DNA from: Nitrospirota bacterium
GTDB lineage: Bacteria; Nitrospirota; Nitrospiria; Nitrospirales; Nitrospiraceae
DNA: 64,000 bases
Direction: 5' to 3'
Assembly: GCA_040757595.1 (NCBI GenBank)
Contig: JBFLWP010000008.1
Span: 62,001-126,000 of the forward strand
The translations under genes were made by a program, and so were the position numbers. Under the pieces are notes generated by a model. The model saw only the letters and a list, made by a program, of their open reading frames with translations, was not told the DNA's origin and did no database searches. Shown here one piece after another: positions 1 through 64,000 of the stretch (positions are counted from its first letter, which is position 1; every line of letters begins with the position of its first letter).

Positions 1-1158
1 ACGCCGAACATGGACGGGCTGGCCAAGACGGGCGAGTTGGGGCTGGCCGTGATCGCCACGGAGGGGGTGACCGCCGGGCGTCCGCTGAGCGCCCTGGCTT
101 TTCTGGGATACGACCTGCGGAAGTACCAGTCCGGGCTGGCTCCGTTCGAAGCGGCCAGTCAGGGGGTCGCACTGGGGGAGCACGACGTGGCCTTCCGATG
201 CAGCCTCGTGACGTTGCGATCAGGCGCGCCCAAGGGGAAAGCCGAGGCCTTCGACGAGATCAAGAAGCTCGGCCCCCAGGTCGTGATGGACGATGCCGCC
301 GCGGGAGGGGTCTCCAACGACCAGGCGCGGGAGGTGATCGACGCGATCAACGAGCAACTGGGGTCCGAAGCGATCCAGTTCTATCCCGGCGAAGGGCACC
401 GGAACTTGATGGTTTGGGTCGGAGGCAAGGCCAGGGCGACCTGTCATGATCCGAGGGAAGTGGCCGGGCAGGCGATCGGCCCGTTCTTGCCGACCGGCGA
501 CGGAGCCGACATCCTCCGCAAGGTGATGGAGTCCTCGCTCGTCATCCTGCAAGGCCATCCGGTCAACCTCGAGCGGCGGGACGCGGGGCTCAAGCCGGCC
601 AACTGCATCTGGCTCTGGGCGCCGGGCCGGGCGCCCAAGATCCCGAAGCTCACGGAGCGGTACCAGCTCACGGGAGCGATCGTGTCGGGCAGAGAATTGG
701 TCCGGGGGATCGGGATCTACGCCGGGCTCGACGCGGTCAGTCCGTCCGGCTCCGCGGAAGCGGGCGAAACGGACTTCCTCGCCCTCGCCGAGGCGGGGCT
801 GCGCGAATTGGAGAAAAAGGATCTCGTGTATGTGCACGGGAAGATGCCGTCCGACGTGGCGCGGGGAGCGGATCCCAAGGCCAAGGTCAAGGTCGTGGAG
901 GAGTTCGATCGGAAGCTCGTCGGGACTCTCCTCGACGGCCTGTCGAAGCTGGGATCCTACCGGCTCGTGCTCGTGTGCGACCGACCGTCTGTCGGCAAGC
1001 CCGACCAGCCGGCCTCCCCGGCCCTGTATGTCTTGAGCGAGGGGCCGGGCGGGGCGGCCAAGGGCCGAGGGGGCTTCAACGAGGCCGACGCGGAGGCGGC
1101 TGGCGCCGGGGCGCGTGACGCCACCAGGCTGATCAACCGGCTCTTGAACAAGGGGTGA
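1..1158 (+). CDS. apgM: 2,3-bisphosphoglycerate-independent phosphoglycerate mutase, archaeal type (5' end outside window)
   Basis: Interconverts 3- and 2-phosphoglycerate in the cytoplasm without a 2,3-bisphosphoglycerate cofactor. The frame is open from the first base and its first visible residues, TPNMDGLAK, match the segment that lies shortly after the N-terminal metal-binding region in this alkaline-phosphatase-superfamily enzyme, so only a short N-terminal part is missing. The C-terminal part has the metal-site stretch YVHGKMPSDVARGADPKAK and a later VLVCDRPSVGKPD, where family members usually carry a DHxTP-type metal motif. The first base of the visible frame is an internal codon, not a start. 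It is followed 30 bases later by the aspartate kinase gene in the same direction, so the two may be co-transcribed. Family assignment is firm; whether the altered DRPS motif affects activity is unknown. Confidence 0.88.
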   Translation, partial: TPNMDGLAKTGELGLAVIATEGVTAGRPLSALAFLGYDLRKYQSGLAPFEAASQGVALGEHDVAFRCSLVTLRSGAPKGKAEAFDEIKKLGPQVVMDDAAAGGVSNDQAREVIDAINEQLGSEAIQFYPGEGHRNLMVWVGGKARATCHDPREVAGQAIGPFLPTGDGADILRKVMESSLVILQGHPVNLERRDAGLKPANCIWLWAPGRAPKIPKLTERYQLTGAIVSGRELVRGIGIYAGLDAVSPSGSAEAGETDFLALAEAGLRELEKKDLVYVHGKMPSDVARGADPKAKVKVVEEFDRKLVGTLLDGLSKLGSYRLVLVCDRPSVGKPDQPASPALYVLSEGPGGAAKGRGGFNEADAEAAGAGARDATRLINRLLNKG

Positions 1159-1188
1159 GAAAAAGAAGCTGACAGCTTCTTGTGAGAC

Positions 1189-2412
1189 ATGGCGCTCATC
1201 GTCCAGAAATACGGCGGCACGTCGGTCGGGAACGTCGAGCGAATTCACCGCGTGGCCGACCAGGTCGCGGAAGCCAAGAAGGCCGGCCACGACTTGGTCG
1301 TGGTGGTCTCCGCTATGAGCGGCGAGACGGACCGGCTCATGCGCCTCGCGCACGAGGTGACGCCGAACCCGGACGAACGGGAGATGGACATGCTGCTCTC
1401 CACGGGCGAGCGGGTCACGATCGCGCTGCTGGCGATGGACCTGCGGGGGCGCGGCCTCGACGCCCGGTCGTTCACGGGGCGCCAGGTCGGCATCCTCACC
1501 GACAGCACCCATACGAAGGCCCGGATCACGCGGGTGACGGCGGAGCGGATCAAGGAGGCGCTGGCCGAAGGCGCCATCCCCATCGTCGCCGGGTTCCAGG
1601 GCATCAACGAGCGGTCGGACGTGACGACGCTGGGGCGCGGCGGGTCCGACCTGACCGCCGTCGCGCTGGCGGCGGCGCTGAAGGCGGATCGCTGCGTCAT
1701 CTACACGGACGTGGACGGGGTCTACACGGCGGACCCGAACGTCGTGCCGACGGCCCGTCGGCTGGACAAGGTCTCCTACGAGGAGATGCTCGAGCTGGCC
1801 AGCCTCGGGGCCAAGGTGTTGCAGAGCCGGTCGGTGGAATTTGCGGCCAAGCACGGGGTGCCGGTGGAAGTCAAATCCAGCTTCAAGGGGGGGCAGGGAA
1901 CGCTCGTGACAAAAGAGGATGCCGACATGGAACGGGTGCTGGTCTCCGGCGTGACCGGGGATCGGAATCAGGCCAAACTCACGATCATCGGGGTGCCGGA
2001 CCGGCCGGGCATCGCGGCGCGCATCTTCGGCCCGGTGGCCGAGGCCAACATCGTCGTGGACATGATCATCCAGAACGTGAGCCAGGCCTCGCTGACCGAC
2101 ATCTCCTTCACGGTCCCGCGGGCGGATCTCCGGAAGGCGGTGGACCTGGTCCAGCGGATCGCCAAGGAGATCGACGCGAAGTCGGTGGCGGTCACGGAAG
2201 CGATCGCGAAGGTGTCGCTGGTGGGGGTCGGGATGCGGTCGCACTCGGGGGTGGCGGCCCGCATGTTCGAAGTGCTCTCCCGCGAGGGCATCAACATCAT
2301 GATGATCAGCACCTCCGAGATCAAGATCTCCTGCGTGATCGACGAGAAGTACCTGGAGCTGGCCATGCGCGCGCTGCACGGCGCGTTCGGGCTGGACCAG
2401 GCTCCTGCGTGA
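1189..2412 (+). CDS. lysC: aspartate kinase
   Basis: Phosphorylates L-aspartate, the first step towards lysine, threonine, methionine and diaminopimelate. The 407-residue protein has the kinase N-terminus with the substrate/ATP motif KYGGTSVG at about residues 7-14, the STGERVT segment near residue 70, and [13 protein letters not shown] near 150. Two ACT domains follow (about residues 265-335 and 345-400; the second contains [15 protein letters not shown]), which is the usual site of feedback inhibition by lysine or threonine. Length is normal for a monofunctional class. ATG start at 1189; the gene lies between apgM and the isoleucine-pathway enzyme CimA, giving a small amino-acid group in one direction. 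Confidence 0.96.
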
Positions 2413-2434
2413 TGCGGGGCGAGGCGGAGAGGCC

Positions 2435-4003
2435 GTGCAGAAGCTGGAAATCTACGACACGACGCTGCGGGACGGGGCCCAGGCCGAAGACGTCAGTTTT
2501 TCGGTCGACGACAAGGTGCTGATCGCCCAGAAGCTGGACGAGCTGGGCGTCCAGTACATCGAGGGGGGCTGGCCCGGGGCGAACCCCAAAGACATCGAGT
2601 TCTTCCGCGTCGCCAAGACGCTGCCGCTCAAGCACGCCACGGTGGTGGCGTTCGGCGCCACCCGCAAGGCCAGCAACCCGGTGCAGAAGGACCCGAACCT
2701 CCAGGCCCTGCTCGCAGCCGAGACCCGTACGATCACGCTGTTCGGCAAGAGCTGGGGGCTCCACGTCACCGACGCGCTGGGCATCACGCTGTCCAAGAAC
2801 CTGGAGCTCATCGGCGACTCGATCGCCTACCTGCGGGAGAAGGGGCGCCGGATCTTCTACGACGCGGAGCATTTTTTCGACGGCTACAAGGCGGACCCCG
2901 ACTACGCATTGCGCACGATCAGGCAGGCGGTCGAAGCGGGCGCGGAGCGCGTGATCCTGTGCGACACGAACGGGGGCACGATGCCCTGGGAGGTCCGGGC
3001 GATCTGCGAGGCGGTCAAACGGGAGTGCGGGGTCCCGCTGGGCATCCACGCGCACAACGACACCGAGATGGCGGTGGCGAACTCGCTGGTGGCGGTGGAG
3101 ACCGGCGTCGTCCAGGTCCAGGGGACGATCAACGGCATCGGGGAACGGTGCGGGAACGCGAACCTCTGCTCGATCGTGCCGAACCTGGAGCTCAAGATGA
3201 GGCGGACGATCCTGGGCGACCGCCGGCTGGCCCACCTGCGCGAGGTCTCCCACTTCGTCAGCGAGATCGCCAATCTGATTCCGAACAAGCACCAGCCCTA
3301 CGTGGGCGACGCCGCCTTCGCCCACAAGGGCGGGGTCCACATCCACGCCGTGCAGAAGAATCCGGCGACCTACGAGCACGTCATCCCCGAAAAGGTCGGA
3401 AACCGGCAGCGGATGCTCGTGTCGGATTACTCGGGACGCAGCGGGCTGGTGGCGAAAGCGGAGACTTACGGGATCAAGCTGCCGAAGGACAACGTCAAGG
3501 CGCAAGAGCTCCTGACGACGCTGAAGGACCTGGAGAGCCAGGGGTACCAGTTCGAGGGGGCGGAGGGGTCGCTGGAGCTGCTGCTGCGAAAGGCGCTCGG
3601 CAAGCACAAGCCCTCCTTCGAGCTGCTCGGCTTCCGGGTGATCGTGGAAAAGCGCAAGGCCGGGGAGGGGGCGATCTCGGAGGCGACCGTGATGGTCAAG
3701 GTCGGGGACGCGATCGAACATACGGCCGCCGTCGGTGCCGGGCCGGTGAACGCGCTGGACCATGCGCTGCGCAAGGCCCTCGAGAAGTTCTACCCGGAGC
3801 TGTCGGAGGTCAAGCTGCTGGACTACAAGGTCCGCGTGCTGGCCGCCAGCCAGGGGACCGCCGCCAAGGTGCGCGTGCTGCTGGAGTCGGGCGACCACAA
3901 GGAGAAGTGGGGAACGGTCGGGGTCTCGGAAAACATCATGGAGGCCAGCTGGCAGGCGCTGGCGGACAGCATCGAGTACAAGCTCTTGTCGCGGGACCGC
4001 TGA
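2435..4003 (+). CDS. cimA: (R)-citramalate synthase
   Basis: Condenses pyruvate and acetyl-CoA to citramalate, entering isoleucine synthesis without threonine deaminase. The 522-residue protein opens with the HMGL-like TIM-barrel signature [16 protein letters not shown] and has the metal-binding [15 protein letters not shown] motif near residue 204 and [15 protein letters not shown] near 230. A C-terminal LeuA-type allosteric domain occupies about residues 370-520, where isoleucine would bind. The start is a GTG at 2435, just after a GAGGCGGAGAGG ribosome-binding region and 22 bases after lysC stops. The early [10 protein letters not shown] wording fits citramalate synthase better than 2-isopropylmalate or homocitrate synthase, though substrate choice is inferred from family resemblance. 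Confidence 0.93.
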
Positions 4004-4055
4004 CCGGCGCTCCGCCGCCATCCCCCGTTTCCCGGTCCCTCTGTCAGGAATTCTC

Positions 4056-4084
4056 TTGACTCCTGTCGTAACCTCACGTAATTT
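4056..4084 (+). promoter_or_regulatory. sigma70-type promoter for ihfA
   Basis: TTGACT at 4056-4061 and TAATTT at 4079-4084 are separated by exactly 17 bases, a good housekeeping promoter. Transcription would start near 4091 and leave a leader of about 80 bases before the ihfA start. Confidence 0.6.
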
Positions 4085-4168
4085 ATGGCGAAAGTTTTTG
4101 TCGGCCCGGGAGGGGCTGAAGAGATGTCCCTGAGGGAAGCGGGACCAGCAGAGCCGAGGGGGAGAGGT

Positions 4169-4444
4169 ATGAGAAAAGCAGATATCGCCAACGAGATCTA
4201 TGAAAAGGTCGGAGTCTCCAAGAAGGAAGCGGCCGACATCGTGGAGTTCGTGCTGAATCTGCTGAAGGAAGTCCTCAAGAAGGGAGAGTCCATCAAAATC
4301 GCCGGGTTCGGCAATTTCCTGGTCCGGAGCAAGGGAGCCAGAAAGGGAAGAAATCCCCGGACGGGCGAGGAGATCGGGATCACGCCCAGGCGGGTCGTCA
4401 CCTTCCGTCCCAGCCAAGTCTTCAAAAAGTACGTGAATACGTGA
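4169..4444 (+). CDS. ihfA: integration host factor alpha-type DNA-bending protein
   Basis: A 91-residue HU/IHF family nucleoid protein that bends DNA as a dimer. The typical order is visible: helical N-terminus (MRKADIANEIYEKVG), the core GFGNFLVRSKGARKGRNPRTGEEI and the DNA-arm end ITPRRVVTFRPSQVFKKYV, closest to the IHF alpha subunit. The frame is open further upstream, but the ATG at 4169 is chosen because the ribosome-binding stretch GGGGGAGAGG directly precedes it and the family length then fits. A consensus promoter lies at 4056. A MerR regulator gene follows 42 bases later; ihfA followed by a MerR-type gene is a widespread arrangement in Gram-negatives, which supports the subunit call. 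Confidence 0.9.
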   Translation: MRKADIANEIYEKVGVSKKEAADIVEFVLNLLKEVLKKGESIKIAGFGNFLVRSKGARKGRNPRTGEEIGITPRRVVTFRPSQVFKKYVNT

Positions 4445-4486
4445 CCGGCGAGACCTCATCCATCAAGCGGGGCACGAGGGACGGTG

Positions 4487-4837
4487 ATGGCTGCTGAGCC
4501 CAAGCTGGGCAGCAAGCTGTTCTACAAGATTGGAGAAGTCAGTGCGATCACGAAGCTGCCCGCCTACGTGCTGCGGTACTGGGAATCCGAGTTCAGCTTT
4601 CTGAAGCCGAAGAAAAGCCGCGGGCGCCAGCGGCTCTACATCCGGCGGGATGTCGAAACGGTCCTCGAGATCAAACGGATGCTCTATGAGGAAGGCCATA
4701 CGATTGCCGGGGTCAAGCGGTTCTGGGCCAGGCGGGGACGGGTGGGGAGCGGACGGCTCAATCCCAGGGAGATCGCCCAGCGCATGAGAGGAAACTTGCA
4801 GGCGGTCCTGCGGATCCTCGATTCCCACGATCGATGA
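4487..4837 (+). CDS. MerR-family transcriptional regulator downstream of ihfA
   Basis: A 116-residue winged-helix regulator. The DNA-binding domain reads FYKIGEVSAITKLPAYVLRYWE, SEF then R-G-RQRLYIRRDVETVLEIKRML, ending with the EGHTIAGVKRF segment that precedes the dimerisation helix. It has no long C-terminal sensor domain and no conserved cysteines for metal sensing, so the signal is unknown. A GTG three bases upstream is also possible; the ATG at 4487 has the better spacing from GAGGG. It is in the same direction as ihfA and ends just before tRNA-Pro. The short type found next to ihfA is often annotated as MerR-like without known targets. Confidence 0.88.
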   Translation: MAAEPKLGSKLFYKIGEVSAITKLPAYVLRYWESEFSFLKPKKSRGRQRLYIRRDVETVLEIKRMLYEEGHTIAGVKRFWARRGRVGSGRLNPREIAQRMRGNLQAVLRILDSHDR

Positions 4838-4858
4838 GCTGGCGGCTTGGAGTCATGT

Positions 4859-4935
4859 CGGGGCGTAGCGCAGCCTGGTAGCGCACTCGCTTGGGGTGCG
4901 AGTGGTCGGCCGTTCAAATCGGCTCGCCCCGACCA
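4859..4935 (+). tRNA. tRNA-Pro (anticodon GGG)
   Basis: A complete cloverleaf: acceptor CGGGGCG pairs with CGCCCCG, the D arm is GCGC-AGCCTGGTA-GCGC, the anticodon stem CTCGC/GCGAG closes the loop TTGGGGT giving anticodon GGG, and the T loop is GTTCAAATC. The CCA end is encoded (ACCA at 4932-4935). Confidence 0.96.
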
Positions 4936-4948
4936 AACCCAAGACCGG

Positions 4949-5044
4949 GATGGGTGACGAGTGACAGGTGATCGGTATAAGTTGTTGAAGGAATAAGTTC
5001 CTGGCACCGACAACCCATCACGCATCACCCATTACGCTTCACTG
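4949..5044. repeat. family A heptamer-arm palindrome after tRNA-Pro
   Basis: Left arm at 4949-4976 is a run of degenerate GTGAYRG units (GGTGACGAGTGACAGGTGAT); the right arm at 5005-5044 is the complementary TCAC run (CCATCACGCATCACCCATTA). The two arms can fold into a long imperfect hairpin around a loop of about 30 bases. The same unit recurs at many other loci in this window. Confidence 0.75.
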
Positions 5045-5048
5045 TTTG

Positions 5049-5076
5049 TAAGCTGCCCCGTGCAGCTTTTTTTATT
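5049..5076 (+). terminator. intrinsic terminator
   Basis: AAGCTGC and GCAGCTT form a short perfect stem around CCCGT and are followed by a run of T ending at 5076. It would end the tRNA-Pro transcript before surE. Confidence 0.6.
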
Positions 5077-5098
5077 CCTCGCCCTTGCCGGTGTCCAC

Positions 5099-5914
5099 GT
5101 GAAGATCCTGGTGACAAACGACGACGGTATCCATTCGCCGGGGCTCCAGGCTCTGGCCGCCGCCATGCGCCGGTTGGGGGAAGTCTGGGTCGTCGCGCCG
5201 GATCGTGAGCGGACCGCGGTGGGGCACGCGCTCACGCTGCACAAGCCGCTTCGGATCCACCGCCTCGCGCTCCGGACTTTTTCGGTCAACGGCACGCCGA
5301 GCGATTGCGTCAACCTGGCCGTCAAGCACGTTATGACGGCCCAGCCGGCCCTCGTCGTCTCGGGCATCAACCGTGGGGTCAACCTGGGGGACGACGTGAC
5401 CTATTCGGGCACGGTCTCCGCGGCCATGGAAGGGACGATCCTGGGCATTCCGTCGGTCGCCGTTTCGCAGGAGAACGGGAGGGGCGGGGAGACGTTCCGT
5501 TTCGCCGTGGGGGCTGTCTATGCGGTGCGGGTCGCGCGGATGGTCCTCCGCCACGGCCTGCCGCCCGAGACCCTCCTGAACGTGAACGTGCCGGATCGCG
5601 CTCGGGCTTCCATCCTCGGCGTCAAGGTGACCTCCTTGAGCCGCCGCCGGTTCGACGACCCCATCGTCGAGAAGGTGGACCCCCACGGTCGGAAGTATTA
5701 TTGGATCGCCGGCACCCGCGTCTCCTGGGAGCGACGGAAGGATTCGGACCACGAGGCGCTGCGGCGGGGATTCGTGTCCATCACGCCCATCCACCTGGAC
5801 ATCACCAACTACGCGGTGCTGGACCAGCTCCGTGCCTGGGAGTCGGCACTCGCGGATTCCAGGCGGCGGCCGGCCGTGGCGCGATCGGCCGGGCGCGGGA
5901 AACCGGCGGTCTGA
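5099..5914 (+). CDS. surE: 5'-nucleotidase SurE
   Basis: A divalent-metal-dependent phosphatase acting on nucleoside monophosphates. The 271-residue protein begins KILVTNDDGIHSPG, which contains the metal-binding Asp-Asp pair, and continues with VVAPDRERTAVGHALT, the NGTPSDCV segment near residue 64 and SGINRGVNLGDDVTYSGTVSAAMEG near residue 85. The GTG at 5099 is chosen because it puts the family's N-terminal strand at the start; an upstream ATG would lie inside a terminator hairpin. It is followed 22 bases later by cysS and then rlmB, all in the same direction. Confidence 0.95.
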   Translation: MKILVTNDDGIHSPGLQALAAAMRRLGEVWVVAPDRERTAVGHALTLHKPLRIHRLALRTFSVNGTPSDCVNLAVKHVMTAQPALVVSGINRGVNLGDDVTYSGTVSAAMEGTILGIPSVAVSQENGRGGETFRFAVGAVYAVRVARMVLRHGLPPETLLNVNVPDRARASILGVKVTSLSRRRFDDPIVEKVDPHGRKYYWIAGTRVSWERRKDSDHEALRRGFVSITPIHLDITNYAVLDQLRAWESALADSRRRPAVARSAGRGKPAV

Positions 5915-5936
5915 CGTCGGGCATCGGCGCGGGGCC

Positions 5937-7433
5937 ATGCTGAAGATTCACAATACGCTCACGGACAGGAAGGAGCCGTTCGACCCTCTGGTGCCCGGCA
6001 CCGTCCGCATGTACGTCTGCGGGGTCACGGTCTACGACTACTGTCACATCGGCCACGCCCGCAGCGCGCTGGTCTTCGACGTGATCCGGAACTATTTTCT
6101 GTTCCGCGGCTATGCGGTCACGTTCGTCAAGAACTTCACGGACGTGGACGACAAGATCATCAACCGGGCGGCGCGGGAAGGGGTGGACTGGACGGAGATC
6201 GTCGCGCGCTACCTCCGGGCCTACGCGGAGGACATGGGGCGTCTGGGCGTCAAGCCGGCCGACATCGAACCGCGCGCCACCGAGCACATCGGAGACATCA
6301 TCGCGCTCATCGCCCGGCTGATCGCCAAGGGACACGCGTACCAGCTCGACCGGGACGTGTACTACCAGGTCGAAACCTATCCGGCCTACGGGCGGCTCTC
6401 GAAGCGCAGGGCCGAGGACCTGCTGGCCGGCGCACGGGTCGAGGTCGACGAGCGGAAGCGCAACCCGATGGACTTCGCCCTGTGGAAGGCCTCCAAGCCC
6501 GGGGAGCCGGCCTGGGACAGCCCCTGGGGACCGGGCCGGCCCGGTTGGCACATCGAATGCTCGGCGATGGCGATGCGCCATCTCGGCGAGACGTTCGACG
6601 TGCACGGCGGAGGCATGGACCTCATCTTTCCGCACCATGAGAACGAGATCGCCCAGTCCTGCGGAGCGACCGGCCGGGAGTTCGCCCGATGCTGGATCCA
6701 CAACGGGTTCGTGGAGATCAACCGGGAGAAGATGTCCAAGTCCCTGGGCAACTTCTTCACGATCCGCGAGGTCTTCGAGAAGTGGGGGTATCGCGACCAG
6801 GTCACGGGGGAAGCGCTCCGCTACTTTCTGCTGGCCACCCATTATCGCAGCCCGCTGGATTTCTCAGACTCCGGCCTGCTTGAGGCTAAGCGCGCGCTGG
6901 ACGGTCTGTACGGGCTGTTCCAGCGGCTGGAAGAACCGTCGCCGGACCGAGGGGGCGGCGATCGCGACCTGCAGCGGGAACTGGCGGCAGCGGAGGCGGC
7001 GTTCCGGGAAGCGATGGACGACGACTTCAACACGCCGGCCGCGCTCGCCCAGCTCCAGCACCTGCGTGCCGAGATCAATCGCCTGATGGGCATCGGATTG
7101 TCGCATGACGCACGCCGCCAGGCGCGCGAGACGTTCCGACGGCTGGGGGGAGTCCTGGGCTTGTTTCAACTATCGGTGAAAGATTGGGAGTTTAAAGCCC
7201 GGCCCGTCACCCATTTCCTACAAGCTTCAGCCGAAGGCGTGGCGACCCTCACCGGCGAGCTGACCCTCGAGCCGGGGATCACGGATGAGGAAATCGAGCG
7301 GCGGCTGGCCGAGCGCAACGAAGCCCGGCGCCGCAAGGATTTCGCCAGGGCCGACGCGATCAGGAAGGAACTGGCCGCTCGGGGGGTCACGATCGAGGAT
7401 CGGCCGGATGGGACGAGCCGCTGGAAACAGTGA
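5937..7433 (+). CDS. cysS: cysteinyl-tRNA synthetase
   Basis: Charges tRNA-Cys in the cytoplasm. The 498-residue class I synthetase has the HIGH motif as CHIGHARS near residue 38, the zinc-binding cysteines and histidines (first at VCGVTVYDYCH, later HIECSAMAM and GGGMDLIFPHHENE), and the KMSKS loop in full (KMSKSLGNFF) near residue 265. A DALR-type helical C-terminus ends with the tRNA-binding RRRKDFARADAIRKEL segment. The ATG at 5937 matches the family's MLKIHNTLT start; the frame extends upstream into surE without similarity. The stop overlaps the start of rlmB by 26 bases, so the two are probably translationally coupled. Confidence 0.97.
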   Translation: MLKIHNTLTDRKEPFDPLVPGTVRMYVCGVTVYDYCHIGHARSALVFDVIRNYFLFRGYAVTFVKNFTDVDDKIINRAAREGVDWTEIVARYLRAYAEDMGRLGVKPADIEPRATEHIGDIIALIARLIAKGHAYQLDRDVYYQVETYPAYGRLSKRRAEDLLAGARVEVDERKRNPMDFALWKASKPGEPAWDSPWGPGRPGWHIECSAMAMRHLGETFDVHGGGMDLIFPHHENEIAQSCGATGREFARCWIHNGFVEINREKMSKSLGNFFTIREVFEKWGYRDQVTGEALRYFLLATHYRSPLDFSDSGLLEAKRALDGLYGLFQRLEEPSPDRGGGDRDLQRELAAAEAAFREAMDDDFNTPAALAQLQHLRAEINRLMGIGLSHDARRQARETFRRLGGVLGLFQLSVKDWEFKARPVTHFLQASAEGVATLTGELTLEPGITDEEIERRLAERNEARRRKDFARADAIRKELAARGVTIEDRPDGTSRWKQ

Positions 7434-8166
7434 GACCCGGGAGGTCCTGTATGGCCTCCACGCGGTCCGGGAGGCGCTTCGCGCCGGGACTCGGCCGCTC
7501 CTGCGGCTCCTCGTGGTGCGCCAGGACCGCCAGTTCGCCGAGTTGGTCGCGTTGGCGAAGGCTGCCGGCGTGCCGGTTCACGTGGAGCCCCAGCCGGTGC
7601 TGGATCGGCTGGCGCCGGACCACCGCCACCAAGGAGTCGTCGGACTGGTCGCCTCCAAGTCCTACGCCGACCGGGACGAGATCCTCGCCTTTGCCAAGGA
7701 CAGCGGCGCGCCTCCGTTCCTGGTCGTCTTGGACGGGATCGAAGACCCGCACAACCTCGGCGCGATCCTGCGGACTGCCGAGGCGGCCGGGGTGCACGGG
7801 GTCTTCATTCCGGAACGGCGGGCGGCTGGATTGACCGGCACCGTCGCGAAGGTCTCGTCCGGCGCGCTGGAGCACCTGCGGGTCGGGCGCGCCACGAACA
7901 TCCGCCGGCTCATCGAGGAGCTTCAGGCGGAAGGCGTCTGGGTCTACGCGCTCGATCCGCTTGCGCCGAAACCGTACACGTCCCTGGACTTGCGGGAGCC
8001 GGCGGCGCTCGTGCTCGGGGCAGAGGGAAAGGGGGTCCGTCCCGTCGTGCTGGAGCAATGCGACGATCGCGCGCACATCCCCATGCGCGGGCGCGTCGCT
8101 TCGCTGAACGTCTCGGCGGCGGCGGCGGTCGTCCTCTACGAGGTGGTCAGGCAGCGGGGCGGGTGA
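7408..8166 (+). CDS. rlmB: 23S rRNA (guanosine-2'-O-)-methyltransferase RlmB / TrmH-family SPOUT enzyme
   Basis: A 252-residue RNA 2'-O-ribose methyltransferase, probably acting on 23S rRNA G2251. The N-terminal substrate-binding domain begins VLYGLHAVREALRAG; the SPOUT knot domain holds the family motifs VVLDGIEDPHNLGAILRTAEAAGVHG (motif 1), LVLGAEGKGVRPVVLEQCD (motif 2) and IPMRGRVASLNVSAAAAVVLYE (motif 3, SAM knot). The ATG at 7408 lies inside the end of cysS in another frame. It converges with the LuxR-type gene beyond it. Confidence 0.93.
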   Translation: MGRAAGNSETREVLYGLHAVREALRAGTRPLLRLLVVRQDRQFAELVALAKAAGVPVHVEPQPVLDRLAPDHRHQGVVGLVASKSYADRDEILAFAKDSGAPPFLVVLDGIEDPHNLGAILRTAEAAGVHGVFIPERRAAGLTGTVAKVSSGALEHLRVGRATNIRRLIEELQAEGVWVYALDPLAPKPYTSLDLREPAALVLGAEGKGVRPVVLEQCDDRAHIPMRGRVASLNVSAAAAVVLYEVVRQRGG

Positions 8167-8184
8167 GGGTGTGGAGCAGGCAAC

Positions 8185-8469
8185 TTACCGGACCTTGATC
8201 ATGTTCCCCTGGATCGCCGCCTTCAGCAATTGCGCCGTGTTGGACACCCGGACTTTCTTCATCATGTTCGCCCGGTGCGCTTCGACGGTTTTCACGCTGA
8301 TCTTGAGGCGCTGAGCGATCTCCTTGTTCTTCAAGCCCGTCCAGATCAACTGAAGAATCTCGTGCTCGCGCGTCGTCAGGGTCTCGGGGCGCCTTCGCCT
8401 CACGAGCAGGCCGGCGCGGGGGGCGCTTCGTGGCGATCCTTTCCTGGTGCGTAGCTTCGCGGTGGCCAT
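8185..8469 (-). CDS. small LuxR/GerE-type helix-turn-helix regulator
   Basis: A 94-residue protein that is almost only a LuxR C-terminal DNA-binding domain: LTTREHEILQLIWTGLKNKEIA, then LKISVKTVEAHRANMMKKVRVSNTAQLLKAA. The first 28 residues are basic and probably disordered. There is no receiver domain, so phosphorylation control is not encoded here. It has its own strong promoter (8535-8563) and stands alone between rlmB and the prepilin peptidase. The divergent prepilin peptidase gene starts about 180 bases away, so control of that gene is possible but only inferred. Confidence 0.9.
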   Translation of the reverse strand: MATAKLRTRKGSPRSAPRAGLLVRRRRPETLTTREHEILQLIWTGLKNKEIAQRLKISVKTVEAHRANMMKKVRVSNTAQLLKAAIQGNMIKVR

Positions 8470-8534
8470 TGGCTCACAAGCCTCCTTCCGAACCAGAATG
8501 ATGAAAGTACTACGGAGGATAAAACCTGTAAGGA

Positions 8535-8563
8535 ATTATAACAGGCAGTCGGCGTGATGTAAA
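8535..8563 (-). promoter_or_regulatory. sigma70-type promoter for the LuxR-type gene
   Basis: On the minus strand TTTACA (8558-8563) and a perfect TATAAT (8535-8540) are 17 bases apart. Transcription would begin near 8528, about 58 bases before the start codon. Confidence 0.72.
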
Positions 8564-8649
8564 CGAAAACCGCAAAGGGAGGCCGGCAGTCAAGGCGTGA
8601 CGGGCAGAGGGCCGCTCGAGATGGCGGAGGCTCTCACCTTCTGAAGAAA

Positions 8650-9447
8650 ATGGGATACAATGCTGCCGTGTTGGAAATCTTTCCCTATCTGGCGGCCTGC
8701 CTGGTCGGCGCCGTCATCGGCAGCTTCTTGAACGTGTGCATCTACCGGCTGCCCCGGCACGGATCGGTCGTGTGGCCGAGCTCCCGCTGTCCTTCCTGCG
8801 GGGCGCCGATCGCGCTCTACGATAATCTCCCCATCGTGAGTTACCTATGGCTGGGTGGGCGGTGCCGGGCCTGCCGGGCCCGGATTTCACCGCGCTATCC
8901 CGTCATCGAGCTGGCCAACGCAGTCGGTTACGGGGCCATGGTCTGGCGATTTGGGGTCGGCTGGCCCGCGGTTGCCTACGCGCTCCTGTTCTCCGGGCTG
9001 CTCGTGGTCACTTGCACCGACCTCTCGCATCGGATCGTGCCGGACGTCATTACGCTTCCGGGCATCGGTCTGGGAGTCATCGGTTCGCTCACGGTCTTGC
9101 CGATCGGCCCGTGGGACTCGATCCTCGGTGTCGCGCTCGGCGGAGGGATCCTCTGGGGGCTGGCTTGGGTCAGCCCCTACTTGTTCGGCAAGGAGGGGAT
9201 GGGGGGCGGCGACATCAAGCTGCTGGCCATGATCGGCTCGTTCCTGGGATGGAAGCCGACCCTCCTGGCCCTGGTCGTCGGGGCCCTGGCCGGCTCCATC
9301 CTGGGCCTCGCCCTGATCGCCGGGAAGGTCCTGCGCCGGGACCAGTACATTCCGTTCGGTCCGTTCCTGGCGCTGGGCGCGGTGCTGGCGTTGTTTTTTC
9401 ACCAGGAGGTCTTCGCCTGGTATGCCGGGCTGCTCGGCGACCCGTGA
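8650..9447 (+). CDS. pilD: prepilin peptidase / N-methyltransferase
   Basis: An inner-membrane aspartic protease that removes prepilin leaders and methylates the new N-terminus, needed for the minor pilins encoded downstream. The 265-residue protein has the A24_N domain starting VGAVIGSFLNVCIYRLPR, the paired CxxC zinc motifs (CPSC and CRAC), and the two catalytic aspartates in TDLSHRIVPD near residue 122 and GGGDIKLLAM near residue 189, spread over about eight membrane segments. ATG at 8650 gives MGYNAAVLEIF; a GTG at 8668 is an alternative because a TACAAT box at 8656 could be a promoter element. The gene precedes the pilin cluster in the same direction. Confidence 0.93.
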   Translation: MGYNAAVLEIFPYLAACLVGAVIGSFLNVCIYRLPRHGSVVWPSSRCPSCGAPIALYDNLPIVSYLWLGGRCRACRARISPRYPVIELANAVGYGAMVWRFGVGWPAVAYALLFSGLLVVTCTDLSHRIVPDVITLPGIGLGVIGSLTVLPIGPWDSILGVALGGGILWGLAWVSPYLFGKEGMGGGDIKLLAMIGSFLGWKPTLLALVVGALAGSILGLALIAGKVLRRDQYIPFGPFLALGAVLALFFHQEVFAWYAGLLGDP

Positions 9448-9760
9448 CAGGGACCGGCTCGAGGGCCAGGCGAATCGACTCGTCAAGCTCGTCCGGCTCC
9501 CCTTCTTCCTCCCGCTGACCGGTTCCTCCTGTATCTAACCGGACCAGCCCCAGTATCTGGCCGATCGCGGCCTGTCCCGCTCATTTTCGTTCACCATGTT
9601 CCGTCTTCTGTTGAAGATCGCAGCAAGTCGCGCAGTTCCATCCTGGGTCCCTCTCGAACGGGGCTGGTCAATTCTGTACGCCTCATCCCTCCACGGGCAG
9701 GCACGCGTCTTGGAATAGCCCTCGCGCAAGCGCGACTGGCTCACAACAGGGAGGGACGCC
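9448..9760. other. 313-base intergenic region before the first minor-pilin cassette
   Basis: No gene is supported here. The only possible control element is AGGCACGCGTCTTGGAA at 9699-9715, which resembles a sigma54 -24/-12 promoter but has GG instead of GC at -12. A sound ribosome-binding site (AGGGAGG) lies just before the pilin start at 9761. Confidence 0.35.
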
Positions 9761-10195
9761 ATGAATCAAAGAGGCACGAGCTTGGTGGAGTTGGTGATGA
9801 CGGCCGGCATCGCGGTCCTCCTGGCGGGATCGGCGAGCGTCGGGTTCGTGGCGGCGGCCTCGCGGTATCAGGGCAAGGCCGTGACGACCGAGTTGGCGAC
9901 GGAACTCCGTACGGCGAGGCAACTGGCGCTGCTCCGTCGCGAGCGGGTGCGAGTCCGGTTCGAGCCGGAGCTCAAGCGCGTGGCCGTCGAGCGTGCGGAT
10001 CAGCCGGGCGAGATCCTCAGGGAGTACGACTTCCACGACAAAGGCGTGTTCGTGGATCGTCTGTCCAACGGGCCTTCGATTCTGTTCTACCCGAGCGGGC
10101 GGGCCGCGACAGCGACAACGATCACGCTCCGCAACGGACAACAGGACCGCTGGCAACTGACGGTCAGCCTGACCGGGAGGGTGGCGGTTCAATGA
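9761..10195 (+). CDS. GspH/FimT-type minor prepilin, cassette 1
   Basis: A 144-residue type IV prepilin. The very short leader MNQRG is followed by the class III cleavage motif G|TSLVELVMTAGIAVLLAG, with the conserved Glu at +5 of the mature protein and a hydrophobic helix of about 20 residues. The rest fits a GspH/FimT globular domain (RTARQLALLRRERVRVRFEP, ending in a strand pattern). It starts a run of four overlapping or closely spaced genes. Its stop overlaps the next start by four bases (ATGA). Role: a tip or priming subunit of a type IV pilus or pseudopilus. Confidence 0.85.
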   Translation: MNQRGTSLVELVMTAGIAVLLAGSASVGFVAAASRYQGKAVTTELATELRTARQLALLRRERVRVRFEPELKRVAVERADQPGEILREYDFHDKGVFVDRLSNGPSILFYPSGRAATATTITLRNGQQDRWQLTVSLTGRVAVQ

Positions 10196-10701
10196 GTCAC
10201 GATGTGCCGAGAACCCCGCCGTCCGGCGCCGGCGAGGGCGGGTCCACCTTGATCGAGGTCATGCTCGCCATGATCATTCTGCCTTTCGCCATCCTGGGCG
10301 TGATGGGGATGTTCCGTTGGTCGGATCACGGGCTGCAGGTGGGCGCCAACAGTCTGCGCGCCTTGGCGCTGGCCGAGTCGCGCTTGGAAGCCAAGCGGTC
10401 GGTCCCTTGGGACCTGCTGCTGGTCGATGATCTCGACTCGGACGGGGTTCCGGAGGTCCGGATGCGGGATGACGGGGCCGGCGCCGACGCGCAGGCGGGG
10501 GACGGGATCTATACGGGGGAGACGGAGGTGGACGGGATTCAAATCGTCTGGACGGTCCAGCCGGATCGAGTCGGCCCGATCGCATGCGCCGGGTCGGCGG
10601 TGATCCAGGCGCGGGCCGCCTATCCGCTCGGGCAGGGACGGCGGAGCGAGCTCCGGATCGGGACGGTCAGGGCCAACCCCCGGTATCTGGGGGCGACGTG
10701 A
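10192..10701 (+). CDS. PilV/GspI-like minor prepilin, cassette 1
   Basis: A 169-residue prepilin with an 17-residue leader ending GEG|GSTLIEVMLAMIILPFAILGVMG, the typical PilV/GspI cleavage site and transmembrane helix. The soluble part contains an acidic loop DLDSDGVPEVRMRDDGAGAD followed by AGDGIYTGE, near residues 80-108, which resembles calcium-binding loops of secreted proteins. That is unusual in a minor pilin. It overlaps the preceding FimT-like gene and is followed by a PilW-like gene after ten bases. Confidence 0.82.
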   Translation: MSHDVPRTPPSGAGEGGSTLIEVMLAMIILPFAILGVMGMFRWSDHGLQVGANSLRALALAESRLEAKRSVPWDLLLVDDLDSDGVPEVRMRDDGAGADAQAGDGIYTGETEVDGIQIVWTVQPDRVGPIACAGSAVIQARAAYPLGQGRRSELRIGTVRANPRYLGAT

Positions 10702-10711
10702 GGGGACGAAC

Positions 10712-11452
10712 ATGGGCGCACGGCGGATGAAACCCAACGCCGGCCTCTGTTTGACCGAGCTGATGATCGCCATGACCGCCGGGGCGGTGGTCCTGTCCGC
10801 CATGCTCCAGGCCTTGCAGCACTTCGACCGGCGTCTGGCTGCGCAGCAGACGACCATGGCGCGACACCAGGACCTCCGCATCGGACTGCGGATCCTGGAA
10901 GCCGAGCTGCGCCTGGCCGGGACCGGAACCGGACAGGCGGGAACCGCGGTGTTGAGCGCGCAGGTTGAGGAGGTCACGTTTCTAGCCAACCTCGCCGGGC
11001 TGACCACGAACCTGATCGAAGCGGCCGTCCCGGGCCAGCAGGAGCTCAAGGTGCAGGACGGGACCGGCTGGTCCAAGGGGAAGCAGATCGTCGTCTGCGG
11101 GATCAGTCTGTGCGAAGAGCATCGGCTGGCGCGCGACGGGCGGCGCGGGACGCTCACGTTGACCGAGCCCGTGGGCGCCGCCTTTCTGCTCGGCAGCTCG
11201 ATCTCGGTGGTCAACCGAGTCCGATACTACCTGGGACGGGACGGGCGGAGCGTGCCGGCCCTCATGCGGCAGGTGGATGGCGGGGCGAATCCGCTCATTG
11301 GAGACGTGGCCTCGTTCCGGCTTCGTTATCTGGATCGGGTGGGGAGGCCCGTCCAGGATCCGGCTCTGGTCGCCCGCATCGGGATCGAATTGGCGGTCGG
11401 GGATCGCCGGCGCGTCGTCACGAGCGAGGTCGGATTGCGAGCCATGTCGTGA
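10712..11452 (+). CDS. PilW-like minor prepilin, cassette 1
   Basis: A 246-residue prepilin. The leader MGARRMKPNAG is followed by LCLTELMIAMTAGAVVLSAMLQALQ, with Leu instead of the usual Phe at mature position 1 and Glu at +5. After the helix comes RLAAQQTTMARHQDLRIGLRILEAELRLAGTG, matching the PilW segment in which the protein joins its partners. The C-terminal half is a beta-rich domain. The next gene starts 16 bases later. Together with the neighbours it would form the priming complex of a pilus. Confidence 0.83.
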   Translation: MGARRMKPNAGLCLTELMIAMTAGAVVLSAMLQALQHFDRRLAAQQTTMARHQDLRIGLRILEAELRLAGTGTGQAGTAVLSAQVEEVTFLANLAGLTTNLIEAAVPGQQELKVQDGTGWSKGKQIVVCGISLCEEHRLARDGRRGTLTLTEPVGAAFLLGSSISVVNRVRYYLGRDGRSVPALMRQVDGGANPLIGDVASFRLRYLDRVGRPVQDPALVARIGIELAVGDRRRVVTSEVGLRAMS

Positions 11453-11468
11453 CCATGGGGAGGAGACC

Positions 11469-12923
11469 ATGATTGGAAGGCAAGACGGAGCCGCGCTCAT
11501 CGGAGCGGTGCTGGGGATGGTGATCCTCTCGCTGCTGGGGACCGTGTCGTTGACCCTCGCGATCCACGAGATCGAGGGGAGCAGGGCGGCCCACGAAGAT
11601 GCGGCCGTCCTGCACCTGGCTGAGGCAGGCTCAGACCTGATCGTCCAGCGGTTCCACGACCCGCAAGCCGGCGGCGACGCCGTGCTCGGTGCCCTTTTCA
11701 CCAAACGGTACGAGCTTGCGGACGGAACGGCGTCCTTCTTCGATGCCCAGGGGAAATCTCAGTTTGCCGGCTCGCAGGATCATCCCGATTTCATGCTGGA
11801 CGCGGCCATCCCCGAGCACGATCGGCTGTTGAACGATCCCGCAGTCGGCTGGTTCCGTTCCTTGCGCAGCCTGGGTCGCCTGCTTCGCCTGAAGGTCTAC
11901 GGGCCGGTCCGGCCCGGGCTCCTCTGCACCGTGGAGGCGACGGCGGGCGTGGGGGGACTGACCAGGACCCTCTCCGTTCAGCTCGGAGCCCGCACGATTC
12001 CGCCCCTCAGGGCCGCGGCCCAAATCGGGGGCGCTCCGGACGGAACGGGGACGGAGGAGCCACTGCCGGTGTTGGTCCATTGGGGTGACCTCAAGATGCG
12101 GGGGCCCGTGCGGCTCGGCAGACCGGAGGACACACCGATCAAGACCCAGTTGGCGCCCATCAGCGAGCTCTCGTATGCGGACATGATCCAACGGCAGGAT
12201 CGCTGGCTGGACCTGTTCGTCGGCGGAGAAGCGTTGTTCGATCCGTCCGCATCGGGAATTTCCGGGTCGCCTCCTTCCAACGTGTTTCCGAATCAAGAGC
12301 CCTCGCCGGGCTTGCGTGAGGACCGATGGGACTACGCGCTCATGAAACAGTATGCGCTGCTGTACGGGACCTACTACGTGCCTGATCGGGAGGGACTGTT
12401 GTACCGGGACGGCAAGGTGGAGCCGGGGCTCGGACTGACGCCGGAAGAGGTCTTCGGATCCGAGGCCGTGGGCGATCACCACGGCCTCGTGTTCGTTGAC
12501 ACGCTTGATCAGCAGCCCCCCGTTCCAGGGAACTTGGCCACCCTGACGATCGAAACCGACTACGCAGAGGGGATCTTCTTCGTGAACGCCCATCTGCGTC
12601 TGAAAGCCAGAGGGAACGGGAAGCCGGTTCCGGCGCTCAGTCCGCCGCCGGAGGGAAGCGCGCCGGGCGGTTCGCTGGCCCGTCGAGTGCCGGTCCAGTT
12701 GACGGGCATTCACTTCCACGGCGTCTTGTTTACAGCTGGCGACATCGTGATGGAAGGCCAGCCCAGGCTTTTCGGCGCGCTGGTAACCGGAGGGCGAGTC
12801 ATGAGGGCTTCTCAAACGGCGGGCCCGTTTGAGCTGTGGTTCAATGACGACCTGCGCAGTGGATTGGTCCGAGGGTTTCCCCTGGTCTACGTCGCTCCAG
12901 GAACTTTGCAGGAGCGGTCCTGA
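11469..12923 (+). CDS. PilX-like, large pilus-assembly-associated protein, cassette 1
   Basis: A 484-residue protein whose start, MIGRQDGAALIGAVLGMVILSLLGTVSLTLA, has the PilX N-terminal shape: short leader, no canonical Glu +5 but a long hydrophobic helix, then the heptad stretch IHEIEGSRAAHEDAAVLHLAEAGSDL. It is about twice the length of ordinary PilX; the extra C-terminal domain (roughly residues 200-484) is not recognised. ATG at 11469 has GGAGGAGACC just upstream. It ends cassette 1, and there is no PilY1 partner directly after it. Confidence 0.7.
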   Translation: MIGRQDGAALIGAVLGMVILSLLGTVSLTLAIHEIEGSRAAHEDAAVLHLAEAGSDLIVQRFHDPQAGGDAVLGALFTKRYELADGTASFFDAQGKSQFAGSQDHPDFMLDAAIPEHDRLLNDPAVGWFRSLRSLGRLLRLKVYGPVRPGLLCTVEATAGVGGLTRTLSVQLGARTIPPLRAAAQIGGAPDGTGTEEPLPVLVHWGDLKMRGPVRLGRPEDTPIKTQLAPISELSYADMIQRQDRWLDLFVGGEALFDPSASGISGSPPSNVFPNQEPSPGLREDRWDYALMKQYALLYGTYYVPDREGLLYRDGKVEPGLGLTPEEVFGSEAVGDHHGLVFVDTLDQQPPVPGNLATLTIETDYAEGIFFVNAHLRLKARGNGKPVPALSPPPEGSAPGGSLARRVPVQLTGIHFHGVLFTAGDIVMEGQPRLFGALVTGGRVMRASQTAGPFELWFNDDLRSGLVRGFPLVYVAPGTLQERS

Positions 12924-13107
12924 AAGGGTCGCCCGAAGAGGGCTCCTGAGCCGAAAATTGTCGTTCTTCAACGTCTCCAAGACGGAAGAACCAGCCGAAA
13001 TTCAAAACTCTTCTTTACAAATCAATACGTTACATGTTCAGATGGCAGCCAGGCCCATCGGCATAGCGCTTGCTGCCGACAGAGGGGTATTGTGGTCGCT
13101 ACGTGTC

Positions 13108-13635
13108 ATGGTAGGGCTTCCGGTCAGGCGGTGGGTCTTGGGCTTACGAGGACAGACAGGCGTCACCCTCGTCGAGTTGATGACCGTGGTGGCGATCGTC
13201 ACGATCGCCATGGCGCTCGCCATTCCGAGTTACACGAGATGGAGCGCCGGAGCGGAGTTGAAAGAAGCGCTGCTCGATCTGCATAGCAGCCTCAATCTGG
13301 CCCGTATGACGGCGATGAATCGGAACACGACGATCACGGTCACGGTGGCGGTTTCGAGCGGAAGGGTGCGGGCCACCTTCACCGACCCCAACAGCACCTC
13401 GGCGGCGTGCCTATCAGACAGTCGGGTGTGCGCCATGCCGACCCTGGTCTTGCCCGCGAAGGTCACCGGAGTAGGGGGAACGACCACGTTCCAGTTCTCC
13501 TCACTAGGGCTAAGGGCGGGGGGCGGGACGACGACCCAGTCAATCCAGTTGAGCAACAACCAGGGGGCGACCTACGAAATCCAGGTGACGGCCGCGGGGA
13601 AGATCCGCTGGTGCACCAGCTCGCCCTGCGCGTAA
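13108..13635 (+). CDS. FimU/GspH-type minor prepilin, cassette 2
   Basis: A 175-residue prepilin: leader to GQTG, then VTLVELMTVVAIVTIAMALAIPSYTRW, a classical type IV pilin N-terminus, followed by a GspH-type domain (LKEALLDLHSSLNLARMTAMNRN). Two cysteine pairs (AACLSDSRVCAMP and the last residues WCTSSPCA) are typical of pilin disulfide loops. The ATG at 13108 gives an 18-residue leader; an ATG at 13042 would give a leader of 40, which is unusually long, and no strong ribosome-binding site distinguishes them. It opens the second, PilY1-containing cassette after 184 bases of lower-GC DNA with no gene. Confidence 0.82.
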   Translation: MVGLPVRRWVLGLRGQTGVTLVELMTVVAIVTIAMALAIPSYTRWSAGAELKEALLDLHSSLNLARMTAMNRNTTITVTVAVSSGRVRATFTDPNSTSAACLSDSRVCAMPTLVLPAKVTGVGGTTTFQFSSLGLRAGGGTTTQSIQLSNNQGATYEIQVTAAGKIRWCTSSPCA

Positions 13636-13644
13636 CGAGAGCAG

Positions 13645-14196
13645 ATGACACGGCGACGCGGCGACAAGGCGACATGGCGAGTGAGTGGAAAGGGGGGGCT
13701 TCTCCGCGTCCCCGCGTCTGCGCGTCAAAGCATTCCGCGTTCTGCGTTCTGCGTTGACCAGGGCGGGTTCACCCTGCTGGAGGGGATGCTGGCCCTGCTC
13801 GTGCTGTCGGTGGGGCTCCTGGGTATTGCGGCCATGCAGGACATGGCGCTCGGGCGCAACGTAGACGCCAACGAGCTCAACCTGGCCACGAACTTGGCTT
13901 CCGAGATGCTGGAGCGGATCAGATTCAACCGGGTCAACGTGACGGCCTATGGAGGGATTGACACGGCGAACACGGCGACCCAGCCTCCCACGTCGCAGCC
14001 GATGGCCAGGGGAGACTATGACCAATGGAGGACCAGATTGACGGCCTCCCGTCTCTCCGGCGCACGCGGGCTGGTGACGGTCACCGCGCTCACTCCGACC
14101 GAGCTGAGCCAGAGTCGGGTGACGGTTCAGGTACGGTGGAGCGGCACCGTCATCGGCCATTCCGTCTCGTTCAGCACCGTGGTGGCTCCCGAATAA
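13645..14196 (+). CDS. PilV-like minor prepilin, cassette 2, with repeat-derived leader
   Basis: The mature part is clear: QG|GFTLLEGMLALLVLSVGLLGIAAMQ, then NLATNLASEMLERIRFNR, the PilV signature. The first 35 or so residues are encoded by a family D repeat (13646-13757), so the leader is long and low-complexity (MTRRRGDKATWR). A GTG at 13681 is an equally possible start within the repeat. The stop at 14194 touches the left arm of a family A palindrome. Role: minor pilin of the PilY1 priming complex. Confidence 0.78.
   Translation: MTRRRGDKATWRVSGKGGLLRVPASARQSIPRSAFCVDQGGFTLLEGMLALLVLSVGLLGIAAMQDMALGRNVDANELNLATNLASEMLERIRFNRVNVTAYGGIDTANTATQPPTSQPMARGDYDQWRTRLTASRLSGARGLVTVTALTPTELSQSRVTVQVRWSGTVIGHSVSFSTVVAPE
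13646..13757. repeat. family D tandem-unit repeat inside the pilV leader
   Basis: The left part is GGCGACGC, GGCGACAA, GGCGACAT, GGCGA (8-base units); the middle has three CCGCGTCC-like units; the right part is TTCCGCG, TTCTGCG, TTCTGCG, TTGA. The outer parts are roughly complementary. It is translated as the start of the second PilV. Confidence 0.6.
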
Positions 14197-14324
14197 CGCG
14201 TGACTCGTGACACGTGACGTGTGAAATGTGACGAGAGAACGAAGATGGGCGGGAAACGCCGAGCCATGACATGGCTGCAGATTTCAGGGAGCGCGCGTCA
14301 CGCGTCACCCGTCACGCGTCACGG
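14197..14324. repeat. family A palindrome spanning the pilV/pilW junction
   Basis: The left arm (14197-14234) is a GTGA-type run directly after the pilV stop; the right arm (14293-14324) is GCGTCACGCGTCACCCGTCA-like and lies inside the pilW reading frame. The pilW start codon is in the loop. The right arm is translated as SARHASPVTRH. Confidence 0.72.
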
Positions 14325-15360
14325 CCTTGAAGCCGGCGCGACTCTCGTCGAGCTCATGTTCGGCATGACGATCGCCCTGGTGCTGGTGGGGGCCGGCTAT
14401 ACGGTCATGAACACGAGCCAGCGGGCCGCCACGACCAACGACCAGACCGCGGAGATGCAGGAAAACGCGATGATCGCCATGGAGCTGGTTGCCCGGGATC
14501 TGAAGATGGCCGGCTTCGGCGTATCCGGAGCGGTGGGAAACTGCAACAACGCGATCGTGCCGTTGGACAACGTGGCGGGCGGGACCGATATAGGGCCGGA
14601 CCAGATCTCGCTCGTCGTGCCGACGCTGCTGTCAACGCTGGCGTCCCAACCGTCGAGCCCGGTCACCGCGGTCACGCTCCAGTCGGGAGCGGTGGCGGCA
14701 ATGTCGCCGGAGGGCTTCGGCGCTGGGGCGTCGATCTCGATCGGCGGGGCCGCTTCGGCGGTCGTGAGCACGATCTCCGGGGACACCCTCAATCTTTCCA
14801 CCCCGATCGGCGCGCCGGCCGTATTTCCGCCCGGCACGCAGGTCTACTGGCTGCGGTGCATTCGGTACGCGATCGAACGGGCCGACAACACGGTCTGCGG
14901 GGGACCGGCGCCGTGCCTCCTCCGAGGCGTGTACGCCACCACCTCCGCCTATCCGGCCTCGGGCGTCAGCGCCGCCAACATGGTCCCGATCGCGGACGGG
15001 ATCGAGGACATGCAGTTTGCCTACGCCTGCGACGGGTGCAACGGGACCGTGCCGGACGGGATCGTGGACGACCAGAATCTGTCGAACACCTTCGACGCGA
15101 CGGATTTCATTCCGAACGGCACCCTCTCAACCGTGACGGTGACCAACCCCGACACGATCAGGCTGGTCCGGGTCAGCATCGTAGCCAGACAGGCCCGGCT
15201 GGAGACGAGCGACCCTCGGGTGATCTTCTCCGCGCCGGCGAATTTCGTGGCGGAGGACCACAATCCCGCCCAAGATTCTGGCTTCAATTTGACGTCGTAC
15301 CAGCCGTTCCGCCGACGGCTCCTCACCCGCACGGTCCAGGTCAGGAACGTAGGGCTGTGA
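14245..15360 (+). CDS. PilW-like minor prepilin, cassette 2
   Basis: A 371-residue prepilin: EAG|ATLVELMFGMTIALVLVGAGYTVMN with Glu at +5, then QRAATTNDQTAEMQENAMIAMELVARDLKMAGFGV, the PilW hallmark. The leader of about 31 residues is lengthened by a family A repeat arm (residues 17-27). The ATG at 14245 follows ACGAGAGAACGAAG; GTG 14221 and ATG 14266 are alternatives. Cysteine pairs (WLRCI, VCGG, PCLL, ACDGC) suggest disulfides in the pilus domain. Three bases separate it from pilX. Confidence 0.82.
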   Translation: MGGKRRAMTWLQISGSARHASPVTRHGLEAGATLVELMFGMTIALVLVGAGYTVMNTSQRAATTNDQTAEMQENAMIAMELVARDLKMAGFGVSGAVGNCNNAIVPLDNVAGGTDIGPDQISLVVPTLLSTLASQPSSPVTAVTLQSGAVAAMSPEGFGAGASISIGGAASAVVSTISGDTLNLSTPIGAPAVFPPGTQVYWLRCIRYAIERADNTVCGGPAPCLLRGVYATTSAYPASGVSAANMVPIADGIEDMQFAYACDGCNGTVPDGIVDDQNLSNTFDATDFIPNGTLSTVTVTNPDTIRLVRVSIVARQARLETSDPRVIFSAPANFVAEDHNPAQDSGFNLTSYQPFRRRLLTRTVQVRNVGL

Positions 15361-15362
15361 GC

Positions 15363-15959
15363 ATGGACGGGGGGGGCGGAGAAAAAGGCGTCGCGCTGGT
15401 TACGGTTGTCCTGCTCCTGCTGATTATGACGTTGATCGGGATCGCCTCCATCACCGTGACGGGGATCGGGAGCCGGATGGCCGGTCATGGGCGGACCGGG
15501 GAGGCGGGCACGGGCGCTGCGGAAGCCTGTCTGGGGACCGCCGTCAAGATCATCCAGCAGACGATTGATGCGGGCAATTTGCCCAACACGCTTCTGGATA
15601 ACGCCACCCCCGCGGGCCCGGTGCCTGCCGGCAACTTCTCCGTCTTGGATGCGGAGATCAAGGGAGCGAGCGACAACAATCCCGACGCGGCCGATAGCAG
15701 CCCGAACCTCACCATGCAGGTGGACAACTTCACGGTCAACGGCGACATCGACCGGCTCTACGCGACGCCCCGGGCCGGCGGCTCCTTGCAGATGTTTGGC
15801 GGGTATGAGGGCATCGCGGGCGGGGCGGCCGGGGGCGGGGTGGACATCATGTATCGCATTGATTGCTCGGCGGCCAATGCTGCGACCGGCACCAGGAGCC
15901 GGATCACGGCGGTCTATGCCTGTATGACCACCGGAGAATCGTGCCAGCGAAAACTCTAG
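15363..15959 (+). CDS. PilX-type minor pilin protein
   Basis: A 198-residue protein starting MDGGGGEKGVALVTVVLLLLIMTLIGIAS, the PilX N-terminal helix, followed by TGIGSRMAGHGRTGEAGTGAAEACLGTAVK, the helical segment where PilX proteins normally read N-x-x-d-r-x-x-A-x-x-A-AEA. A C-terminal pair of cysteines (YACMTTGESC) could form a loop. An overlapping GTG (15357) is an alternative start. In PilX position between pilW and pilY1. Confidence 0.8.
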   Translation: MDGGGGEKGVALVTVVLLLLIMTLIGIASITVTGIGSRMAGHGRTGEAGTGAAEACLGTAVKIIQQTIDAGNLPNTLLDNATPAGPVPAGNFSVLDAEIKGASDNNPDAADSSPNLTMQVDNFTVNGDIDRLYATPRAGGSLQMFGGYEGIAGGAAGGGVDIMYRIDCSAANAATGTRSRITAVYACMTTGESCQRKL

Positions 15960-15978
15960 GAACGTAGGAGGCGCCACC

Positions 15979-16341
15979 ATGGAACGGCGGGCTCTGAGGG
16001 CAAGAGACGAGCGACGGGGAGGCGACGGCTGGCTGGGAGGCCTGCTCTGGATCACCCTGATCTTCCTCGTGGCCGGCACGGCGCTGGTGATTGGGAGCGG
16101 AGGGTTCGCCCAGACCACGGGCACGGCCACGACGTTGACCTTTCAGACCGGACAGGTCACGGCCGTGGGGAAGACGACGATCAGAATCAACGCCCGGGAG
16201 TACTCCCTGTCCTCCGAGGTGGTGATCAGAGACGACGAGGGAAAGCCGAGAGAATTGAAGGACCTGACGCCCGGTTCCGACGTGAAGTTTCACGTGAAGC
16301 GGGACAGTATTGATCAGATCATTCTGCTCCTGCCGAGGTGA
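15979..16341 (+). CDS. small exported protein between pilX and pilY1 (PilY2-like position)
   Basis: A 120-residue protein with one N-terminal membrane segment (GGLLWITLIFLVAGTALVIGSG) ending at a signal-peptidase-like FAQT, then a small beta domain: TGQVTAVGKTTIRINAREYSLSSEVVIRDDEGK and LTPGSDVKFHVKRDSIDQIILLLP. In Pseudomonas-type clusters the short gene beside pilY1 is pilY2; the position and size fit, but sequence identity is not evident and the OB-like beta pattern could equally be a generic periplasmic domain. ATG follows GGAGGCGCCACC. Confidence 0.6.
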   Translation: MERRALRARDERRGGDGWLGGLLWITLIFLVAGTALVIGSGGFAQTTGTATTLTFQTGQVTAVGKTTIRINAREYSLSSEVVIRDDEGKPRELKDLTPGSDVKFHVKRDSIDQIILLLPR

Positions 16342-16366
16342 CGTGCGGGAGAGGAGGGCTCGTACC

Positions 16367-19300
16367 ATGACACGCCACATGCTCGCTCTTGTCGGTTTGT
16401 TGTTGGTGTTGCCGGGGAGCTTGGCAGGGCCAACCGACGCCGGCGCGCAGGCGCTGGCCGACTACACCTCCTCTCCGCCGTTCATCAGCAATGCCGTCCC
16501 CCCGAACATCCTGCTCCTCTTGGACAACTCCGGGAGCATGAACACCAGGGCCTATGAGACGGCTTTCGACACGAGCAAGGTCTATTACGGGCTGTTCGAC
16601 CCCTACGAGTGTTATGATTATGGAAGTAACAAGTTCATCCCGGACCCGACCGCCAATCCCTCTTCGCTGAGCACCTGCACCACCTCCCCCTACCTCTGGT
16701 CCGGCAATCTGCTCAATTATGCGACGATGCGCCGGATCGACATCGTCAAGTGGGTGATGATGGGCGGGATCTGCTCGGTCGGCGGGCGCGACGCCCAGGG
16801 CAACTGCCGGCAGTTGATCGGACAGAACAGCTTCGACGCCTGCTGTCAGGACCAGACCGGTTCGATTACGGTCGCCCAGGCGAGCGGCCGTATGCCGTCC
16901 TCCTATATTCCGTCTTCAGGAAACGTCTATTTCCACCTGATGGGCAGCATCAATTCCCTCAAGGGCAGCTTTTGCGTGGACAACGACAGCACGCAGCCGA
17001 GCGGCTCGAGTTGCGACGACGGAGGGACCTACGTAGAGACCAACTGGCAGATCCGGGTGGATCTCTTTGAGAACGCCTCCGGCATCATCCAGCAGGTGGG
17101 CACCAAGGCCCGCTTCGGTCTCATGGAGTTCAAGTCGTCGGGGGACGGCGGCAAGGTGCTCAGCGACGTGGGCGGCAACGTCACGAGCATGATCACGGCG
17201 ATCGAGAGCACCACTCCGTCAACCTGGACGCCGCTCGCCGAGTCCCTGTACGAGGGGACCCGCTACTATGCTCAGATCCAGCCCGCCTTTACCAATTCCG
17301 ACTATTCGTACAACGTGACGAACCGGGACCCCTACTATTTCCAGCAGCCGGAATGGGCCAGCACATCCCAGTACGTGACCTGCTGCAAGAGCTTCGTGAT
17401 CATTTTCACGGACGGGGAGCCGACCCAGGACCTGAACGTTCCGGACTCGCTCAAGGACTACGCCCATGCCGTGCACGGGACCCACTGTACCGGCGCCGGC
17501 TGCTCCGGCCACAGGACCGACTACGGCTCGAACGGGACCCACTACCTGGACGACGTCGCCTACTTCGCCCACACGACGGATTTGCGTCAGGCCACCATTC
17601 CAGTCCTCGGGGCCGGTCAGGACTTGTCAGGAAACCAGAACCTGACGATCTATACGTTCTTCGCCTTCGGGAGCGGCTCCGAGATTCTCCAGATGGCGGC
17701 CAAGGCCGGGGGATTCGAGGACCGGAACGGCAACAACCTCCCGGACCTGACCGAGGAGTATGACCGGGTCAACAACAATACCGGCGCCGCCGGGGCGGAC
17801 GGCGTGCCCGATACCTACTTCGAGTCCGATGACGCCGACAAGCTCAAGGATCGTTTGATGGCGGCCATCACCAGCATCCTCCAGCGGAGCGCGTCGGGCA
17901 CGGCGATCTCGGTCTTGGCCACCTCCTCGACCGGCGACGGCTCCCTGTACCAGGCTTTCTTCTACCCCAGCACGTTCGAAGGGCTGAACGAGGTGAAGTG
18001 GACCGGATTCGTCCAGGGGCTGTTCCTGGACTCGTTCGGAAACCTCAGAGAGGACACCAACGCGGACGGCAAGCTGATCCTGACGAACGATTACATCGTC
18101 AGGACGCGGTTCGACACGGCAACCGGCGACGTCAAGGTGGACCGATATCGAGACACCGACGGGGACGGGAAGGCCGACACGACGACCCCCTTCGAGACCG
18201 TCGGGCTCAAGGAGGTCAAGTCTCTCTGGGAGGCCGGCAGGCGGTTGGCCCTCACGAACGCCGCAGACCGGAAGATCCTGACCTGGGTGGACAGCGACAA
18301 CGACGGCATCGTGGACGCCGGCGAGCAGATCGCCTTTACGACTACCAATTCGTCTACCCTCTCCCCCTATCTCAGAGCTGGGTCCTCGCCCTTCACCGCC
18401 GACAACATCATCAATTTCATCAGGGGCGAGCAGGTCAGCGGTCTGCGCGACCGGCAACTGACCGTCACCGACGACAACGGGGGGAGCGTGCTGAAGGTGT
18501 GGAAGCTGGGCGACGTGATGAACTCGACGCCGACGGTCGTCGGCGCCCCCAAGGAGCGCTTCGACATCATCTACGGCGATACCAGCTACACGGATTACTA
18601 CGTGCAGTACCGGAACCGCCGGATGGTCGCCTACGTGGGCGCCAACGACGGGATGCTGCACGCGTTCAACGCCGGTTTTTACCACCGCGGAGACGACGCC
18701 AGCACGACCAGCGTGACCGAGCACGGCTTCTTCACCCGCAACGCCAACGACAACTCGAGCGGGGCCCTGCTGGGCCAGGAGCTGTGGGGCTTCATCCCCC
18801 ATCAGGCGTTGCCGCACCTCAAGTGGCTCACGCAGACCGACTATACGCATGTGTACTACGTCGATCTGAAGCCCAAGGTCACGGATGCCCGCATCTTCGC
18901 GGTGGATGCCGATCATCCGAACGGGTGGGGGACGATCCTGATCGGCGGCATGCGTATGGGGGGGAGCTGCGGTGCCTGCACCGCGAGCACCGGCGGACCC
19001 CCGATGACGGTCACCGCGGACTTCGGCAGCGGGTCCGAGACGCGGACCTTCTACACGGCCTACTTCGTGTTGGACATCACGAACCCGGAGAAGGACCCTG
19101 TGCTGCTCTGGAGCTTCAGCCAGTCTGACATCGGCCTCTCCACCAGCTATCCGGCAGTGGTGCGCGTGAATCCGTCGACCAGCGGGAAGACCGACAATAC
19201 GAGCGCGAAGTGGCTGGCGGTCATCGGGTCCGGCATGACCGGCTATGACGGGAGCAGCGCCCAGACGAGCAAGGTTTTCGTGATCGACCTCAAGACGGGA

Positions 19301-20356
19301 CCGATAAGCGCATCAACGGGCCTGAGCCTGGTGTCGTCGTTTTCCACCGGCGACGCCACTTCGTTCATGGGAGACGCGATCTCGCTCGACGCCGACCTGG
19401 ACTACCGGGCCGACACGGTCTACGCCGGCAACGTCATCAACAACGGGAGCAACCCGACGTGGGCCGGAAAGATGTACCGGCTGACGACCAACAGCGGCAA
19501 CGTGGACCCGGCCACGTGGGGGGTCGCCTCGGGGACCAGTCGGATTCCCACGGTCCTGCTCGCCACTTTCCCGCCCACGGGGACGACCAAGGTGGGCCCG
19601 GTCACCGCGGCGCCGACCGTGTCGGCGGACGACACGAACCACATCTGGGTTTTCTTCGGCACCGGGCGGTTCTACGGGACGAACGACAAGACCAATACGG
19701 ACACCCAATATTTCTTCGGGGTCAAGGACCCGGTCGTGACCGGAGGCTGCACCCAGTCCAGCCAGACCAATTGCCAGAAGAACAATCTGCTGAACGTCTC
19801 GAGCGTGACGGTCTGTGTCGTCTGTGCGACCGGGACCGACCAGGTGTCGGGGATCACGGGCGTGACCACGCTTCTGGGGACGGACACCACCACGACGCTT
19901 CAAGGCAAGATCGGTAGTATGGACGGCTGGTATACCACGCTCCCGACGGCGGGAGAGCGTGACGTCAGCACCCCGATCATCGTGGGCGGCACCATTTTCT
20001 TCCCCACGTTCATTCCCAACAACGACATCTGCAGCGCGTCGGGGAACGGGATGCTCTACGCGCTGTTCTATCAGACCGGCAGCGCCTACAAGGAATCGGT
20101 GATCGGAACCGAGCAGGTGGGCAGCAACACCAACGTGAAACGGTCCATGTCGCTGGGAGTCGGGCTGGCCTCCCAGATGGCCGTCCATATCGGCGCCCAG
20201 GGGTCCGGAGCGGCCGGCTCGGGAAGCGGGTCCGGCAGCGCCGGGCGGGTGACGCTGATCGGTCAGTCGAGCACCGGGGTCGTGACCCAGGTTTCCGCAA
20301 GCCCGGCCCTGGCTTCCTGGAGCCGGTACGTCTCATGGATGGACCAGCGGAACTGA
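16367..20356 (+). CDS. pilY1: PilY1-type pilus tip adhesin
   Basis: A 1329-residue secreted protein, the calcium-binding tip and adhesin of type IV pili. A signal peptide ends at DAGAQA. A von Willebrand A-like domain follows, with a full MIDAS motif DNSGSMN at about residues 53-59 and the TDGEPT strand near residue 348. Calcium-type loops DTDGDGKADTT (about residue 595) and DSDNDGIVDAGE (about 641) come next. The C-terminal half is the PilY1 beta-propeller (MVAYVGANDGMLHAFNAG, LWGFIPHQALPHL, GTGRFYGTNDK). It closes the second minor pilin cassette. The ATG at 16367 has GAGAGGAGGG in front. The lipoprotein gene that follows may start inside its last bases. Confidence 0.93.
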   Translation: MTRHMLALVGLLLVLPGSLAGPTDAGAQALADYTSSPPFISNAVPPNILLLLDNSGSMNTRAYETAFDTSKVYYGLFDPYECYDYGSNKFIPDPTANPSSLSTCTTSPYLWSGNLLNYATMRRIDIVKWVMMGGICSVGGRDAQGNCRQLIGQNSFDACCQDQTGSITVAQASGRMPSSYIPSSGNVYFHLMGSINSLKGSFCVDNDSTQPSGSSCDDGGTYVETNWQIRVDLFENASGIIQQVGTKARFGLMEFKSSGDGGKVLSDVGGNVTSMITAIESTTPSTWTPLAESLYEGTRYYAQIQPAFTNSDYSYNVTNRDPYYFQQPEWASTSQYVTCCKSFVIIFTDGEPTQDLNVPDSLKDYAHAVHGTHCTGAGCSGHRTDYGSNGTHYLDDVAYFAHTTDLRQATIPVLGAGQDLSGNQNLTIYTFFAFGSGSEILQMAAKAGGFEDRNGNNLPDLTEEYDRVNNNTGAAGADGVPDTYFESDDADKLKDRLMAAITSILQRSASGTAISVLATSSTGDGSLYQAFFYPSTFEGLNEVKWTGFVQGLFLDSFGNLREDTNADGKLILTNDYIVRTRFDTATGDVKVDRYRDTDGDGKADTTTPFETVGLKEVKSLWEAGRRLALTNAADRKILTWVDSDNDGIVDAGEQIAFTTTNSSTLSPYLRAGSSPFTADNIINFIRGEQVSGLRDRQLTVTDDNGGSVLKVWKLGDVMNSTPTVVGAPKERFDIIYGDTSYTDYYVQYRNRRMVAYVGANDGMLHAFNAGFYHRGDDASTTSVTEHGFFTRNANDNSSGALLGQELWGFIPHQALPHLKWLTQTDYTHVYYVDLKPKVTDARIFAVDADHPNGWGTILIGGMRMGGSCGACTASTGGPPMTVTADFGSGSETRTFYTAYFVLDITNPEKDPVLLWSFSQSDIGLSTSYPAVVRVNPSTSGKTDNTSAKWLAVIGSGMTGYDGSSAQTSKVFVIDLKTGPISASTGLSLVSSFSTGDATSFMGDAISLDADLDYRADTVYAGNVINNGSNPTWAGKMYRLTTNSGNVDPATWGVASGTSRIPTVLLATFPPTGTTKVGPVTAAPTVSADDTNHIWVFFGTGRFYGTNDKTNTDTQYFFGVKDPVVTGGCTQSSQTNCQKNNLLNVSSVTVCVVCATGTDQVSGITGVTTLLGTDTTTTLQGKIGSMDGWYTTLPTAGERDVSTPIIVGGTIFFPTFIPNNDICSASGNGMLYALFYQTGSAYKESVIGTEQVGSNTNVKRSMSLGVGLASQMAVHIGAQGSGAAGSGSGSGSAGRVTLIGQSSTGVVTQVSASPALASWSRYVSWMDQRN

Positions 20357-20361
20357 CGACA

Positions 20362-20453
20362 GGGCTCGGGGCAAGAGGCTCGGGGCTAGGGGCGGATCCC
20401 TCTTGCCCCGTGCCCCGTACCCCGCGCCTCTCCGTCCGCCTCTGGCCTCTCGC
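20362..20453. repeat. family B palindrome between pilY1 and the lipoprotein gene
   Basis: The left arm (20362-20394) has GGGGCAAGAGGCTCGGGGCT-type units; the right arm (20401-20453) has TCTTGCCCCGTGCCCCGTAC and CCTCTGGCCTCTCGCC. The GTG most suitable as start of the following lipoprotein lies in the right arm. Confidence 0.68.
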
Positions 20454-21387
20454 CTTCATGGCAGCCGCCGTCGCGTTCGGCTGCTCTTCGGAATCCTCGC
20501 CGCCCGGCCAGGCCAACGCTCCGTCTCCGGCAGCATCGTCCGGCCCTCGTGCGCAAGGGAACCGTCCGCCGATCGTCCGCTCCGCCGTCATCTCGCCGAA
20601 TCCGATCCTTCCCGGGGAGTTGGTCCAGGTGCTCGTGGAGGGGGACGATCCGGATGGAGAGCCGGTGACCTACCGTCTCCAGTGGCTGGCCAACAACTTC
20701 CCGATCGCCGGAGCGACGCGGCCGGCCCTGATGCCCTCCATGCTCAAGCGCGGGGATCTCTTGTCGGTAGAGGTGGTGCCGTCGGACAGCTTCGGGGAAG
20801 GGGCCCCGTACCGGACCGAGGCCCTGCCCTTTCCCAATACTCCTCCCGAAGTGACGCACCTGACCATCCAGCCGGGCGAGCCGAGGCTCGGAGACCGGAT
20901 CCAGGTCGAGGCGGAAGGCCGGGATGCCGACCAGGATCCGGTGCGGTACACGTTCCGTTGGTTGAGGAACGACCAGCCGATGCAGGAGGGGGAAAGCCCC
21001 TCGCTGGAGACGTCCGGCTTCGAGCGGGAGGACGCGATCGCGGTGGAAGTCACGCCTCACGACGAGGCCGGCCCGGGCAAGCCGTTCCGATCCCCGCCGG
21101 TGAAAATCCTGAACAACGATCCGGTGATCACCTCGACTCCGCCCGCCGCCGTCGAGCAGGGGCGGTTCGAGTACCGCATAGTCGCCGCTGATCGGGAAGG
21201 GGACCCGCTGACCTACGTCCTCGAAGTTGGCCCTCCGGGCATGACGATGGATAGCAAGACCGGCCGGCTGGAATGGCGCCTCCCGGCCGAGACGAAGGGC
21301 CGCCATCGGGTCCGCGTGGCGGTTCGCGACAGCCGGAGCGGCTACGCGTTTCAGGAGTTTGACCTGGACCTGACGTCTGGTTCCTGA
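20410..21387 (+). CDS. lipoprotein with two Ig/cadherin-like repeats
   Basis: A 325-residue predicted outer-membrane or inner-membrane lipoprotein. From GTG 20410 the signal peptide reads VPRTPRLSVRLWPLAFMAAA and ends in the lipobox AFGC (Cys 25). After a Pro/Ser-rich linker there are two similar beta domains, each with a D-D/A-D...G/D-PV-Y-FRW pattern (GDDPDGEPVTYRLQWL and GRDADQDPVRYTFRWL), and a third domain EYRIVAADREGDPLTYVLE...RLEWRLPAETKG like a dystroglycan/cadherin-type repeat. An ATG at 20335 inside pilY1 would add 25 residues from a B repeat. Because it follows pilY1 it may belong to pilus biogenesis; that is inference. Confidence 0.78.
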   Translation: MPRTPRLSVRLWPLAFMAAAVAFGCSSESSPPGQANAPSPAASSGPRAQGNRPPIVRSAVISPNPILPGELVQVLVEGDDPDGEPVTYRLQWLANNFPIAGATRPALMPSMLKRGDLLSVEVVPSDSFGEGAPYRTEALPFPNTPPEVTHLTIQPGEPRLGDRIQVEAEGRDADQDPVRYTFRWLRNDQPMQEGESPSLETSGFEREDAIAVEVTPHDEAGPGKPFRSPPVKILNNDPVITSTPPAAVEQGRFEYRIVAADREGDPLTYVLEVGPPGMTMDSKTGRLEWRLPAETKGRHRVRVAVRDSRSGYAFQEFDLDLTSGS

Positions 21388-21400
21388 CCCTCCCGCGCCC

Positions 21401-21430
21401 TTGCTGGCTTCTCCGACGGTCTGTTAGAAT
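21401..21430 (+). promoter_or_regulatory. probable sigma70-type promoter for phoH-ybeY-ftsY
   Basis: TTGCTG (21401-21406) and TAGAAT (21425-21430) are 18 bases apart, about 30 bases ahead of the phoH start codon. Confidence 0.5.
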
Positions 21431-21466
21431 GCCCACGATTTCAACCGGGGAGCTGCCCCCGACGAC

Positions 21467-22534
21467 GTGCGCAAGATCAAGTTTCGAGAGGGGACGAACA
21501 CCGCAAGCCTGTTCGGGTCTCGCGACCTGCACCTCAAGATGATCGAGGAAGATCTCGGGGTGCGGGTGTCGGCTCGCGGGGACGAGGTCGCGCTCGACGG
21601 GCCGCCGGATGCCGTGCGGAGGGCCGAGCGCCTTCTGGTCGAGCTTGCCGCGTTGACCGCCGAGGGGTATGAGCTCAAGGCGGAGGACGTGGCGGTCGCG
21701 CTGAAAGCCGCTCGCAACGGAGCGGACGTTCCCCTCAGGGATCTCCTCCTCAGCACCGTTCCGATCGCCACCAAGAGACGCTTCGTCGTTCCGAAGTCCG
21801 CCGCCCAGAAGACGTATATCGAGGCGATTCAGAAGTTCGACATCGTCATCGGGATCGGTCCGGCTGGGACCGGCAAGACCTACCTGGCCATGGCGATGGC
21901 GGTTGCGGCGCTGACGAAGAAAGAGGTGAGCCGCATCATCCTGGCCCGTCCTGCGGTGGAAGCGGGCGAAAAGCTGGGCTTCCTGCCGGGGGACATGTAC
22001 GCGAAGGTCAACCCCTATCTCCGGCCGCTCTATGACGCGCTCTACGACATGATGGACGTGGAGCGGACCAACCGGCTGATCGAGCGGGGCGAAATCGAGA
22101 TCGCGCCGCTGGCGTTCATGCGCGGCCGGACGCTCAACGACTCGTTCGTGATCCTGGATGAGGCGCAGAACGCGACCGCGGAGCAGATGAAGATGTTCCT
22201 GACCCGCCTCGGGTTCAATTCCAAGGCCGTGGTCACCGGGGACATCACCCAGGTTGACCTCCCGTCCGATCGCGTGTCGGGGCTGATCGAGGCCCGGGAG
22301 ATCCTGCGGGAGATTCCGGGGATCCAGTTCGTCTATTTCGACGAGCGGGACGTGGTCCGCCATCGCCTGGTCCAGGAGATCATCAAGGCATACGACCGGC
22401 ACCAGCAGGGGCGCCACGGAGAGAAGCAGGCCGTCGGCCGAGCCGGATGGCCCGGGAGAAGGCTTCGTCCCAGAACGACTCGGCCCGGGTCGGCCGGCGG
22501 AGGAGATGAGGGCCATCGGGGCCAGCCCCACTGA
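21467..22534 (+). CDS. phoH: PhoH-family ATPase
   Basis: A 355-residue cytoplasmic P-loop protein of the PhoH/YbeZ type, linked to RNA metabolism with YbeY. An N-terminal KH-like region (residues 1-70) precedes the ATPase domain with Walker A GPAGTGKTYLA near residue 129 and Walker B FVILDEAQNAT near residue 228, followed by the arginine-containing GDITQVDLP segment. GTG start at 21467, chosen because translation in the family begins with a short strand followed by the segment LFGSRDLHLKMIE. The stop overlaps the ybeY start (TGATG). The last 30 residues are low-complexity and Gly/Arg-rich. Confidence 0.93.
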   Translation: MRKIKFREGTNTASLFGSRDLHLKMIEEDLGVRVSARGDEVALDGPPDAVRRAERLLVELAALTAEGYELKAEDVAVALKAARNGADVPLRDLLLSTVPIATKRRFVVPKSAAQKTYIEAIQKFDIVIGIGPAGTGKTYLAMAMAVAALTKKEVSRIILARPAVEAGEKLGFLPGDMYAKVNPYLRPLYDALYDMMDVERTNRLIERGEIEIAPLAFMRGRTLNDSFVILDEAQNATAEQMKMFLTRLGFNSKAVVTGDITQVDLPSDRVSGLIEAREILREIPGIQFVYFDERDVVRHRLVQEIIKAYDRHQQGRHGEKQAVGRAGWPGRRLRPRTTRPGSAGGGDEGHRGQPH

Positions 22535-23067
22535 TGAAGCTGTGGGTGTGGAGCGCGCTCCGCTGCGTCCGGTTCCGATCCCATGCGCTGCAGCAGGTCG
22601 TCCACCGCATCCTCGAAGAGGCGGGCGCGCCGGGAGCCGAACTCGGCCTGCTGTTCATCGGCGACCGCCGCATGCGGCGCTTGAACCGCCTGTACCGCGG
22701 GCGTGATTATCCCACCGACGTGCTGGCGTTTCCGATGACCCTCACCTACCCCGCCCCCCTTCGAGGGGGAGGACTAGGGAGGGGGGGGCCTCGTGCCCCG
22801 CGCCCCGCGCCGGATCTGTTAGGCGACGTGGTGATTTCGCTCCACCGGGCGGCCAGCCAAGCCAGGCAGGCCGGCCATCCCCTCGATCGGGAGATGCTTC
22901 AGCTCCTGGTTCACGGGATTCTGCATCTTCTCGGATATGACCACGAACGGGGAGAACGGGAGGCCCGGCGCATGCGCGGGAAGGAGTTGGCGATTCTCCG
23001 CTCCCTGACGCCGTTGCCGAAGCTCTTCGAGGCCGATCGCGATAGCGCGCTTGCGAGAAACAGATGA
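22534..23067 (+). CDS. ybeY: endoribonuclease YbeY with an in-frame repeat insertion
   Basis: A metal-dependent RNase acting in 16S rRNA maturation and ribosome quality control. The zinc motif HGILHLLGYDHE (three His) is intact at about residues 128-139, and RLYRGRDYPTDVLAFP and DLLGDVVISLHRA are normal. Between these two, where the family usually has only a few residues, about 25 residues (TYPAPLRGGGLGRGGPRAPR and neighbours) are encoded by a family E/B repeat at 22744-22812. The insertion keeps the frame. It is translationally coupled to phoH upstream and ftsY downstream (ATGA overlaps at both ends). The reading frame is intact, so the protein is probably active with a longer loop. Confidence 0.92.
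   Translation: MKLWVWSALRCVRFRSHALQQVVHRILEEAGAPGAELGLLFIGDRRMRRLNRLYRGRDYPTDVLAFPMTLTYPAPLRGGGLGRGGPRAPRPAPDLLGDVVISLHRAASQARQAGHPLDREMLQLLVHGILHLLGYDHERGEREARRMRGKELAILRSLTPLPKLFEADRDSALARNR
22744..22812. repeat. family E palindrome inside ybeY
   Basis: CCCCCCTTCGAGGGGGAGGA followed by GGGAGGGGGGGGCC forms a self-complementary GC-rich block, followed by a CGTGCCCCGCGCCCCGCGCC stretch of family B type. A second copy of the TTCGAGGGGGAGG core (as its complement) is at 43646-43706. Confidence 0.65.
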
Positions 23068-24005
23068 ATTGGGTCCAGCGACTGACGCAGGGACTGGCCA
23101 AGACCAGGAGCACGGTCCGGAGCAGGCTTGATCGTCTGATCGGCCGGGGGCCCGATCCCTCGGTTCTGGAAGAACTGGAAGCGGCATTGATCCAAGCCGA
23201 CCTGGGGATCCGGACAGTCCAACGGCTGATGGAGCAGGTGCGGGAGGAGGTCAAGGGCCGCGGCCCGGCGGACGGCGATCGGGTGCTGAAGGTCCTGCAA
23301 GAGGCCATCCTCGACCGGCTCAGTCGGTGCGAAGGGGAGCCGATCGAGCGGCTGGTGGACCGGGGGCCTCGGCCCTTCGTCATCCTTGCCGTCGGGATCA
23401 ACGGGGTGGGCAAGACGACCACCGTGGCGAAGCTGGCGCAGCGATTGCGGCAGGGTGGGAGGACCCCGCTGCTGGTGGCCGGCGATACCTTCCGTGCGGC
23501 GGCCATCGAGCAGTTGGAAATCTGGGCCGGGCGCATCGGGGCGGAGGTCGTCCGGCACAAACAGGGGGCCGATCCAGCCGCAGTGGTCTATGACGGGTTG
23601 GCCGCGGCCAGGGCCAGGGCAGCCGACGCGGTGCTGATCGATACGGCGGGACGCCTCCACACCAAGATCAATTTGATGGACGAGTTGAAGAAGGTGAAAC
23701 GGATCCTGGCCCGCGAGCTCCCCGGGGCGCCGCACGAGGCGCTCCTGGTGCTCGATGCGACCGCCGGGCAGAACGCGCTCGCCCAGGCCAGGCAGTTCCA
23801 CGAGGCGGTCGGCGTGACCGGGATCGCGCTCACCAAGCTGGACGGCACGGCCCGCGGCGGGATCGTCGTCGCGATCGCCGAGGAGTTCAAGATTCCGATC
23901 CGCCTGATCGGGGTGGGCGAGGCGGTGGAAGATCTCCAGGACTTCCGCGCCAAGGAATTCGTCGAAGCGCTCTTTGCGCGGGATCCTTCTTCGCCCGTGG
24001 CTTGA
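23064..24005 (+). CDS. ftsY: signal recognition particle receptor FtsY
   Basis: A 313-residue SRP-type GTPase that docks SRP-ribosome complexes at the membrane. The NG domain is complete: N-domain helices, G1 GINGVGKTTTVAKLAQRL near residue 113, DTFRAAAIEQLE (motif II), DTAGRLHTKINLMDELKK (G3), TKLDGTARGG (G4) and IRLIGVGEAVEDLQDF near the end. The acidic A domain of E. coli FtsY is absent, as in many bacteria. It overlaps the ybeY stop by four bases. Assignment to FtsY rather than Ffh rests on the lack of an M domain. Confidence 0.96.
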   Translation: MNWVQRLTQGLAKTRSTVRSRLDRLIGRGPDPSVLEELEAALIQADLGIRTVQRLMEQVREEVKGRGPADGDRVLKVLQEAILDRLSRCEGEPIERLVDRGPRPFVILAVGINGVGKTTTVAKLAQRLRQGGRTPLLVAGDTFRAAAIEQLEIWAGRIGAEVVRHKQGADPAAVVYDGLAAARARAADAVLIDTAGRLHTKINLMDELKKVKRILARELPGAPHEALLVLDATAGQNALAQARQFHEAVGVTGIALTKLDGTARGGIVVAIAEEFKIPIRLIGVGEAVEDLQDFRAKEFVEALFARDPSSPVA

Positions 24006-24038
24006 CTGAACGGGGAAAAGAGTCCATAAGGAGCGGCT

Positions 24039-24827
24039 ATGGCCAAAATCCTGGTCGTGGACGACGAGCGGATGATCTGCGATCTGCTGCGGAACGTGCT
24101 GACCCGGCACGGCCACGAGGTCACGGTGGCGATGGACGGGCGGGAAGCCGTCGCGCTGTTTCGGGAACACCGGCCCGGCATCACCTTGTTGGATCTGCAC
24201 ATGCCGGAGATGGACGGGATCGCGGTGCTCAAGCAGATCCGGAACCTGGATCCGCTGGCCGCAGTCATGATGTTGACGGGCGGCGGCACCGAGGCGCTGG
24301 AGCAGCAGGCCCGTGCGCTCGGGGTCACGGACTTTCTCAAGAAGGGCCATTCGCTCACCGTGTTGGTGGACGCGATGGAGCGGGCCCTGCAGCAATCGTC
24401 CCAACCGGCCGCAGCCGCTCGGTCCGGGGATCTCCAGGCGCCTTCGGGCGGTTCCCAGACCCCTCTCGTGCTCGTCGTGGACGACGAGGAAATGATCCGG
24501 AGCCTGCTGACGAAGTTCCTGACCCTCAGGGGATACCGGGTCCGCACGGCGCAGAACGGCGTGGAGGCGCTGGCCCAGGTCGGTCAGGAGACGCCCCACA
24601 TCGTCATCCTCGACATGTACATGCCGGGCATGAACGGGGTGGAAGTGCTGCGCCAGCTCCGCGCCAAGCAATATGCGGGCGGAGTGGTGGCCCTGACGGC
24701 CAGCCAGGACGAAAAATTGCTGCAACAAACCCTGGAGCTCGGATCGGTGGATGTCATCGGTAAGCCGGTGGATCTGGAGCGGCTGGAGCTGGTGATCCAG
24801 GTCGGGCTGGCGCTGACGGGGCGCTGA
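24039..24827 (+). CDS. response regulator with two receiver domains
   Basis: A 262-residue protein of two CheY-like receiver domains joined by a Ser/Pro/Ala linker (about residues 115-148). Receiver 1 has DDE near residues 9-11, the phosphoacceptor in LLDLHMPEMDG, Thr at MLTGG and Lys at FLKKG. Receiver 2 has VVDDEEM, ILDMYMPGMNG, ALTAS and GKPVD. All key residues are present in both, so both could be phosphorylated. No output domain is encoded. No histidine kinase is nearby; the partner is unknown. It follows ftsY by 33 bases. Confidence 0.9.
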   Translation: MAKILVVDDERMICDLLRNVLTRHGHEVTVAMDGREAVALFREHRPGITLLDLHMPEMDGIAVLKQIRNLDPLAAVMMLTGGGTEALEQQARALGVTDFLKKGHSLTVLVDAMERALQQSSQPAAAARSGDLQAPSGGSQTPLVLVVDDEEMIRSLLTKFLTLRGYRVRTAQNGVEALAQVGQETPHIVILDMYMPGMNGVEVLRQLRAKQYAGGVVALTASQDEKLLQQTLELGSVDVIGKPVDLERLELVIQVGLALTGR

Positions 24828-24850
24828 TCGGGCCGGGGTGCGTCGGGGGC

Positions 24851-27094
24851 ATGGGATTCGACCGGCGGTTCACGCAGGCGCGGCAGACCTGGTCCCTGAG
24901 TCTTCTGCTCTTCTTCATCTCGTTCATCTCGACGCCTAGTCCCGAGGCGGGCGCCGCCGGCGGACAGGCGGTGGAGCTGCTTCACCATCGGCTCGCAGTC
25001 GAGTTGATTCCCGCCGAGCACCGGCTCATCGCCTCCGACCGACTCGCCCTCAAGGTCGTGGGCAGCCTATCCGAGCCGGTGGTCTTCTCGCTCCATCCGT
25101 CACTGCGGGTCACGCGCCTGTCCGAGCGGCGCGGCCAGGACGTGCGGCCCGTGCCGTTCACGGTCCAGCCGTCGCAGGGCGGGAGCGGGCCGGCCCAAGA
25201 GCCGATCCAACGGGTCGCCGTCAAGCTGGGGGATGTGACGGCGGGTCAGGTGGTCGTGCTGGAATGGAACTACGAGGGGCCGGTCAACGATCCGCCCCGC
25301 GAGCCGCGCCATCTGCGGTTCGTCACGCCGAGCGAGACGGCCGGCCACATCGGCAACGAGGGTGTCTATCTGAGCGGAGAGACCTACTGGTATCCGGCCC
25401 CGCCCCGCTCGCTGGCTACCTACGAGCTGCAGGTTACCACGCCCGAGGGGTGGGAGGCGGTCACCCACGGCCGGCAGACCAGGCGGCAGACATCGGGCGG
25501 CGTGAAACAGACCGTGACGGCGGAGTGGGCCGTGACCGCTCCCACCGAGGCGCTGACGCTGGTGGCGAACCGGTTCGTAAAGGCCGAACGGGAATGGCGG
25601 GACCGGGCCGGCAGCCGGATCGAGATCGCCACGTATCTGTTTCCGGAGGATGCGCACCTAGCGCAGGAGTATCTGGAGGCCTCGGCGCGGTACCTGGACG
25701 CCTATGCTGAGCTGCTCGGCCCCTATCCGTTCCCGAAGTTCGCGGTGGTGGAGAATTTCTTCGCCAGCGGGCTCGGGATTCCGTCTTTCACCCTACTCGG
25801 TAGCGGCGTCGTGAAGCGGCACTACGTCCAGCCTTTTGCCCTGGGCCACGAGATCGTCCATTCCTGGATCGGCAACTGGGTTTTGAACGACGTGGAGGAG
25901 GGGAACTGGGTCGAAGGGCTGACCACCTACCTGGCCAACTATTACTACGACGAGCTCACCGGGAAGCAGGAGCAGGCGCGGGAGCAGCGTCGGATGATGC
26001 TGCTGGGCTATGCCGTCTACGTCCGCCCCGACGAGGACTATCCGGTCGCGCGCTTCCGGCACAAGACCGACCAGAGGGACAACGCCATCGGCTACCAGAA
26101 GGCCGCAATGGTCTTCCACCAGCTCCGGCGCGAGGTGGGGGAGCAGGCCTTCTGGAGCGGGCTCCGCCGGCTGGTGACGGAACGCGGAGGCGCCTACGCG
26201 ACGTGGCGCGACCTGGAGCGAATCTTCTCGGCCGCAGGCGGCAAAGACCTCCGGTGGTTCTTCCGACAATGGGTGGAGGAGGCTGGTGCCCCGTCCCTTG
26301 CGCTCGTCGAGGCACGGGTGCAGCCGGCCGAATCGGCCGGATCAGCCGGCGGCCCGTTCGCCGTCACGGCCAGGGTCGTGCAGCAGGGCCGGCCCTACCG
26401 GCTCCGCCTTCCCGTTTCCGTGACGATGGCGGATGGCCTGAGTCAGACCGTGGATTTGGAAATGGACGGTCCCGAACGGATGCTCAGCGTGACCCTGCCG
26501 GCCCGGCCGGTCGGCCTTCGGCTCGATCCGGACTTCGACCTGTTCCGGCGCCTCCCGCGGGAACGGATCCCGCCGATGTTGAACCTCTTTGTCACGGACC
26601 GGCAACGGGCCCTGATCGTTCCGGAGGGAGGGGCGGAGACGGAGCGGGCGCCCTATCGTGAGCTGGGCGAGCAGGTCGCCTCGCGCGAAAAGGACATGCA
26701 ACTCGTGACCAGGGAGACGCCGGCGCCGGAAACCGGCTCGGCCCTGGTCCTGGGCGGGCCTGGGTTGAACCGGGCGGCTGCCTGGGCCGTGCGCGGGTGC
26801 GGCGACCTGGTCCGTCTGGCGCCGGACCGGTTCACCGTGGAGGGCAAGACCTATGAGGGGTCCGGGATGGCCCTGTTGGTCACCTGCCGTCGTCCGGACC
26901 GGCCGGAGGGGGTCGTGTCCCTATTCTACGGGTTGACTCCTCAGGCGGCTGCCAAGGTCGCCCGGCTGCTCTTCTTTTATGGCTGGCAGAGCTACCTGGT
27001 CTTTCGGGATGGGACGATCGTCGCGCGGGGGGACTTTCCCCCTGCGGCCGATGAATTGGAGGTGCGGTTCGAGGCGGTGAAGGGTGAGCGGTGA
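24851..27094 (+). CDS. M1-family (gluzincin) metallopeptidase, exported
   Basis: A 747-residue protein with an N-terminal signal peptide (WSLSLLLFFISFIST... PEAGAAGG). The aminopeptidase-N fold is visible: beta domain with LSGETYWYPA, then the zinc motif HEIVHSWIGNW at about residues 333-343 and, 18 residues later, the third ligand in WVEGLTTYLANYYYDEL. A GAMEN-type exopeptidase motif is not evident; the equivalent stretch is FASGLGIPS, so substrate type is open. A C-terminal domain of about 200 residues is unassigned. The stop codon lies in the left arm of a family A palindrome, so the last residues VKGER are repeat-encoded. Confidence 0.85.
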   Translation: MGFDRRFTQARQTWSLSLLLFFISFISTPSPEAGAAGGQAVELLHHRLAVELIPAEHRLIASDRLALKVVGSLSEPVVFSLHPSLRVTRLSERRGQDVRPVPFTVQPSQGGSGPAQEPIQRVAVKLGDVTAGQVVVLEWNYEGPVNDPPREPRHLRFVTPSETAGHIGNEGVYLSGETYWYPAPPRSLATYELQVTTPEGWEAVTHGRQTRRQTSGGVKQTVTAEWAVTAPTEALTLVANRFVKAEREWRDRAGSRIEIATYLFPEDAHLAQEYLEASARYLDAYAELLGPYPFPKFAVVENFFASGLGIPSFTLLGSGVVKRHYVQPFALGHEIVHSWIGNWVLNDVEEGNWVEGLTTYLANYYYDELTGKQEQAREQRRMMLLGYAVYVRPDEDYPVARFRHKTDQRDNAIGYQKAAMVFHQLRREVGEQAFWSGLRRLVTERGGAYATWRDLERIFSAAGGKDLRWFFRQWVEEAGAPSLALVEARVQPAESAGSAGGPFAVTARVVQQGRPYRLRLPVSVTMADGLSQTVDLEMDGPERMLSVTLPARPVGLRLDPDFDLFRRLPRERIPPMLNLFVTDRQRALIVPEGGAETERAPYRELGEQVASREKDMQLVTRETPAPETGSALVLGGPGLNRAAAWAVRGCGDLVRLAPDRFTVEGKTYEGSGMALLVTCRRPDRPEGVVSLFYGLTPQAAAKVARLLFFYGWQSYLVFRDGTIVARGDFPPAADELEVRFEAVKGER

Positions 27095-27259
27095 TGGGTG
27101 ATCGGTAGAAAACGAAAGACGAGGAGCGGACAGACTATGGCACGGACGTTGACAATCGGATTGGTTGGGCTTTTGACGGTATTGCTTTCGCCGGCTCTGG
27201 ATGATCTTGGCATCCTCCTTCACCGATCACCCATCACCCATCACCCATCACTTCACCGG
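27074..27259. repeat. family A palindrome linking the peptidase and PD40 genes
   Basis: The left arm (27074-27107) reads GTGAAGGGTGAGCGGTGATG-like units and contains the upstream stop codon. The right arm (27218-27259) reads CACCGATCACCCATCACCCA and further TCACCCA units, and is translated inside the next protein as HRSPITHHPSLHRS. The start codon and hydrophobic signal of the downstream gene lie in the loop. Confidence 0.75.
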
Positions 27260-28285
27260 TCGCTGGCCGCGGAGCCGGCGGAGCGTCACCTGGCCAACGT
27301 CCGCCAGCTCACCTTCGGGAACAAGAACGCCGAGGCCTATTTTTCCTTCGGCGGAACCAAGCTCATCTTCCAGTCCACCAACGACTGGAGCCAGGAAGCC
27401 GGGGCGCCGTCGAAGGCCGACGGCGGAAAGGCCCTGGGCTGCTACCAGATGTACGTGATGGATCTGGAGAGCGGAACGATCCGGCAGGTGAGCACGGGTC
27501 TGGGCGCGACGACCTGCGGCTACTTCTTCCCCGGAGACAGGCGCGTGCTCTACTCCTCCACCCATCTGGTGAGCCCCGCCTGCCCCCCGAAGCCCAAGAT
27601 CGAGGGCCGGTACCGCTGGGCGCTGGACGACTACGACATCTTTTCCGTCAAGGTGGACGGTCAGCAGATGCAGCGGCTGACGACCACGGCCGGCTACGAC
27701 GCGGAGGCCACCATCTCGCCGGACGGAAAGACGATCGTCTTCACCTCGATCCGGGACGGCGACCTGGATCTCTACGCGATGAACCTGGACGGCACCCACG
27801 TACGCCGGCTCACCGACGAGCTGGGCTACGACGGCGGAGCCTTCTTCTCGCCGGACGGCAGACGGATCGTCTATCGGGCGTCCCATCCGCGCGGGCCGGC
27901 GGAGATCGAGCAGTACAAGGCGCTGCTCGCCCAGCGGCTCGTGGAGCCCGGCAACCTGGAAATCTTCGTCATGCAAGCGGACGGCACGGGGAAGCGGCAG
28001 GTGACGGCCAACGGGGCGTCCAACTTCGCCCCCTTCTTCCATCCGGACGGACGCCGGATCATCTTCTCGTCGAGCGTCCATCACCGTCCCTCGGACGGCC
28101 CGCCCTCCTTCCACCTCTATCTCATCAACGACGACGGGACGGGACTGGAGCAGGTGACGGTCGAGGGCGGGTTCAACAGCTTTCCCATGTTCTCCCCGGA
28201 CGGGAAGAAGCTGGTCTGGATCTCCGACCGTCACGCGAAGACCCGCGGCGAGTTCAACATCTTCATCGCGGACTGGATTCCATAA
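27137..28285 (+). CDS. TolB-like PD40 beta-propeller protein, exported
   Basis: A 382-residue periplasmic protein with at least four WD40-like/PD40 blades, recognised by repeated (I/F)SPDGKxIVF and FHPDGRRIIF motifs (for example ATISPDGKTIVFTSIRDGDL, AFFSPDGRRIVYRASHP, PMFSPDGKKLVWISDRHAKT). The signal peptide MARTLTIGLVGLLTVLLSPA is followed by a 14-residue insert encoded by a family A arm (residues 28-41) before the mature start near LAAEPAERH. The propeller suggests a TolB-type scaffold, but the protein lacks an obvious TolB N-domain. ATG 27137 follows GAGGAGCGG. No Tol-Pal genes are adjacent. Confidence 0.82.
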   Translation: MARTLTIGLVGLLTVLLSPALDDLGILLHRSPITHHPSLHRSLAAEPAERHLANVRQLTFGNKNAEAYFSFGGTKLIFQSTNDWSQEAGAPSKADGGKALGCYQMYVMDLESGTIRQVSTGLGATTCGYFFPGDRRVLYSSTHLVSPACPPKPKIEGRYRWALDDYDIFSVKVDGQQMQRLTTTAGYDAEATISPDGKTIVFTSIRDGDLDLYAMNLDGTHVRRLTDELGYDGGAFFSPDGRRIVYRASHPRGPAEIEQYKALLAQRLVEPGNLEIFVMQADGTGKRQVTANGASNFAPFFHPDGRRIIFSSSVHHRPSDGPPSFHLYLINDDGTGLEQVTVEGGFNSFPMFSPDGKKLVWISDRHAKTRGEFNIFIADWIP

Positions 28286-28289
28286 AAGG

Positions 28290-28397
28290 CGTGACAAGTG
28301 ATGAGTGACAGGTGAAGGGTGAAAACCGATCTCATGCCGTTCCCACGCTTTACCGATCACCCATCACCGATCACCCATCACCCGTCATCCATCATTC
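28290..28397. repeat. family A palindrome at the start of the PAP2 gene
   Basis: The left arm (28290-28321) is GTGACAAGTGATGAGTGACA plus further units. The right arm (28350-28397) is CCGATCACCCATCACCGATC plus further units. The GTG at 28319 that can start the PAP2 protein is part of the left arm; the right arm encodes TDHPSPITHHPSSII. Confidence 0.75.
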
Positions 28398-29425
28398 GCC
28401 TCGTGCCGCTCGCCCTCTGCTGCCTCGCCCTGGCCGGCGCGTTCTGGGGGCTCCTCCAGCTCGACCTGCCCCTGATCCGGTTCATGAGGTCGGTCCACCT
28501 GGCCTGGCTGGAACAGGCAGGAGACTGGGCCGGGTGGCTCGGTAGCGGGGCCGTCTTGGCGGGGCTCAGCGCGCTCATGCTGGCCGCGGGGTTCCTGCTC
28601 AAGCGGTCTGCGGTCGCGCAGGCCGGCCTCCAGGGGTTGATCGCCCACGGCATCGCGGCTTTGCTGGTGCAAGGGGTGAAGCATTCGATCGGGAGGCCCA
28701 GGCCGCGCATGACCCACGCGGGCGAATTCCAGATCAGCCCCTCCTGGGAGAGCGGATTCGACTCGTTCCCCTCCGGCCATGCGGCGGCCGCGTTCGCGGT
28801 GGCCTCGGTGATAGCCCGGCGCCTGCCCGCTACGGCCTGGCTGGCCTACGGGCTGGCCGCCGGGGTGGCGGTGAGCCGGGTGGTCCGCGGCTCGCACTTC
28901 CCCTCCGATGTCCTCGCCGGGACCCTGCTCGGCTGCCTCGTCGGCTACGTGGTCGCGCGCCCGTTGCGGGACTGGCGCCGTTCCTTGGACGAGGCCCTGC
29001 TCGCCGCCACCCCCTACGTGGTCGGCGCCTTCGCCCTGGTCTGGACTGTCACGCGGGCCTCGCCGGATGAAGCGACGAACCAGGGCCTGGTCGCGGGAGG
29101 GCTGCTCGCAATCGCTATTGGAATGGGAAGCCGGCTCTACGAGGCCTGTCGGCCCGGAAGACGGTTCCTCTCGCTGCCCGAGGCCAACATCGCAATCGGC
29201 ATCGGGCTGGCGCTGACCACGGCCTCGCTGCTGGCGACGGCCCTGGCCGTGCTGGCGGGCCTGGCCCGTTGGCTCGTGCGGGACCGGATGCGGACCGACC
29301 CTGCGTCATCGGGAACGGCCAGAAGCGTCTCCCGCTCGCTCCCGTTCGAGGGGGCGCTCCTTCTCCTCCTTCTTTTGGCCGTCCTCTCCATCCAGGGCGT
29401 GAAGGGCCTGCTTCCGCTCCTCTGA
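28319..29425 (+). CDS. PAP2-family membrane phosphatase
   Basis: A 368-residue polytopic phosphatase of the type-2 phosphatidic acid phosphatase superfamily, probably acting on lipid or undecaprenyl phosphates at the membrane. The three catalytic motifs are complete: KHSIGRPRP (near residue 121), PSGHAAAAFA (near 151) and SRVVRGSHFPSD (near 188). About ten hydrophobic segments flank them, and a C-terminal 150-residue membrane extension without motifs follows. The N-terminus is repeat-encoded (residues 11-27); either GTG 28319 or ATG 28334 could be the start. It is the last gene before the fluoride-responsive region and has its own stop 23 bases before that promoter. Confidence 0.87.
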   Translation: MKTDLMPFPRFTDHPSPITHHPSSIIRLVPLALCCLALAGAFWGLLQLDLPLIRFMRSVHLAWLEQAGDWAGWLGSGAVLAGLSALMLAAGFLLKRSAVAQAGLQGLIAHGIAALLVQGVKHSIGRPRPRMTHAGEFQISPSWESGFDSFPSGHAAAAFAVASVIARRLPATAWLAYGLAAGVAVSRVVRGSHFPSDVLAGTLLGCLVGYVVARPLRDWRRSLDEALLAATPYVVGAFALVWTVTRASPDEATNQGLVAGGLLAIAIGMGSRLYEACRPGRRFLSLPEANIAIGIGLALTTASLLATALAVLAGLARWLVRDRMRTDPASSGTARSVSRSLPFEGALLLLLLLAVLSIQGVKGLLPLL

Positions 29426-29447
29426 ATCGGACCGCAGGGCCGCGTGG

Positions 29448-29476
29448 TTGACAGGGCCTTGGTTCCGGTGTATACA
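29448..29476 (+). promoter_or_regulatory. consensus sigma70 promoter of fluoride riboswitch unit 1
   Basis: TTGACA (29448-29453) and TATACA (29471-29476) are separated by exactly 17 bases, near-perfect consensus. Transcription would begin near 29483, about 15 bases before the aptamer. Confidence 0.82.
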
Positions 29477-29496
29477 AAGCGACGACAGGACAGCGA

Positions 29497-29559
29497 CGGG
29501 TGATGGAGTTCACCCCAACTGCCGAGGCCCGTGCGGGCGATCGGCTGATGACTCCTACT
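29497..29559 (+). ncRNA. fluoride riboswitch (crcB motif) 1
   Basis: The crcB-type aptamer core is visible: GGGTGATGGAGTTCACCC (P1 GGGTG/CACCC), AACTGCC, a P3 stem GCCGA/TCGGC closing an inner hairpin, then GGCTGATGACTCCTAC. The pseudoknot GGAGT (29505-29509) pairs with ACTCC (29551-29555). The same ACTCC is the first part of the terminator stem that follows, so ligand binding would block terminator formation and switch the gene on. The known ligand of this RNA class is fluoride. Confidence 0.93.
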
Positions 29560-29588
29560 GGCGTGGCGCCGGTAGGAGTTTTTTTTAT
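29551..29588 (+). terminator. riboswitch-controlled terminator 1
   Basis: ACTCCTACTGGCG pairs with CGCCGGTAGGAGT and is followed by eight T. The left strand overlaps the aptamer pseudoknot, the classical transcriptional on-switch layout. Confidence 0.9.
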
Positions 29589-29639
29589 TTTGGAGCAGAC
29601 GAAGGAAGACGCGACCAATCATCCAGCGAAGGGGGTCCC

Positions 29640-30050
29640 ATGAAAGGGAGGGCGGAGTCGGTTGGTCTAGTTGCCTTGGTCATGTGGAGCTGTTCGGCGG
29701 TGCCGCTTGGCGGATTGCCCTATCCGGTTGGCACCGGGATCGCGTTCGCGGGATCGGATGCGTTTTCCGTCGAACCGCTTCCCAAGGACCCGAAGGAGTT
29801 CCGCAGGCAGGTGGACCAGATCGTCGGCAAAGCGGATAGCCTGATCGGGAAGTTGAAAGCCAACCCCAAGGCGGCCGCGGCGGTTCTGGATCTGGTTCAG
29901 ACCAGGGACAACATTCTGCGGGAGGTCGTCAAAGTCGAGGGGACTCCCGACGGTTCGAAGTGGACGTTCAACGAGATGCGCGACAGCGTGGGAGCCATGC
30001 TCAAGCTGTTGAAGGACCAGTACGACAAGGCGTCAAGCCTGGGCGGCTAG
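29640..30050 (+). CDS. small exported protein under fluoride riboswitch 1, unknown function
   Basis: A 136-residue protein. The start at 29640 is supported by GAAGGGGG upstream and by a hydrophobic signal-like stretch (SVGLVALVMWSCSAVPLGG... AFAGSDAFS). The rest is alpha-helical and charged: PKDPKEFRRQVDQIVGKADS, LIGKLKANPKAAAAVLDLVQ, and a last helix LKLLKDQYDKA. No cysteine beyond the signal and no known motif is seen. It is the only gene between the two riboswitches, so it would be made on its own when fluoride rises. No similarity to fluoride channels is visible; function is unknown. Confidence 0.8.
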   Translation: MKGRAESVGLVALVMWSCSAVPLGGLPYPVGTGIAFAGSDAFSVEPLPKDPKEFRRQVDQIVGKADSLIGKLKANPKAAAAVLDLVQTRDNILREVVKVEGTPDGSKWTFNEMRDSVGAMLKLLKDQYDKASSLGG

Positions 30051-30088
30051 CCGCGTCGCGTTGGAATCGGTCGCACCACGACTCTGAT

Positions 30089-30152
30089 CGGGTGATGGGG
30101 TTCACCTGAACCGCCGGGGCCGGGAACGGGCCGCCGGCTGATGACTCCTACC
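30089..30152 (+). ncRNA. fluoride riboswitch (crcB motif) 2
   Basis: A second complete aptamer: GGTGATGGGGTTCACC (P1 GGTG/CACC), GAACCGCC, a GC-rich P3 hairpin and GGCTGATGACTCCTACC. The pseudoknot GGGGT (30097-30101) pairs with ACTCC (30144-30148) with one G-U. A well-formed promoter of its own is not obvious in front, so it may be reached by read-through from unit 1. Confidence 0.93.
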
Positions 30153-30179
30153 AGCGTGTCGCGCGGTAGGAGTTTTTTT
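30144..30179 (+). terminator. riboswitch-controlled terminator 2
   Basis: ACTCCTACC (30144-30152) pairs with GGTAGGAGT (30165-30173) and is followed by seven T. It shares its left strand with the pseudoknot of aptamer 2 and lies 20 bases before the dynamin-like gene. Confidence 0.88.
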
Positions 30180-30198
30180 GTTCTGAAGGAGGGGGCCC

Positions 30199-31992
30199 AT
30201 GACCGGAGGGGACCTGATCGCGCACCTTGCAAAGCTCAGCCAAGTGCTGGAGGCGATGGGCCCGAGCTTCTCCGGAATCGCAGGCAGGGCCGAGGAACTC
30301 CGCGTGCGTCTGGATGAGGCGCGCTTGAGACTGGCCGTACTTGGGCAGTTCAAGCGGGGCAAGAGCAGCCTGCTCAACGCCTTGCTCGGAGAGCCGATCC
30401 TTCCGACGGGCGTGCTCCCGCTCACCGCGCTCCCGACGTTCCTGCGGCGCGGATCGGAACGGCTGGTTCGGGTCACGCTGGCTCACGGCTGGTGTAAGCG
30501 CGTGACCGGCTCCGTGGAGACGCTGTCCCAGGTCCTGGCGCACTATGCAACTGAGCAGGGGAATCCAGGCAACCGGCTTGGGGTCGCGCAGGTCGAAGTC
30601 GAGCATCCAGGTTCACTCCTCGCAGACGGGGTCGAGATCGTTGACACGCCCGGGATCGGCTCCACGGTGCTCCAGAACACGAGGACGGCAAAAGCCGTCC
30701 TGCCGGCGTGCGACGCGGCGATCTTCGTCCTGTCGCCCGATCCGCCCATTACGGAGGTGGAAGTCGAGTTTCTCAGATCGGTCAAAGAGGCGGCGGCCAA
30801 GACCGTGTTTGTGGTCAACAAGGCGGACCGGCTCTCTCCAGCCGATCGGCAGGAACTCGTGACATTCCTGCGCAGGGTCCTGCACGAGCAGGCCGGGTTC
30901 TCGCAAGAGGAGGTGCTGTTCTTCATCTCCGCTCAAATGGCGTTGCAAGGCCAGGCGACCCGTGACGAGGCCATCCGACGGCAGAGCGGAATCGGCGAGC
31001 TGAGCACCTATCTGAAAGAGTTCCTGTTGACCGGCAAACGCACGGTGTTGGAAGAGGCGACCAGGCGCAAGGGGGCGCGGTTGATCCGGGAGGCCCTGTT
31101 TGCCTTCGATCTGAGGCAAAAGGCGGCGGAGCTCCCGCGCCGCGAGCTGGAACGGCGATCGGAGCGGTTCGACGCGCACCTGACCAGGATGACCCTGGAA
31201 CGGACGTACCTCCGCGACCGGGTCGCCGGGGATCGCCGGCGGGTACTGGAGCAGGTGGACAGGCGGGCCGAGGAACTGGCGAGGCGGCTGCGCGAGGGCC
31301 TGACGTCTTACGTCGAGCGGACACGCGAACGGGCCGGTCGGGGTCTGGGGCCGAAGCGACTGCACCGGCTGATCAAGACCGCGCTGGCCGAGGAGGTGGA
31401 GCGGGTGTTCAAGGGGGCGGAAGGGGAACTGACGGCTGAGGCGCAGGCCATGGTCCGATCCATCGAGGAGGCTCACTGCCGCGAGATCGAGGGGCTGCTC
31501 CATCGCGTCCGACAGACCGCGGCGGACCTGTTCGAAGTGCCCTGTCTGGAAGGGGTCGTGCTGGATCGCTTGGAGGCTCACAGGGAGGCTCGAATCGCCA
31601 CGCAGCGGTGGGTGACCTCGTTCGGCGAGGAGGCCTCCTCGTGGCTGGTCGGGTTCTTGCCTCAGTCGCTTCAGGCCGCGCGGCTCGACAGGCGGTTGCG
31701 GGAGGAGCTGGACTATCTCGTCGCGCGCAACATCGAGGATCTGCGCTGGGCCTTGGTGCAGAACGCTCAGGACGCGTTCCGCCTGTTTCAGGAACGGATC
31801 GTGACGCAGTTGGACTCCGCGGTCGAGACGATCCGAACGGCGATCCGGACGGTGTTGACCCGTCAGGCCGATCGGGAGGCGGAGCAGGCAACGGACCTGG
31901 AAAGGCTGGCGAGAGACCGTCAAAGCTTGGAGCGGTTGCTTTCGACCCTTATGCCGGGACATCGGGCCGATGCCGACGGAAACCCGCTATGA
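30199..31992 (+). CDS. bacterial dynamin-like GTPase
   Basis: A 597-residue large GTPase. The G domain has G1 GQFKRGKSSLLNALLG (about residues 49-64), G2 threonine in GVLPLTALPT, G3 DTPGIGS (about 148) and G4 NKADR (about 207). Long charged helices rich in Glu/Arg follow from about 275 to the end, matching the bundle and trunk of bacterial dynamin-like proteins. A hydrophobic patch SSWLVGFLPQSL near residue 477 could be the membrane-binding tip. It is the first gene after riboswitch 2 and opens a six-gene run. Bacterial dynamins remodel or protect membranes; a role in membrane damage during fluoride exposure is inference from the regulation. Confidence 0.87.
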   Translation: MTGGDLIAHLAKLSQVLEAMGPSFSGIAGRAEELRVRLDEARLRLAVLGQFKRGKSSLLNALLGEPILPTGVLPLTALPTFLRRGSERLVRVTLAHGWCKRVTGSVETLSQVLAHYATEQGNPGNRLGVAQVEVEHPGSLLADGVEIVDTPGIGSTVLQNTRTAKAVLPACDAAIFVLSPDPPITEVEVEFLRSVKEAAAKTVFVVNKADRLSPADRQELVTFLRRVLHEQAGFSQEEVLFFISAQMALQGQATRDEAIRRQSGIGELSTYLKEFLLTGKRTVLEEATRRKGARLIREALFAFDLRQKAAELPRRELERRSERFDAHLTRMTLERTYLRDRVAGDRRRVLEQVDRRAEELARRLREGLTSYVERTRERAGRGLGPKRLHRLIKTALAEEVERVFKGAEGELTAEAQAMVRSIEEAHCREIEGLLHRVRQTAADLFEVPCLEGVVLDRLEAHREARIATQRWVTSFGEEASSWLVGFLPQSLQAARLDRRLREELDYLVARNIEDLRWALVQNAQDAFRLFQERIVTQLDSAVETIRTAIRTVLTRQADREAEQATDLERLARDRQSLERLLSTLMPGHRADADGNPL

Positions 31993-32012
31993 GTGATTGA
32001 GAGGTCCTTCGC

Positions 32013-32468
32013 ATGCTGACCGACGGCCAACGATCGTTCCTGGGGGTCGTGATCACGATGATCGAAGAGAAGATGAAGGCCGTCGAGTGGCGGATGGCCC
32101 ATCCGGAGGAGCAGGGGCTGACGTTCGAAATCCGGAACGACCTGACCCCGGACATGGCCGGCGCGCTGCACACGAGGGTGGAAGCCGTCTACGCGTTGGT
32201 CCGCGTGGTCCGCGATCGCCTGATGCTGCCGAGGGAGGTCCGCTATGCGACCAGGGACATCCTGAAAGGGCTCCCGCAGCTCTGGGTTGCCCTGCAAGAG
32301 AGCGACAGCAAGAGCCTCGGGCGGTACGGGTCCGTTGATCCGGCCCTCGGTCCCGTGCTCGATCCCAGGATCGGAACGCTCGCCTGCCTGCTCTCGGAGC
32401 TTCAGGATATCGTGTTGCCGGGCGATCAGGAGCGGTCGTCGTCTGGCGAGGTCCCAAAGCGTGGCTGA
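32013..32468 (+). CDS. hypothetical helical protein of the fluoride operon
   Basis: A 151-residue cytoplasmic protein, predicted mostly helical (MLTDGQRSFLGVVITMIEEK, then GALHTRVEAVYALVRVVRDR). It has no signal peptide, no cysteine cluster and no recognised catalytic motif. It starts 20 bases after the GTPase gene and its stop overlaps the next start by eight bases, so translation is tightly coupled to the ATPase that follows. A partner or adaptor role for the neighbouring dynamin or ATPase is conceivable but not shown. Confidence 0.72.
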   Translation: MLTDGQRSFLGVVITMIEEKMKAVEWRMAHPEEQGLTFEIRNDLTPDMAGALHTRVEAVYALVRVVRDRLMLPREVRYATRDILKGLPQLWVALQESDSKSLGRYGSVDPALGPVLDPRIGTLACLLSELQDIVLPGDQERSSSGEVPKRG

Positions 32469-33270
32469 TTCACGGCCGGAGACGACCGGGGCGGAGCGGC
32501 TCATCGGGCGGGACCGGATCGTGGCGCTTCTGGTCAGGCTGCTGAGTCACGGCAAATCCGCGCTGTTGGTCGGCCCCGAAGGCATCGGCAAGACGGCGGT
32601 CCTGCAAACGGTCACAGCTCGTATCCAGCGCGAACCGGGGATGCCCAGGCCGGTCTATTGCGAGCGGGTCGGGGCCTTGAAGGAGCTGCTGGCCGGGATC
32701 GCCGAAGCCATTGCGCAGGAAGCTCCCGGTTTCCGCGCTAAGAGGCCCGGAGCCCTTCGACTCTGGACCAGGGGGAAGCTGAGGCGGCTGGTCGTTCCGC
32801 ATCTTCTCACCGGACGGTATGCGCTGTTCCTGGATCACGTCGTGCCGGTGCACGGTCCGGTCGAGCGGTTTCTGGAGAGTATGGTGGACATGGGACGGGT
32901 CCCCATCATTGCGGCAGCGCGATCGCTCGATCCCGGCGCGACCGGCAGGCTCTGGTGGGTGGGCTGGCACTTTGAACGGGTCGAGATCGCGCCGCTGACG
33001 CCGCTCCAGTCGAGGCGGCTGATCGAACAGACGCTCGACGCGACGGGGCTCGCCTTGCCCGATCGCGAGGCCTTCGTTCGGGAGTTGGCTCGGCGAGCCG
33101 AGGGGAATCCCCGGCTGATCACCCGCCTCTGCCGGATGGCCGGCTCGCCGAAGTATCGGGTCGGCGGGGGAACCAGCCTGGATCTTCTGCTTCTGGATAA
33201 CAGAATCCATGCTCTGCACGCATCCATCGAGATGGCACGAGTCGAAGAGAGAAGCCCGAGATGGAATTGA
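32461..33270 (+). CDS. P-loop ATPase of the AAA/STAND type
   Basis: A 269-residue protein with Walker A GPEGIGKTAVLQ at about residues 38-49, preceded by LIGRDRIVALLVRLLSHGK (the ORC/AAA_16-type lead-in), a Walker B-like YALFLDHV near residue 121, an arginine-rich sensor region (IIAAARSLDPGATG) and a helical lid with RRAEGNPRLITRLCR near residue 215, as in ORC/TniB-type ATPases. The GTG at 32461 gives a start right before the conserved GRD lead-in and overlaps the previous gene; the open frame further upstream lies in that gene. It overlaps the antiporter gene by ten bases. It carries no visible sensor or effector domain. Confidence 0.8.
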   Translation: MADSRPETTGAERLIGRDRIVALLVRLLSHGKSALLVGPEGIGKTAVLQTVTARIQREPGMPRPVYCERVGALKELLAGIAEAIAQEAPGFRAKRPGALRLWTRGKLRRLVVPHLLTGRYALFLDHVVPVHGPVERFLESMVDMGRVPIIAAARSLDPGATGRLWWVGWHFERVEIAPLTPLQSRRLIEQTLDATGLALPDREAFVRELARRAEGNPRLITRLCRMAGSPKYRVGGGTSLDLLLLDNRIHALHASIEMARVEERSPRWN

Positions 33271-34457
33271 CCTGGCAAGTGGCGGCGCTCTGGGTCGGAA
33301 TGGCGCTGCTCGCGACCCTGATCTCGGTCCGGGTCGGGATGTCGGTCGCGCTGGCGGAGATTTGCGTCGGGATCGCCGGGGGGAACCTGATCGGGCTGCA
33401 CCCGACGCCGTGGATCGACTTTCTCGCCGCGGTCGGCAGCGTGCTCCTGACCTTTCTGGCCGGCGCCGAGATAGACCTGGCGGTGCTCCGGAGCAAATGG
33501 AGGGAAACGGTCGGAATCGGCGCGGCCTCGTTTCTCGCCCCGTTCCTGGGCGCCATGGCCTATGCCTACTGGGTCGCCGGCTGGTCGCTGCCGGCGGCGC
33601 AGATCGCCGGCATCGCCCTCTCCACGACCTCGGTCGCCGTCGTCTACGCGGTCATGGTGGAGCGGGGGTACAACGACACCGACCTGGGACGGGTGATCCT
33701 GGCCGCCTGCTTCATCACGGATTTGGGAACGGTGCTGGCGCTCGGCCTGATCTTCGCCCGCTACGACTGGTGGCTGGTGGCGTTCGCGCTCGTCACGGCC
33801 GCGACCCTGTGGAAGCTGCCGGCGGTTGCGGCCTGGTTTTTCGACCTGGTCGGGTCCCGCATCAGCGAGCCGGAGACGAAGTTCATCCTCGTGGTGCTCT
33901 TCGCCCTCGGCGCGCTGGCGACGGCGGCGCAGAGCGAAGCGGTGCTCCCGGCCTACCTGGTCGGCATGGTGCTGGCGCCGCTGTTCCTGGCGAACCGGAC
34001 CCTGGCTCAACGTATGCGGGTGATCGCGTTCGCGGTCCTCACCCCGTTCTATTTCCTCAAGGCGGGCGCGCTGGTGAGTCTCAAGGCGGCCTTGGCCGGG
34101 GCCGCCCTGATCGGGGTGCTGCTGGCCGTGAAGATGGCCACCAAGTTCATCGGGGTCTGGCCGCTCGCGTACGGGTTCCGGTTCGGCCGGCGCGAGGCCG
34201 GCTATACGACCCTGCTCATGTCCACGGGGTTGACCTTCGGCACGATCTCGGCGCTCTATGGGGTCAGCCACAGCCTGATCACGCAGGAGCAGTACGCGGT
34301 CCTGGTCGCGGTCGTGATTCTGAGCGCGATCGTCCCGACGCTGATCGCCGAACGGTGGTTCGATCCCGGCGGCGCCCCGGCGGAGGAGCAACTCGCCAGG
34401 CGGGCGACGGATCGCGCGCCGGTCAGGAGCGCCGAGGAGCGGGTCGGCGCCGATTGA
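33261..34457 (+). CDS. CPA2-family monovalent cation/proton antiporter
   Basis: A 398-residue inner-membrane protein with about 12 hydrophobic segments and no C-terminal TrkA-N domain. The Na/H exchanger core is visible: LTFLAGAEIDLAVLRSKW near residue 70, the discontinuous helix ALSTTSVAVVYAVMVERG, and the ion-site region AACFITDLGTVLALG near residue 155, where family members carry the essential Asp; a Lys lies in PFYFLKAGALVSLKAAL. In the fluoride operon, export of protons or exchange of cations would help counter the acid load that enters as HF, but the transported ion is not determined here. The ATG overlaps the ATPase stop; Usp follows after 19 bases. Confidence 0.88.
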   Translation: MELTWQVAALWVGMALLATLISVRVGMSVALAEICVGIAGGNLIGLHPTPWIDFLAAVGSVLLTFLAGAEIDLAVLRSKWRETVGIGAASFLAPFLGAMAYAYWVAGWSLPAAQIAGIALSTTSVAVVYAVMVERGYNDTDLGRVILAACFITDLGTVLALGLIFARYDWWLVAFALVTAATLWKLPAVAAWFFDLVGSRISEPETKFILVVLFALGALATAAQSEAVLPAYLVGMVLAPLFLANRTLAQRMRVIAFAVLTPFYFLKAGALVSLKAALAGAALIGVLLAVKMATKFIGVWPLAYGFRFGRREAGYTTLLMSTGLTFGTISALYGVSHSLITQEQYAVLVAVVILSAIVPTLIAERWFDPGGAPAEEQLARRATDRAPVRSAEERVGAD

Positions 34458-34476
34458 CGGGAAGGAGGGCCTGCGC

Positions 34477-34899
34477 ATGTTCCGTAAGATCCTGGTTGCG
34501 AACGACGGCTCGGAGGGGGCGAAGAAGGCGGTCCACGCGGCCGCCGACTTGGCCAGGCACTACGAAGCGGATCTGCACTCCATTTCGGTCGAAGAGCATC
34601 TCCCGCACTATGCGGCCACGGTGGGGGAGGTGGTGGAGGCGAAGCAGGAGTCGGCCGACTATTTCCGCCGGGTCGGCATCGAAGCCGCGCTGATCGCGGA
34701 GGCGCACGGCGTGAAGCTCCATCCCCATGTCGTGCCCGGCCACGAGGTGGAGGCGATCGTGACCTTCGCCAAGGACCACGGGTTCGACCTGCTGGTCATC
34801 GGCTTCATGGGCCACTCCAAGATCTTCGGCCGGATCTGGGGCAGCACGTCCCAGAATCTGGCGCGGCTCTCGCCCTGCACCGTCATGGTCGTGAAGTGA
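34477..34899 (+). CDS. universal stress protein, UspA family
   Basis: A 140-residue cytoplasmic Usp. It begins KILVANDGSEGAKKAVHAAADLA (the usual VPxDGS strand-loop with VANDGS) and ends with the nucleotide-binding loop GFMGHSKIFGRIWGSTSQNL, fitting the ATP-binding G-2x-G-9x-G(S/T) pattern, then SPCTVMVVK. The ATP-binding subtype is therefore likely. It sits right after the antiporter; fused or adjacent Usp and Na/H antiporters are common and suggest control of transport. Its stop overlaps the next gene by four bases. Confidence 0.93.
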   Translation: MFRKILVANDGSEGAKKAVHAAADLARHYEADLHSISVEEHLPHYAATVGEVVEAKQESADYFRRVGIEAALIAEAHGVKLHPHVVPGHEVEAIVTFAKDHGFDLLVIGFMGHSKIFGRIWGSTSQNLARLSPCTVMVVK

Positions 34900-36554
34900 C
34901 GAACGATCGCGCCGACCTGCTCAGGATGACCGCCCGCCGGCTGCGGCTGTTCCTGAGGCTCGAATGGAAGATTCTCGCCATCATCTTCGCGTACGCGGTC
35001 GCGATCGGGCTGTTCTCGCTGATCGTGCCGCTCACCGTGCAGGAACTGGTCAGCACGTTCTCCTTCGCGGTGCAGCCGGTCATGATCGTCACGCTGGCCT
35101 CGGTCATGCTCGCCATGCTGCTCGTGATCGCCGCCTTCCGCGTGCTCCAGGCCCGCGCGGTGGAGATCCTGATCCAGCGGCTCTACGCCAGGATTTCCCT
35201 CTCGTTCACCGAAGCCATGTTCCGCCTGGACGAAGAGCATTTCCTGCCGCACCACGCGAACTATTTTCTGGAGGCGGAGCTGATGCCCAGGGCGTTGCTG
35301 GCCCTGCTGGCCGATCTGCTCAACGTGACGGTCGTCGGCAGCATCGGGATGACGATGCTGGTGCTGTATCACCCCTATTTCGTCCTGTACAACGCGGTGC
35401 TCCTGACGGGGTTCGCGGTGCTGCTGACCCTGCTCGGGCGCGGCGGATTGCTGATCACCCTCGACGTGTCCCACTGCCATTATCGCCTGTTCAACTGGCT
35501 GCAGAACATCGCCCACAATCTGCCCCACCTGAAGGCCGCCGCCAGCGGCCCGCTGCTGATGGGCAAGACGGACGAGCTCGCGCGGGCCTACGTGATGACG
35601 AGAAAAACCCGGTCCGACATCCTGACCGGACGGCAATATAAAGGCGCCGCCATCTGGCAGGCCTTCGGCCACAGCGGGCTCGTGGCGATGGCGGGCTGGC
35701 TGGTCGCGGCGGGCGAGTTGACCGTGGGGCAGTTTGCCGCGGCCGAAGTGGTCGTCGGCAACCTGTTGATCAACATGGACATCCTCGCGCGCCGGATGTA
35801 CGCGCTCTACTACGTGTTCGCCTCGTTCGAGGAGATGGCCGGCCTCCTGTCGCTCCCCAAGAAGCTGGAAACGGGCCGGTGGACGGCCTCGAAGGACGAG
35901 CTGGAACAGCAGGGGGTCCGGATCGCCGGCAAGGACCTCGCGTTCGGCGAGCCCGGCGGCCCGCCGCTGTTTTCGGGGGTCAACCTGGACGTGATGCCCG
36001 GAGAGAAAGTCGCGATCCTGACCGGCACGAGCACGAGCAAGACGGCGCTGGCCCAGGTGCTGGCCGGCCTGTACGTGCCGACCGCGGGCGTCGTCCGGTA
36101 CAACGACGTGGACCTCCGCCTGTGGAGCAGGGAGTCGCTCAACGCCTGCCGGGGGCTGGTGCTGGACTCGCATCCGTCGCTGCTGGACGGGACGCTCGAA
36201 GAGAACGTCTCGCTCGGACGCCCGGAGGTCTCCTATCACGACGTCCGGTGGGCGCTGCGGTTCGCGGAGCTGGACGAGGAGGTGGACGCGCTCCCGATGG
36301 GGCTTCGGACGCCGGTGACGGGACACGGGAGGACGTTCACGGTCAGCCAGATTCTGCGTCTGCTCGTCGCGCGGGCGATCGTCATCCGCCCGCAGGTGCT
36401 GATCTTCGACGGCACCCTGCACAGCATGCTCCCGGCGAAGCAGGAGACGATCCTCCGGCGGCTGTGCGCGAAGGAAGAGCCCTGGTCCGTGATCTTCGTC
36501 TCGAACGATCCCGTCCTGCTCCCCATGGTGGACCGGCGCATCCTGCTCGACTAG
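34896..36554 (+). CDS. ABC-exporter-like protein with degenerate nucleotide-binding domain
   Basis: A 552-residue protein with an ABC-exporter membrane domain (six hydrophobic segments, residues about 15-300; ending LLINMDILARRMYALYYVFASFEEMAGLL) and a C-terminal ABC fold. Every catalytic motif has decayed: Walker A reads LTGTSTSKTAL (Gly before Lys is Ser, first Gly shifted), the Q-loop lacks Gln (GLVLDSHPSLLDGT), the signature LSGGQ reads FTVSQ, Walker B LIFDG lacks the catalytic Glu, and the H-loop His is Asn (VSNDP). The frame is intact and the framework residues are conserved, so it is likely expressed but not a normal ATP-driven pump. GTG start overlaps the Usp stop. It ends the fluoride operon. 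Confidence 0.85.
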   Translation: MTNDRADLLRMTARRLRLFLRLEWKILAIIFAYAVAIGLFSLIVPLTVQELVSTFSFAVQPVMIVTLASVMLAMLLVIAAFRVLQARAVEILIQRLYARISLSFTEAMFRLDEEHFLPHHANYFLEAELMPRALLALLADLLNVTVVGSIGMTMLVLYHPYFVLYNAVLLTGFAVLLTLLGRGGLLITLDVSHCHYRLFNWLQNIAHNLPHLKAAASGPLLMGKTDELARAYVMTRKTRSDILTGRQYKGAAIWQAFGHSGLVAMAGWLVAAGELTVGQFAAAEVVVGNLLINMDILARRMYALYYVFASFEEMAGLLSLPKKLETGRWTASKDELEQQGVRIAGKDLAFGEPGGPPLFSGVNLDVMPGEKVAILTGTSTSKTALAQVLAGLYVPTAGVVRYNDVDLRLWSRESLNACRGLVLDSHPSLLDGTLEENVSLGRPEVSYHDVRWALRFAELDEEVDALPMGLRTPVTGHGRTFTVSQILRLLVARAIVIRPQVLIFDGTLHSMLPAKQETILRRLCAKEEPWSVIFVSNDPVLLPMVDRRILLD

Positions 36555-36597
36555 CCCGCATGATTCCTGGCGGGAGCATGCGCCGGGGGCGAGCCGA

Positions 36598-38403
36598 TCA
36601 GGGGCCGAGCGGACCGTGGGGCCCGAGCTTGGGCACGGGTGGGGTCGCCGGCAGACCCTTGACCATCGGCTCGTTGGCCAGGAGGCTGTAGCCGAACCGT
36701 TCCAGGATCACGGGAAAGCCGGCCGCCTCCGCCGGCAGGTTCGGCTTCATGCGGGAGGGGAGCAGGATCATCGTCCGGCCCGGTTGGGCGAGGTGCCGGC
36801 GCAACTGGTCCTCCTGGCCGGCGGGAACGAAGACGATCCTCCGTTTGGCGTAGAAGGTCAGCGAGGGGCGGGTGACGCCGTAGGCGATCAGCCGGTCGCC
36901 GGACTCGAGGTTCAGCCCCGCCGCATAGGCCAGCTCCTGGGGCGGGGCGATGAAATACCGGTTCACGCGCGGCAGGGTGACCAGCAGGGTCATGAGCAGG
37001 ACCAGGGCCAGGGTGGCGCCCGCCATCCAGAAAGCGGCGGGTCGCCGCTGCTCCGACAGGCCGTAGTAGGCCACGCCGGCCGATCCGAGCAGGAAGATGA
37101 AGCCCGCCGCCGGCGGCCCCATCCCCGGATCAACCTGGGGAGCGATCGGGAATTCCTTGGCGACCTGCTCGATGAACGAGGAGTAGAGGGCCGGCGCCGC
37201 CGCCAGGACGAACCCCAGCAGATAGCCCAGGCCGGTCATCAGGTGAATGGAGGCCCGGACGCCGCGCGTGGCCGGATCGGTCAGGCAGCGGTTCCAGTAG
37301 GAGGCGCACAGGATCGCGGCGGCCGGGAAGAGCGGGCCAAGGTAATGGGGCAGCCGCGTCGCGGACAGGCTGAAGAACAGGAACCCGGCCGCCAGCCAGA
37401 GGGCGGCGAAGAGCTCCAGCTCCTGCGGAGCTGGCGGGCTAGAGGCAAGGGGCGAGGGGCGAGGGGAAATCTTACTTTCCCCCTCGCGCCTCGCGCCTCT
37501 AGCCTCGCGCCAGCTTTTGAACGCGTCGTACAGGGCGAACGGCAGCAGCCCACTCCACGGAAAGAAACCGAGCAAGAGCACGGGAACATAGAAGAAGACC
37601 GTGCCCCCGTGCCCCTCCATGGCGCCCAGGAACCGGCTGACCGTGTCGGCCTGGGCCGACGCGGTGTAGCGGGCGCCGTGGATGGCCAGCATGGCGAGGT
37701 ACCAGGGGAGGGCCAGGCTCAGGAACAGCAGCGTGCCCGCCAGCGGAAAGCCGCGGCGCCCGAATTCCTTCCACCGGCGCACGAGCGTCAGGTAGGGGAC
37801 GACGGCCAGCAGAGGGACGGCCAGGCCGATCGGCCCCTTCGTGAGCGTGCCGAGCCCCATCCCCGCGTAGAAGAGCCAGAGAAAATGGCGCTGCGCCCCT
37901 TCCCCGTGCAGGCCCAGCCAGAAGCCGAACAGCGACAGAGTCGTCCAGAGGATCAACACGCCGTCCGTCAGCGCCATGTGCCCGATCGCCAGGATCTCCA
38001 CGTTCAGCAGCAGCATCAGCCCGCCCATGAGCCCGAAGACCGGGCCGCGCACCCGGGTCAGAAATCCGTACTGGAGCAGGACGAGCGCGATCCCGCTCAG
38101 GGCGGAGGGCAGGCGGGCCGTGAACTCGCTCACGCCCAGGAGCTTGTAGGAGGCCCCCATCAGCCAGTAGACGAAGGCCGGTTTCGCGAAGCGGGGTTCG
38201 TAGTTGAAGGTCGGGCTGATCCAGTCCCCGGTCTCGACCATCTCCCGGGCGGCTTCGGCGTTCCGCCCTTCGTCCCGGTCGGTCAGGCCGAGCGAGCCGA
38301 GGCCGAGGAAGAACAGGAGGCAGGCCAGTAGCAGAAGAAGAACGGGTGATGGGTGATGGGTGATGGGTGACGAGACCGTCTCCGTGGCGCCTGCACCTGT
38401 CAC
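36598..38403 (-). CDS. ArnT-like (GT83) membrane glycosyltransferase with in-frame repeat
   Basis: A 601-residue polytopic transferase using a polyprenyl-phosphate sugar donor. The signature GLTDRDEGRNAEAAREMVETGDW near residue 35 contains the catalytic Asp/Glu pair of the first periplasmic loop, followed by PTFNYEPRFAKPAFVYWLM. It has around 12 membrane segments. About 25 residues near position 298-322 (ARREGESKISPRPSPLASSP) come from a family B repeat and interrupt a loop without breaking the frame. The N-terminal SSPITHHPSP is encoded by a family A arm. With the LAB_N and GT2 genes upstream it forms the typical trio that modifies lipid A or other glycolipids. Confidence 0.88.
   Translation of the reverse strand: MTGAGATETVSSPITHHPSPVLLLLLACLLFFLGLGSLGLTDRDEGRNAEAAREMVETGDWISPTFNYEPRFAKPAFVYWLMGASYKLLGVSEFTARLPSALSGIALVLLQYGFLTRVRGPVFGLMGGLMLLLNVEILAIGHMALTDGVLILWTTLSLFGFWLGLHGEGAQRHFLWLFYAGMGLGTLTKGPIGLAVPLLAVVPYLTLVRRWKEFGRRGFPLAGTLLFLSLALPWYLAMLAIHGARYTASAQADTVSRFLGAMEGHGGTVFFYVPVLLLGFFPWSGLLPFALYDAFKSWREARGARREGESKISPRPSPLASSPPAPQELELFAALWLAAGFLFFSLSATRLPHYLGPLFPAAAILCASYWNRCLTDPATRGVRASIHLMTGLGYLLGFVLAAAPALYSSFIEQVAKEFPIAPQVDPGMGPPAAGFIFLLGSAGVAYYGLSEQRRPAAFWMAGATLALVLLMTLLVTLPRVNRYFIAPPQELAYAAGLNLESGDRLIAYGVTRPSLTFYAKRRIVFVPAGQEDQLRRHLAQPGRTMILLPSRMKPNLPAEAAGFPVILERFGYSLLANEPMVKGLPATPPVPKLGPHGPLGP
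37438..37512. repeat. family B palindrome inside the ArnT-like gene
   Basis: The left arm GCTAGAGGCAAGGGGCGAGG and further units and the right arm CCCCTCGCGCCTCGCGCCTC with CTAGCCTCGCG flank a short AATCTTACTTT centre. It is read through in frame by the transferase. Confidence 0.75.
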
Positions 38404-38430
38404 GCGTCACCCTTCACGCGTCACGCCGTC
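38343..38430. repeat. family A palindrome between the ArnT-like and LAB_N genes
   Basis: Left arm (38343-38372): GGGTGATGGGTGATGGGTGA and more. Right arm (38397-38430): TGTCACGCGTCACCCTTCAC and more. On the minus strand it encodes the last residues of the LAB_N protein (GVTREG) and the first of the transferase (SSPITHHPSPV). Confidence 0.77.
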
Positions 38431-38691
38431 GTTGCCGCGGCGGATCAGCATGAGGTTGCGGAGATACACGACGGCGCCGACGCTCTGGCCGGCGATGAAG
38501 ACCGGATCCCTCCGGTAGATGGCGTAGGCCAGGGTGATGAGCCCGCCGATCAGGCTCATGTACCAGAAGGCCAGCGGCACCCGGCTCTCCGCGCTCCGCT
38601 CCGAGGCGATCCACTGGACGACCCAGCGCATGAAAAACAGGCCCTGGCCGAAGAAGCCGACGCCGAGCCAGATGGCTTCAATGGTGGTCAT
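38407..38691 (-). CDS. lipid A biosynthesis N-terminal (LAB_N) domain membrane protein
   Basis: A 94-residue inner-membrane protein with three hydrophobic segments. FGQGLFFMRWVVQWIASERS and PLAFWYMSLIGGLITLAYA match the LAB_N domain, which is found fused to LpxB or as a small separate protein beside polyprenyl-sugar glycosyltransferases; the next ...VFIAGQSVGAVVYLRNLML completes it. The protein is thought to help build or flip the lipid-linked sugar. The C-terminal GVTREG is encoded by a family A repeat. It lies between the ArnT-like and GT2 genes on the same strand. Confidence 0.88.
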   Translation of the reverse strand: MTTIEAIWLGVGFFGQGLFFMRWVVQWIASERSAESRVPLAFWYMSLIGGLITLAYAIYRRDPVFIAGQSVGAVVYLRNLMLIRRGNDGVTREG

Positions 38692-38696
38692 AAAAA

Positions 38697-38731
38697 TAGG
38701 CGAGAGGCGAGGGGCTAGAGGCGAGAGGAGT
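38697..38731. repeat. left arm of a family B palindrome carrying a gene
   Basis: AGGCGAGAGGCGAGGGGCTA and AGAGGCGAGAGGAG; the complementary arm is at 39101-39182. The four-helix-bundle gene (38715-39086) lies mostly between them and its last codons overlap this arm. Confidence 0.68.
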
Positions 38732-39086
38732 TTCGCCTCGCTTGGATGAGCCGGCCAATCCTTTTGCCCAGGGTCTCATATTCTTTTTCAAGCGTCTCAT
38801 ACATTGCCTTGCTGAGGCGCCCCGATTCATGCGTGATTTGGAGCTGCGTGCGCAACTCGGCGACTGAGCCTTTCGCAATGCAGAAATATCGAATCGATTC
38901 TTTGTCGGTGCTGCGTTCGTCCCCTTCGGCAATGTTACTGGCTACGCTTACCGCGCTGCGCCGTATCTGGTCTCTAAGGCCGAAGTCCAGATCCTTGAAA
39001 TCTTCATCGGATGCTCGATAAATCAGCACAGCGAGGTCCTTTGCCTTCTGCCAGACGGCCAAATCTTTGAACCCCTTCTTACCCAT
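38715..39086 (-). CDS. four-helix-bundle protein (S23 / rRNA intervening-sequence-type)
   Basis: A 123-residue helical protein of the four-helix-bundle (S23) family: KDLAVWQKAKDLAVLIYRA at the start, LRDQIRRSAVSVASNIAEGDER in the middle (the family hallmark) and FCIAKGSVAELRTQLQITHESG, then a last helix to the C-terminus. Relatives occur in rRNA intervening sequences and in isolated mobile-like positions; the biological role is not established. GC content is visibly lower than in the neighbours. The gene sits between the two arms of a family B palindrome, interrupting the GT2-LAB_N-ArnT trio. This suggests recent insertion. Confidence 0.85.
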   Translation of the reverse strand: MGKKGFKDLAVWQKAKDLAVLIYRASDEDFKDLDFGLRDQIRRSAVSVASNIAEGDERSTDKESIRYFCIAKGSVAELRTQLQITHESGRLSKAMYETLEKEYETLGKRIGRLIQARRNSSRL

Positions 39087-39100
39087 CTTGCCGGAAGGCC

Positions 39101-39182
39101 TTGTCCCTCTAGCCCCGCACCTCCCGCCCCGTGCCTTCCCCTTTGAGGCGTCCCTCGCCCCTTGCCTCTTGCCCCTCGCCTG
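39101..39182. repeat. right arm of the family B palindrome carrying the four-helix-bundle gene
   Basis: TGTCCCTCTAGCCCCGCACC and CCTCGCCCCTTGCCTCTTGC type units, complementary in kind to the arm at 38697-38731. It encodes the last residues of the GT2 protein (GEGQEARGEGRLKGEGTGRE). Confidence 0.68.
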
Positions 39183-39921
39183 GAGCGAAGCGATAACGTA
39201 AAATTCGGCCCTGCATCCACCGCACCGCGACGAGGTCGTAGAGGCTCTTGAAGAGCCGGTTCCCGATCCCGTACTTGGAGCGGCCGTGCGCGCGGGGGAA
39301 GTGGTGCACGGGCACCTCGGCGACCGTGAACCCGTGCATCTGCGCCAGGGCGGGAAAGAAACGATGCATGCCCTCGAACAGGGGGAGCCGCTCGATCACG
39401 GCCCGCCGGAAGACCTTCAGGGAGCAGCCCGTGTCGTGCACCCGGTCCCCCGTCACGAGGCCGCGGACGAGGTACGCCACACGGGACGAGAGCCTCCGCA
39501 CCCAACTGTCGTGACGGTGCTTCCGCCAGCCGCAGACCAGGTCGTACTGGGCGGCCAGGGGGAGCAGGCTGGGAATGTCCGCCGGATCGAACTGCAGGTC
39601 GCCGTCCATCGTGACGATCAACCCGCCGGCGGCGTGCCGGAACCCGGCGTCGAAGGCCGAGGTCTGGCCGTAGTTGCGGTCGAAGTGCAGGACGTTGACC
39701 TCCCGGTGCTGCCGGGCGAGCGCGTCGAGGAGCGGTCCGCTGCCGTCGGTGCTGCCGTCGTCCACGTACAGGATTTCGAACGGCGCGCGGCTGGACTCTT
39801 CGCGCGAGCCGAGCACCTTGAGAAGCCCTTCGGTCAGGGGGGGCAGATTGTCCCGCTCGTCCTTGATGGGGATGACGACGGACACCCACGGGCGGGTCGG
39901 TGCGGTCATGATGAGCGGCAT
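39109..39921 (-). CDS. family 2 glycosyltransferase (DPM1/ArnC-like)
   Basis: A 270-residue GT2 enzyme. WVSVVIPIKDERDNLPPL, YVDDGSTDGS, GLIVTMDGDLQFDPADIP (catalytic DxD region near residue 112) and the HDTGCSLKVFRRAVIERLPLFEG motif match polyprenyl-phosphate sugar transferases such as ArnC or dolichol-P-mannose synthase. It has no C-terminal membrane helices, as in the DPM1 type. The last 23 or so residues are encoded by a family B repeat arm. It probably makes the lipid-linked sugar used by the ArnT-like enzyme. A neighbouring four-helix-bundle gene separates it from its LAB_N partner. Confidence 0.92.
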   Translation of the reverse strand: MPLIMTAPTRPWVSVVIPIKDERDNLPPLTEGLLKVLGSREESSRAPFEILYVDDGSTDGSGPLLDALARQHREVNVLHFDRNYGQTSAFDAGFRHAAGGLIVTMDGDLQFDPADIPSLLPLAAQYDLVCGWRKHRHDSWVRRLSSRVAYLVRGLVTGDRVHDTGCSLKVFRRAVIERLPLFEGMHRFFPALAQMHGFTVAEVPVHHFPRAHGRSKYGIGNRLFKSLYDLVAVRWMQGRILRYRFAPGEGQEARGEGRLKGEGTGREVRG

Positions 39922-39950
39922 TCTACAGGAGAGTCTGGAGAGGGGTCAAA

Positions 39951-40075
39951 CGAGTCACGAGTAAAACAGGCTCGTGGCGAGAGGCCCGGGGCGAGGGGAC
40001 GGATCGAAAACCTCTAGCCTCGCGCCCCGTGCCCCTAGCCTGAGTGACGCGTCACTTGTCACGCGTCACGGGGGC
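39951..40075. repeat. family A and family B repeats nested between GT2 and the 192-residue protein
   Basis: Outer family A traces (ACGAGTCACGAG at 39951; GTGACGCGTCACTTGTCACG at 40043) bracket a family B palindrome: GGCGAGAGGCCCGGGGCGAG then CCTCTAGCCTCGCGCCCCGT. The right part encodes the last residues SAPVTRDK of the next minus-strand gene. Confidence 0.68.
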
Positions 40076-40630
40076 GGACTGAGCCACGGAAAACCGCATG
40101 GTGCCCATGAGGCTCAACTGGTTCACCTGGAATCCCACGTGGATCTCCACCTTGTATCGGCCCGGTTTCCAGCCGCCGGACGGGGCCTGGAGCCTGATGT
40201 AGCCGGTGTCGTCCTCCAGGGTCAGGTGCATGGCGTCCTGGGCGATCACCTTGGCCGGGTCCAGGTCGGGCACCGCCTCGGGGTAGCAGAGACCGGAGAC
40301 CTGGAACGACTGGTAGTGGGGATAGACGCTGAACACGACGTAGACCGCCGGATCGTCCGACCGGAAGACGTCGCCTGGGTTGACCGGCACGATCTCGAAG
40401 CTCCGATGAAAGCCCATCTCCTCTTCGAAGCCCTTCGCCATCTGGATCGTGCGGAACAGCCCTTCGGGCGGGGCGTTGTAGTCGTAGGGCTTGTCTCTCG
40501 GCTGGCTTTGGAACTGCTCGATTGGCACGTCCCGGGTGAGCGGGGGATCGTCGGCCTGCCCCGGCGCGGCGGCGGCCAGGCAGGCGAGCTGACAAGCAAA
40601 GAGGACGGGCCGGACAATGCGTGGGTTCAT
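40052..40630 (-). CDS. hypothetical exported protein, 192 residues
   Basis: A periplasmic or secreted protein: signal peptide MNPRIVRPVLFACQLACLAA then APGQADDPPLTRD. The mature part is a beta-rich domain with FEIVPVNPGDVFRSDDPAVYVVFSV (near residue 77) and GWKPGRYKVEIHVGFQVNQLSLMG near the end, resembling the generic immunoglobulin-like layout of exported adhesion or transport accessory proteins, but no family is recognised. ATG 40630 is chosen because the signal peptide starts there. The C-terminal VTRDK is repeat-encoded. It is divergent from the methyltransferase gene. Confidence 0.7.
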   Translation of the reverse strand: MNPRIVRPVLFACQLACLAAAAPGQADDPPLTRDVPIEQFQSQPRDKPYDYNAPPEGLFRTIQMAKGFEEEMGFHRSFEIVPVNPGDVFRSDDPAVYVVFSVYPHYQSFQVSGLCYPEAVPDLDPAKVIAQDAMHLTLEDDTGYIRLQAPSGGWKPGRYKVEIHVGFQVNQLSLMGTMRFSVAQSAPVTRDK

Positions 40631-40682
40631 GCGCAGTTTATTTACAGATACACAGGCGGACCCTGGGCTGTCAATCGGCGCC

Positions 40683-40716
40683 CGTCGCCGACCACCCGTC
40701 ACTCGTCACGGTCTCA
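40683..40716. repeat. family A half-palindrome before the methyltransferase gene
   Basis: CCGTCGCCGACCACCCGTCA followed by CTCGTCACGGTCTCACGGG: right-arm units without an obvious left arm beside them. Confidence 0.55.
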
Positions 40717-40723
40717 CGGGCGG

Positions 40724-40753
40724 TTGCGGGGACTTCCGAGGGTTTGCTAGAAT
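40724..40753 (+). promoter_or_regulatory. probable sigma70-type promoter for the methyltransferase
   Basis: TTGCGG (40724-40729) and TAGAAT (40748-40753) are 18 bases apart, 25 bases ahead of the start codon. Confidence 0.5.
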
Positions 40754-40777
40754 CGCGCCCCCACGGGCAGGAGGCCG

Positions 40778-42253
40778 ATGGCGACGCACAGCAAAAAAAA
40801 TCCCGACGCCCTGCCCCAGCTCATCGGCGAATTCAAGCCGGTGGACGAGTGGCAGGCGCACGTCGGCCAGATCTTCTACGGCCTGCTGGGCGGGCGCGTC
40901 CGCGACTACTACCAGACGTTCGGCACGGCCGATTACCGGCTCGCGCACGCGCTGGCCGCCGACTATTTCGAAAGGGTCGTGAAGCGTGATGCGTTACACG
41001 TGACGCGTGAGGAGAGCCGTCACCCTTCACCTGTCACGCGTCACGCGCCACCCCTCACGGTCATGGAATGGGGCTGCGGGAACGGCAACCTGGCCGCCTG
41101 TTTCCTCACGCACCTCAAGACCCTGGACAAGGAAGGGACAGTCTATCCCCGGATCCGGTACGTCCTGGTGGACAGCCAGCCGGCCATCATGGAAGCGGCC
41201 CGGACCCATCCGGATCTGGCGCCCCATCTGGAGCGCGTCGAGACCCTCTGCGCCGGCGCGGACAACCTCGCTTCCGTCCGGAGCGGGACGGTGGATCGCA
41301 TCTTCTGCAACGAGCTGTGGAACGAGCTGCCCACCAAGCTGATGCTCCGAAAGGGCACGGAGATCGAAGAGGAGCACCTCCGGCCCAACCTGAGCGAAGC
41401 CAAGCACGCGGCCATCGCCGACTGGTCCGGCTTCATCCGGGCCTTCGAAGAGAAGGACGTCCAGGCGCTGCGCGCGTTCCCCCCCTTCCTCGAGGACATC
41501 ATCTGGGAGCGGGAATATCACAAGACGGAATGGAAGTCGGTCCCCTACCGGAAGACGATCACGGAATTCCTCAAGAAGATTGACGAGCAGGTCCTGGTGC
41601 CGGTGAACCTGGGCGCCTTCGGGACCGTCAAGGAGGCCGTGCGTCTCCTGGCTCCCGATGCCGCGGGGTTCAGCAGCTTCGACGCGGGCACCCGGGACCT
41701 GAAGGTGCTGAACGATCCGGAGAAGCCCTGTTACGGGCTCTTCGGGGGGCAATACAGCTTCATGGTGAACTTTGCGCTCGTGGAGGCCGTGGCCGGGCAC
41801 CTGGGGCTGGCCGACGTGACGATCGAAGCCCAGAACGAGTTCGTCGGGCGGAGCCTGGGCACCAACGTGCTGACCCTGATGGATCTGCTGGCGACCTATC
41901 CCTCGGCGGGGACCCTCAAGCCCTGGGAGCGGGACCGGCTCGTCGTGAAGACGATCCGGGTGCTGAACGAGCACTACCGGAGCCCCTACGAGCGGAAGAT
42001 CGAGTTCCCGCTCGCCCAGGAGACGCCCCGGGAGGAGCGGGAGCTCCTGGAAGGCTTGCTGCAGTCGTTGAAGCGGGACGGGGTGCCGGACACGGTTGCC
42101 TATCTCAGCGAGGAAGAGCTCCTGGCGGCCATGCCGGGCCTGGAAGGCCTGGGGTACGAGCCGGACCTGGTCAAGGCCGCCCTCCGATTTCCCCAGCAGC
42201 CCGTGGACTATTACCACTTCTCTTTCGCCCCTGTTAAGATGAAGAACACATAG
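40778..42253 (+). CDS. SAM-dependent methyltransferase (MidA/PF02636-like) with in-frame repeat
   Basis: A 491-residue class I methyltransferase. The SAM-binding motif I is VMEWGCGNGNLAACFL near residue 97, the acidic post-motif II is VLVDSQPAIMEAARTHPDL, and FCNELWNELPTKLM follows, close to the NE-x-x-D-A-P/L-P motif of the MidA/NDUFAF7 family (the N-x-x-D is less well kept). Residues 68-95 (from RDALHVTREESRHPSPVTRH) are encoded by a complete family A palindrome placed just before motif I. The C-terminal 200 residues are unassigned. Stop at 42251. The frame is intact, so the palindrome is tolerated. Confidence 0.83.
   Translation: MATHSKKNPDALPQLIGEFKPVDEWQAHVGQIFYGLLGGRVRDYYQTFGTADYRLAHALAADYFERVVKRDALHVTREESRHPSPVTRHAPPLTVMEWGCGNGNLAACFLTHLKTLDKEGTVYPRIRYVLVDSQPAIMEAARTHPDLAPHLERVETLCAGADNLASVRSGTVDRIFCNELWNELPTKLMLRKGTEIEEEHLRPNLSEAKHAAIADWSGFIRAFEEKDVQALRAFPPFLEDIIWEREYHKTEWKSVPYRKTITEFLKKIDEQVLVPVNLGAFGTVKEAVRLLAPDAAGFSSFDAGTRDLKVLNDPEKPCYGLFGGQYSFMVNFALVEAVAGHLGLADVTIEAQNEFVGRSLGTNVLTLMDLLATYPSAGTLKPWERDRLVVKTIRVLNEHYRSPYERKIEFPLAQETPREERELLEGLLQSLKRDGVPDTVAYLSEEELLAAMPGLEGLGYEPDLVKAALRFPQQPVDYYHFSFAPVKMKNT
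40979..41060. repeat. family A palindrome inside the methyltransferase gene
   Basis: Left arm GTGAAGCGTGATGCGTTACA then CGTGACGCGTGAGG; right arm CCGTCACCCTTCACCTGTCA then CGCGTCACGCGCCACCCCTC. The complete element of about 82 bases is in frame. Confidence 0.8.
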
Positions 42254-42336
42254 GAAAAGGGCGTGGAGGGGGAGGGGGCCGAGGCTCCAGGCGGTTGGCC
42301 CGCCGGCGGCTATTTTGGCGGAGTCCTCAAATTTTC

Positions 42337-42366
42337 TTGACATGTTTCGCGATTTTTTTGTACCCT
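42337..42366 (+). promoter_or_regulatory. sigma70-type promoter of the tat genes
   Basis: TTGACA (42337-42342) and TACCCT (42361-42366) are 18 bases apart. The 5' leader of about 80 bases before tatA contains GC-rich segments and a possible hairpin ACGAA/TTCGT, which could fold but matches no riboswitch class known to me. Confidence 0.6.
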
Positions 42367-42455
42367 CACACCGCCGACGGGGTGACAGGTTTCTCCGCGA
42401 GCCGGGTAACTTGCGGTAGGGACGAAAAAATCCTTCGTGACGACCAGAGGGTGGC

Positions 42456-42734
42456 ATGTTCGGCTCGTTCGGATGGATGGAGCTCCTGCTGATTTTGATC
42501 ATCGTGCTCATTATCTTCGGCGCGGGCAAGATCCCGCAGCTCGGGGAGGGATTGGGCAAGGCGATCAAGGGGTTCAAGAAGGCCGTCCACGAGCCGGAGC
42601 CGGTGGACGTGACGGCGGCGCCCGCCCCGCAGGAGCAGGCGGCCCAACCGGCCCCGCCGCAGCAGTTGGCCGAGTCGGCGCCCGGGCAGCCGGCCCAGCC
42701 GGCGCCGGCGAACGCGCAGCAGAAGCAAGGCTAG
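42456..42734 (+). CDS. tatA: twin-arginine translocase subunit TatA
   Basis: A 92-residue TatA: short N-terminus [10 protein letters not shown], one transmembrane helix [18 protein letters not shown], the FG/[17 protein letters not shown] amphipathic helix and a disordered Ala/Pro/Gln-rich tail. TatA forms the pore that exports folded proteins. A ribosome-binding site AGAGGGTGGC precedes it. A second TatA-like gene follows, with a family B palindrome between. Confidence 0.93.
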
Positions 42735-42870
42735 GGGCGCGGGGCCCGAGGCGAGCGGTACGAGAGAAGGATTTGGGAGGTGGCGTTGGAGTGGGGGGAG
42801 AGAGGCTCGGGAGGACGCGGGTTCGGTGTGGGCGTCTCCTCTAGCCCCTCGCCTCGAGCCCCTCGCCTGA
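42727..42870. repeat. family B palindrome between the two tat genes
   Basis: Left arm GCTAGGGGCGCGGGGCCCGA and right arm TCCTCTAGCCCCTCGCCTCG, with a longer unrelated G-rich spacer (42757-42836) in between. Confidence 0.65.
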
Positions 42871-42876
42871 AAAAAG

Positions 42877-43167
42877 ATGTTTGGTCTTGGAGCCGGCGAG
42901 GTTCTGGTCATCCTGATTATCGCGTTTCTCCTGTTCGGGCCGAGGCAGCTCCCGGAGGTCGGACGGCAGGTCGGCAAGGCGGTCAAGGGGCTCAAAGAAA
43001 CGGCGGATGACCTGCGGAAGTCCGTGGAGCCGGAGATCAACTTGATCCAGCAGGAGGTCAAGATGGTCGAGCAGGACTTCCAGGCCTCGGTCAAGGAAGC
43101 GGAAGAGGAAATTGACAAGGTCTCCAAACCCGACCAGGGAGTCGAGCAGCGGACGGCAAATAGCTAG
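42877..43167 (+). CDS. second TatA/TatB-type translocase protein
   Basis: A 96-residue single-span membrane protein starting MFGLGAGEVLVILIIAFLLFGPRQLPEVGRQVGKAVKGLKETADD, with the typical Tat hinge FGPRQLPE. The C-terminal half is a charged coiled coil (EINLIQQEVKMVEQDFQASVKEAEEEI). The Glu in the first segment (GAGEVLV) is a TatB-like trait, whereas length is closer to TatA. It probably acts with TatA upstream; TatC is not in this window. Confidence 0.85.
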   Translation: MFGLGAGEVLVILIIAFLLFGPRQLPEVGRQVGKAVKGLKETADDLRKSVEPEINLIQQEVKMVEQDFQASVKEAEEEIDKVSKPDQGVEQRTANS

Positions 43168-43185
43168 GCGGGACCGAAAAACCTC

Positions 43186-43482
43186 ATGCCGGCTACGCTT
43201 GAAGAGAGGGTCGCCTATCTCGAGGGGAAAGTTGAAGAGCACTCACGGGGGTATGCTGACATCCGGGAAGGCTTGCAGAGCCTGGAACAACGGTTGACCT
43301 TCCTGGATCAGAAGGTGGACCGCTCTCGTGAAGAATTGGCCGCGCGGATTGACGCATCGGACCATCGCCTGAGTGGCCGCATTGACTCCTTGGACCAGAA
43401 GGTTTCGACTCAGTTCAGATGGCTGGTCGGGATTCAGTTCATGGTGTTACTTGCTGTCATCGGGGCGTTGCTTGGAAAATGA
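43186..43482 (+). CDS. coiled-coil membrane protein, 98 residues
   Basis: Long coiled coil from the start (MPATLEERVAYLEGKVEEHS then QSLEQRLTFLDQKVDRSREELAARIDASDHRLSGRIDSLDQKV) followed by one membrane helix at the C-terminus (FMVLLAVIGALLGK). A tail-anchored protein with no recognised motif, of slightly lower GC than its neighbours. It follows the second Tat gene by 18 bases, so a joint transcript is likely; a role in translocation is not shown. Confidence 0.68.
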   Translation: MPATLEERVAYLEGKVEEHSRGYADIREGLQSLEQRLTFLDQKVDRSREELAARIDASDHRLSGRIDSLDQKVSTQFRWLVGIQFMVLLAVIGALLGK

Positions 43483-43521
43483 GTAAACTGACGAAAAAGA
43501 AAGGGGGTGACGGACGCGCAA

Positions 43522-43612
43522 TAGGCTATGGGCTAGAGGCACGAGGCCATAGGCAAGCCAATGGGCAAGGTCGAGCGACCTCTTGTCGCGAGCCCATCGC
43601 CTCAAGCCTGAC
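43522..43612. repeat. family B palindrome
   Basis: Left CTATGGGCTAGAGGCACGAG and CCATAGGCAAGCCAATGGGC; right GAGCCCATCGCCTCAAGCCT. The arms are more diverged than at other sites. Confidence 0.6.
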
Positions 43613-43645
43613 GATTCGGGGAGCCTGCGGCACAACAGGCTTCCG

Positions 43646-43706
43646 ATGTACCCCCTCCCCCGGACCCTCCCCCTCGAAGGGGGAAGGGGAAGGTGGGGGT
43701 GGACTT
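43646..43706. repeat. family E palindrome, second copy
   Basis: CCCCTCCCCCGGACCCTCCC then CCTCGAAGGGGGAAGGGGAA with GGTGGGGGTGG: a long self-complementary C-rich/G-rich block centred on CCCCCTCGAAGGGGG, equivalent to the block within ybeY. Confidence 0.65.
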
Positions 43707-43826
43707 GACAGAGCCGCTTCATAGTGTGAGAGCGGGTCATTCCCGAAGCATTCGACATGCACGGAGGGAGCATACGGCGGCGGGCAAGCGGCCCCGGCCG
43801 GACGCCCAACTCACAGGAGGAACGCT

Positions 43827-45569
43827 ATGAGCAGCATCAGGAAGTGGAAAGGGTGGGTCTTCCACCCGATCGCGCTGGCCGCGGCCCTCGTGGTCGCCGG
43901 GTTCCAGCTTCTCGCCTCGCCGGTCCTGGCCGGGTACCAGCTACCCCCCGGCGAACGCATTACCAATCTTCCCCATATCCCGCGGTCCATGCCGCAGAAG
44001 GAGTCCTACGAGATCTACGACCCGGTCATCGGCCGGAACTTCGACGTCAAGAACCTGTGGCTGCGCGCGGACCTGCGCGTGAGGCCGGAGTTCCGGAACG
44101 GCGTCTGCTTCGGCGGCGGCGCGCCGGCCGGCGGGGCCTGTAACACCGCTTCGGTGCAGCGGGCCAACTCGGGCAAGGGCGCCAACGACTTCTACGTCCA
44201 ACAGTGGGTGCGCCTAGGCATCGGGTACGACCTCTCGCCGGACGTGAACTTCTACTTCGAGATCATTGACTCCGCGACGTGGGGTGCCAACGGCAACCCC
44301 AACAACGCGGGGAACGGCGGGGACCCGCTGAACCACAACTGCGGCGTGTCCGCTACCGGCGGCCAGTCCAACTGCCGGCTGGGCGTCCGGGCCGCCTACG
44401 TGTTGATCCGGAACCTGGGCGACATCCAGGGCCTGAGCATGAAGGCCGGACGGCAGTACGTGATCTTCGGCAACCACTCCCTGTTCGGCCACTTCGACTG
44501 GGCGAACACCGGCTATTCGCACGACGGGATCATGTTCCAGTATTCCACCAAGAACTTCGACTCCTACTTGGGGTGGTTCCGGAACGCGGAGACGGACATC
44601 TACCAGGGTGCGCCGGTCGGGAGCTTGGCGGCGAACGTGAACTGTACGACGGGCGGCGCGGTCGGTAGCGGCACGGCGGCGGGGACCGCTTGCGGCGCCG
44701 CTGCGCGGGCCGGCACGACGGACGGCTCGGCCGACGCGGACATGTTCATCTTCTACAACCAGATCAAGTCCGTGCCGGGCATGCTGATCGAGCCCTACTA
44801 CGTCCTGTACATGAACAACATGAACACGTTCAACAACAACGCCCAGGGCGTCGGCACTCCCAAGCACGCCAACCAGATCCGGTCCATGATCGGGAACCGC
44901 TTGGAAATCCGGAAGGGCAACTGGGACTTCATCAACGAGACGGCCTGGCAGACCGGCAGCATGTCGTCCGGCTCGGTGGCCGCCAACCCGCAAGCGCGGG
45001 ACCTGACCATCAACGCCTGGGCGACCAGGAACTGGTTGGGCTACACCTTCTACGAGTCCAAGTGGAAGCCCCGGATCGCGGTCGGCTTCGACTATGCCTC
45101 GGGCGACGGGAACGCCAACTGCGCGGGGGCCGGCGGGACTTCGCCCACGGCGGGCCGGCAGTGTAAGACCGCGAACACGTTCGAGAACTTCTTCCCGACG
45201 AACCACATCCACATGGGCTACATGGACATCATCGCCTGGAGGAACATGTGGAGCCCGCAGTTCAACTATCAGATGCGGCCGACGGAGCGGGACCACTTCG
45301 AGTTCTGGTACTCGCACCTGCGGCTGGCCAGCGCGCGGGACAACTGGTACCGGGGCGCGCAGGGCATCTACGTCTGGTCGGCGAACAACAACGACGCCAC
45401 GCACATCGGCGACGAGACGGACTTCACCTGGACGCGCATGTTTGCGGACGGCAAGGTCGCCTTCCAGGCCACGTACGGCCACCTGTTCACCGGCTCGTAC
45501 ATCGCCAAGAACCTGGGCACCCACTCCGATCAGAGCTGGGGCTTCGTGCAGCTCTGGATGAACTTCTAA
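43827..45569 (+). CDS. outer-membrane beta-barrel porin, paralogue 1
   Basis: A 580-residue secreted protein with a signal peptide (ALAAALVVAGFQLLASPVLAG) and alternating beta-strand sequence, ending QLWMNF with the terminal Phe required by the BAM machinery. The N-terminal segment LPPGERITNLPHIPRSMPQK and the SYEIYDPVIGRNFDVKNLWL stretch are shared almost word for word with the second porin at 46316. The domain pattern resembles alginate-export/porin families; the solute is unknown. It is preceded by AGGAGG. Large, highly transcribed surface porins of this kind are typical of Nitrospira-like organisms (inference). Confidence 0.82.
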   Translation: MSSIRKWKGWVFHPIALAAALVVAGFQLLASPVLAGYQLPPGERITNLPHIPRSMPQKESYEIYDPVIGRNFDVKNLWLRADLRVRPEFRNGVCFGGGAPAGGACNTASVQRANSGKGANDFYVQQWVRLGIGYDLSPDVNFYFEIIDSATWGANGNPNNAGNGGDPLNHNCGVSATGGQSNCRLGVRAAYVLIRNLGDIQGLSMKAGRQYVIFGNHSLFGHFDWANTGYSHDGIMFQYSTKNFDSYLGWFRNAETDIYQGAPVGSLAANVNCTTGGAVGSGTAAGTACGAAARAGTTDGSADADMFIFYNQIKSVPGMLIEPYYVLYMNNMNTFNNNAQGVGTPKHANQIRSMIGNRLEIRKGNWDFINETAWQTGSMSSGSVAANPQARDLTINAWATRNWLGYTFYESKWKPRIAVGFDYASGDGNANCAGAGGTSPTAGRQCKTANTFENFFPTNHIHMGYMDIIAWRNMWSPQFNYQMRPTERDHFEFWYSHLRLASARDNWYRGAQGIYVWSANNNDATHIGDETDFTWTRMFADGKVAFQATYGHLFTGSYIAKNLGTHSDQSWGFVQLWMNF

Positions 45570-45570
45570 A

Positions 45571-45664
45571 TCGGTGATCGGTGACAAGTGATGTGTGATG
45601 GGCAAGAGGGCAGGCGCGCATTCCGACGCCGGAACCGATCACCCATCACCCATCACCCATCACG
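45571..45664. repeat. family A palindrome between porin 1 and the small exported protein
   Basis: Left arm TCGGTGATCGGTGACAAGTG then ATGTGTGATGGG directly after the porin stop; right arm ACCGATCACCCATCACCCAT then CACCCATCACG just before the next gene. Confidence 0.77.
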
Positions 45665-45680
45665 AAGAAGGAGACGAACC

Positions 45681-46109
45681 ATGAAAAAAATGATGTTTCT
45701 GGCTGTGGCGGCCGCGGCGGTGGCGCTGAGCCAGCCGCCCCAGGCGAGCGCGCAGGTCAGCGAAGCCCTGTCGCTGACCGCTCAGGCGGTGAAGGAGTTG
45801 ACCGACTTCCCCGCCGTGGGGAAGCGCTATACGGTGGATCTGACCAAGCTGGGCGGCGCGGACGTGCGGCAGATAGACAAGGCCGCCGGCCTGTACCAGG
45901 ACGCGCTGGCCAAGGCGAAGGGCGCGAGCGCGGACAAGAACGCGATCCATCAACTGGAGATGGCCACGGCCTATGCCAAGGCGAGGCTGCACAAGGAAGC
46001 CCGCTTGTCTGGGCAGGGGGCGCTTTTCTACCTCTGCAAGCAGAACAACGGCGAGCCGAAGGAAACCTGCGAGAAGGTGCCGAAGTACGGGAGCTACACG
46101 GCGCCATAA
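45681..46109 (+). CDS. small exported protein between the two porins, unknown
   Basis: A 142-residue periplasmic protein with a clear signal peptide (MKKMMFLAVAAAAVALSQPP QASA). The mature part is helical with a possible tetratricopeptide-like pattern (LYQDALAKAKGASADKNAIH; LEMATAYAKARLHKEARLSG) and two cysteines (FYLCKQNNGEPKETCEK). ATG 45681 follows AAGGAGACGAACC. It is sandwiched between the paralogous porins and followed by a strong terminator, so it may belong to the porin expression unit. Function unknown. Confidence 0.8.
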   Translation: MKKMMFLAVAAAAVALSQPPQASAQVSEALSLTAQAVKELTDFPAVGKRYTVDLTKLGGADVRQIDKAAGLYQDALAKAKGASADKNAIHQLEMATAYAKARLHKEARLSGQGALFYLCKQNNGEPKETCEKVPKYGSYTAP

Positions 46110-46110
46110 A

Positions 46111-46190
46111 ACGGGCGAGAGGCGCGGGGCGAGGGGCGAGAGGGAAGAAGTCCTCAGCCCCTAGCCTCTAGCCGCTTGCCTCAAGCCTGA
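46111..46190. repeat. family B palindrome before a terminator
   Basis: GGGCGAGAGGCGCGGGGCGA with GGGGCGAGAGG, then TCAGCCCCTAGCCTCTAGCC with GCTTGCCTCAAGCC. It stands between the small gene and its terminator. Confidence 0.72.
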
Positions 46191-46195
46191 AGAGA

Positions 46196-46241
46196 AAATC
46201 CCCGCCGAGGACGGGAAGCCGTTCTCGGCGGGGATTCTTTT
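46196..46241 (+). terminator. strong intrinsic terminator
   Basis: AAATCCCCGCCGAG pairs with CTCGGCGGGGATT around a short inner stem and is followed by CTTTT. It ends the porin 1 unit and separates it from porin 2. Confidence 0.8.
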
Positions 46242-46315
46242 GGCCTTCATCCCGCCTGCCGGTTCTTCAGGATTCACCCTGCAACTCGGTGGGAGACGAA
46301 CGAGAAGGAATTGCC

Positions 46316-48118
46316 ATGCTCTTGGAGTGTCTTGCGTATCTTGAAGATTTGTTCTTGCTCTTCACAGGGTTCGACGCCGAGAACGGCCGGATCGGAAACC
46401 TGCTCCGCGGCCTAGCCCTGACGTTCGTGTCGGTCCTGCCCTTCGTCGGCCTGTTGGTCGCCTCGCCGGCCCGGGCCGGGTACGAGCTGCCGCCGGGCGA
46501 GCGGATCACGAACCTGCCGCACATCCCCCGGTCCATGCCCCAGAAGGAGGCCTACGAGGTCTACGATCCGGTCATCGGCCGGAATTTCGACGTCAAGAAG
46601 CTCTGGATCCGCGCGGACCTCCGGGTCCGGCCCGAGTGGCGGAACGGGGTCTGCTTCGGCGGCGGAGCCCCGGCCGGCGGGGTCTGCAACAGCTTCAACA
46701 CGACCACCGGCACGGCCAACCGGGCCAACCAGGGGAAGGGCGCGAGCGACTTCTACGTCCAACAGTGGACGAGGCTGGGCCTCGGCTATGACCTGTCCCC
46801 GGACGTGAACTTCTACTTCGAGATGATTGACTCGGCCGTCTGGGGCGGCAACGGCAACCCGAACAACGCGGGGAACGGCGGGGACCCGTTGAACCACAAC
46901 TGCGGCGTGTCCGCTGCCGGGGGCCAGTCCAACTGCCGGCTGGGCGTCCGGGCCGGCTACGTGCTCATCCGCAACCTGGGCGACATCCAGGGCCTCAGCA
47001 TGAAGGCGGGCCGGCAGTATGTCGTGTTCGGCAACCACTCCCTCTTCGGCCACTTCGACTGGGCCAACACCGGCTACTCGCACGACGGGATCATGTTCCA
47101 GTATTCGACCAAGAAGATGGACACCTACCTGGGGTGGTTCCGGAGCTCGGAGACGGACCTCTATCAGGGCGCGCCGGTCGGGAGCCTGGCGGCGAACGTG
47201 AACTGTACGACCGGCGGCGCGGCCGGCAGCGCCACGGCGGCGGGCACCCCTTGCGGGGCCGCTGCGCGGAACGGCACGCCGGACGGGGGCGGCGACGCCA
47301 ACTGGTTCATCCTGTACAACCAGATCAAGGCCGTGCCGGGCTTCCTGTTCGAGCCCTACTACGTCCTGTACCTGAACGACCTGCCCGCCTCGGCCAACGC
47401 GGGGAACGGGATCGGGACGCCCAAGCACGCGGCCCAGACCCGGCACATGTTCGGCAACCGGACCGAGATGCGGAAGGGCAACTGGGACTTCATCAACGAG
47501 ACGGCCTGGCAAACCGGCCGGATGGCCTCCGGGATCGGCGGGAGCAACGACCGGAACCTGACGATCAACGCCTGGGCGACCAGGAACTGGCTGGGCTATA
47601 CGTTCTACGAGCACAAGTGGAAGCCGCGCGTGGCCGTCGGGTTCGACTACGCCTCCGGCGACGGGAACGCCAACTGCGCGAACGGCACCACCGCCTCGGC
47701 CGGCTATCGGTGCAAGACGGCCAACACGTTCGAGAACTTCTTCCCGACGAACTACATCCACGCGGGCTACATGCTGAACCACGCCTGGCGGAACTCGATC
47801 CAGCCGCAGGTGAACATCCAGGCTCGCCCCAGCGAGCGGGACCACATCGAGTTCTGGGGGCAGGCGCACTTCCTGGCCAACGCGCGGGACAACTGGTACC
47901 GCGGCGCGCAGGGACCCCTGGTCTACTCCCGGTCCGACAACACCACCAGCCACGTCGGGAACGAGACGGACTTCGCCTGGACGCGCATGTTCGCGGACGG
48001 GAAGGTCTCCTTCACCGTCACCTACGGGCACTTCTTCGCGGGGCAGTACGTGAAGAACAACCTGGGGACCTACGCGGACCAGGACTGGGGCATCATGCAG
48101 CTCTGGATGAACTTCTAA
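46316..48118 (+). CDS. outer-membrane beta-barrel porin, paralogue 2
   Basis: A 600-residue protein strongly similar to porin 1 (same LPPGERITNLPHIPRSMPQK, GRNFDVKKLWIRADLRVRPEW and final QLWMNF with terminal Phe). Its N-terminal region is longer: a first hydrophobic part (ECLAYLEDLFLLFTGF) precedes the signal-like segment FVSVLPFVGLLVASPARAG. Start ATG 46316 follows AGAAGGAATTG; a GTG at 46289 would add nine residues. It is transcribed separately behind a terminator. A duplication of an ancestral porin followed by divergence is the simplest reading; a difference in solute is not visible. Confidence 0.82.
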   Translation: MLLECLAYLEDLFLLFTGFDAENGRIGNLLRGLALTFVSVLPFVGLLVASPARAGYELPPGERITNLPHIPRSMPQKEAYEVYDPVIGRNFDVKKLWIRADLRVRPEWRNGVCFGGGAPAGGVCNSFNTTTGTANRANQGKGASDFYVQQWTRLGLGYDLSPDVNFYFEMIDSAVWGGNGNPNNAGNGGDPLNHNCGVSAAGGQSNCRLGVRAGYVLIRNLGDIQGLSMKAGRQYVVFGNHSLFGHFDWANTGYSHDGIMFQYSTKKMDTYLGWFRSSETDLYQGAPVGSLAANVNCTTGGAAGSATAAGTPCGAAARNGTPDGGGDANWFILYNQIKAVPGFLFEPYYVLYLNDLPASANAGNGIGTPKHAAQTRHMFGNRTEMRKGNWDFINETAWQTGRMASGIGGSNDRNLTINAWATRNWLGYTFYEHKWKPRVAVGFDYASGDGNANCANGTTASAGYRCKTANTFENFFPTNYIHAGYMLNHAWRNSIQPQVNIQARPSERDHIEFWGQAHFLANARDNWYRGAQGPLVYSRSDNTTSHVGNETDFAWTRMFADGKVSFTVTYGHFFAGQYVKNNLGTYADQDWGIMQLWMNF

Positions 48119-48120
48119 GA

Positions 48121-48242
48121 AGAGGTGACGGGTGACGAGTGATGAGTAGTAGAGGTGCGGGGCGCGAAGCAAGAGGCATGGGGGCTGGAGAGACGAAGTC
48201 CTCGCTTCTTGCTCAGCGCCTCCAGCCCTCGCCCCTAGCCTG
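48121..48242. repeat. family A half followed by family B palindrome
   Basis: GAGGTGACGGGTGACGAGTG then ATGAGTAG (48121-48152) is a left A arm only; GCGGGGCGCGAAGCAAGAGG and then CTTGCTCAGCGCCTCCAGCC and CTCGCCCCTAGCC form a B palindrome (48155-48241). Confidence 0.65.
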
Positions 48243-48294
48243 TTCCGAAGACCGCCCCCTCGCCTTCTCCCAACCGTTGTGCTAGGCTGACAGC

Positions 48295-48378
48295 GTGGAA
48301 ACCTTGCTCATCCTAGCCATTATGGCTCTCCTATTCGTGCTGGGCATGTGGTGGTATTGCAGTCACCAGCAGCGGTAA
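48295..48378 (+). CDS. possible 27-residue single-span membrane protein
   Basis: GTG start, then ETLLILAIMALLFVLGMWWY and CSHQQR before a TAA. The whole peptide is one hydrophobic helix with a charged C-terminus, as in small membrane proteins. There is no clear ribosome-binding site or promoter, so translation is not assured. Confidence 0.32.
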   Translation: METLLILAIMALLFVLGMWWYCSHQQR

Positions 48379-48384
48379 CATTCT

Positions 48385-48412
48385 CCCTCTAGCCTTTTGC
48401 CTCAAGCCGCAC
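48385..48412. repeat. family B right arm only
   Basis: CTCCCTCTAGCCTTTTGCCT then CAAGCC: B-type right-arm units just after thrH ends on the minus strand. Confidence 0.5.
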
Positions 48413-48416
48413 TCGT

Positions 48417-49037
48417 TTACGGCCGTAGGCCGCCTGCCTTGCAGAACTCCTGCCGGAGCTCCTCGTAGGTCTGCGTCACCGGGAACTGCGGAAACTCCTT
48501 GCTGATCGCGCTCGGCGGGCGGAAGAAGATCCCCGCGTCGGCCTCGGCCAGCATGGAGGTGTCGTTGTAGGAGTCGCCGGCCGCGACGACCCGGAACCGC
48601 AGCCCCTTCAGCGCGGCGACCGACTGCCGCTTCTGGTCCGGCAGGCGCAGGTGGTAGTTCACGATCCGTCCCTCCCGATCCACTTCCAGACGGTTGCAGA
48701 AGATCGTCGGGTAGCCGAGCTGCCTCATGAGGGGCAGGGCGAACTCGTAGAACGTGTCCGAGAGGATGATGACCTGGCAGCGCTCCCGCAGCCAGTGCAG
48801 AAACTCCGCCGCCCCCTCCAGCGGTCCCATCGTGGCAATGACCGCCTGGATGTCGGCCAGCTTGAGTTGGTGCCGGTTCAGGATGCCCAGCCGGCGCTTC
48901 ATCAATGCGTCGTAGTCGGGAATGTCCCTGGTGGTCAGGCGCAGGTCGCCGATCCCGGTCTTCTCGGCGACGTTGATCCAGATTTCCGGGACCAGGACCC
49001 CTTCCAGATCGAGACAGGCCAACACCGGTCGGTTCAT
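48417..49037 (-). CDS. thrH: ThrH: phosphoserine phosphatase / phosphoserine:homoserine phosphotransferase
   Basis: A 206-residue HAD-family enzyme that dephosphorylates phosphoserine and can move the phosphate to homoserine. CLDLEGVLVPEIW at the start holds the nucleophile Asp followed by Glu, a trait that separates ThrH from SerB; ILSDTFYEFALPLMRQ (motif II Ser) and AAGDSYNDTSMLAEADAGI (motif III and IV) are complete. The ATG at 49037 has GAGGGGAGA in front; an upstream ATG is not needed. It could supply homoserine phosphate or serine in this genome; the balance of activities cannot be seen. Confidence 0.9.
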   Translation of the reverse strand: MNRPVLACLDLEGVLVPEIWINVAEKTGIGDLRLTTRDIPDYDALMKRRLGILNRHQLKLADIQAVIATMGPLEGAAEFLHWLRERCQVIILSDTFYEFALPLMRQLGYPTIFCNRLEVDREGRIVNYHLRLPDQKRQSVAALKGLRFRVVAAGDSYNDTSMLAEADAGIFFRPPSAISKEFPQFPVTQTYEELRQEFCKAGGLRP

Positions 49038-49068
49038 TCTCCCCTCTTGGTTTGTCAACCGTTTCCCC

Positions 49069-49902
49069 TCACGTTTTCCCGCCCCTTGCCTCTTGCCCCG
49101 CGCCTCTCGCCGTATTCTGACGGCTGGCGATTTCCCGGCTGAGGTACCGCCAGACCTTGTCCAAGGCCTGGTCCAGCAGATCGCCGGCCTTCCACGCGGC
49201 GCGGTTCTCGGCCGCGTGCCGCTCCGCCCAGTCGAGGGCCAGCGGAAGCGGGATGAACCGGACCGGTCCGCCGACCAGGTGCGACCAGACGAGCCCCAGC
49301 ACCGTGCTCATCCGCACCGGGACCGGCAGCCACCGGACGGGATTGGCGACGACGTCCTGGCAGAGCTCCGGCGGCGTCGTCACCAACAGCTCGCGGCAGG
49401 CGGCCGGGCGGTCCTCGTAAATGGAGCAGACCTCCTGCTCCAGGAAGGGGCAGGGCAGCCGCAGGGCGTAGTACCGCCGGTTGGTGGATTCCATCTCTTC
49501 GTCCCTCAACTGCCGGTCGGTCTCGGCGATCTCGGTCAGGTGGGCGAGCAGGCCGGCTCGCTCGAGCCCGGCTCGTGTCTCGGCCACCCGCCGCAACGTG
49601 GCCTGGCGCCCGGCTTCCGGCAGGCGGGCGACCGTCTCCCGCAGGGCGAAGGCCTCCGGGGCCGAGACCGGGACCAACATGCGGCAGCAGGCCGCGCACC
49701 CCTTCTTGCAGGACACCGGCTGACCGGCGGCCAGGGCCTCGCGCTCCTCCAGTTCCATGGCCTGTTCGCTCAGGCGGCGCAGCGGGGCGACCAGGTCGGT
49801 CACGGGCACGAAGCCGGTGGAGACGTCGATCGAGGCCGTGACGGGCCCGGCCGGCGTGTTCAGCGACACGTCGTACCGTTCGGTCGTTTTTCCTTCTGTC
49901 AT
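49069..49902 (-). CDS. YkgJ-family cysteine-cluster protein
   Basis: A 277-residue protein of the zinc/iron-chelating YkgJ family. The eight-cysteine arrangement is visible: CKKGCAACCRMLVPV near residue 64 and CPFLEQEVCSIYEDRPAACR then CQDV further on. The rest is helical. Function of the family is unproven; metal binding is inferred from the Cys pattern. The last residues GAGQEARGGKT are encoded by a family B arm at 49078-49111. It follows thrH's start by 31 bases on the same strand and a second YkgJ-type gene is at 53867. Confidence 0.83.
   Translation of the reverse strand: MTEGKTTERYDVSLNTPAGPVTASIDVSTGFVPVTDLVAPLRRLSEQAMELEEREALAAGQPVSCKKGCAACCRMLVPVSAPEAFALRETVARLPEAGRQATLRRVAETRAGLERAGLLAHLTEIAETDRQLRDEEMESTNRRYYALRLPCPFLEQEVCSIYEDRPAACRELLVTTPPELCQDVVANPVRWLPVPVRMSTVLGLVWSHLVGGPVRFIPLPLALDWAERHAAENRAAWKAGDLLDQALDKVWRYLSREIASRQNTARGAGQEARGGKT
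49078..49111. repeat. family B right arm inside the ykgJ-like gene's end
   Basis: CCCGCCCCTTGCCTCTTGCC then CCGCGCCTCTCGCC: right-arm units in the last codons of the gene. No left arm is seen adjacent. Confidence 0.55.
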
Positions 49903-49911
49903 GGTGGTCTG

Positions 49912-50057
49912 CCGGTGATAGGTGACGGGTGATCGGTAAAGGCGTTGCTCAGGCTAGGGGCAAGGGGCCAGAGGCTAGAGGATTGGGTCCGCCTCTTCGC
50001 CCCGCGCCACGAGCCTGTTTTAGACGTCACTCGCCACCGATCACCCTTCACCCATCA
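49912..50057. repeat. nested palindrome: family B inside family A
   Basis: Outer A arms (GTGATAGGTGACGGGTGATC at 49916; CACCGATCACCCTTCACCCA at 50036) enclose inner B arms (AGGCTAGGGGCAAGGGGCCA at 49951; CGCCTCTTCGCCCCGCGCCA at 49990) around a short centre. Order on the strand: A-left, B-left, B-right, A-right. Confidence 0.77.
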
Positions 50058-50171
50058 ATGCTCTGCCGTCCGTGGCCCATCATAGGGGAGACCCGGCGGA
50101 CGGTCAAGCAACCAGCAGGCGCGGACAGCAGGCAGTAGGCAGGAGGCAACGAATGGGCTAAGATTGCCTCC

Positions 50172-50549
50172 ATGCGTGTGTCGGGCCATCTGCTCGGGCT
50201 CCTCAAGGCCTACATGCAGGACCTGGTTGAGCAGGCCCGCCAGGAAGTGCAGGCCAACCGGCCGTTCGGCTTCGACTCGCCCGCCTACAGACCCGATCAG
50301 GCTCTCGGCGACCTGCTCGCGATCCTGGACGACCGGATCGAATCGGAAGGGGTGCAAGTGGGTCTGCCCGAAGGGTTCCTGCACGAGATGTGGACGATCT
50401 GCAACGACGCACAGTCCTTCGTCCGGGATCGCGTCTGGCTGGAAGCCAACGTGGGCGGTCAGGCCGGCTCCAAGGCCAGGATCAGGGAGCTCGCCTACCG
50501 GGCGCTGATCGAGTTTATTGAGGCGCGCGACGGGGAAGCCGGCTCGTGA
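50172..50549 (+). CDS. hypothetical helical protein upstream of the sugar dehydrogenase
   Basis: A 125-residue cytoplasmic, mainly helical protein (MRVSGHLLGLLKAYMQDLVE; LGDLLAILDDRIESEGVQVG; ELAYRALIEFIEARDGE). No signal peptide, cysteines (except one) or known motif. The stop overlaps the start of the dehydrogenase gene (GTGA), so translation is coupled. A role is not apparent. Confidence 0.7.
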   Translation: MRVSGHLLGLLKAYMQDLVEQARQEVQANRPFGFDSPAYRPDQALGDLLAILDDRIESEGVQVGLPEGFLHEMWTICNDAQSFVRDRVWLEANVGGQAGSKARIRELAYRALIEFIEARDGEAGS

Positions 50550-51724
50550 CCGGGCTGAGCCGGCGCGGCGGCCCGTTCGGCAAGGCGATCCTCATTGGCC
50601 TGGCGGCGGGTCTCTGCTTTGGAGCGGCGGAGCATTCCGCGTCGGCTCTTGAAGAGCCACCACCGGCCGGGGCCGGTCCACGGCCGATGATCCGGCTGCT
50701 CCCGGTGGTTGAGACAGGCCTCAGCAACCCCCTCTTCGTGACCCACGCAGGGGACGGAAGCGGACGCCTGTTCATCGTCGAGCAGCCTGGGCGCATCCGC
50801 ATCGTTCGGAACGGCCGACTGCGGGAACGACCGTTCCTCGACCTGACCGGGAGGGTCCGGTTTGGAGAGGAGCGGGGTCTTCTCGGGCTGGCCTTCCATC
50901 CCGCCTATGTCCGGAACGGCCGGTTTGTCGTGAACTACACTCGCGCGCCGGATGGAGCGACCGTGATCGCCGAATACAGGGTCTCCGAAGATTCCGACCT
51001 CGCCCTGCAGACCGAGAAGGTGCTCCTCGTGGTCCCGCAGCCGTACCCCAATCACAATGGCGGGATGGCGGAGTTCGGTCCGGACGGGTACCTGTATGCC
51101 GGGCTCGGCGACGGCGGGGCAGGGGGCGATCCGGAAAACCGGGGACAGAACCGGCAGGAGCTGCTCGGGAAGATTCTGAGGATTGACGTGGATAGAGGAA
51201 CGCCCTACGCCATTCCGCCCGACAATCCGTTCGCGGCCGGCGGCGGCCGGCCGGAAATCTTCGCCCTCGGCTTCCGGAATCCCTGGCGCTTTTCCTTCGA
51301 TCGCGCCACCGGCGCCCTGTGGGTCGCCGATGTCGGCCAGGACGACTGGGAAGAGGTTGACCTCGTCCGGCCCGGAGGCAACTACGGCTGGCGGATCATG
51401 GAGGGGGCCCACTGCTTCCTGCCCCGAACCGGCTGCCCAACGGAGGGGCTGGTCCTGCCGGTTGCGGAATATGCCAACCGGGGCTCCCGCTGTTCGATCA
51501 TCGGGGGCTACGTGTACCGGGGAAGCCGGATCAAGGGGCTCGTGGGCGTCTACGTGTACGGCGACTATTGCAGCGGAGAAATTTTCGGCCTGCGGGACGG
51601 GCAGCCGCAGGTGCTCCTGTCCAGCGGCCTGAAGATTTCGTCGTTCGGGCAGGACCAGGCGGGGGAGCTTTACGTGGTGGGGCACGAAGGGACGGTGAAC
51701 CGGATCGCGGAAGCGTCACGATGA
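50546..51724 (+). CDS. PQQ-type soluble aldose/sorbosone dehydrogenase family protein
   Basis: A 392-residue periplasmic beta-propeller enzyme with a signal-like N-terminus (AILIGLAAGLCFGAAEHSASA). GLSNPLFVTHAGDGSGRLFIVEQPGRI, ERGLLGLAFHP, NHNGGMAEFGPDGYLYAGLGDGGAGGDP and IFALGFRNPWRFSFD are the conserved loops of the glucose/sorbosone dehydrogenase family, including the His and Arg that in quinoprotein relatives hold PQQ. It oxidises sugars or related aldehydes; the true substrate is unknown. GTG start overlaps the previous gene. Confidence 0.85.
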   Translation: MTGLSRRGGPFGKAILIGLAAGLCFGAAEHSASALEEPPPAGAGPRPMIRLLPVVETGLSNPLFVTHAGDGSGRLFIVEQPGRIRIVRNGRLRERPFLDLTGRVRFGEERGLLGLAFHPAYVRNGRFVVNYTRAPDGATVIAEYRVSEDSDLALQTEKVLLVVPQPYPNHNGGMAEFGPDGYLYAGLGDGGAGGDPENRGQNRQELLGKILRIDVDRGTPYAIPPDNPFAAGGGRPEIFALGFRNPWRFSFDRATGALWVADVGQDDWEEVDLVRPGGNYGWRIMEGAHCFLPRTGCPTEGLVLPVAEYANRGSRCSIIGGYVYRGSRIKGLVGVYVYGDYCSGEIFGLRDGQPQVLLSSGLKISSFGQDQAGELYVVGHEGTVNRIAEASR

Positions 51725-51725
51725 C

Positions 51726-52538
51726 TCACAGCTTGCCGGTGAGGCTGTAGACGAGGATCCCGGCCACCTCGATAAGAGCCAGGGTATTGAGGTAGAGGGC
51801 TTCTACGCTCGGCAAAAAATCGAAGAGGTCCGCGTCCCACGCATCCTCCGGCCTGTTCTGCATGTAATAGCCGCAGGGATAGGAGGTCGTATCGAGACCT
51901 TGCTTGCGGAAGAGGCCTAGCGCCCGCGGCATATGGCTGGCGGAGGTGACCAACAGGACCGAGGCGTCGCCCAAGGCCAGACGCGCTTGGGCGGCGTTTT
52001 CATAGGTGTTCCGGGAACGTGTTTCGACCAGGATCGCCTGCTCGGGCACGCCGAGCCGCACGGCGAGATCCTTCATCACCACGGCTTCTTCCGCCCCTTC
52101 CCCGATGATGCTGGCGTCTCCGCCGGCGAAAAGCACTTTCGGGGCCAGGCCCTGGGTAAAGAGGGTCGTGGCGCACAGGGTCCGCCGGATACTCGAGATC
52201 GAGGGCTCATCACTCGGCCTGAGGGAGCCACGAGTTTCTGCCCCCCCTCCGAGCGCGACGATCACATCGAAGTGCTTGCCCGTGCCGGGATCGAATGGAG
52301 GAGCCTGCGCCTCCACGAGTCCCATCAGGACATGCGAGGCAAGGGGGGTTCCCAGTAGATATAAAAGCAAGAGGGAAGAGACGATCAGGCGCCGTGCCCA
52401 CCGAAGCCGCTCCGACGACTGTTGTGATGTGCGCAGGAGCACCCAGGACAACCCGAGTCCCCCAAAAATCCAAGTTAGCGGATAGATTCCATATTTGGCC
52501 AATTTGTAAAGCCCGTAGAGGAAGGGAGAAAGCTCCAT
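51726..52538 (-). CDS. DUF218 (SanA/YdcF-like) membrane protein
   Basis: A 270-residue protein with two N-terminal membrane spans and a periplasmic DUF218 domain: VIVALGGGAETRGSLRPSDE, VLFAGGDASIIGEGAEEAVVM, ETRSRNTYENAAQARLAL and VTSASHMPRALGLFRKQGLD, the ElyC/SanA/YdcF signature, then a C-terminal span. Members are linked to envelope integrity and polysaccharide metabolism. ATG 52538 gives the ELSPFLYGLYKLA start; the longer frame upstream is not supported. It converges with the sugar dehydrogenase gene. Confidence 0.82.
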   Translation of the reverse strand: MELSPFLYGLYKLAKYGIYPLTWIFGGLGLSWVLLRTSQQSSERLRWARRLIVSSLLLLYLLGTPLASHVLMGLVEAQAPPFDPGTGKHFDVIVALGGGAETRGSLRPSDEPSISSIRRTLCATTLFTQGLAPKVLFAGGDASIIGEGAEEAVVMKDLAVRLGVPEQAILVETRSRNTYENAAQARLALGDASVLLVTSASHMPRALGLFRKQGLDTTSYPCGYYMQNRPEDAWDADLFDFLPSVEALYLNTLALIEVAGILVYSLTGKL

Positions 52539-52824
52539 GATCGTCGCTCCGTTCGAGGCTGGCAATGACGTCTGAAAACCGGTTCGTTTTCGGCCTGCTG
52601 ACCTTGCGCCCGCGTCTGCGGTCCGGCAACCTTTCCAACGATTTGCCGACAGGAGTACGATGGGTCCTGCGCCATCGCGCAAGACGGGCCGACTGTCCGC
52701 CATTCTTCCGTCGCGTGGCAGGATAGCACTCCCGCGACGGTCGGACAAGGAACAGGGCGACAGGCTCACCTGACCCTGTAGGTCGAGCGGATCCTTGGCG
52801 GGGAAGACGGTGCAGGAGGTGCCA

Positions 52825-53298
52825 ATGTCCAGAGAGCGGCGGTATTGGTTGGTGAAATCCGAGCCTGGCGCGTTTTCCATTCAGGACCTCCGTCGGGCGC
52901 CGGACCAGACGACCTGCTGGGACGGCGTGCGCAACTACCAGGCACGCAATTACATGAAGGCGATGAAGGTGGGAGATCAGGTCCTGTTCTACCACAGCAA
53001 CGCCGATCCACCGGCCGTGGTCGGTGTGGCGGAGGTCGTGCGAGCCGCCTACCCGGATCATACCGCGTTCGACCGGCAGGATAAACACTTCGACCCCGGC
53101 AGCGATCCGGCAAAACCGACCTGGTTCATGGTGGACATCCGTCTGCTCCGGATCTTTCCACATCCGATCCCGTTGAGCGCTCTGCGGAAAGAGCCGGGCT
53201 TGAAGCAGATGGAGCTGCTCCGCAAGGGCTCCCGTCTGTCCGTCCAGCCGGTGCGTCCCGACGAGTGGAAGCTTCTCCTAAAGCTGGCTGGGGCGTGA
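52825..53298 (+). CDS. EVE-domain protein
   Basis: A 157-residue PUA-like EVE protein of the thymocyte-nuclear-protein type. YWLVKSEPGAFSIQDL, CWDGVRNYQARNYMKAMKVGDQVLFYHSN and GVAEVVRAAYPDHTAFD are the conserved core of the modified-base pocket, followed by WFMVDIRLLRIFPHPIPLSALR. EVE domains bind modified bases in DNA or RNA. AGGAGGTGCCA precedes ATG 52825, so this is the start. No restriction system or partner nuclease is adjacent. Confidence 0.9.
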   Translation: MSRERRYWLVKSEPGAFSIQDLRRAPDQTTCWDGVRNYQARNYMKAMKVGDQVLFYHSNADPPAVVGVAEVVRAAYPDHTAFDRQDKHFDPGSDPAKPTWFMVDIRLLRIFPHPIPLSALRKEPGLKQMELLRKGSRLSVQPVRPDEWKLLLKLAGA

Positions 53299-53496
53299 CG
53301 TTCGCGCGCGAGGGTTTTCTCCGCTCGCCAGGAACAATCATATGGCGAGCGGTCCCAGCAAGCTATCTAAGCTTACTTGAGGCAAAGGAACTCTCCGCCC
53401 GCATGTGATCGAAGCGGGCGTTGGAATGAAGCAGCACGTGAGGGTTTCTCCGCCGCGCACAAGAAAAATAGCGCGTCGGTACACGCAAGCGAGGGA

Positions 53497-53572
53497 TGGT
53501 GGGCCGTGTAGGAGTCGAACCTACGGCCCGCTGATTAAGAGTCAGCTGCTCTACCAGCTGAGCTAACGGCCC
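53497..53572 (-). tRNA. tRNA-Lys (anticodon CTT)
   Basis: On the minus strand the acceptor GGGCCGT pairs with ACGGCCC; the D arm is GCTC-AGCTGGTA-GAGC; the anticodon stem GCTGA/TCAGC closes CTCTTAA with anticodon CTT; the T loop is GTTCGACTC. CCA is encoded. Confidence 0.96.
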
Positions 53573-53582
53573 ACCGAATCTG

Positions 53583-53656
53583 AAGAGTGAAACGTAAAAC
53601 GTGAGAAGTTGGGAGAAGGAATTGTTCCTCCCACGTCTCACCTTTCACGTCTAACG
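53583..53656. repeat. family C palindrome between tRNA-Arg and tRNA-Lys
   Basis: GAGTGAAACGTAAAACGTGA then GAAGTTGGGAG, and TCCCACGTCTCACCTTTCAC then GTCTAACG: heptameric GTGAAAC-like units complementary to CACGTCT-like units around GAATTGTTC. Confidence 0.7.
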
Positions 53657-53662
53657 GTTTGT

Positions 53663-53738
53663 TGGCGCGCCTGACAGGATTTGAACCTGTGGCCCCTAGC
53701 TCCGGAGGCTAGTGCTCTATCCACTGAGCTACAGGCGC
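53663..53738 (-). tRNA. tRNA-Arg (anticodon CCG)
   Basis: Acceptor GCGCCTG/CAGGCGC, anticodon stem CTAGC/GCTAG around CTCCGGA giving anticodon CCG, T loop GTTCAAATC, and an encoded CCA end. Confidence 0.95.
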
Positions 53739-53764
53739 ATCCCTGTTCAGCCCGGAAGCTCGCT

Positions 53765-53794
53765 ACCTTAGCACACCCGCTCCAGCCCTGTCTA
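53765..53794 (-). promoter_or_regulatory. probable promoter for tRNA-Arg and tRNA-Lys
   Basis: On the minus strand TAGACA (53789-53794) and TAAGGT (53765-53770) are 18 bases apart, 26 bases ahead of tRNA-Arg. Confidence 0.42.
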
Positions 53795-53866
53795 GACCGT
53801 GACGCAGTGGAGAAGGGCAGTCGAGGTCTGGCTGAAGCGCTCCGGCGAAGGAGGGCGTCCGCTGCC

Positions 53867-54433
53867 TCAGTTGGCGGGCAGCCGCTCCGACAAAAAGCCG
53901 TACGGGAGCAGAACCTCGTCGCCGGCTGCGCCGGTGGCTCGATGGAGGAGGACGAGCGCCGCGGCCTCCCGCTCCGCCAGCCCCTGCTCCTCGCGACGGA
54001 GCCGGCTGGGTAATCGCACAACAGGCACGGCTGTCTGGACCGAACAAGCCCCTTCGACGAGGCCGTCCGCCTCGACGGGGATGCCCATCATCCGGCAGGT
54101 GACGGGGCGGAAGGCATAAATCCGGCAGCTGCCGTCAGGGGCCAAGGCCGGACAGGGGAGGTGGGCGAACCGTTCGACCAGGACGTCCAGGTCGGCTTCG
54201 CTCCACTCGTCGAGGAACGGCGACTCACGCAGACGCGGGAATTCGGCCTCGATCGTGGAAACCTGGCGGCTGGCCTGAGCGCGAATCCCGCGGCGAACCG
54301 ATTCGGCCAGGGAAGCCAGGCCGCGCTGCAGCTCGGCGGCGTCCACGAGCGTAATTGCAAAGGGGCCGATGCAGCATTGGCTGCAGCCCCGCCCGCAGGG
54401 GAGGGCGCCCAGCGACGCAGCTCGCGCCCGCAC
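53867..54433 (-). CDS. second YkgJ-family cysteine-cluster protein
   Basis: A 188-residue protein with the YkgJ motifs CGRGCSQCCIGPFAI at about residues 13-27 and CPALAPDGSCRIYAFRPVTCRMMG at about 93-116. The remaining protein is Leu/Arg/Glu-rich helices. A GTG at 54433 is the best start seen, but no ribosome-binding site stands out and the frame stays open towards the neighbouring gene. It follows a hypothetical gene (54501-55070) on the same strand. As in the other copy, metal binding is likely and the biochemical role unknown. Confidence 0.75.
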   Translation of the reverse strand: MRARAASLGALPCGRGCSQCCIGPFAITLVDAAELQRGLASLAESVRRGIRAQASRQVSTIEAEFPRLRESPFLDEWSEADLDVLVERFAHLPCPALAPDGSCRIYAFRPVTCRMMGIPVEADGLVEGACSVQTAVPVVRLPSRLRREEQGLAEREAAALVLLHRATGAAGDEVLLPYGFLSERLPAN

Positions 54434-54500
54434 GAACCACTGCTCGGCCCGGCTGAAGAGCCGCTCGCGTCGCTCTGGGGAGGAGGTCTTGGAGCCGCGA

Positions 54501-55070
54501 TCAGGCGTGGTCGATTTCCGAGCCGGCGTCCTGCATGTCGACGACGAGCTCGCCCTTGGGGGAAAAAAATCCCTGCCCGTCCACTTGGACGATGCCGTTG
54601 CAGTTCTCCTGGAAAAACTCCAGGACCCAGCCGTTGAAGTCGTACCCTTCTTCGGAGGTATCGCTCTTGACGAGGCGGGTGGTCACGATGAACCGGGCGC
54701 GCGTCACGAACTCGCGCGCCAATTGGGCTTCAACGTCGTCGTAGATCGAGAGCCGCTCCAGAAAGCCCGCTTGCTCCTTGTCGAAGACGTCCTTGTAGCT
54801 GCCCCGGTCCCTGACGCAGAAGAGCTGGACGGGTCTCCGCTCACGGTTGTATCCGAGAGTGACCTGCACCCAGGCCCAGTCGTCGAGCGCCGCCGGGTCC
54901 ATCTTGGGGATCAGCGGCAACTGGCCTTTTGATTTCAGGAAGTCGAGCAACAGTCGGAGGGGTGGGGAATTTTCACGACAGCAGAAGACCCGGCAGTAGA
55001 CGTACTCCTCTCCCGCCCCAGACGGCTGTGGCTCCGGGCTGGCAGGCAGAACCGGCAGTTCCTTGGCCAT
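54501..55070 (-). CDS. hypothetical protein, 189 residues
   Basis: A cytoplasmic protein without signal peptide. It starts MAKELPVLPASPEPQPSG, has a CRVFCCRENSPPL cysteine patch near residue 26, a region ERLSIYDDVEAQLAREFVTR and an acidic C-terminus (GELVVDMQDAGSEIDHA). The mixed alpha/beta pattern is not a family I recognise. It is the first gene before the YkgJ-type gene on the minus strand; an AAGGAG lies upstream of the ATG with a long spacing. Confidence 0.68.
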   Translation of the reverse strand: MAKELPVLPASPEPQPSGAGEEYVYCRVFCCRENSPPLRLLLDFLKSKGQLPLIPKMDPAALDDWAWVQVTLGYNRERRPVQLFCVRDRGSYKDVFDKEQAGFLERLSIYDDVEAQLAREFVTRARFIVTTRLVKSDTSEEGYDFNGWVLEFFQENCNGIVQVDGQGFFSPKGELVVDMQDAGSEIDHA

Positions 55071-55197
55071 GCGCGTTTGTGGATCTCCTTGCCGGGATGG
55101 TTCAAGCCCGGCGGGACCTTACTCTACTCCCTCGGACGGAAGGGTTCAAGCCCGCCTCCGAGCCCGTCGTTCCCTCGGCCAGTCGCGCTTTTTGTGG

Positions 55198-55226
55198 TTG
55201 ACAGGGTAGGGGACTTTCGTTACACT
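55198..55226 (+). promoter_or_regulatory. consensus sigma70 promoter for the HU-type gene
   Basis: TTGACA (55198-55203) and TACACT (55221-55226) are exactly 17 bases apart. A leader of about 130 bases precedes the HU start. Confidence 0.72.
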
Positions 55227-55361
55227 CTCGTCCGATTTTACCGGATGAACCCGGCTGGTTCGGGCTCGTCCGGCCGACGCTGAAGACACGATTCCCACGC
55301 GCCGATTTCACCGGGAACCGGCTCTAGCAGTTCACCTTTTTGACATCCTGAGGAGGTCCGT

Positions 55362-55655
55362 ATGGCAAAATCGATGACGAAGTCCCAGATTGCCGATCAC
55401 CTGGCTGGGAAAGCCGGGATCACGAAGAAAGCGGCTGGACAGATCCTGGACGATCTGGCCGCCGTCGCGTACAAGGAGGCCAAAGGCGGCCGTCCCTTTG
55501 TGATCCCCGGAGTCGGCAAGCTGGTGCTGGCCAACAGGAAAGCGCGCATGGGGCGCAATCCTCAAACCGGTGAGGCGATCAAGATTCCGGCCAAGCGGGT
55601 GGTGAAGTTCCGCGTGGCCAAAGCGGCGAAGGACGCCATCCTCGGCAGGCGCTGA
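55362..55655 (+). CDS. HU-family DNA-binding protein
   Basis: A 97-residue HU-type nucleoid protein: MTKSQIADHLAGKAGITKKAAGQILDDLAAVAYKEAK, then a core FVIPGVGKLVLANRKARMGRNPQTGEAIKIPAKRVVKFRVAKAAKDAIL. The arm RxGRNPQTGE is intact and differs from the IHF-like gene at 4169. It has its own promoter, a strong ribosome-binding site (GAGGAGG) and its own terminator, so it is monocistronic and probably abundant. Confidence 0.93.
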   Translation: MAKSMTKSQIADHLAGKAGITKKAAGQILDDLAAVAYKEAKGGRPFVIPGVGKLVLANRKARMGRNPQTGEAIKIPAKRVVKFRVAKAAKDAILGRR

Positions 55656-55683
55656 CGCTGGCGTTGACAACTTCTCCCGTTCA

Positions 55684-55728
55684 GGGGCCGGCTCGCCAAG
55701 AAGACGAGCCGGCCCCTCGTTTTTTTTG
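55684..55728 (+). terminator. strong intrinsic terminator of the HU-type gene
   Basis: GGGGCCGGCTCG pairs perfectly with CGAGCCGGCCCC around nine bases and is followed by eight T. Confidence 0.88.
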
Positions 55729-55764
55729 AGCCGACCCTCCACACTCCCGGGCGGCGAACGCCGG

Positions 55765-56037
55765 TCAGAACGTCGGGGCCAGGCCGCTGCCTCCCATCCC
55801 ATCGTGGGCGACCAGCTTGACCGCATCGCCGTCCTGCACGACCGTATCCTCGCTGGCGATGCGCTTGTTGACCGTGACCAGCAGCTTCTTCTGCTTCATC
55901 AGGTCGAGAACCGGACGGAGCGGCTCGCCCTGCCGCTGGATGAGCTGGCGGACCGTCAAAGGGCCGGAGACCTTGCAGGCCAGATCGCGCTCCCCGTCCG
56001 TCGTCTGCAACTGGCCCATCAGCATGATCGTCACCAT
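55765..56037 (-). CDS. MoaD/ThiS-like ubiquitin-fold protein with extended C-terminus
   Basis: A 90-residue beta-grasp protein: VTIMLMGQLQTTDGERDLAC and the ThiS-type IQRQGEPLRPVLDLMKQKKL, ending with VTVNKRIASEDTVVQDGDAVKLVAHDGMGG. In sulphur-carrier members the protein ends in that Gly-Gly; here seven residues (SGLAPTF) follow. A protease or deblocking step would be required for thiocarboxylate formation, or the protein is no longer a carrier. Its start lies ten bases after the cyclase gene's stop on the same strand, suggesting co-transcription. Confidence 0.75.
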   Translation of the reverse strand: MVTIMLMGQLQTTDGERDLACKVSGPLTVRQLIQRQGEPLRPVLDLMKQKKLLVTVNKRIASEDTVVQDGDAVKLVAHDGMGGSGLAPTF

Positions 56038-56046
56038 GGCGACTCC

Positions 56047-56859
56047 TCATTCCGCTTGCGGGACGAAGGCGATGATCCGCACCGGTCCCCCTGTGCCGCC
56101 CTTGATCTTGATTGGCAGGGCGAACACGGTCGCACCGCGCGGGGGGACTTGCTCTAGCTTCGCCACGTTTTCGAGGGCGTAGACATCGGCGCCGTTCAAC
56201 ACGCGGTGAGTCGGGAAGTCTCGGGATCGGCCGGGATCGATGCTCGCTGTGTCGATGCCTGCCCCGCGGACCGCGCGGCGGGTGACCAGAAACTCCGCGG
56301 CGTCCCGGGAAAGTCCAGGAAAGTGGAGGGTGAGCGGGTCCTCGGGGGTGTCGCTGCCCAGGTAGCGCTTCTTGTCCGGCCACCGCTGCCCCCATCCGGA
56401 CAGCATGAACACGATCGCTCCGTCCGGAATGCGGCCATGTCTGGCCTCCCACGCCTGGATGTCGGCGACCGTCATTTCATAGTCCGGGTTGTCGGCGCAC
56501 TGTGCCCGGACATCAATCACCACCGCCGGTCCGGTCAGCCGCTCCAACGGGATCTGATCCACCGTGCTCCGGTCGCGGCCGAAATGAATGGGGGCATCGA
56601 TGTGGGTCCCGCCGTGCTCGGAGGCCGAGAAGTCGGCCGATGCGTACCAGTACCCCCCATCGGTCATCCCCCAACTGGTTCTCGCCCATTGGAATTGCTT
56701 GTTGTGCGGCCAGTAGATCGTGTCTTGGTCAAAGGCGTGAGTGAGATCTATCAGGGATTGAGGCCGCGTTGTCATGCAGGCCGTGAGGGCTCCCATCATA
56801 AGAGACCAGAGGAAAAGCCTGGTGAGAAGGCGCCCGGAATGCCCGTTCATGGCATGCAC
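56047..56859 (-). CDS. cyclase-family lipoprotein (kynurenine formamidase-like)
   Basis: A 270-residue protein with a lipoprotein signal: FLWSLMMGALTAC with lipobox LTAC (Cys 28). The cyclase/kynurenine-formamidase fold shows metal motif SEHGGTHIDAPIHFGRD near residue 78 and the end VFALPIKIKGGTGGPVRIIAFVP. It could hydrolyse a formamide, lactone or related amide outside the cytoplasm. The substrate is not deducible. Another ATG (56850) would shorten it slightly. It is followed by the MoaD/ThiS-like gene. Confidence 0.82.
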   Translation of the reverse strand: MHAMNGHSGRLLTRLFLWSLMMGALTACMTTRPQSLIDLTHAFDQDTIYWPHNKQFQWARTSWGMTDGGYWYASADFSASEHGGTHIDAPIHFGRDRSTVDQIPLERLTGPAVVIDVRAQCADNPDYEMTVADIQAWEARHGRIPDGAIVFMLSGWGQRWPDKKRYLGSDTPEDPLTLHFPGLSRDAAEFLVTRRAVRGAGIDTASIDPGRSRDFPTHRVLNGADVYALENVAKLEQVPPRGATVFALPIKIKGGTGGPVRIIAFVPQAE

Positions 56860-56966
56860 TCTCCTTCGGCGACAGTCAGAAAAAGCGTTGAGGCTGCTTT
56901 TCTTTCCACGACGATTTCGATAACATACACGACTTCATCGGGGGAAAAGCAAGAGGGAGGAGGCGC

Positions 56967-57521
56967 GTGCAGTTCATCGAAACCGAATTGAAGGGCGTTA
57001 TTTTGGTCGAGGTAGATGTCCACAAGGACCCGCGCGGGTTCTTTTTGGAAATATGCCATGCCAAGAAATACGCGGCTGGAGGCATTCCCGGTCCCTTCGT
57101 GCAACATAATTTCTCAAAATCTTTTCAAGGGACAATACGGGGGCTGCACTATCAACTCGATCATGCGCAGGGGAAGCTGGTCACGGTGGTGGAAGGCAAG
57201 GTCTTTGACGTAGCCGTGGACATCCGAAGAGGATCGCCGTCGTTCGGCAAGTGGGTAGGCTTCGAACTCTCGGTAGAAAACGGGCGCCAACTGTATATCC
57301 CGACAGGCTTTGCGCATGGCTTCTGCGTGCTCAGTGAAACGGCCGGCTTGATTTACAACTGCACGGACTTCTATTCGCCGCGCGACGAGCGCGGCATCAT
57401 CTGGAACGATCCCGCCATCGGCATCCGCTGGCCGTTGTCTGCCCCTCTGCTCTCCGCGAAGGACCAAGCCTACAAGACCCTTGCCGAGATGACCGGCGAC
57501 TTGCCTCTGTACGAAGGCTGA
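56967..57521 (+). CDS. rfbC: dTDP-4-dehydrorhamnose 3,5-epimerase
   Basis: A 184-residue cupin-like epimerase of the dTDP-rhamnose pathway. HKDPRGFFLEICHAKKYA, VQHNFSKSFQGTIRGLHYQLDHAQGKLVTVVEGKVFDVAVDIR and FCVLSETAGLIYNCTDFYSP hold the catalytic His and Tyr region, and GIIWNDPAIGIRWPL is the conserved end. GTG start after GGGAGGAGGCGC. It is unlinked here to other rfb genes, so dTDP-rhamnose production relies on genes elsewhere. Divergent from the cyclase gene over about 107 bases with no firmly identified promoter. Confidence 0.92.
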   Translation: MQFIETELKGVILVEVDVHKDPRGFFLEICHAKKYAAGGIPGPFVQHNFSKSFQGTIRGLHYQLDHAQGKLVTVVEGKVFDVAVDIRRGSPSFGKWVGFELSVENGRQLYIPTGFAHGFCVLSETAGLIYNCTDFYSPRDERGIIWNDPAIGIRWPLSAPLLSAKDQAYKTLAEMTGDLPLYEG

Positions 57522-57614
57522 TCGGTTTCCCATCTGTTGGGGGCGAAACGAACGGGGAGATGGTCCTCGAAGCCACCGGCGGTCGGCGTGCGCGGCCGGC
57601 AGCTGATGACCCGT

Positions 57615-57657
57615 TGACAGGACACGGGTAACCATAGTAAATAGGATTTATTCCTAC
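57615..57657 (+). promoter_or_regulatory. promoter and probable Fur/PerR operator of the regulator gene
   Basis: TTGACA (57615-57620) and TAAATA (57639-57644) are 18 bases apart. Overlapping and just downstream is the inverted repeat TAGGATTTATTCCTA (57643-57657), a Fur-box-like palindrome ten bases ahead of the start codon region, suggesting self-repression. Confidence 0.62.
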
Positions 57658-57668
57658 AAAGGATTCAT

Positions 57669-58133
57669 ATGGAACTGAGCTTGGAAGAGATACGGGAACG
57701 GTTCCGGGGTCGCGGGCTGAAGCTGACCCCTCAGCGGCTCGCGATCTATCGGGCGCTGGCCGGAACCACCAGCCACCCGACCGCGGAGGATCTGTTCCGG
57801 CAGGTCAGGAAGCAGCACCCCATGATCTCCCCCAACACGGTCTATTACACGCTGGGGGCGCTGCGCGCGGCCGGGCTCGTGCACGAAGTGAACTATTGGC
57901 ACGACCGGGCCCGGTTCGACGCCAACATCAGCCTCCACCATCACCTGATCTGCTTGGGGTGCCGGAAGATCCGGGATTTGACGGATCCTTCGTTGGACCG
58001 GCTCTCGGCCGGGGAGCGGGCTCAAGCCGGATTCCAGGTGGTCGGCCATCGAGTGGAATTTCATGGATACTGCGCGGCCTGCCGCCGTCGGAGGCCGCGC
58101 GGAGCGCGAGTCGCTCAACGGACGCGGCAGTAA
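57669..58133 (+). CDS. Fur-family regulator, PerR-like
   Basis: A 154-residue metal-dependent repressor. The winged helix is GLKLTPQRLAIYRALAGTTSHPTAEDLFRQVRKQHPMISPNTVYYTLGALRAAGLVHE; the metal-binding half has FDANISLHHHLICLGCRKI near residue 90, where PerR proteins carry their sensing His and Asp, and a second cysteine pair YCAACRRR near the end. The direct neighbour is rubrerythrin, whose class is a known PerR target, so peroxide sensing is likely. A palindrome before the gene probably mediates autoregulation. Confidence 0.86.
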   Translation: MELSLEEIRERFRGRGLKLTPQRLAIYRALAGTTSHPTAEDLFRQVRKQHPMISPNTVYYTLGALRAAGLVHEVNYWHDRARFDANISLHHHLICLGCRKIRDLTDPSLDRLSAGERAQAGFQVVGHRVEFHGYCAACRRRRPRGARVAQRTRQ

Positions 58134-58162
58134 CCCTTTATTGTATTCAGGAGGAGGGCAGC

Positions 58163-58591
58163 ATGGGCAAGAGTCTGAAAGGGACCAAGAGCCACGAGAA
58201 TCTCAAGCAGGCGTTCGCGGGGGAGTCCCAGGCGAACCGCCGGTATCTCTATTTCGCGCGGCGGGCGGACATCGAGGGGTACCCGGACATCGGCGGGCTG
58301 TTCCGCGACACCTCCGAGGCGGAGACCGGCCATGCCTTCGGCCACCTGGACTTCCTCAAGGAGGTCGGGGACCCGGCGACGGGCGTGCCGATCGGCAATA
58401 CCGACGCGAACCTGAAGTCGGCGATCGAGGGGGAAACCTACGAATATACGCAGATGTATCCGGGCATGGCCAAGACCGCCAGGGAAGAGGGCTTCCCGGA
58501 GCTGGCCGAGTGGTTTGAGACCCTGGCCAAGGCCGAGCGGTCGCATGCCAACCGGTTTACGAAGGGTCTGGACAGCCTGAAGCAGGCTTGA
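58163..58591 (+). CDS. rubrerythrin
   Basis: A 142-residue ferritin-like diiron protein that scavenges hydrogen peroxide. The two ExxH motifs are visible (ETGHAFGH and [10 protein letters not shown]) with the other Glu ligands in [15 protein letters not shown] and [11 protein letters not shown]. The C-terminal rubredoxin domain of classic rubrerythrins is absent, so another electron donor is needed. ATG 58163 follows GGAGGAGGGCAGC. It lies between the PerR-like regulator and an Fe-S oxidoreductase gene. Confidence 0.93.
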
Positions 58592-58658
58592 TCCGTCGCT
58601 GCGATTCGGCGGGGGCGAGCCGCCTCACCCCCGCCGCCCGCTCTCCACGGCACATCGC

Positions 58659-59936
58659 ATGAAGGGGTTCGATCTCATCACGCCAGGCTGGGGCCGCCCC
58701 CAACTGGAACGGGAAGCGTTGCGCGTCTACGAGGTCTGCGACGGGTGCCGGCGCTGCTTCAACCTGTGCCCGTCCTTCAACACGCTCTTCGACCGGATCG
58801 ACGTGCACGAGAGCGATCTCGGCAAGCTGGCTCCGGCCGACTTCGAGCGGGTCGTGCACGAGTGTTATTACTGCAAGCTCTGCTACAACCACTGTCCTTA
58901 CACGCCCCCGCACCAGTACGGGATCGACTTTCCGCGTCTGATGATCGCCTGGAAGAAGCAACTGGCCGGCGAGCAGGGAGTCCGCTGGCGCGACCGGCTG
59001 CTGGTCAAGACCGACCTGATCGGGAAGATGGGCAGTCTCACGGCGGCGGTCACCAACCGGCTGCTGCGGCTGCAAGGGCTGCGCCCCTGGATCGAGCGGC
59101 TCGTGGGGATCCATCGGGACCGAGACGTGCTGGCCTTCCAGGCCGAGACCTTCACGCGCTGGTGGAGCCGGCGGGGAAGGCCGAGGGCAGGACCGGGGGG
59201 GAAAGGCAAGGTCGCGCTCTTCGCCGGCTGCCTGGTCAACTATCAGGCGACCGACGTCGGCAAAGCCGCGGTCCAGGTGCTGGAGAAGAACGGGGTCGAG
59301 GTCGTGCTGCCGGAGCAGCGGTGCTGCGGCATGCCGGCCTTCGACATCGCGGACACCGGCGCGATGGTCGAGGCAGGCAGGGCGAATCTGCGGTCGCTGC
59401 GGCCTTGGCTGGACGCCGGTTACGACGTGGTGGTGCCGGTGCCGAGCTGCAGCCTGATGCTCAAGCGGGAGTACCCGTATCTCCTGCCCGGAGAGGAGAC
59501 GACCCGGCTGTCCCAGCGGACCTTCGACATCTGCGAATACCTGATGCGGATGAAGCGCGCGGGAACCTTGGCCCTGGACTTCACGAACAAGCCCGGGCTG
59601 GTCGCCTATCAGATTCCCTGCCACCTGCGGGATCAGAACATCGGGTTCAAGTCCAAGGAGCTGATGGAGCTGGCCGGAGCCAAGGTCGAGCTGGTCGAGC
59701 GCTGCTCGGGGCACGACGGGACCTGGGGCGCCAAGGTCGAATTCTTCGACCTCTCCATGAAGATCGCCCGGAAGGCGCTGCGGGAGATCGAACAGCACCC
59801 GGCGGACCTCGTCGCTTCGGACTGTCCGCTGGCCGCCCTCCAACTGGACCAGGCTGGGGCCAGGGAGCACGCGGCCGGCCGGCGCGTCCTGCACCCGATC
59901 CAGATCGTTCGCGATGCCTACGGGTTGTCCCGGTGA
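58659..59936 (+). CDS. GlpC/HdrD-type iron-sulfur oxidoreductase
   Basis: A 425-residue Fe-S protein. Two 4Fe-4S motifs open it ([12 protein letters not shown] near residue 28; [12 protein letters not shown] near 72). Two CCG domains follow: CLVNYQATD and [15 protein letters not shown] in the first; [11 protein letters not shown] and [11 protein letters not shown] in the second, where one Cys of the CCG motif is Ser. Related proteins pass electrons between quinone or heterodisulfide and soluble partners. Because it neighbours rubrerythrin lacking a rubredoxin domain, it could be its electron donor, which is an inference from context. Its stop overlaps the next start (GTGA). Confidence 0.88.
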
Positions 59937-60544
59937 AGCCCTTGACCAAGGATGATCTGATCCCCTACGCGGAGTACGAACGGGTGCGCGATTCGTTCCG
60001 CCAGCGGATCATCGCGCTCAAGCGGCGGCGGCGCATCTCGGTGGGCGAGAAGATCACGCTCCTGTTCGAAAACCGCGAGACGATCCAGTTCCAGATCCAG
60101 GAGATGATCCGGACGGAGCGGATCGTCGACGACGCGAAGGTCCAGGACGAGCTGGACGTGTACAACGCCCAGCTCCCCGGCGAGGGGGAGCTGAGCGCGA
60201 CGCTCTTCATCGAGATCACAGAATCCGAGCGGATCAAGGAGGAGATGGACGCGTTTCAGGGTCTCGATCGCGGGGAGAAGGTCGCGCTCGAAGCCGGTCC
60301 CCACCGGATCTTCGGGGGCTTTGAGGGCGGGCACAGCAAGGAGGACAAGATCAGCGCCGTCCATTTCGTCCGCTTTCGTCCGACCGGGGAGTTTCTCGGC
60401 GAGTTGAGGCGCCGCGGCGGCCCCCTGTCGGTCGTCGTCGCCCACCCCAATTATCGGGCTCGGGCGCCGGTTCCTGAGGCCATGCGGCAGGAATGGCTGC
60501 AGGATTTGGGGCTGGCAGGGGCGGCCTTGTCCCGGCCCGGTTGA
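59933..60544 (+). CDS. DUF3501 protein
   Basis: A 203-residue protein that typically accompanies the rubrerythrin/Fe-S oxidoreductase pair. Recognised by LTKDDLIPYAEYERVRDSFRQRIIALKRRRRISVGEKITLLFENRET, LNAQLP-type stretch YNAQLPGEGELSATLFIEI and AVHFVRFRPTGEFLGELRR. Cytoplasmic, no cysteine cluster. Function unknown, but its genetic linkage with rubrerythrin genes supports peroxide or redox stress. GTG start overlaps the previous stop. Confidence 0.83.
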   Translation: MKPLTKDDLIPYAEYERVRDSFRQRIIALKRRRRISVGEKITLLFENRETIQFQIQEMIRTERIVDDAKVQDELDVYNAQLPGEGELSATLFIEITESERIKEEMDAFQGLDRGEKVALEAGPHRIFGGFEGGHSKEDKISAVHFVRFRPTGEFLGELRRRGGPLSVVVAHPNYRARAPVPEAMRQEWLQDLGLAGAALSRPG

Positions 60545-60569
60545 CTTCCCCCCTGACCGGCCTTATAGT
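60541..60569 (+). promoter_or_regulatory. sigma70-type promoter for the IscA-type gene
   Basis: TTGACT (60541-60546) and TATAGT (60564-60569) are exactly 17 bases apart. The -35 box overlaps the DUF3501 stop codon. Confidence 0.68.
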
Positions 60570-60622
60570 TTCACTTGCGCGTTCGGAAACCGTCCGTTCA
60601 CGGGAACCAGGGAGAGAGGGCG

Positions 60623-60943
60623 ATGATCACCATCACGGCCAAGGCCGAAGAGAAGATCAAGGAATTGATGAAGGAAGAGAAGGACGTCCTCGGTCTGCGG
60701 ATCTATGTGCGGGGCGGCGGCTGCCACGGCTATCAGTACGGGATGTCGTTCGAAGACAAGATGGGCGACGACGACACGGTCATCGAGCAGGGGGGCGTGA
60801 AGGTGCTCCTGGACTCGCAGAGCGCTCCGCTGCTCCAAGGCGCGGAAGTGGACTACGTGGACAGCTTGCAAGGCTCCGGGTTCTCGGTCAAGAATCCGCA
60901 GGCCAAGACCACCTGCGGCTGCGGCAGCTCCTTCAGCGCCTGA
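60623..60943 (+). CDS. A-type Fe-S cluster carrier (IscA/ErpA family)
   Basis: A 106-residue scaffold/carrier protein. ITITAKAEEKIKELMKEEKD, LRIYVRGGGCHGYQYGMSFED and a final TTCGCGSSFSA supply the three conserved cysteines in the A-type pattern. The ATG 60623 follows GAGAGGGCG; the longer frame is not supported. It sits after an Fe-S and peroxide-stress cluster, which fits repair of oxidised clusters; ErpA versus IscA is not resolved. Confidence 0.9.
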   Translation: MITITAKAEEKIKELMKEEKDVLGLRIYVRGGGCHGYQYGMSFEDKMGDDDTVIEQGGVKVLLDSQSAPLLQGAEVDYVDSLQGSGFSVKNPQAKTTCGCGSSFSA

Positions 60944-60962
60944 GTTTTTTGGTTTTAAGCGC

Positions 60963-61008
60963 AAGGGCCGGGATCGTCCCCTCGTCGGGGCCGACGATCC
61001 CGGCCTTT
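60963..61008 (+). terminator. intrinsic terminator after the IscA-type gene
   Basis: AGGGCCGGGATCGTC pairs with GACGATCCCGGCCTTT around a GC-rich loop, followed by a short T stretch ending in TTTGTG. Confidence 0.7.
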
Positions 61009-61028
61009 GTGTCAGGAGCGGACACGGG

Positions 61029-61844
61029 ATGGCCCAGGTTCTGCTGACCAAGCGGATCGAATTTGCGGCGGCGCACCGGTACCACAACGAGGCCTGGGAT
61101 GCCGCCCGCAACCGGGCCGTGTTCGGGGCCTGCAACAACGAACCGGGGCACGGCCACAACTACCTGTTGGAAGTCACCGTGGGCGGGGAGGTGGACGGAC
61201 GGACCGGCATGGTGGTCAATCTCTACGATCTCAAGCGGGTGCTCAAACAGGTCCTGGAGGCGTTCGATCACAAGCACCTGAACCTCGACACGCCCTACTT
61301 CACCCGCTCCATCCCGACGACCGAAAACCTGGCCCTGGTCCTCTGGAATCTCCTGGCCGCTCGTGCGGAAATCGGGCGTCTCGTGAAGGTCAGGCTGTTC
61401 GAGGACGACGACCTCTGTGCGGAGGTCACGGGGCCGGGCCCGGAGGCCTCGCTGACCCGCCGATACCATTTTTCCGCGGCCCACCGGCTGGCTTCCCCCA
61501 AACTGTCGGGGGCGGACAGCCAGCGGCTGTTCGGATCGTGTCTGACCGACGAGGGGCACGGCCACAACTACGTGCTGCACGTGACCGTCTGCGGCAAGAT
61601 CCATCCGGAAACCGGCATGGTCACGGACCTCCGCGCCCTCGACGCCGCGGTGCAGGATCGGGTCGTCCGGCGGTTCGACCACCGGGACCTCAACCAGGAC
61701 CCGGATCTGGCCGATCGCGCGGCGACGGGCGAGAACCTCGTACGGTTGGTCTGGGATCTTCTGGTGAAAGCGCTCCCGGCCGGCCGGCTGGAGAAGGTCG
61801 GCTTGGCCGAGACCAGGGATACGTATTTCGAGTATGCCGGCTAG
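61029..61844 (+). CDS. tandem-domain 6-pyruvoyl-tetrahydropterin synthase/QueD-like protein
   Basis: A 271-residue protein composed of two complete 6-PTPS/QueD domains in tandem. Domain 1 (about 1-130): KRIEFAAAHRYH, FGACNNEPGHGHNYLLEVTV, then TGMVVNLYDLKRVL and FDHKHLNLD. Domain 2 (about 143-271): YHFSAAHRL, FGSCLTDEGHGHNYVLHVTV, TGMVTDLRALDAAV and FDHRDLNQD. In each domain the zinc ligands His...HxH are intact and the Cys before the zinc site is kept. QueD enzymes are usually single-domain, ~120 residues, forming hexamers, so the fusion may replace half of the subunits. A queuosine or pterin role is expected. Confidence 0.87.
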   Translation: MAQVLLTKRIEFAAAHRYHNEAWDAARNRAVFGACNNEPGHGHNYLLEVTVGGEVDGRTGMVVNLYDLKRVLKQVLEAFDHKHLNLDTPYFTRSIPTTENLALVLWNLLAARAEIGRLVKVRLFEDDDLCAEVTGPGPEASLTRRYHFSAAHRLASPKLSGADSQRLFGSCLTDEGHGHNYVLHVTVCGKIHPETGMVTDLRALDAAVQDRVVRRFDHRDLNQDPDLADRAATGENLVRLVWDLLVKALPAGRLEKVGLAETRDTYFEYAG

Positions 61845-62194
61845 CCGGGCGAGCCTGCCCACCCCCTGAGCAGGTGGTCGTTGATGAGCGCCGCGAGTTC
61901 ATCCGCGTCGAGCTTCCCTTCGCGGCTGACCAGCAATGTTCCCTTCGAAAACAGGTGGGTCGTCGGGTAGGTCTCGAACTGGTGCCGCTTCTTGATCTCG
62001 CGGCACCGGCCGGGGACGTGCATCTTGGCCTTGCCGATCCGCACTTGAGCGAAGCGCGACGCGGTTTCCTCCAGGATTGGGTCGTAGGCGTTGCAGGGTT
62101 CGCAGGAGGCGATCCCGTAGGCCACGACCGCCGCGGAAGCCTGCGTGAACTCCTCGTAGTTGGCGTCGTGGACGTCTTCCACCGTGCCGCTCAC
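61841..62194 (-). CDS. thioredoxin-family protein
   Basis: A 117-residue thioredoxin-fold protein with the redox motif CEPC in VAYGIASCEPCNAYDPILEE near residue 31 and the cis-Pro segment ETYPTTHLF near residue 75. It differs from the usual WCGPC by Ser before the first Cys and Glu between. It directly follows the peroxiredoxin gene on the same strand, so it could reduce it; this is inferred from adjacency. Confidence 0.83.
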   Translation of the reverse strand: MSGTVEDVHDANYEEFTQASAAVVAYGIASCEPCNAYDPILEETASRFAQVRIGKAKMHVPGRCREIKKRHQFETYPTTHLFSKGTLLVSREGKLDADELAALINDHLLRGWAGSPG

Positions 62195-62254
62195 CGGATT
62201 CCCTCGACGGGCAGGTGTGGGGGAGGTCCCGGCGGAGCCTCCCCCGAGATTCGG

Positions 62255-62728
62255 TCAGCCGAGATTCTTCAGGACCGCCAAGATCTCCTTGTCGTCGCGG
62301 GCGGTCTTGATCTCCTGCACCTTCACGTAGGCCACCTTGCCGCTCTTGTCCACGATCACAGTGGCGCGCTTCGCGCAGTTCAGGGGCTCGAAGTAGAGGC
62401 CGTAGGCCTTGGACACGGTGCGGTGCATGTCGGCCAGCAGGCGGTGCTTGAGGCCGAGCGAATCGGCCCAGGCTTTGTGGGAGAAGAAGCTGTCGGTGCT
62501 GATGCCGAAGATCTCCGCGTTCGCGGACTGGAAGTTGGGCATGTCGTCGGTCAAGCACTTGTTCTCCCCCGTGCAGACCGGGCTCCAGTCCAGAGGGTAG
62601 AACGCGAGGACGACGTTCTTCTTCCCGAGGTACTCGCTCAGCTTCACGTCCTTCTGGTCCTGGTCCTTCAGGGTGAAGTCGGGGGCGGAATCTCCGACCT
62701 TTATCTCTGGTGCCACGTCACCGGCCAT
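62255..62728 (-). CDS. peroxiredoxin (AhpC/TSA family)
   Basis: A 157-residue thiol peroxidase: [39 protein letters not shown] with the peroxidatic Cys near residue 52, and [19 protein letters not shown] possible resolving Cys is in CLTDDMP (near residue 58) or [10 protein letters not shown]. It has its own promoter (62791-62819) and a strong AGGAGG ribosome-binding site. With the following thioredoxin-like gene it forms a peroxide-defence pair, in keeping with the PerR cluster 4 kb away. Confidence 0.93.
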
Positions 62729-62790
62729 GTGTAACCTCCTTAGAGATGAGGGTTGGGATTGGTCGTCTGAAAGCCGAATCGGAGCTTGTG

Positions 62791-62819
62791 TGGTAGCACG
62801 GCGTTTGAAAGTTTGTCAA
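62791..62819 (-). promoter_or_regulatory. sigma70-type promoter for the peroxiredoxin gene
   Basis: On the minus strand TTGACA (62814-62819) and CTACCA (62791-62796) are exactly 17 bases apart. Confidence 0.55.
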
Positions 62820-62879
62820 TTGCCCAAAAGACCTACGGCCAACACACTTTCGGCCTGTAAAATCCAATGGTTGTGACGG

Positions 62880-63632
62880 TCACCAAGAGACTTCCCGATG
62901 GGCGATCGGCCCCTCGGGAGAAGGGCGAGTTCCGTGCCGCACGATCTGAACGGTCACCCCGAGAAGCGGAAAGGTCAGGGAGGCCCCAACCTTCAACTGG
63001 GGACGGCTCCTGACGATCTCGTCCGCCAGATCGGCGAGCCGGTCCAGGGTCGGCTGGCTTGGGAGGCCGACGGGCCGGAATGTTTCCAGTTCGTCCAGCC
63101 CGAACTTGGTCAGCCCCTTCGTGCAATACCGGTCCCGCCCGGCCTCGAAGCGATCCGCCTGTTCAACGGAGACATGATCGCCGGTGACGAACCGCTCGAG
63201 CGGCCGGTCCCGCCAGTCGGAAGGATTCCAATAGGCCTGCGTTGCCGGATCGTAGGCGGTCCCCTCGGTCAGCAGGGATAGCCCGCGCGCCAGCCTGGCT
63301 GCGTGCAGGACGAGATCGGCCGCTCCGCCGGTCGCGGGCAGGACCAGCCCGATCATGGTGTGTCCCCACCCCAGCCGATCCTTCCAGACCTCGGCCTCGG
63401 CGGTCGGGAGCGAACGGCGGAGCGTCGCGGTCCAGGGACCGTGCGTCGCCAGGACCGGGGCGACGGGGTCGTTCATGGCCTCGGCTCCTGCCTTGAACGT
63501 GAGCGGTCCCCCGTACTCGAGGTTGAACCAGCACTGAAGATCGGTCAGGGAAGGAGGCTCGCCCCGGTAGCCGATGACGTAAGCGGGACGAGAAGAGCGT
63601 GGCGGCTTGGGCAGCTTGCGGCGGATCTTCAT
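62880..63632 (-). CDS. hypothetical protein, 250 residues
   Basis: A cytoplasmic protein without signal peptide. Notable stretches are SLTDLQCWFNLEYGGPLTFKAGAEAM near residue 28, GWGHTMIGLVLPATGGAADLVLHAARLARGLSLLTEGTAYDP near 88 and LDRLADLADEIVRSRPQLKVGASLTFPLLG near 195. Alpha/beta arrangement, one main cysteine pair is absent. I do not recognise a family. It starts 45 bases downstream of the bipA stop on the same strand, so both may be transcribed together. Confidence 0.72.
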   Translation of the reverse strand: MKIRRKLPKPPRSSRPAYVIGYRGEPPSLTDLQCWFNLEYGGPLTFKAGAEAMNDPVAPVLATHGPWTATLRRSLPTAEAEVWKDRLGWGHTMIGLVLPATGGAADLVLHAARLARGLSLLTEGTAYDPATQAYWNPSDWRDRPLERFVTGDHVSVEQADRFEAGRDRYCTKGLTKFGLDELETFRPVGLPSQPTLDRLADLADEIVRSRPQLKVGASLTFPLLGVTVQIVRHGTRPSPEGPIAHREVSW

Positions 63633-63677
63633 GGGCTCAGAGCCGGACCGGGGCCGGAACGGAGCGGGAGGTGCGGG

Positions 63678-64000
63678 TTACCGACGGTCCTTGCGCGCCT
63701 TACGCCGGTCTTCCGGATTGAGGAGACGCTTGCGAATCCTGAGGCTCTGGGGCGTCACCTCCACCAGCTCGTCGGACCCGAGGTATTCGAGGGCGAACTC
63801 CAGGGTCATCTGGCGGGGCGGGGTCAAGACCAGCGCCTCGTCGGAGCCGGAGGCGCGCATGTTGGTCAGATGCTTGGTCTTGCAGACGTTCACGTCGAGA
63901 TCCTCCGCCCGGCTGTTCTCGCCGACCACCATGCCTTGATAGACCTCCACGCCCGGTCCGATGAAGAGGCTGCCCCGCTCCTGAATCATGTAGAGGCCGT
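63678..64000 (-). CDS. typA: translational GTPase TypA/BipA, C-terminal part
   Basis: The C-terminal 107 residues of a ribosome-associated GTPase; the rest, including the G domain, lies beyond the right edge. [61 protein letters not shown] is the diagnostic TypA-specific C-terminal region, followed by [29 protein letters not shown] and a basic tail (RKARKDRR) that contacts the ribosome. BipA is involved in large subunit assembly and stress. The left end is a true stop at 63678. Confidence 0.94.

Follow-up and report, generated by a model that had tools for sequence, protein, structure and literature searches.

The DNA analysed here (the window: 64,000 nucleotides of one contig of a Nitrospirota bacterium) contains a methyltransferase gene that is interrupted, in frame, by a palindrome (Table 1). 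At 40979-41058(+), we found two degenerate heptamer arrays in inverted orientation, which together make an element of ~80-82 nt; both the heptamer scan and direct reading of the sequence place it where the preliminary description had reported a complete palindrome. The left arm consists of five units of the form GTGANNS (in order: GTGAAGC, GTGATGC, GTTACAC, GTGACGC, and GTGAGGA) and the right arm of six units of the TCAC type (CCGTCAC, CCTTCAC, CTGTCAC, GCGTCAC, GCGCCAC, and CCCTCAC). The outermost left unit overlaps GTGAAGCG, which reads V-K-R, and the outermost right unit overlaps CCCCTCACG, which reads P-L-T, and both are present in homologues that lack the element as well. Since the outer units overlap conserved host codons, the net insert spans ~40988-41050 and adds ~21 residues, fewer than the ~27 counted previously, which had included the V-K-R and P-L-T codons of the host. 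The RNA fold of the insert is stable (z -4.6 at -37.9 kcal/mol; a fold this stable in none of 200 shuffles), and the DNA fold has a z of -3.0. In an AlphaFold2 model of the methyltransferase (pLDDT 89 overall, ~60 around the loop) the loop runs between helix 53-81 and the first strand, 93-98; the best PDB matches of this model are 4f3n, 1zkd, and 4g67 (COG1565) together with 5zu0 (MidA). We also observed a second strong quasi-palindrome (e.g., CGATCGCGTCGTTCGACGCGATCG) in the DRVVRRD codons directly upstream of the insert at five loci (L010, L019, L020, L034, and L055), which is possibly a target hairpin.

Table 1. Positions of the heptamer elements and their host or neighbouring genes within the window.
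Feature	Position	Strand	Basis or remark
Second in-frame coding palindrome, family B, codes EARGARREGESKISPRPSPLASSP	37436..37512	+	inside glycosyltransferase gene 36598-38403(-); Pfam PMT
Family A palindrome at gene junction 5' of glycosyltransferase	38346..38424	+	heptamer scan
Family B left arm of IVP element (units AGGCGAG, AGGCGAG, GGGCTAG, AGGCGAG)	38698..38725	+	overlaps 3' end of IVP gene
IVP/S23 gene, PF05635 23S_rRNA_IVP, within family B arms	38715..39086	-	1.6e-32; matches 2gsc (Xcc0516, solved S23 pentamer)
Family B right arm(s) of IVP element	39109..39181 (39109-39136 + 39154-39181)	+	heptamer scan
Family B palindrome adjoining family A units (40042-40069)	39968..40069	+	heptamer scan
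COG1565/MidA-like SAM methyltransferase gene, 491 aa, carrying the palindrome	40778..42253	+	ORF; Methyltransf_28 7.4e-7
Left arm of insert, 5 heptamers GTGANNS	40979..41013	+	first ~9 nt = host VKR codons; unit 3, GTTACAC, mutated at in-frame TGA position
Palindrome centre, gag, 3 nt	41014..41016	+	heptamer scan
Right arm of insert, 6 TCAC-type heptamers	41017..41058	+	last ~9 nt = host P-L-T codons

The 491-aa reading frame is open through the palindrome, and in a dicodon model the coding signal is strong on either flank, in agreement with the earlier statement that the frame is kept and that both flanks are normal. With a unit of 7 nt, which 3 does not divide, three successive intact GTGA units place a TGA in each of the three frames. 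In the methyltransferase insert the stop-phase unit reads TTA and is the sole one of five with an altered GTGA core; the same unit reads TCG in a relative (L002) and TTA in another copy (C6:15586), which indicates selection for read-through. The loop of another homologue (L003) has lost two units (14 nt) and, offsetting this, a further 10 nt, so that the frame is restored. The stop-phase changes and these balanced losses support translation through the insert, which would be expected since its length keeps the frame and its single TGA-reading unit is changed. With the frame kept, the stop-phase unit mutated, and the loop tolerant, the element thus appears to behave as the protein-coding palindrome that it had been taken for.

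Next, we examined how widespread such arrays are in a sample of 864 kb, or roughly one quarter, from the 3.37-Mb draft genome, whose relatives are Nitrospira and other Nitrospirota. Lag 7 was the strongest tandem period, with 118 runs, followed by lag 14 (35 runs) and lag 12 (33 runs). Two families, A (GTGANNS) and B (RGGCNNG), accounted for 118 elements; family A arms numbered 86, versus 0 in shuffled sequence and 5 for the reversed unit. The order of the arms is fixed (A and B: 52 left..right pairs and 0 right..left pairs), and, on gene calls from a home-made dicodon model, 20/118 elements lay well inside genes versus 74% of random positions. The densest stretch sampled was 37-50 kb of the window, with 16 elements where 1.8 were expected. 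Every copy has its own centre and unit order, and the lack of homology between centres implies that the short forms did not arise by simple deletion from one parent. In family A an arm pairs best with its own partner (p 0.0002 against other arms), whereas in family B swapped partners pair better than the true ones (e.g., 37436-37512 and 46113-46188 in the window), perhaps because there are two types of arm or because perfect hairpins are avoided. As the two families behave oppositely, arm-to-arm matching is no general rule, and the family B arms led us to reject a maintained perfect hairpin. At 49914-50058 of the window, family A arms enclose a nested family B half-palindrome; one element has apparently been inserted into the other.

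Repeats of other kinds were also seen in the window. Tandem DNA blocks at 43827-45569 and ~46400-48118 are 77-88% identical, the first coding a 580-aa porin-like ORF; duplicated segments at 61120-61186 and 61528-61594 code GHGHNY, as in 6-pyruvoyl-tetrahydropterin synthase-like domains; and at 29534-29598 and 30127-30191, 593 bp apart, there is a repeated terminator-like element, a hairpin with a T-run after it (ACTCCTAC...GTAGGAGTTTTTTT), in two similar copies.

We then compared 55 methyltransferase loci that were fetched as homologues and aligned, among which there were 46 distinct loops. The loop, just before SAM motif I, measures ~5-45 residues in the aligned homologues and is absent from several relatives. 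A lag-7 score of at least 15/21 was reached in 15/46 distinct loops versus 0/524 windows elsewhere in these genes, and none of the loops was strongly periodic at lags 5, 8, 10, or 11. Family A occupies the loop in the window and in sister genomes, while other homologues carry B, C (GGCAATN), D (AGTTCGA), E (GGGGTNA), or G (CGTCAAA). One genome (G016) has a hexamer family in this loop, which accounts for it, and its candidacy as a heptamer family was rejected. The families switch between close relatives, and the tree requires no fewer than 16 changes of label. One and the same loop has been struck by different heptamer families in different species. The preliminary description had proposed an alignment to see whether the inserted residues are absent elsewhere; in homologues, loops of similar length are frequent, but many of them are in turn other heptamer palindromes. 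Between L007 and L034 a family B insert makes the difference, with loop ends too diverged for exact junctions, and among the compared loci we found neither a target-site duplication nor a recent empty/filled pair.

The nearby glycosyltransferase, 36598-38403(-), has a loop of like kind. In four genomes the methyltransferase and glycosyltransferase loops share their family (C in G004, D in G002, and B in G015 and G019). Families C and D were not found in the genome of the window; the few genomes that have them include those with C or D in both loops. In-frame insertion was found in unrelated proteins, namely the methyltransferase, the glycosyltransferase, an ATPase-like gene, and an Lhr-like gene. 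The Lhr-like helicase gene (1511 aa; G000 C1:219257-223790; L066-L067) apparently holds four in-frame heptamer elements, two of family A and two of family B. A 'gene' at C1:20218 is probably a false ORF and was dropped from the evidence.

At 38698-39181, 1.9 kb from the methyltransferase insert, family B arms enclose an IVP/S23 gene (Table 1). To ask how general this arrangement is, we tested 60 further PF05635 genes from Nitrospiraceae and another 17 that lie on plasmids of cyanobacteria, Azospirillum, and Gemmatirosa, some of the loci being related, for complementary inverted arms scoring ≥14 within 200 bp of the gene, a threshold chosen for this analysis. Such arms were present at 48/60 Nitrospiraceae loci (80%) and 16/17 plasmid loci (94%), where, as in the element of the window, an S23/IVP ORF lies within a terminal inverted repeat; among control small genes the figures were 1.5% of 263 (genome of the window) and 0/58 (cyanobacterial plasmids), an enrichment of p = 2e-29 for the Nitrospiraceae set. 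At 12/60 Nitrospiraceae loci no clear inverted arm pair was found at a score of ≥14. Picked by complementarity alone, the IVP arms peak at lag 7 (0.43 and 0.52 vs ~0.25-0.38 at neighbouring lags). Pairs of IVPs that are ≥60% identical have similar arms (median 18 vs 7), and although most close-kin copies share one locus (vertical inheritance), the arm family was common to 9/12 such pairs with unrelated flanks, two of these pairs each within one genome. IVP and arm family travel together, also at unrelated loci. Heptamer load correlates with IVP copy number, with a rho of 0.55 within the family and of 0.72 over 61 genomes. IVP arms from the same genome fit the methyltransferase loop better than IVP arms from elsewhere (permutation p = 5e-5), including the unusual hexamer family of G016; in this matching the loop of the window ranks only third for its own genome. 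Family A arms surround IVP genes in the relatives G016 and G002 but not in the genome of the window, where the nearest IVP element is of family B. Two IVP genes with heptamer-type arms lie among CRISPR-associated genes, between cas6 and cas4 in Pseudanabaena (L190) and between cas10 and cmr3 in Picosynechococcus (L196).

Beyond what the preliminary description had recognised, the insert is part of genome-specific degenerate heptamer arrays, the same arrays that form the arms of IVP/S23 genes. It does not contain the S23/IVP ORF and it resides in a protein gene, not in rRNA as intervening sequences (IVSs) do; at ~80-82 nt and lacking an IVP gene, it would be at most a short derivative of an IVS/S23 element. 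We consider it probable that the insert represents the short form, without the gene, of an IVS-like (IVP) mobile palindrome and that this copy became fixed in a tolerant loop. As such palindromes flank S23/IVP genes in several phyla, it looks like the translated remnant of an overlooked mobile element. The long form of this element would comprise a heptamer-array arm, the gene for the four-helix-bundle IVP/S23 protein, and a complementary heptamer-array arm; short forms, with both arms and a short centre, would be scattered genome-wide, mostly between genes. One of the latter would have settled in the length-tolerant loop of the methyltransferase, and likewise in that of the nearby glycosyltransferase, giving a peptide that is presumably made and harmless. 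The IVP protein may bind the arms and help copy both forms, the short one in trans, to new sites. To our knowledge IVP has no catalytic activity, so that another enzyme would be needed for the copying itself.

The alternative with the best standing, which we regard as unlikely but worth keeping, is that heptamer palindromes spread passively, by slippage, template switching, and gene conversion with no dedicated protein, and that IVP genes merely share the same tolerant intergenic spots. The degenerate units, the unit-sized indels (14 nt in L003), and the host codons GTGAAGCG and CTCACG, which could seed units, speak in its favour, and slippage-type origins of heptamers have already been proposed (PMC4679880). 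Passive spread does not readily account for the fixed 52:0 arm order, for most tested IVP genes of several phyla lying between complementary arms, or for an arm family that follows the IVP lineage even at unrelated loci. We retain it because centres are non-homologous between copies and no exact junctions were found.

It is very unlikely that the palindrome is kept because its peptide or mRNA hairpin is useful to the methyltransferase (e.g., in regulation or RNase III control). While the RNA hairpin is stable and the loop is occupied in many species, neither sequence nor family is conserved, loop length runs from ~5 to 45 residues with several relatives going without, the model has a confidence of only ~60 there, and the loops follow the resident family of the genome.

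We looked also at small repeats driven by a transposase, of the REP/RAYT or Rickettsia type, which would likewise be palindromic, dispersed, and inserted in frame. RAYT is a Y1 transposase, and as in REP/RAYT systems palindromes here come with a linked gene; that gene, however, is IVP, and Y1/RAYT counts do not track heptamer load (rho -0.07; n = 37), so we rejected these transposases as the driver. Rickettsia palindromic elements are defined by conserved element sequences, whereas only the heptamer design is common to the copies described here. The resemblance to them suggested in the preliminary description therefore applies to the effect, in-frame insertion into unrelated proteins, and not to membership, as there is no single conserved element sequence or core, and we hold an origin of either type to be highly improbable. 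In the cited account of Rickettsia, palindromes in frame in proteins are tolerated (Ogata 2000, 2002, as cited in PMC6649704). That the methyltransferase frame is a pseudogene or an assembly artefact is scarcely credible: although the source, in 36 contigs, appears to be a draft genome, the 491-aa frame is intact between coding flanks, and two sister genomes have an orthologous insert of the same family with the frame kept.

Among known systems, the closest are the rRNA IVSs of Leptospira and Coxiella, in which a stem surrounds an S23/IVP ORF and whose function, origin, and mobility are unsolved (PMC4990558). As in the 23S rRNA IVSs, the S23/IVP gene is enclosed by a stem that a terminal inverted repeat makes, and the sites are tolerant hairpin tips or loops; unlike them, the arms here are arrays of 7-nt (rarely 6-nt) units, the sites are intergenic or in protein loops, gene-less short forms are common, and a coding copy must be translated, not excised. 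Heptamer repeats have been reported in Nostoc (PMC2670836) and Beggiatoaceae (PMC4679880), and cyanobacterial STRRs are 7-bp degenerate tandem repeats that form hairpins, according to the summary of them in PMC2670836. Our elements likewise have degenerate 7-nt units in many copies and hairpin-forming inverted pairs, and the cyanobacterial plasmid IVP genes examined bear arms of the kind so summarised, but the Nitrospiraceae families have other sequences. The heptanucleotide elements of Geobacter metallireducens are tandem, lie between and within genes, and are in some cases drawn as strand-switching pairs; the available portion of that report reads them as regulator-binding or RNA elements and gives no link to IVP (PMC2700814). 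The coding palindromes of Nematomorpha mitochondria are inverted repeats translated within protein genes (PMC6649704), and they differ in being long perfect repeats in conserved regions rather than dispersed heptamer arrays. A link between heptamers and IVP/S23 was not found in the part of the open literature that was searched.

The chances seem to us about even that heptamer palindromes with IVP/S23 constitute a widespread mobile class, in which the four-helix-bundle IVP pentamer would recognise 7-nt arrays. This class would take in cyanobacterial STRRs, Geobacter heptanucleotide elements, and rRNA IVSs, as members or as short forms, and its short forms would add translated peptides to protein loops. 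Three hitherto separate questions, namely what S23/IVP does, how rRNA intervening sequences move, and where bacterial heptamer repeats come from, are joined here and made testable. The coding copies suggest how a repeat with a unit length that three does not divide may enter a protein, once its one stop-reading unit has changed.
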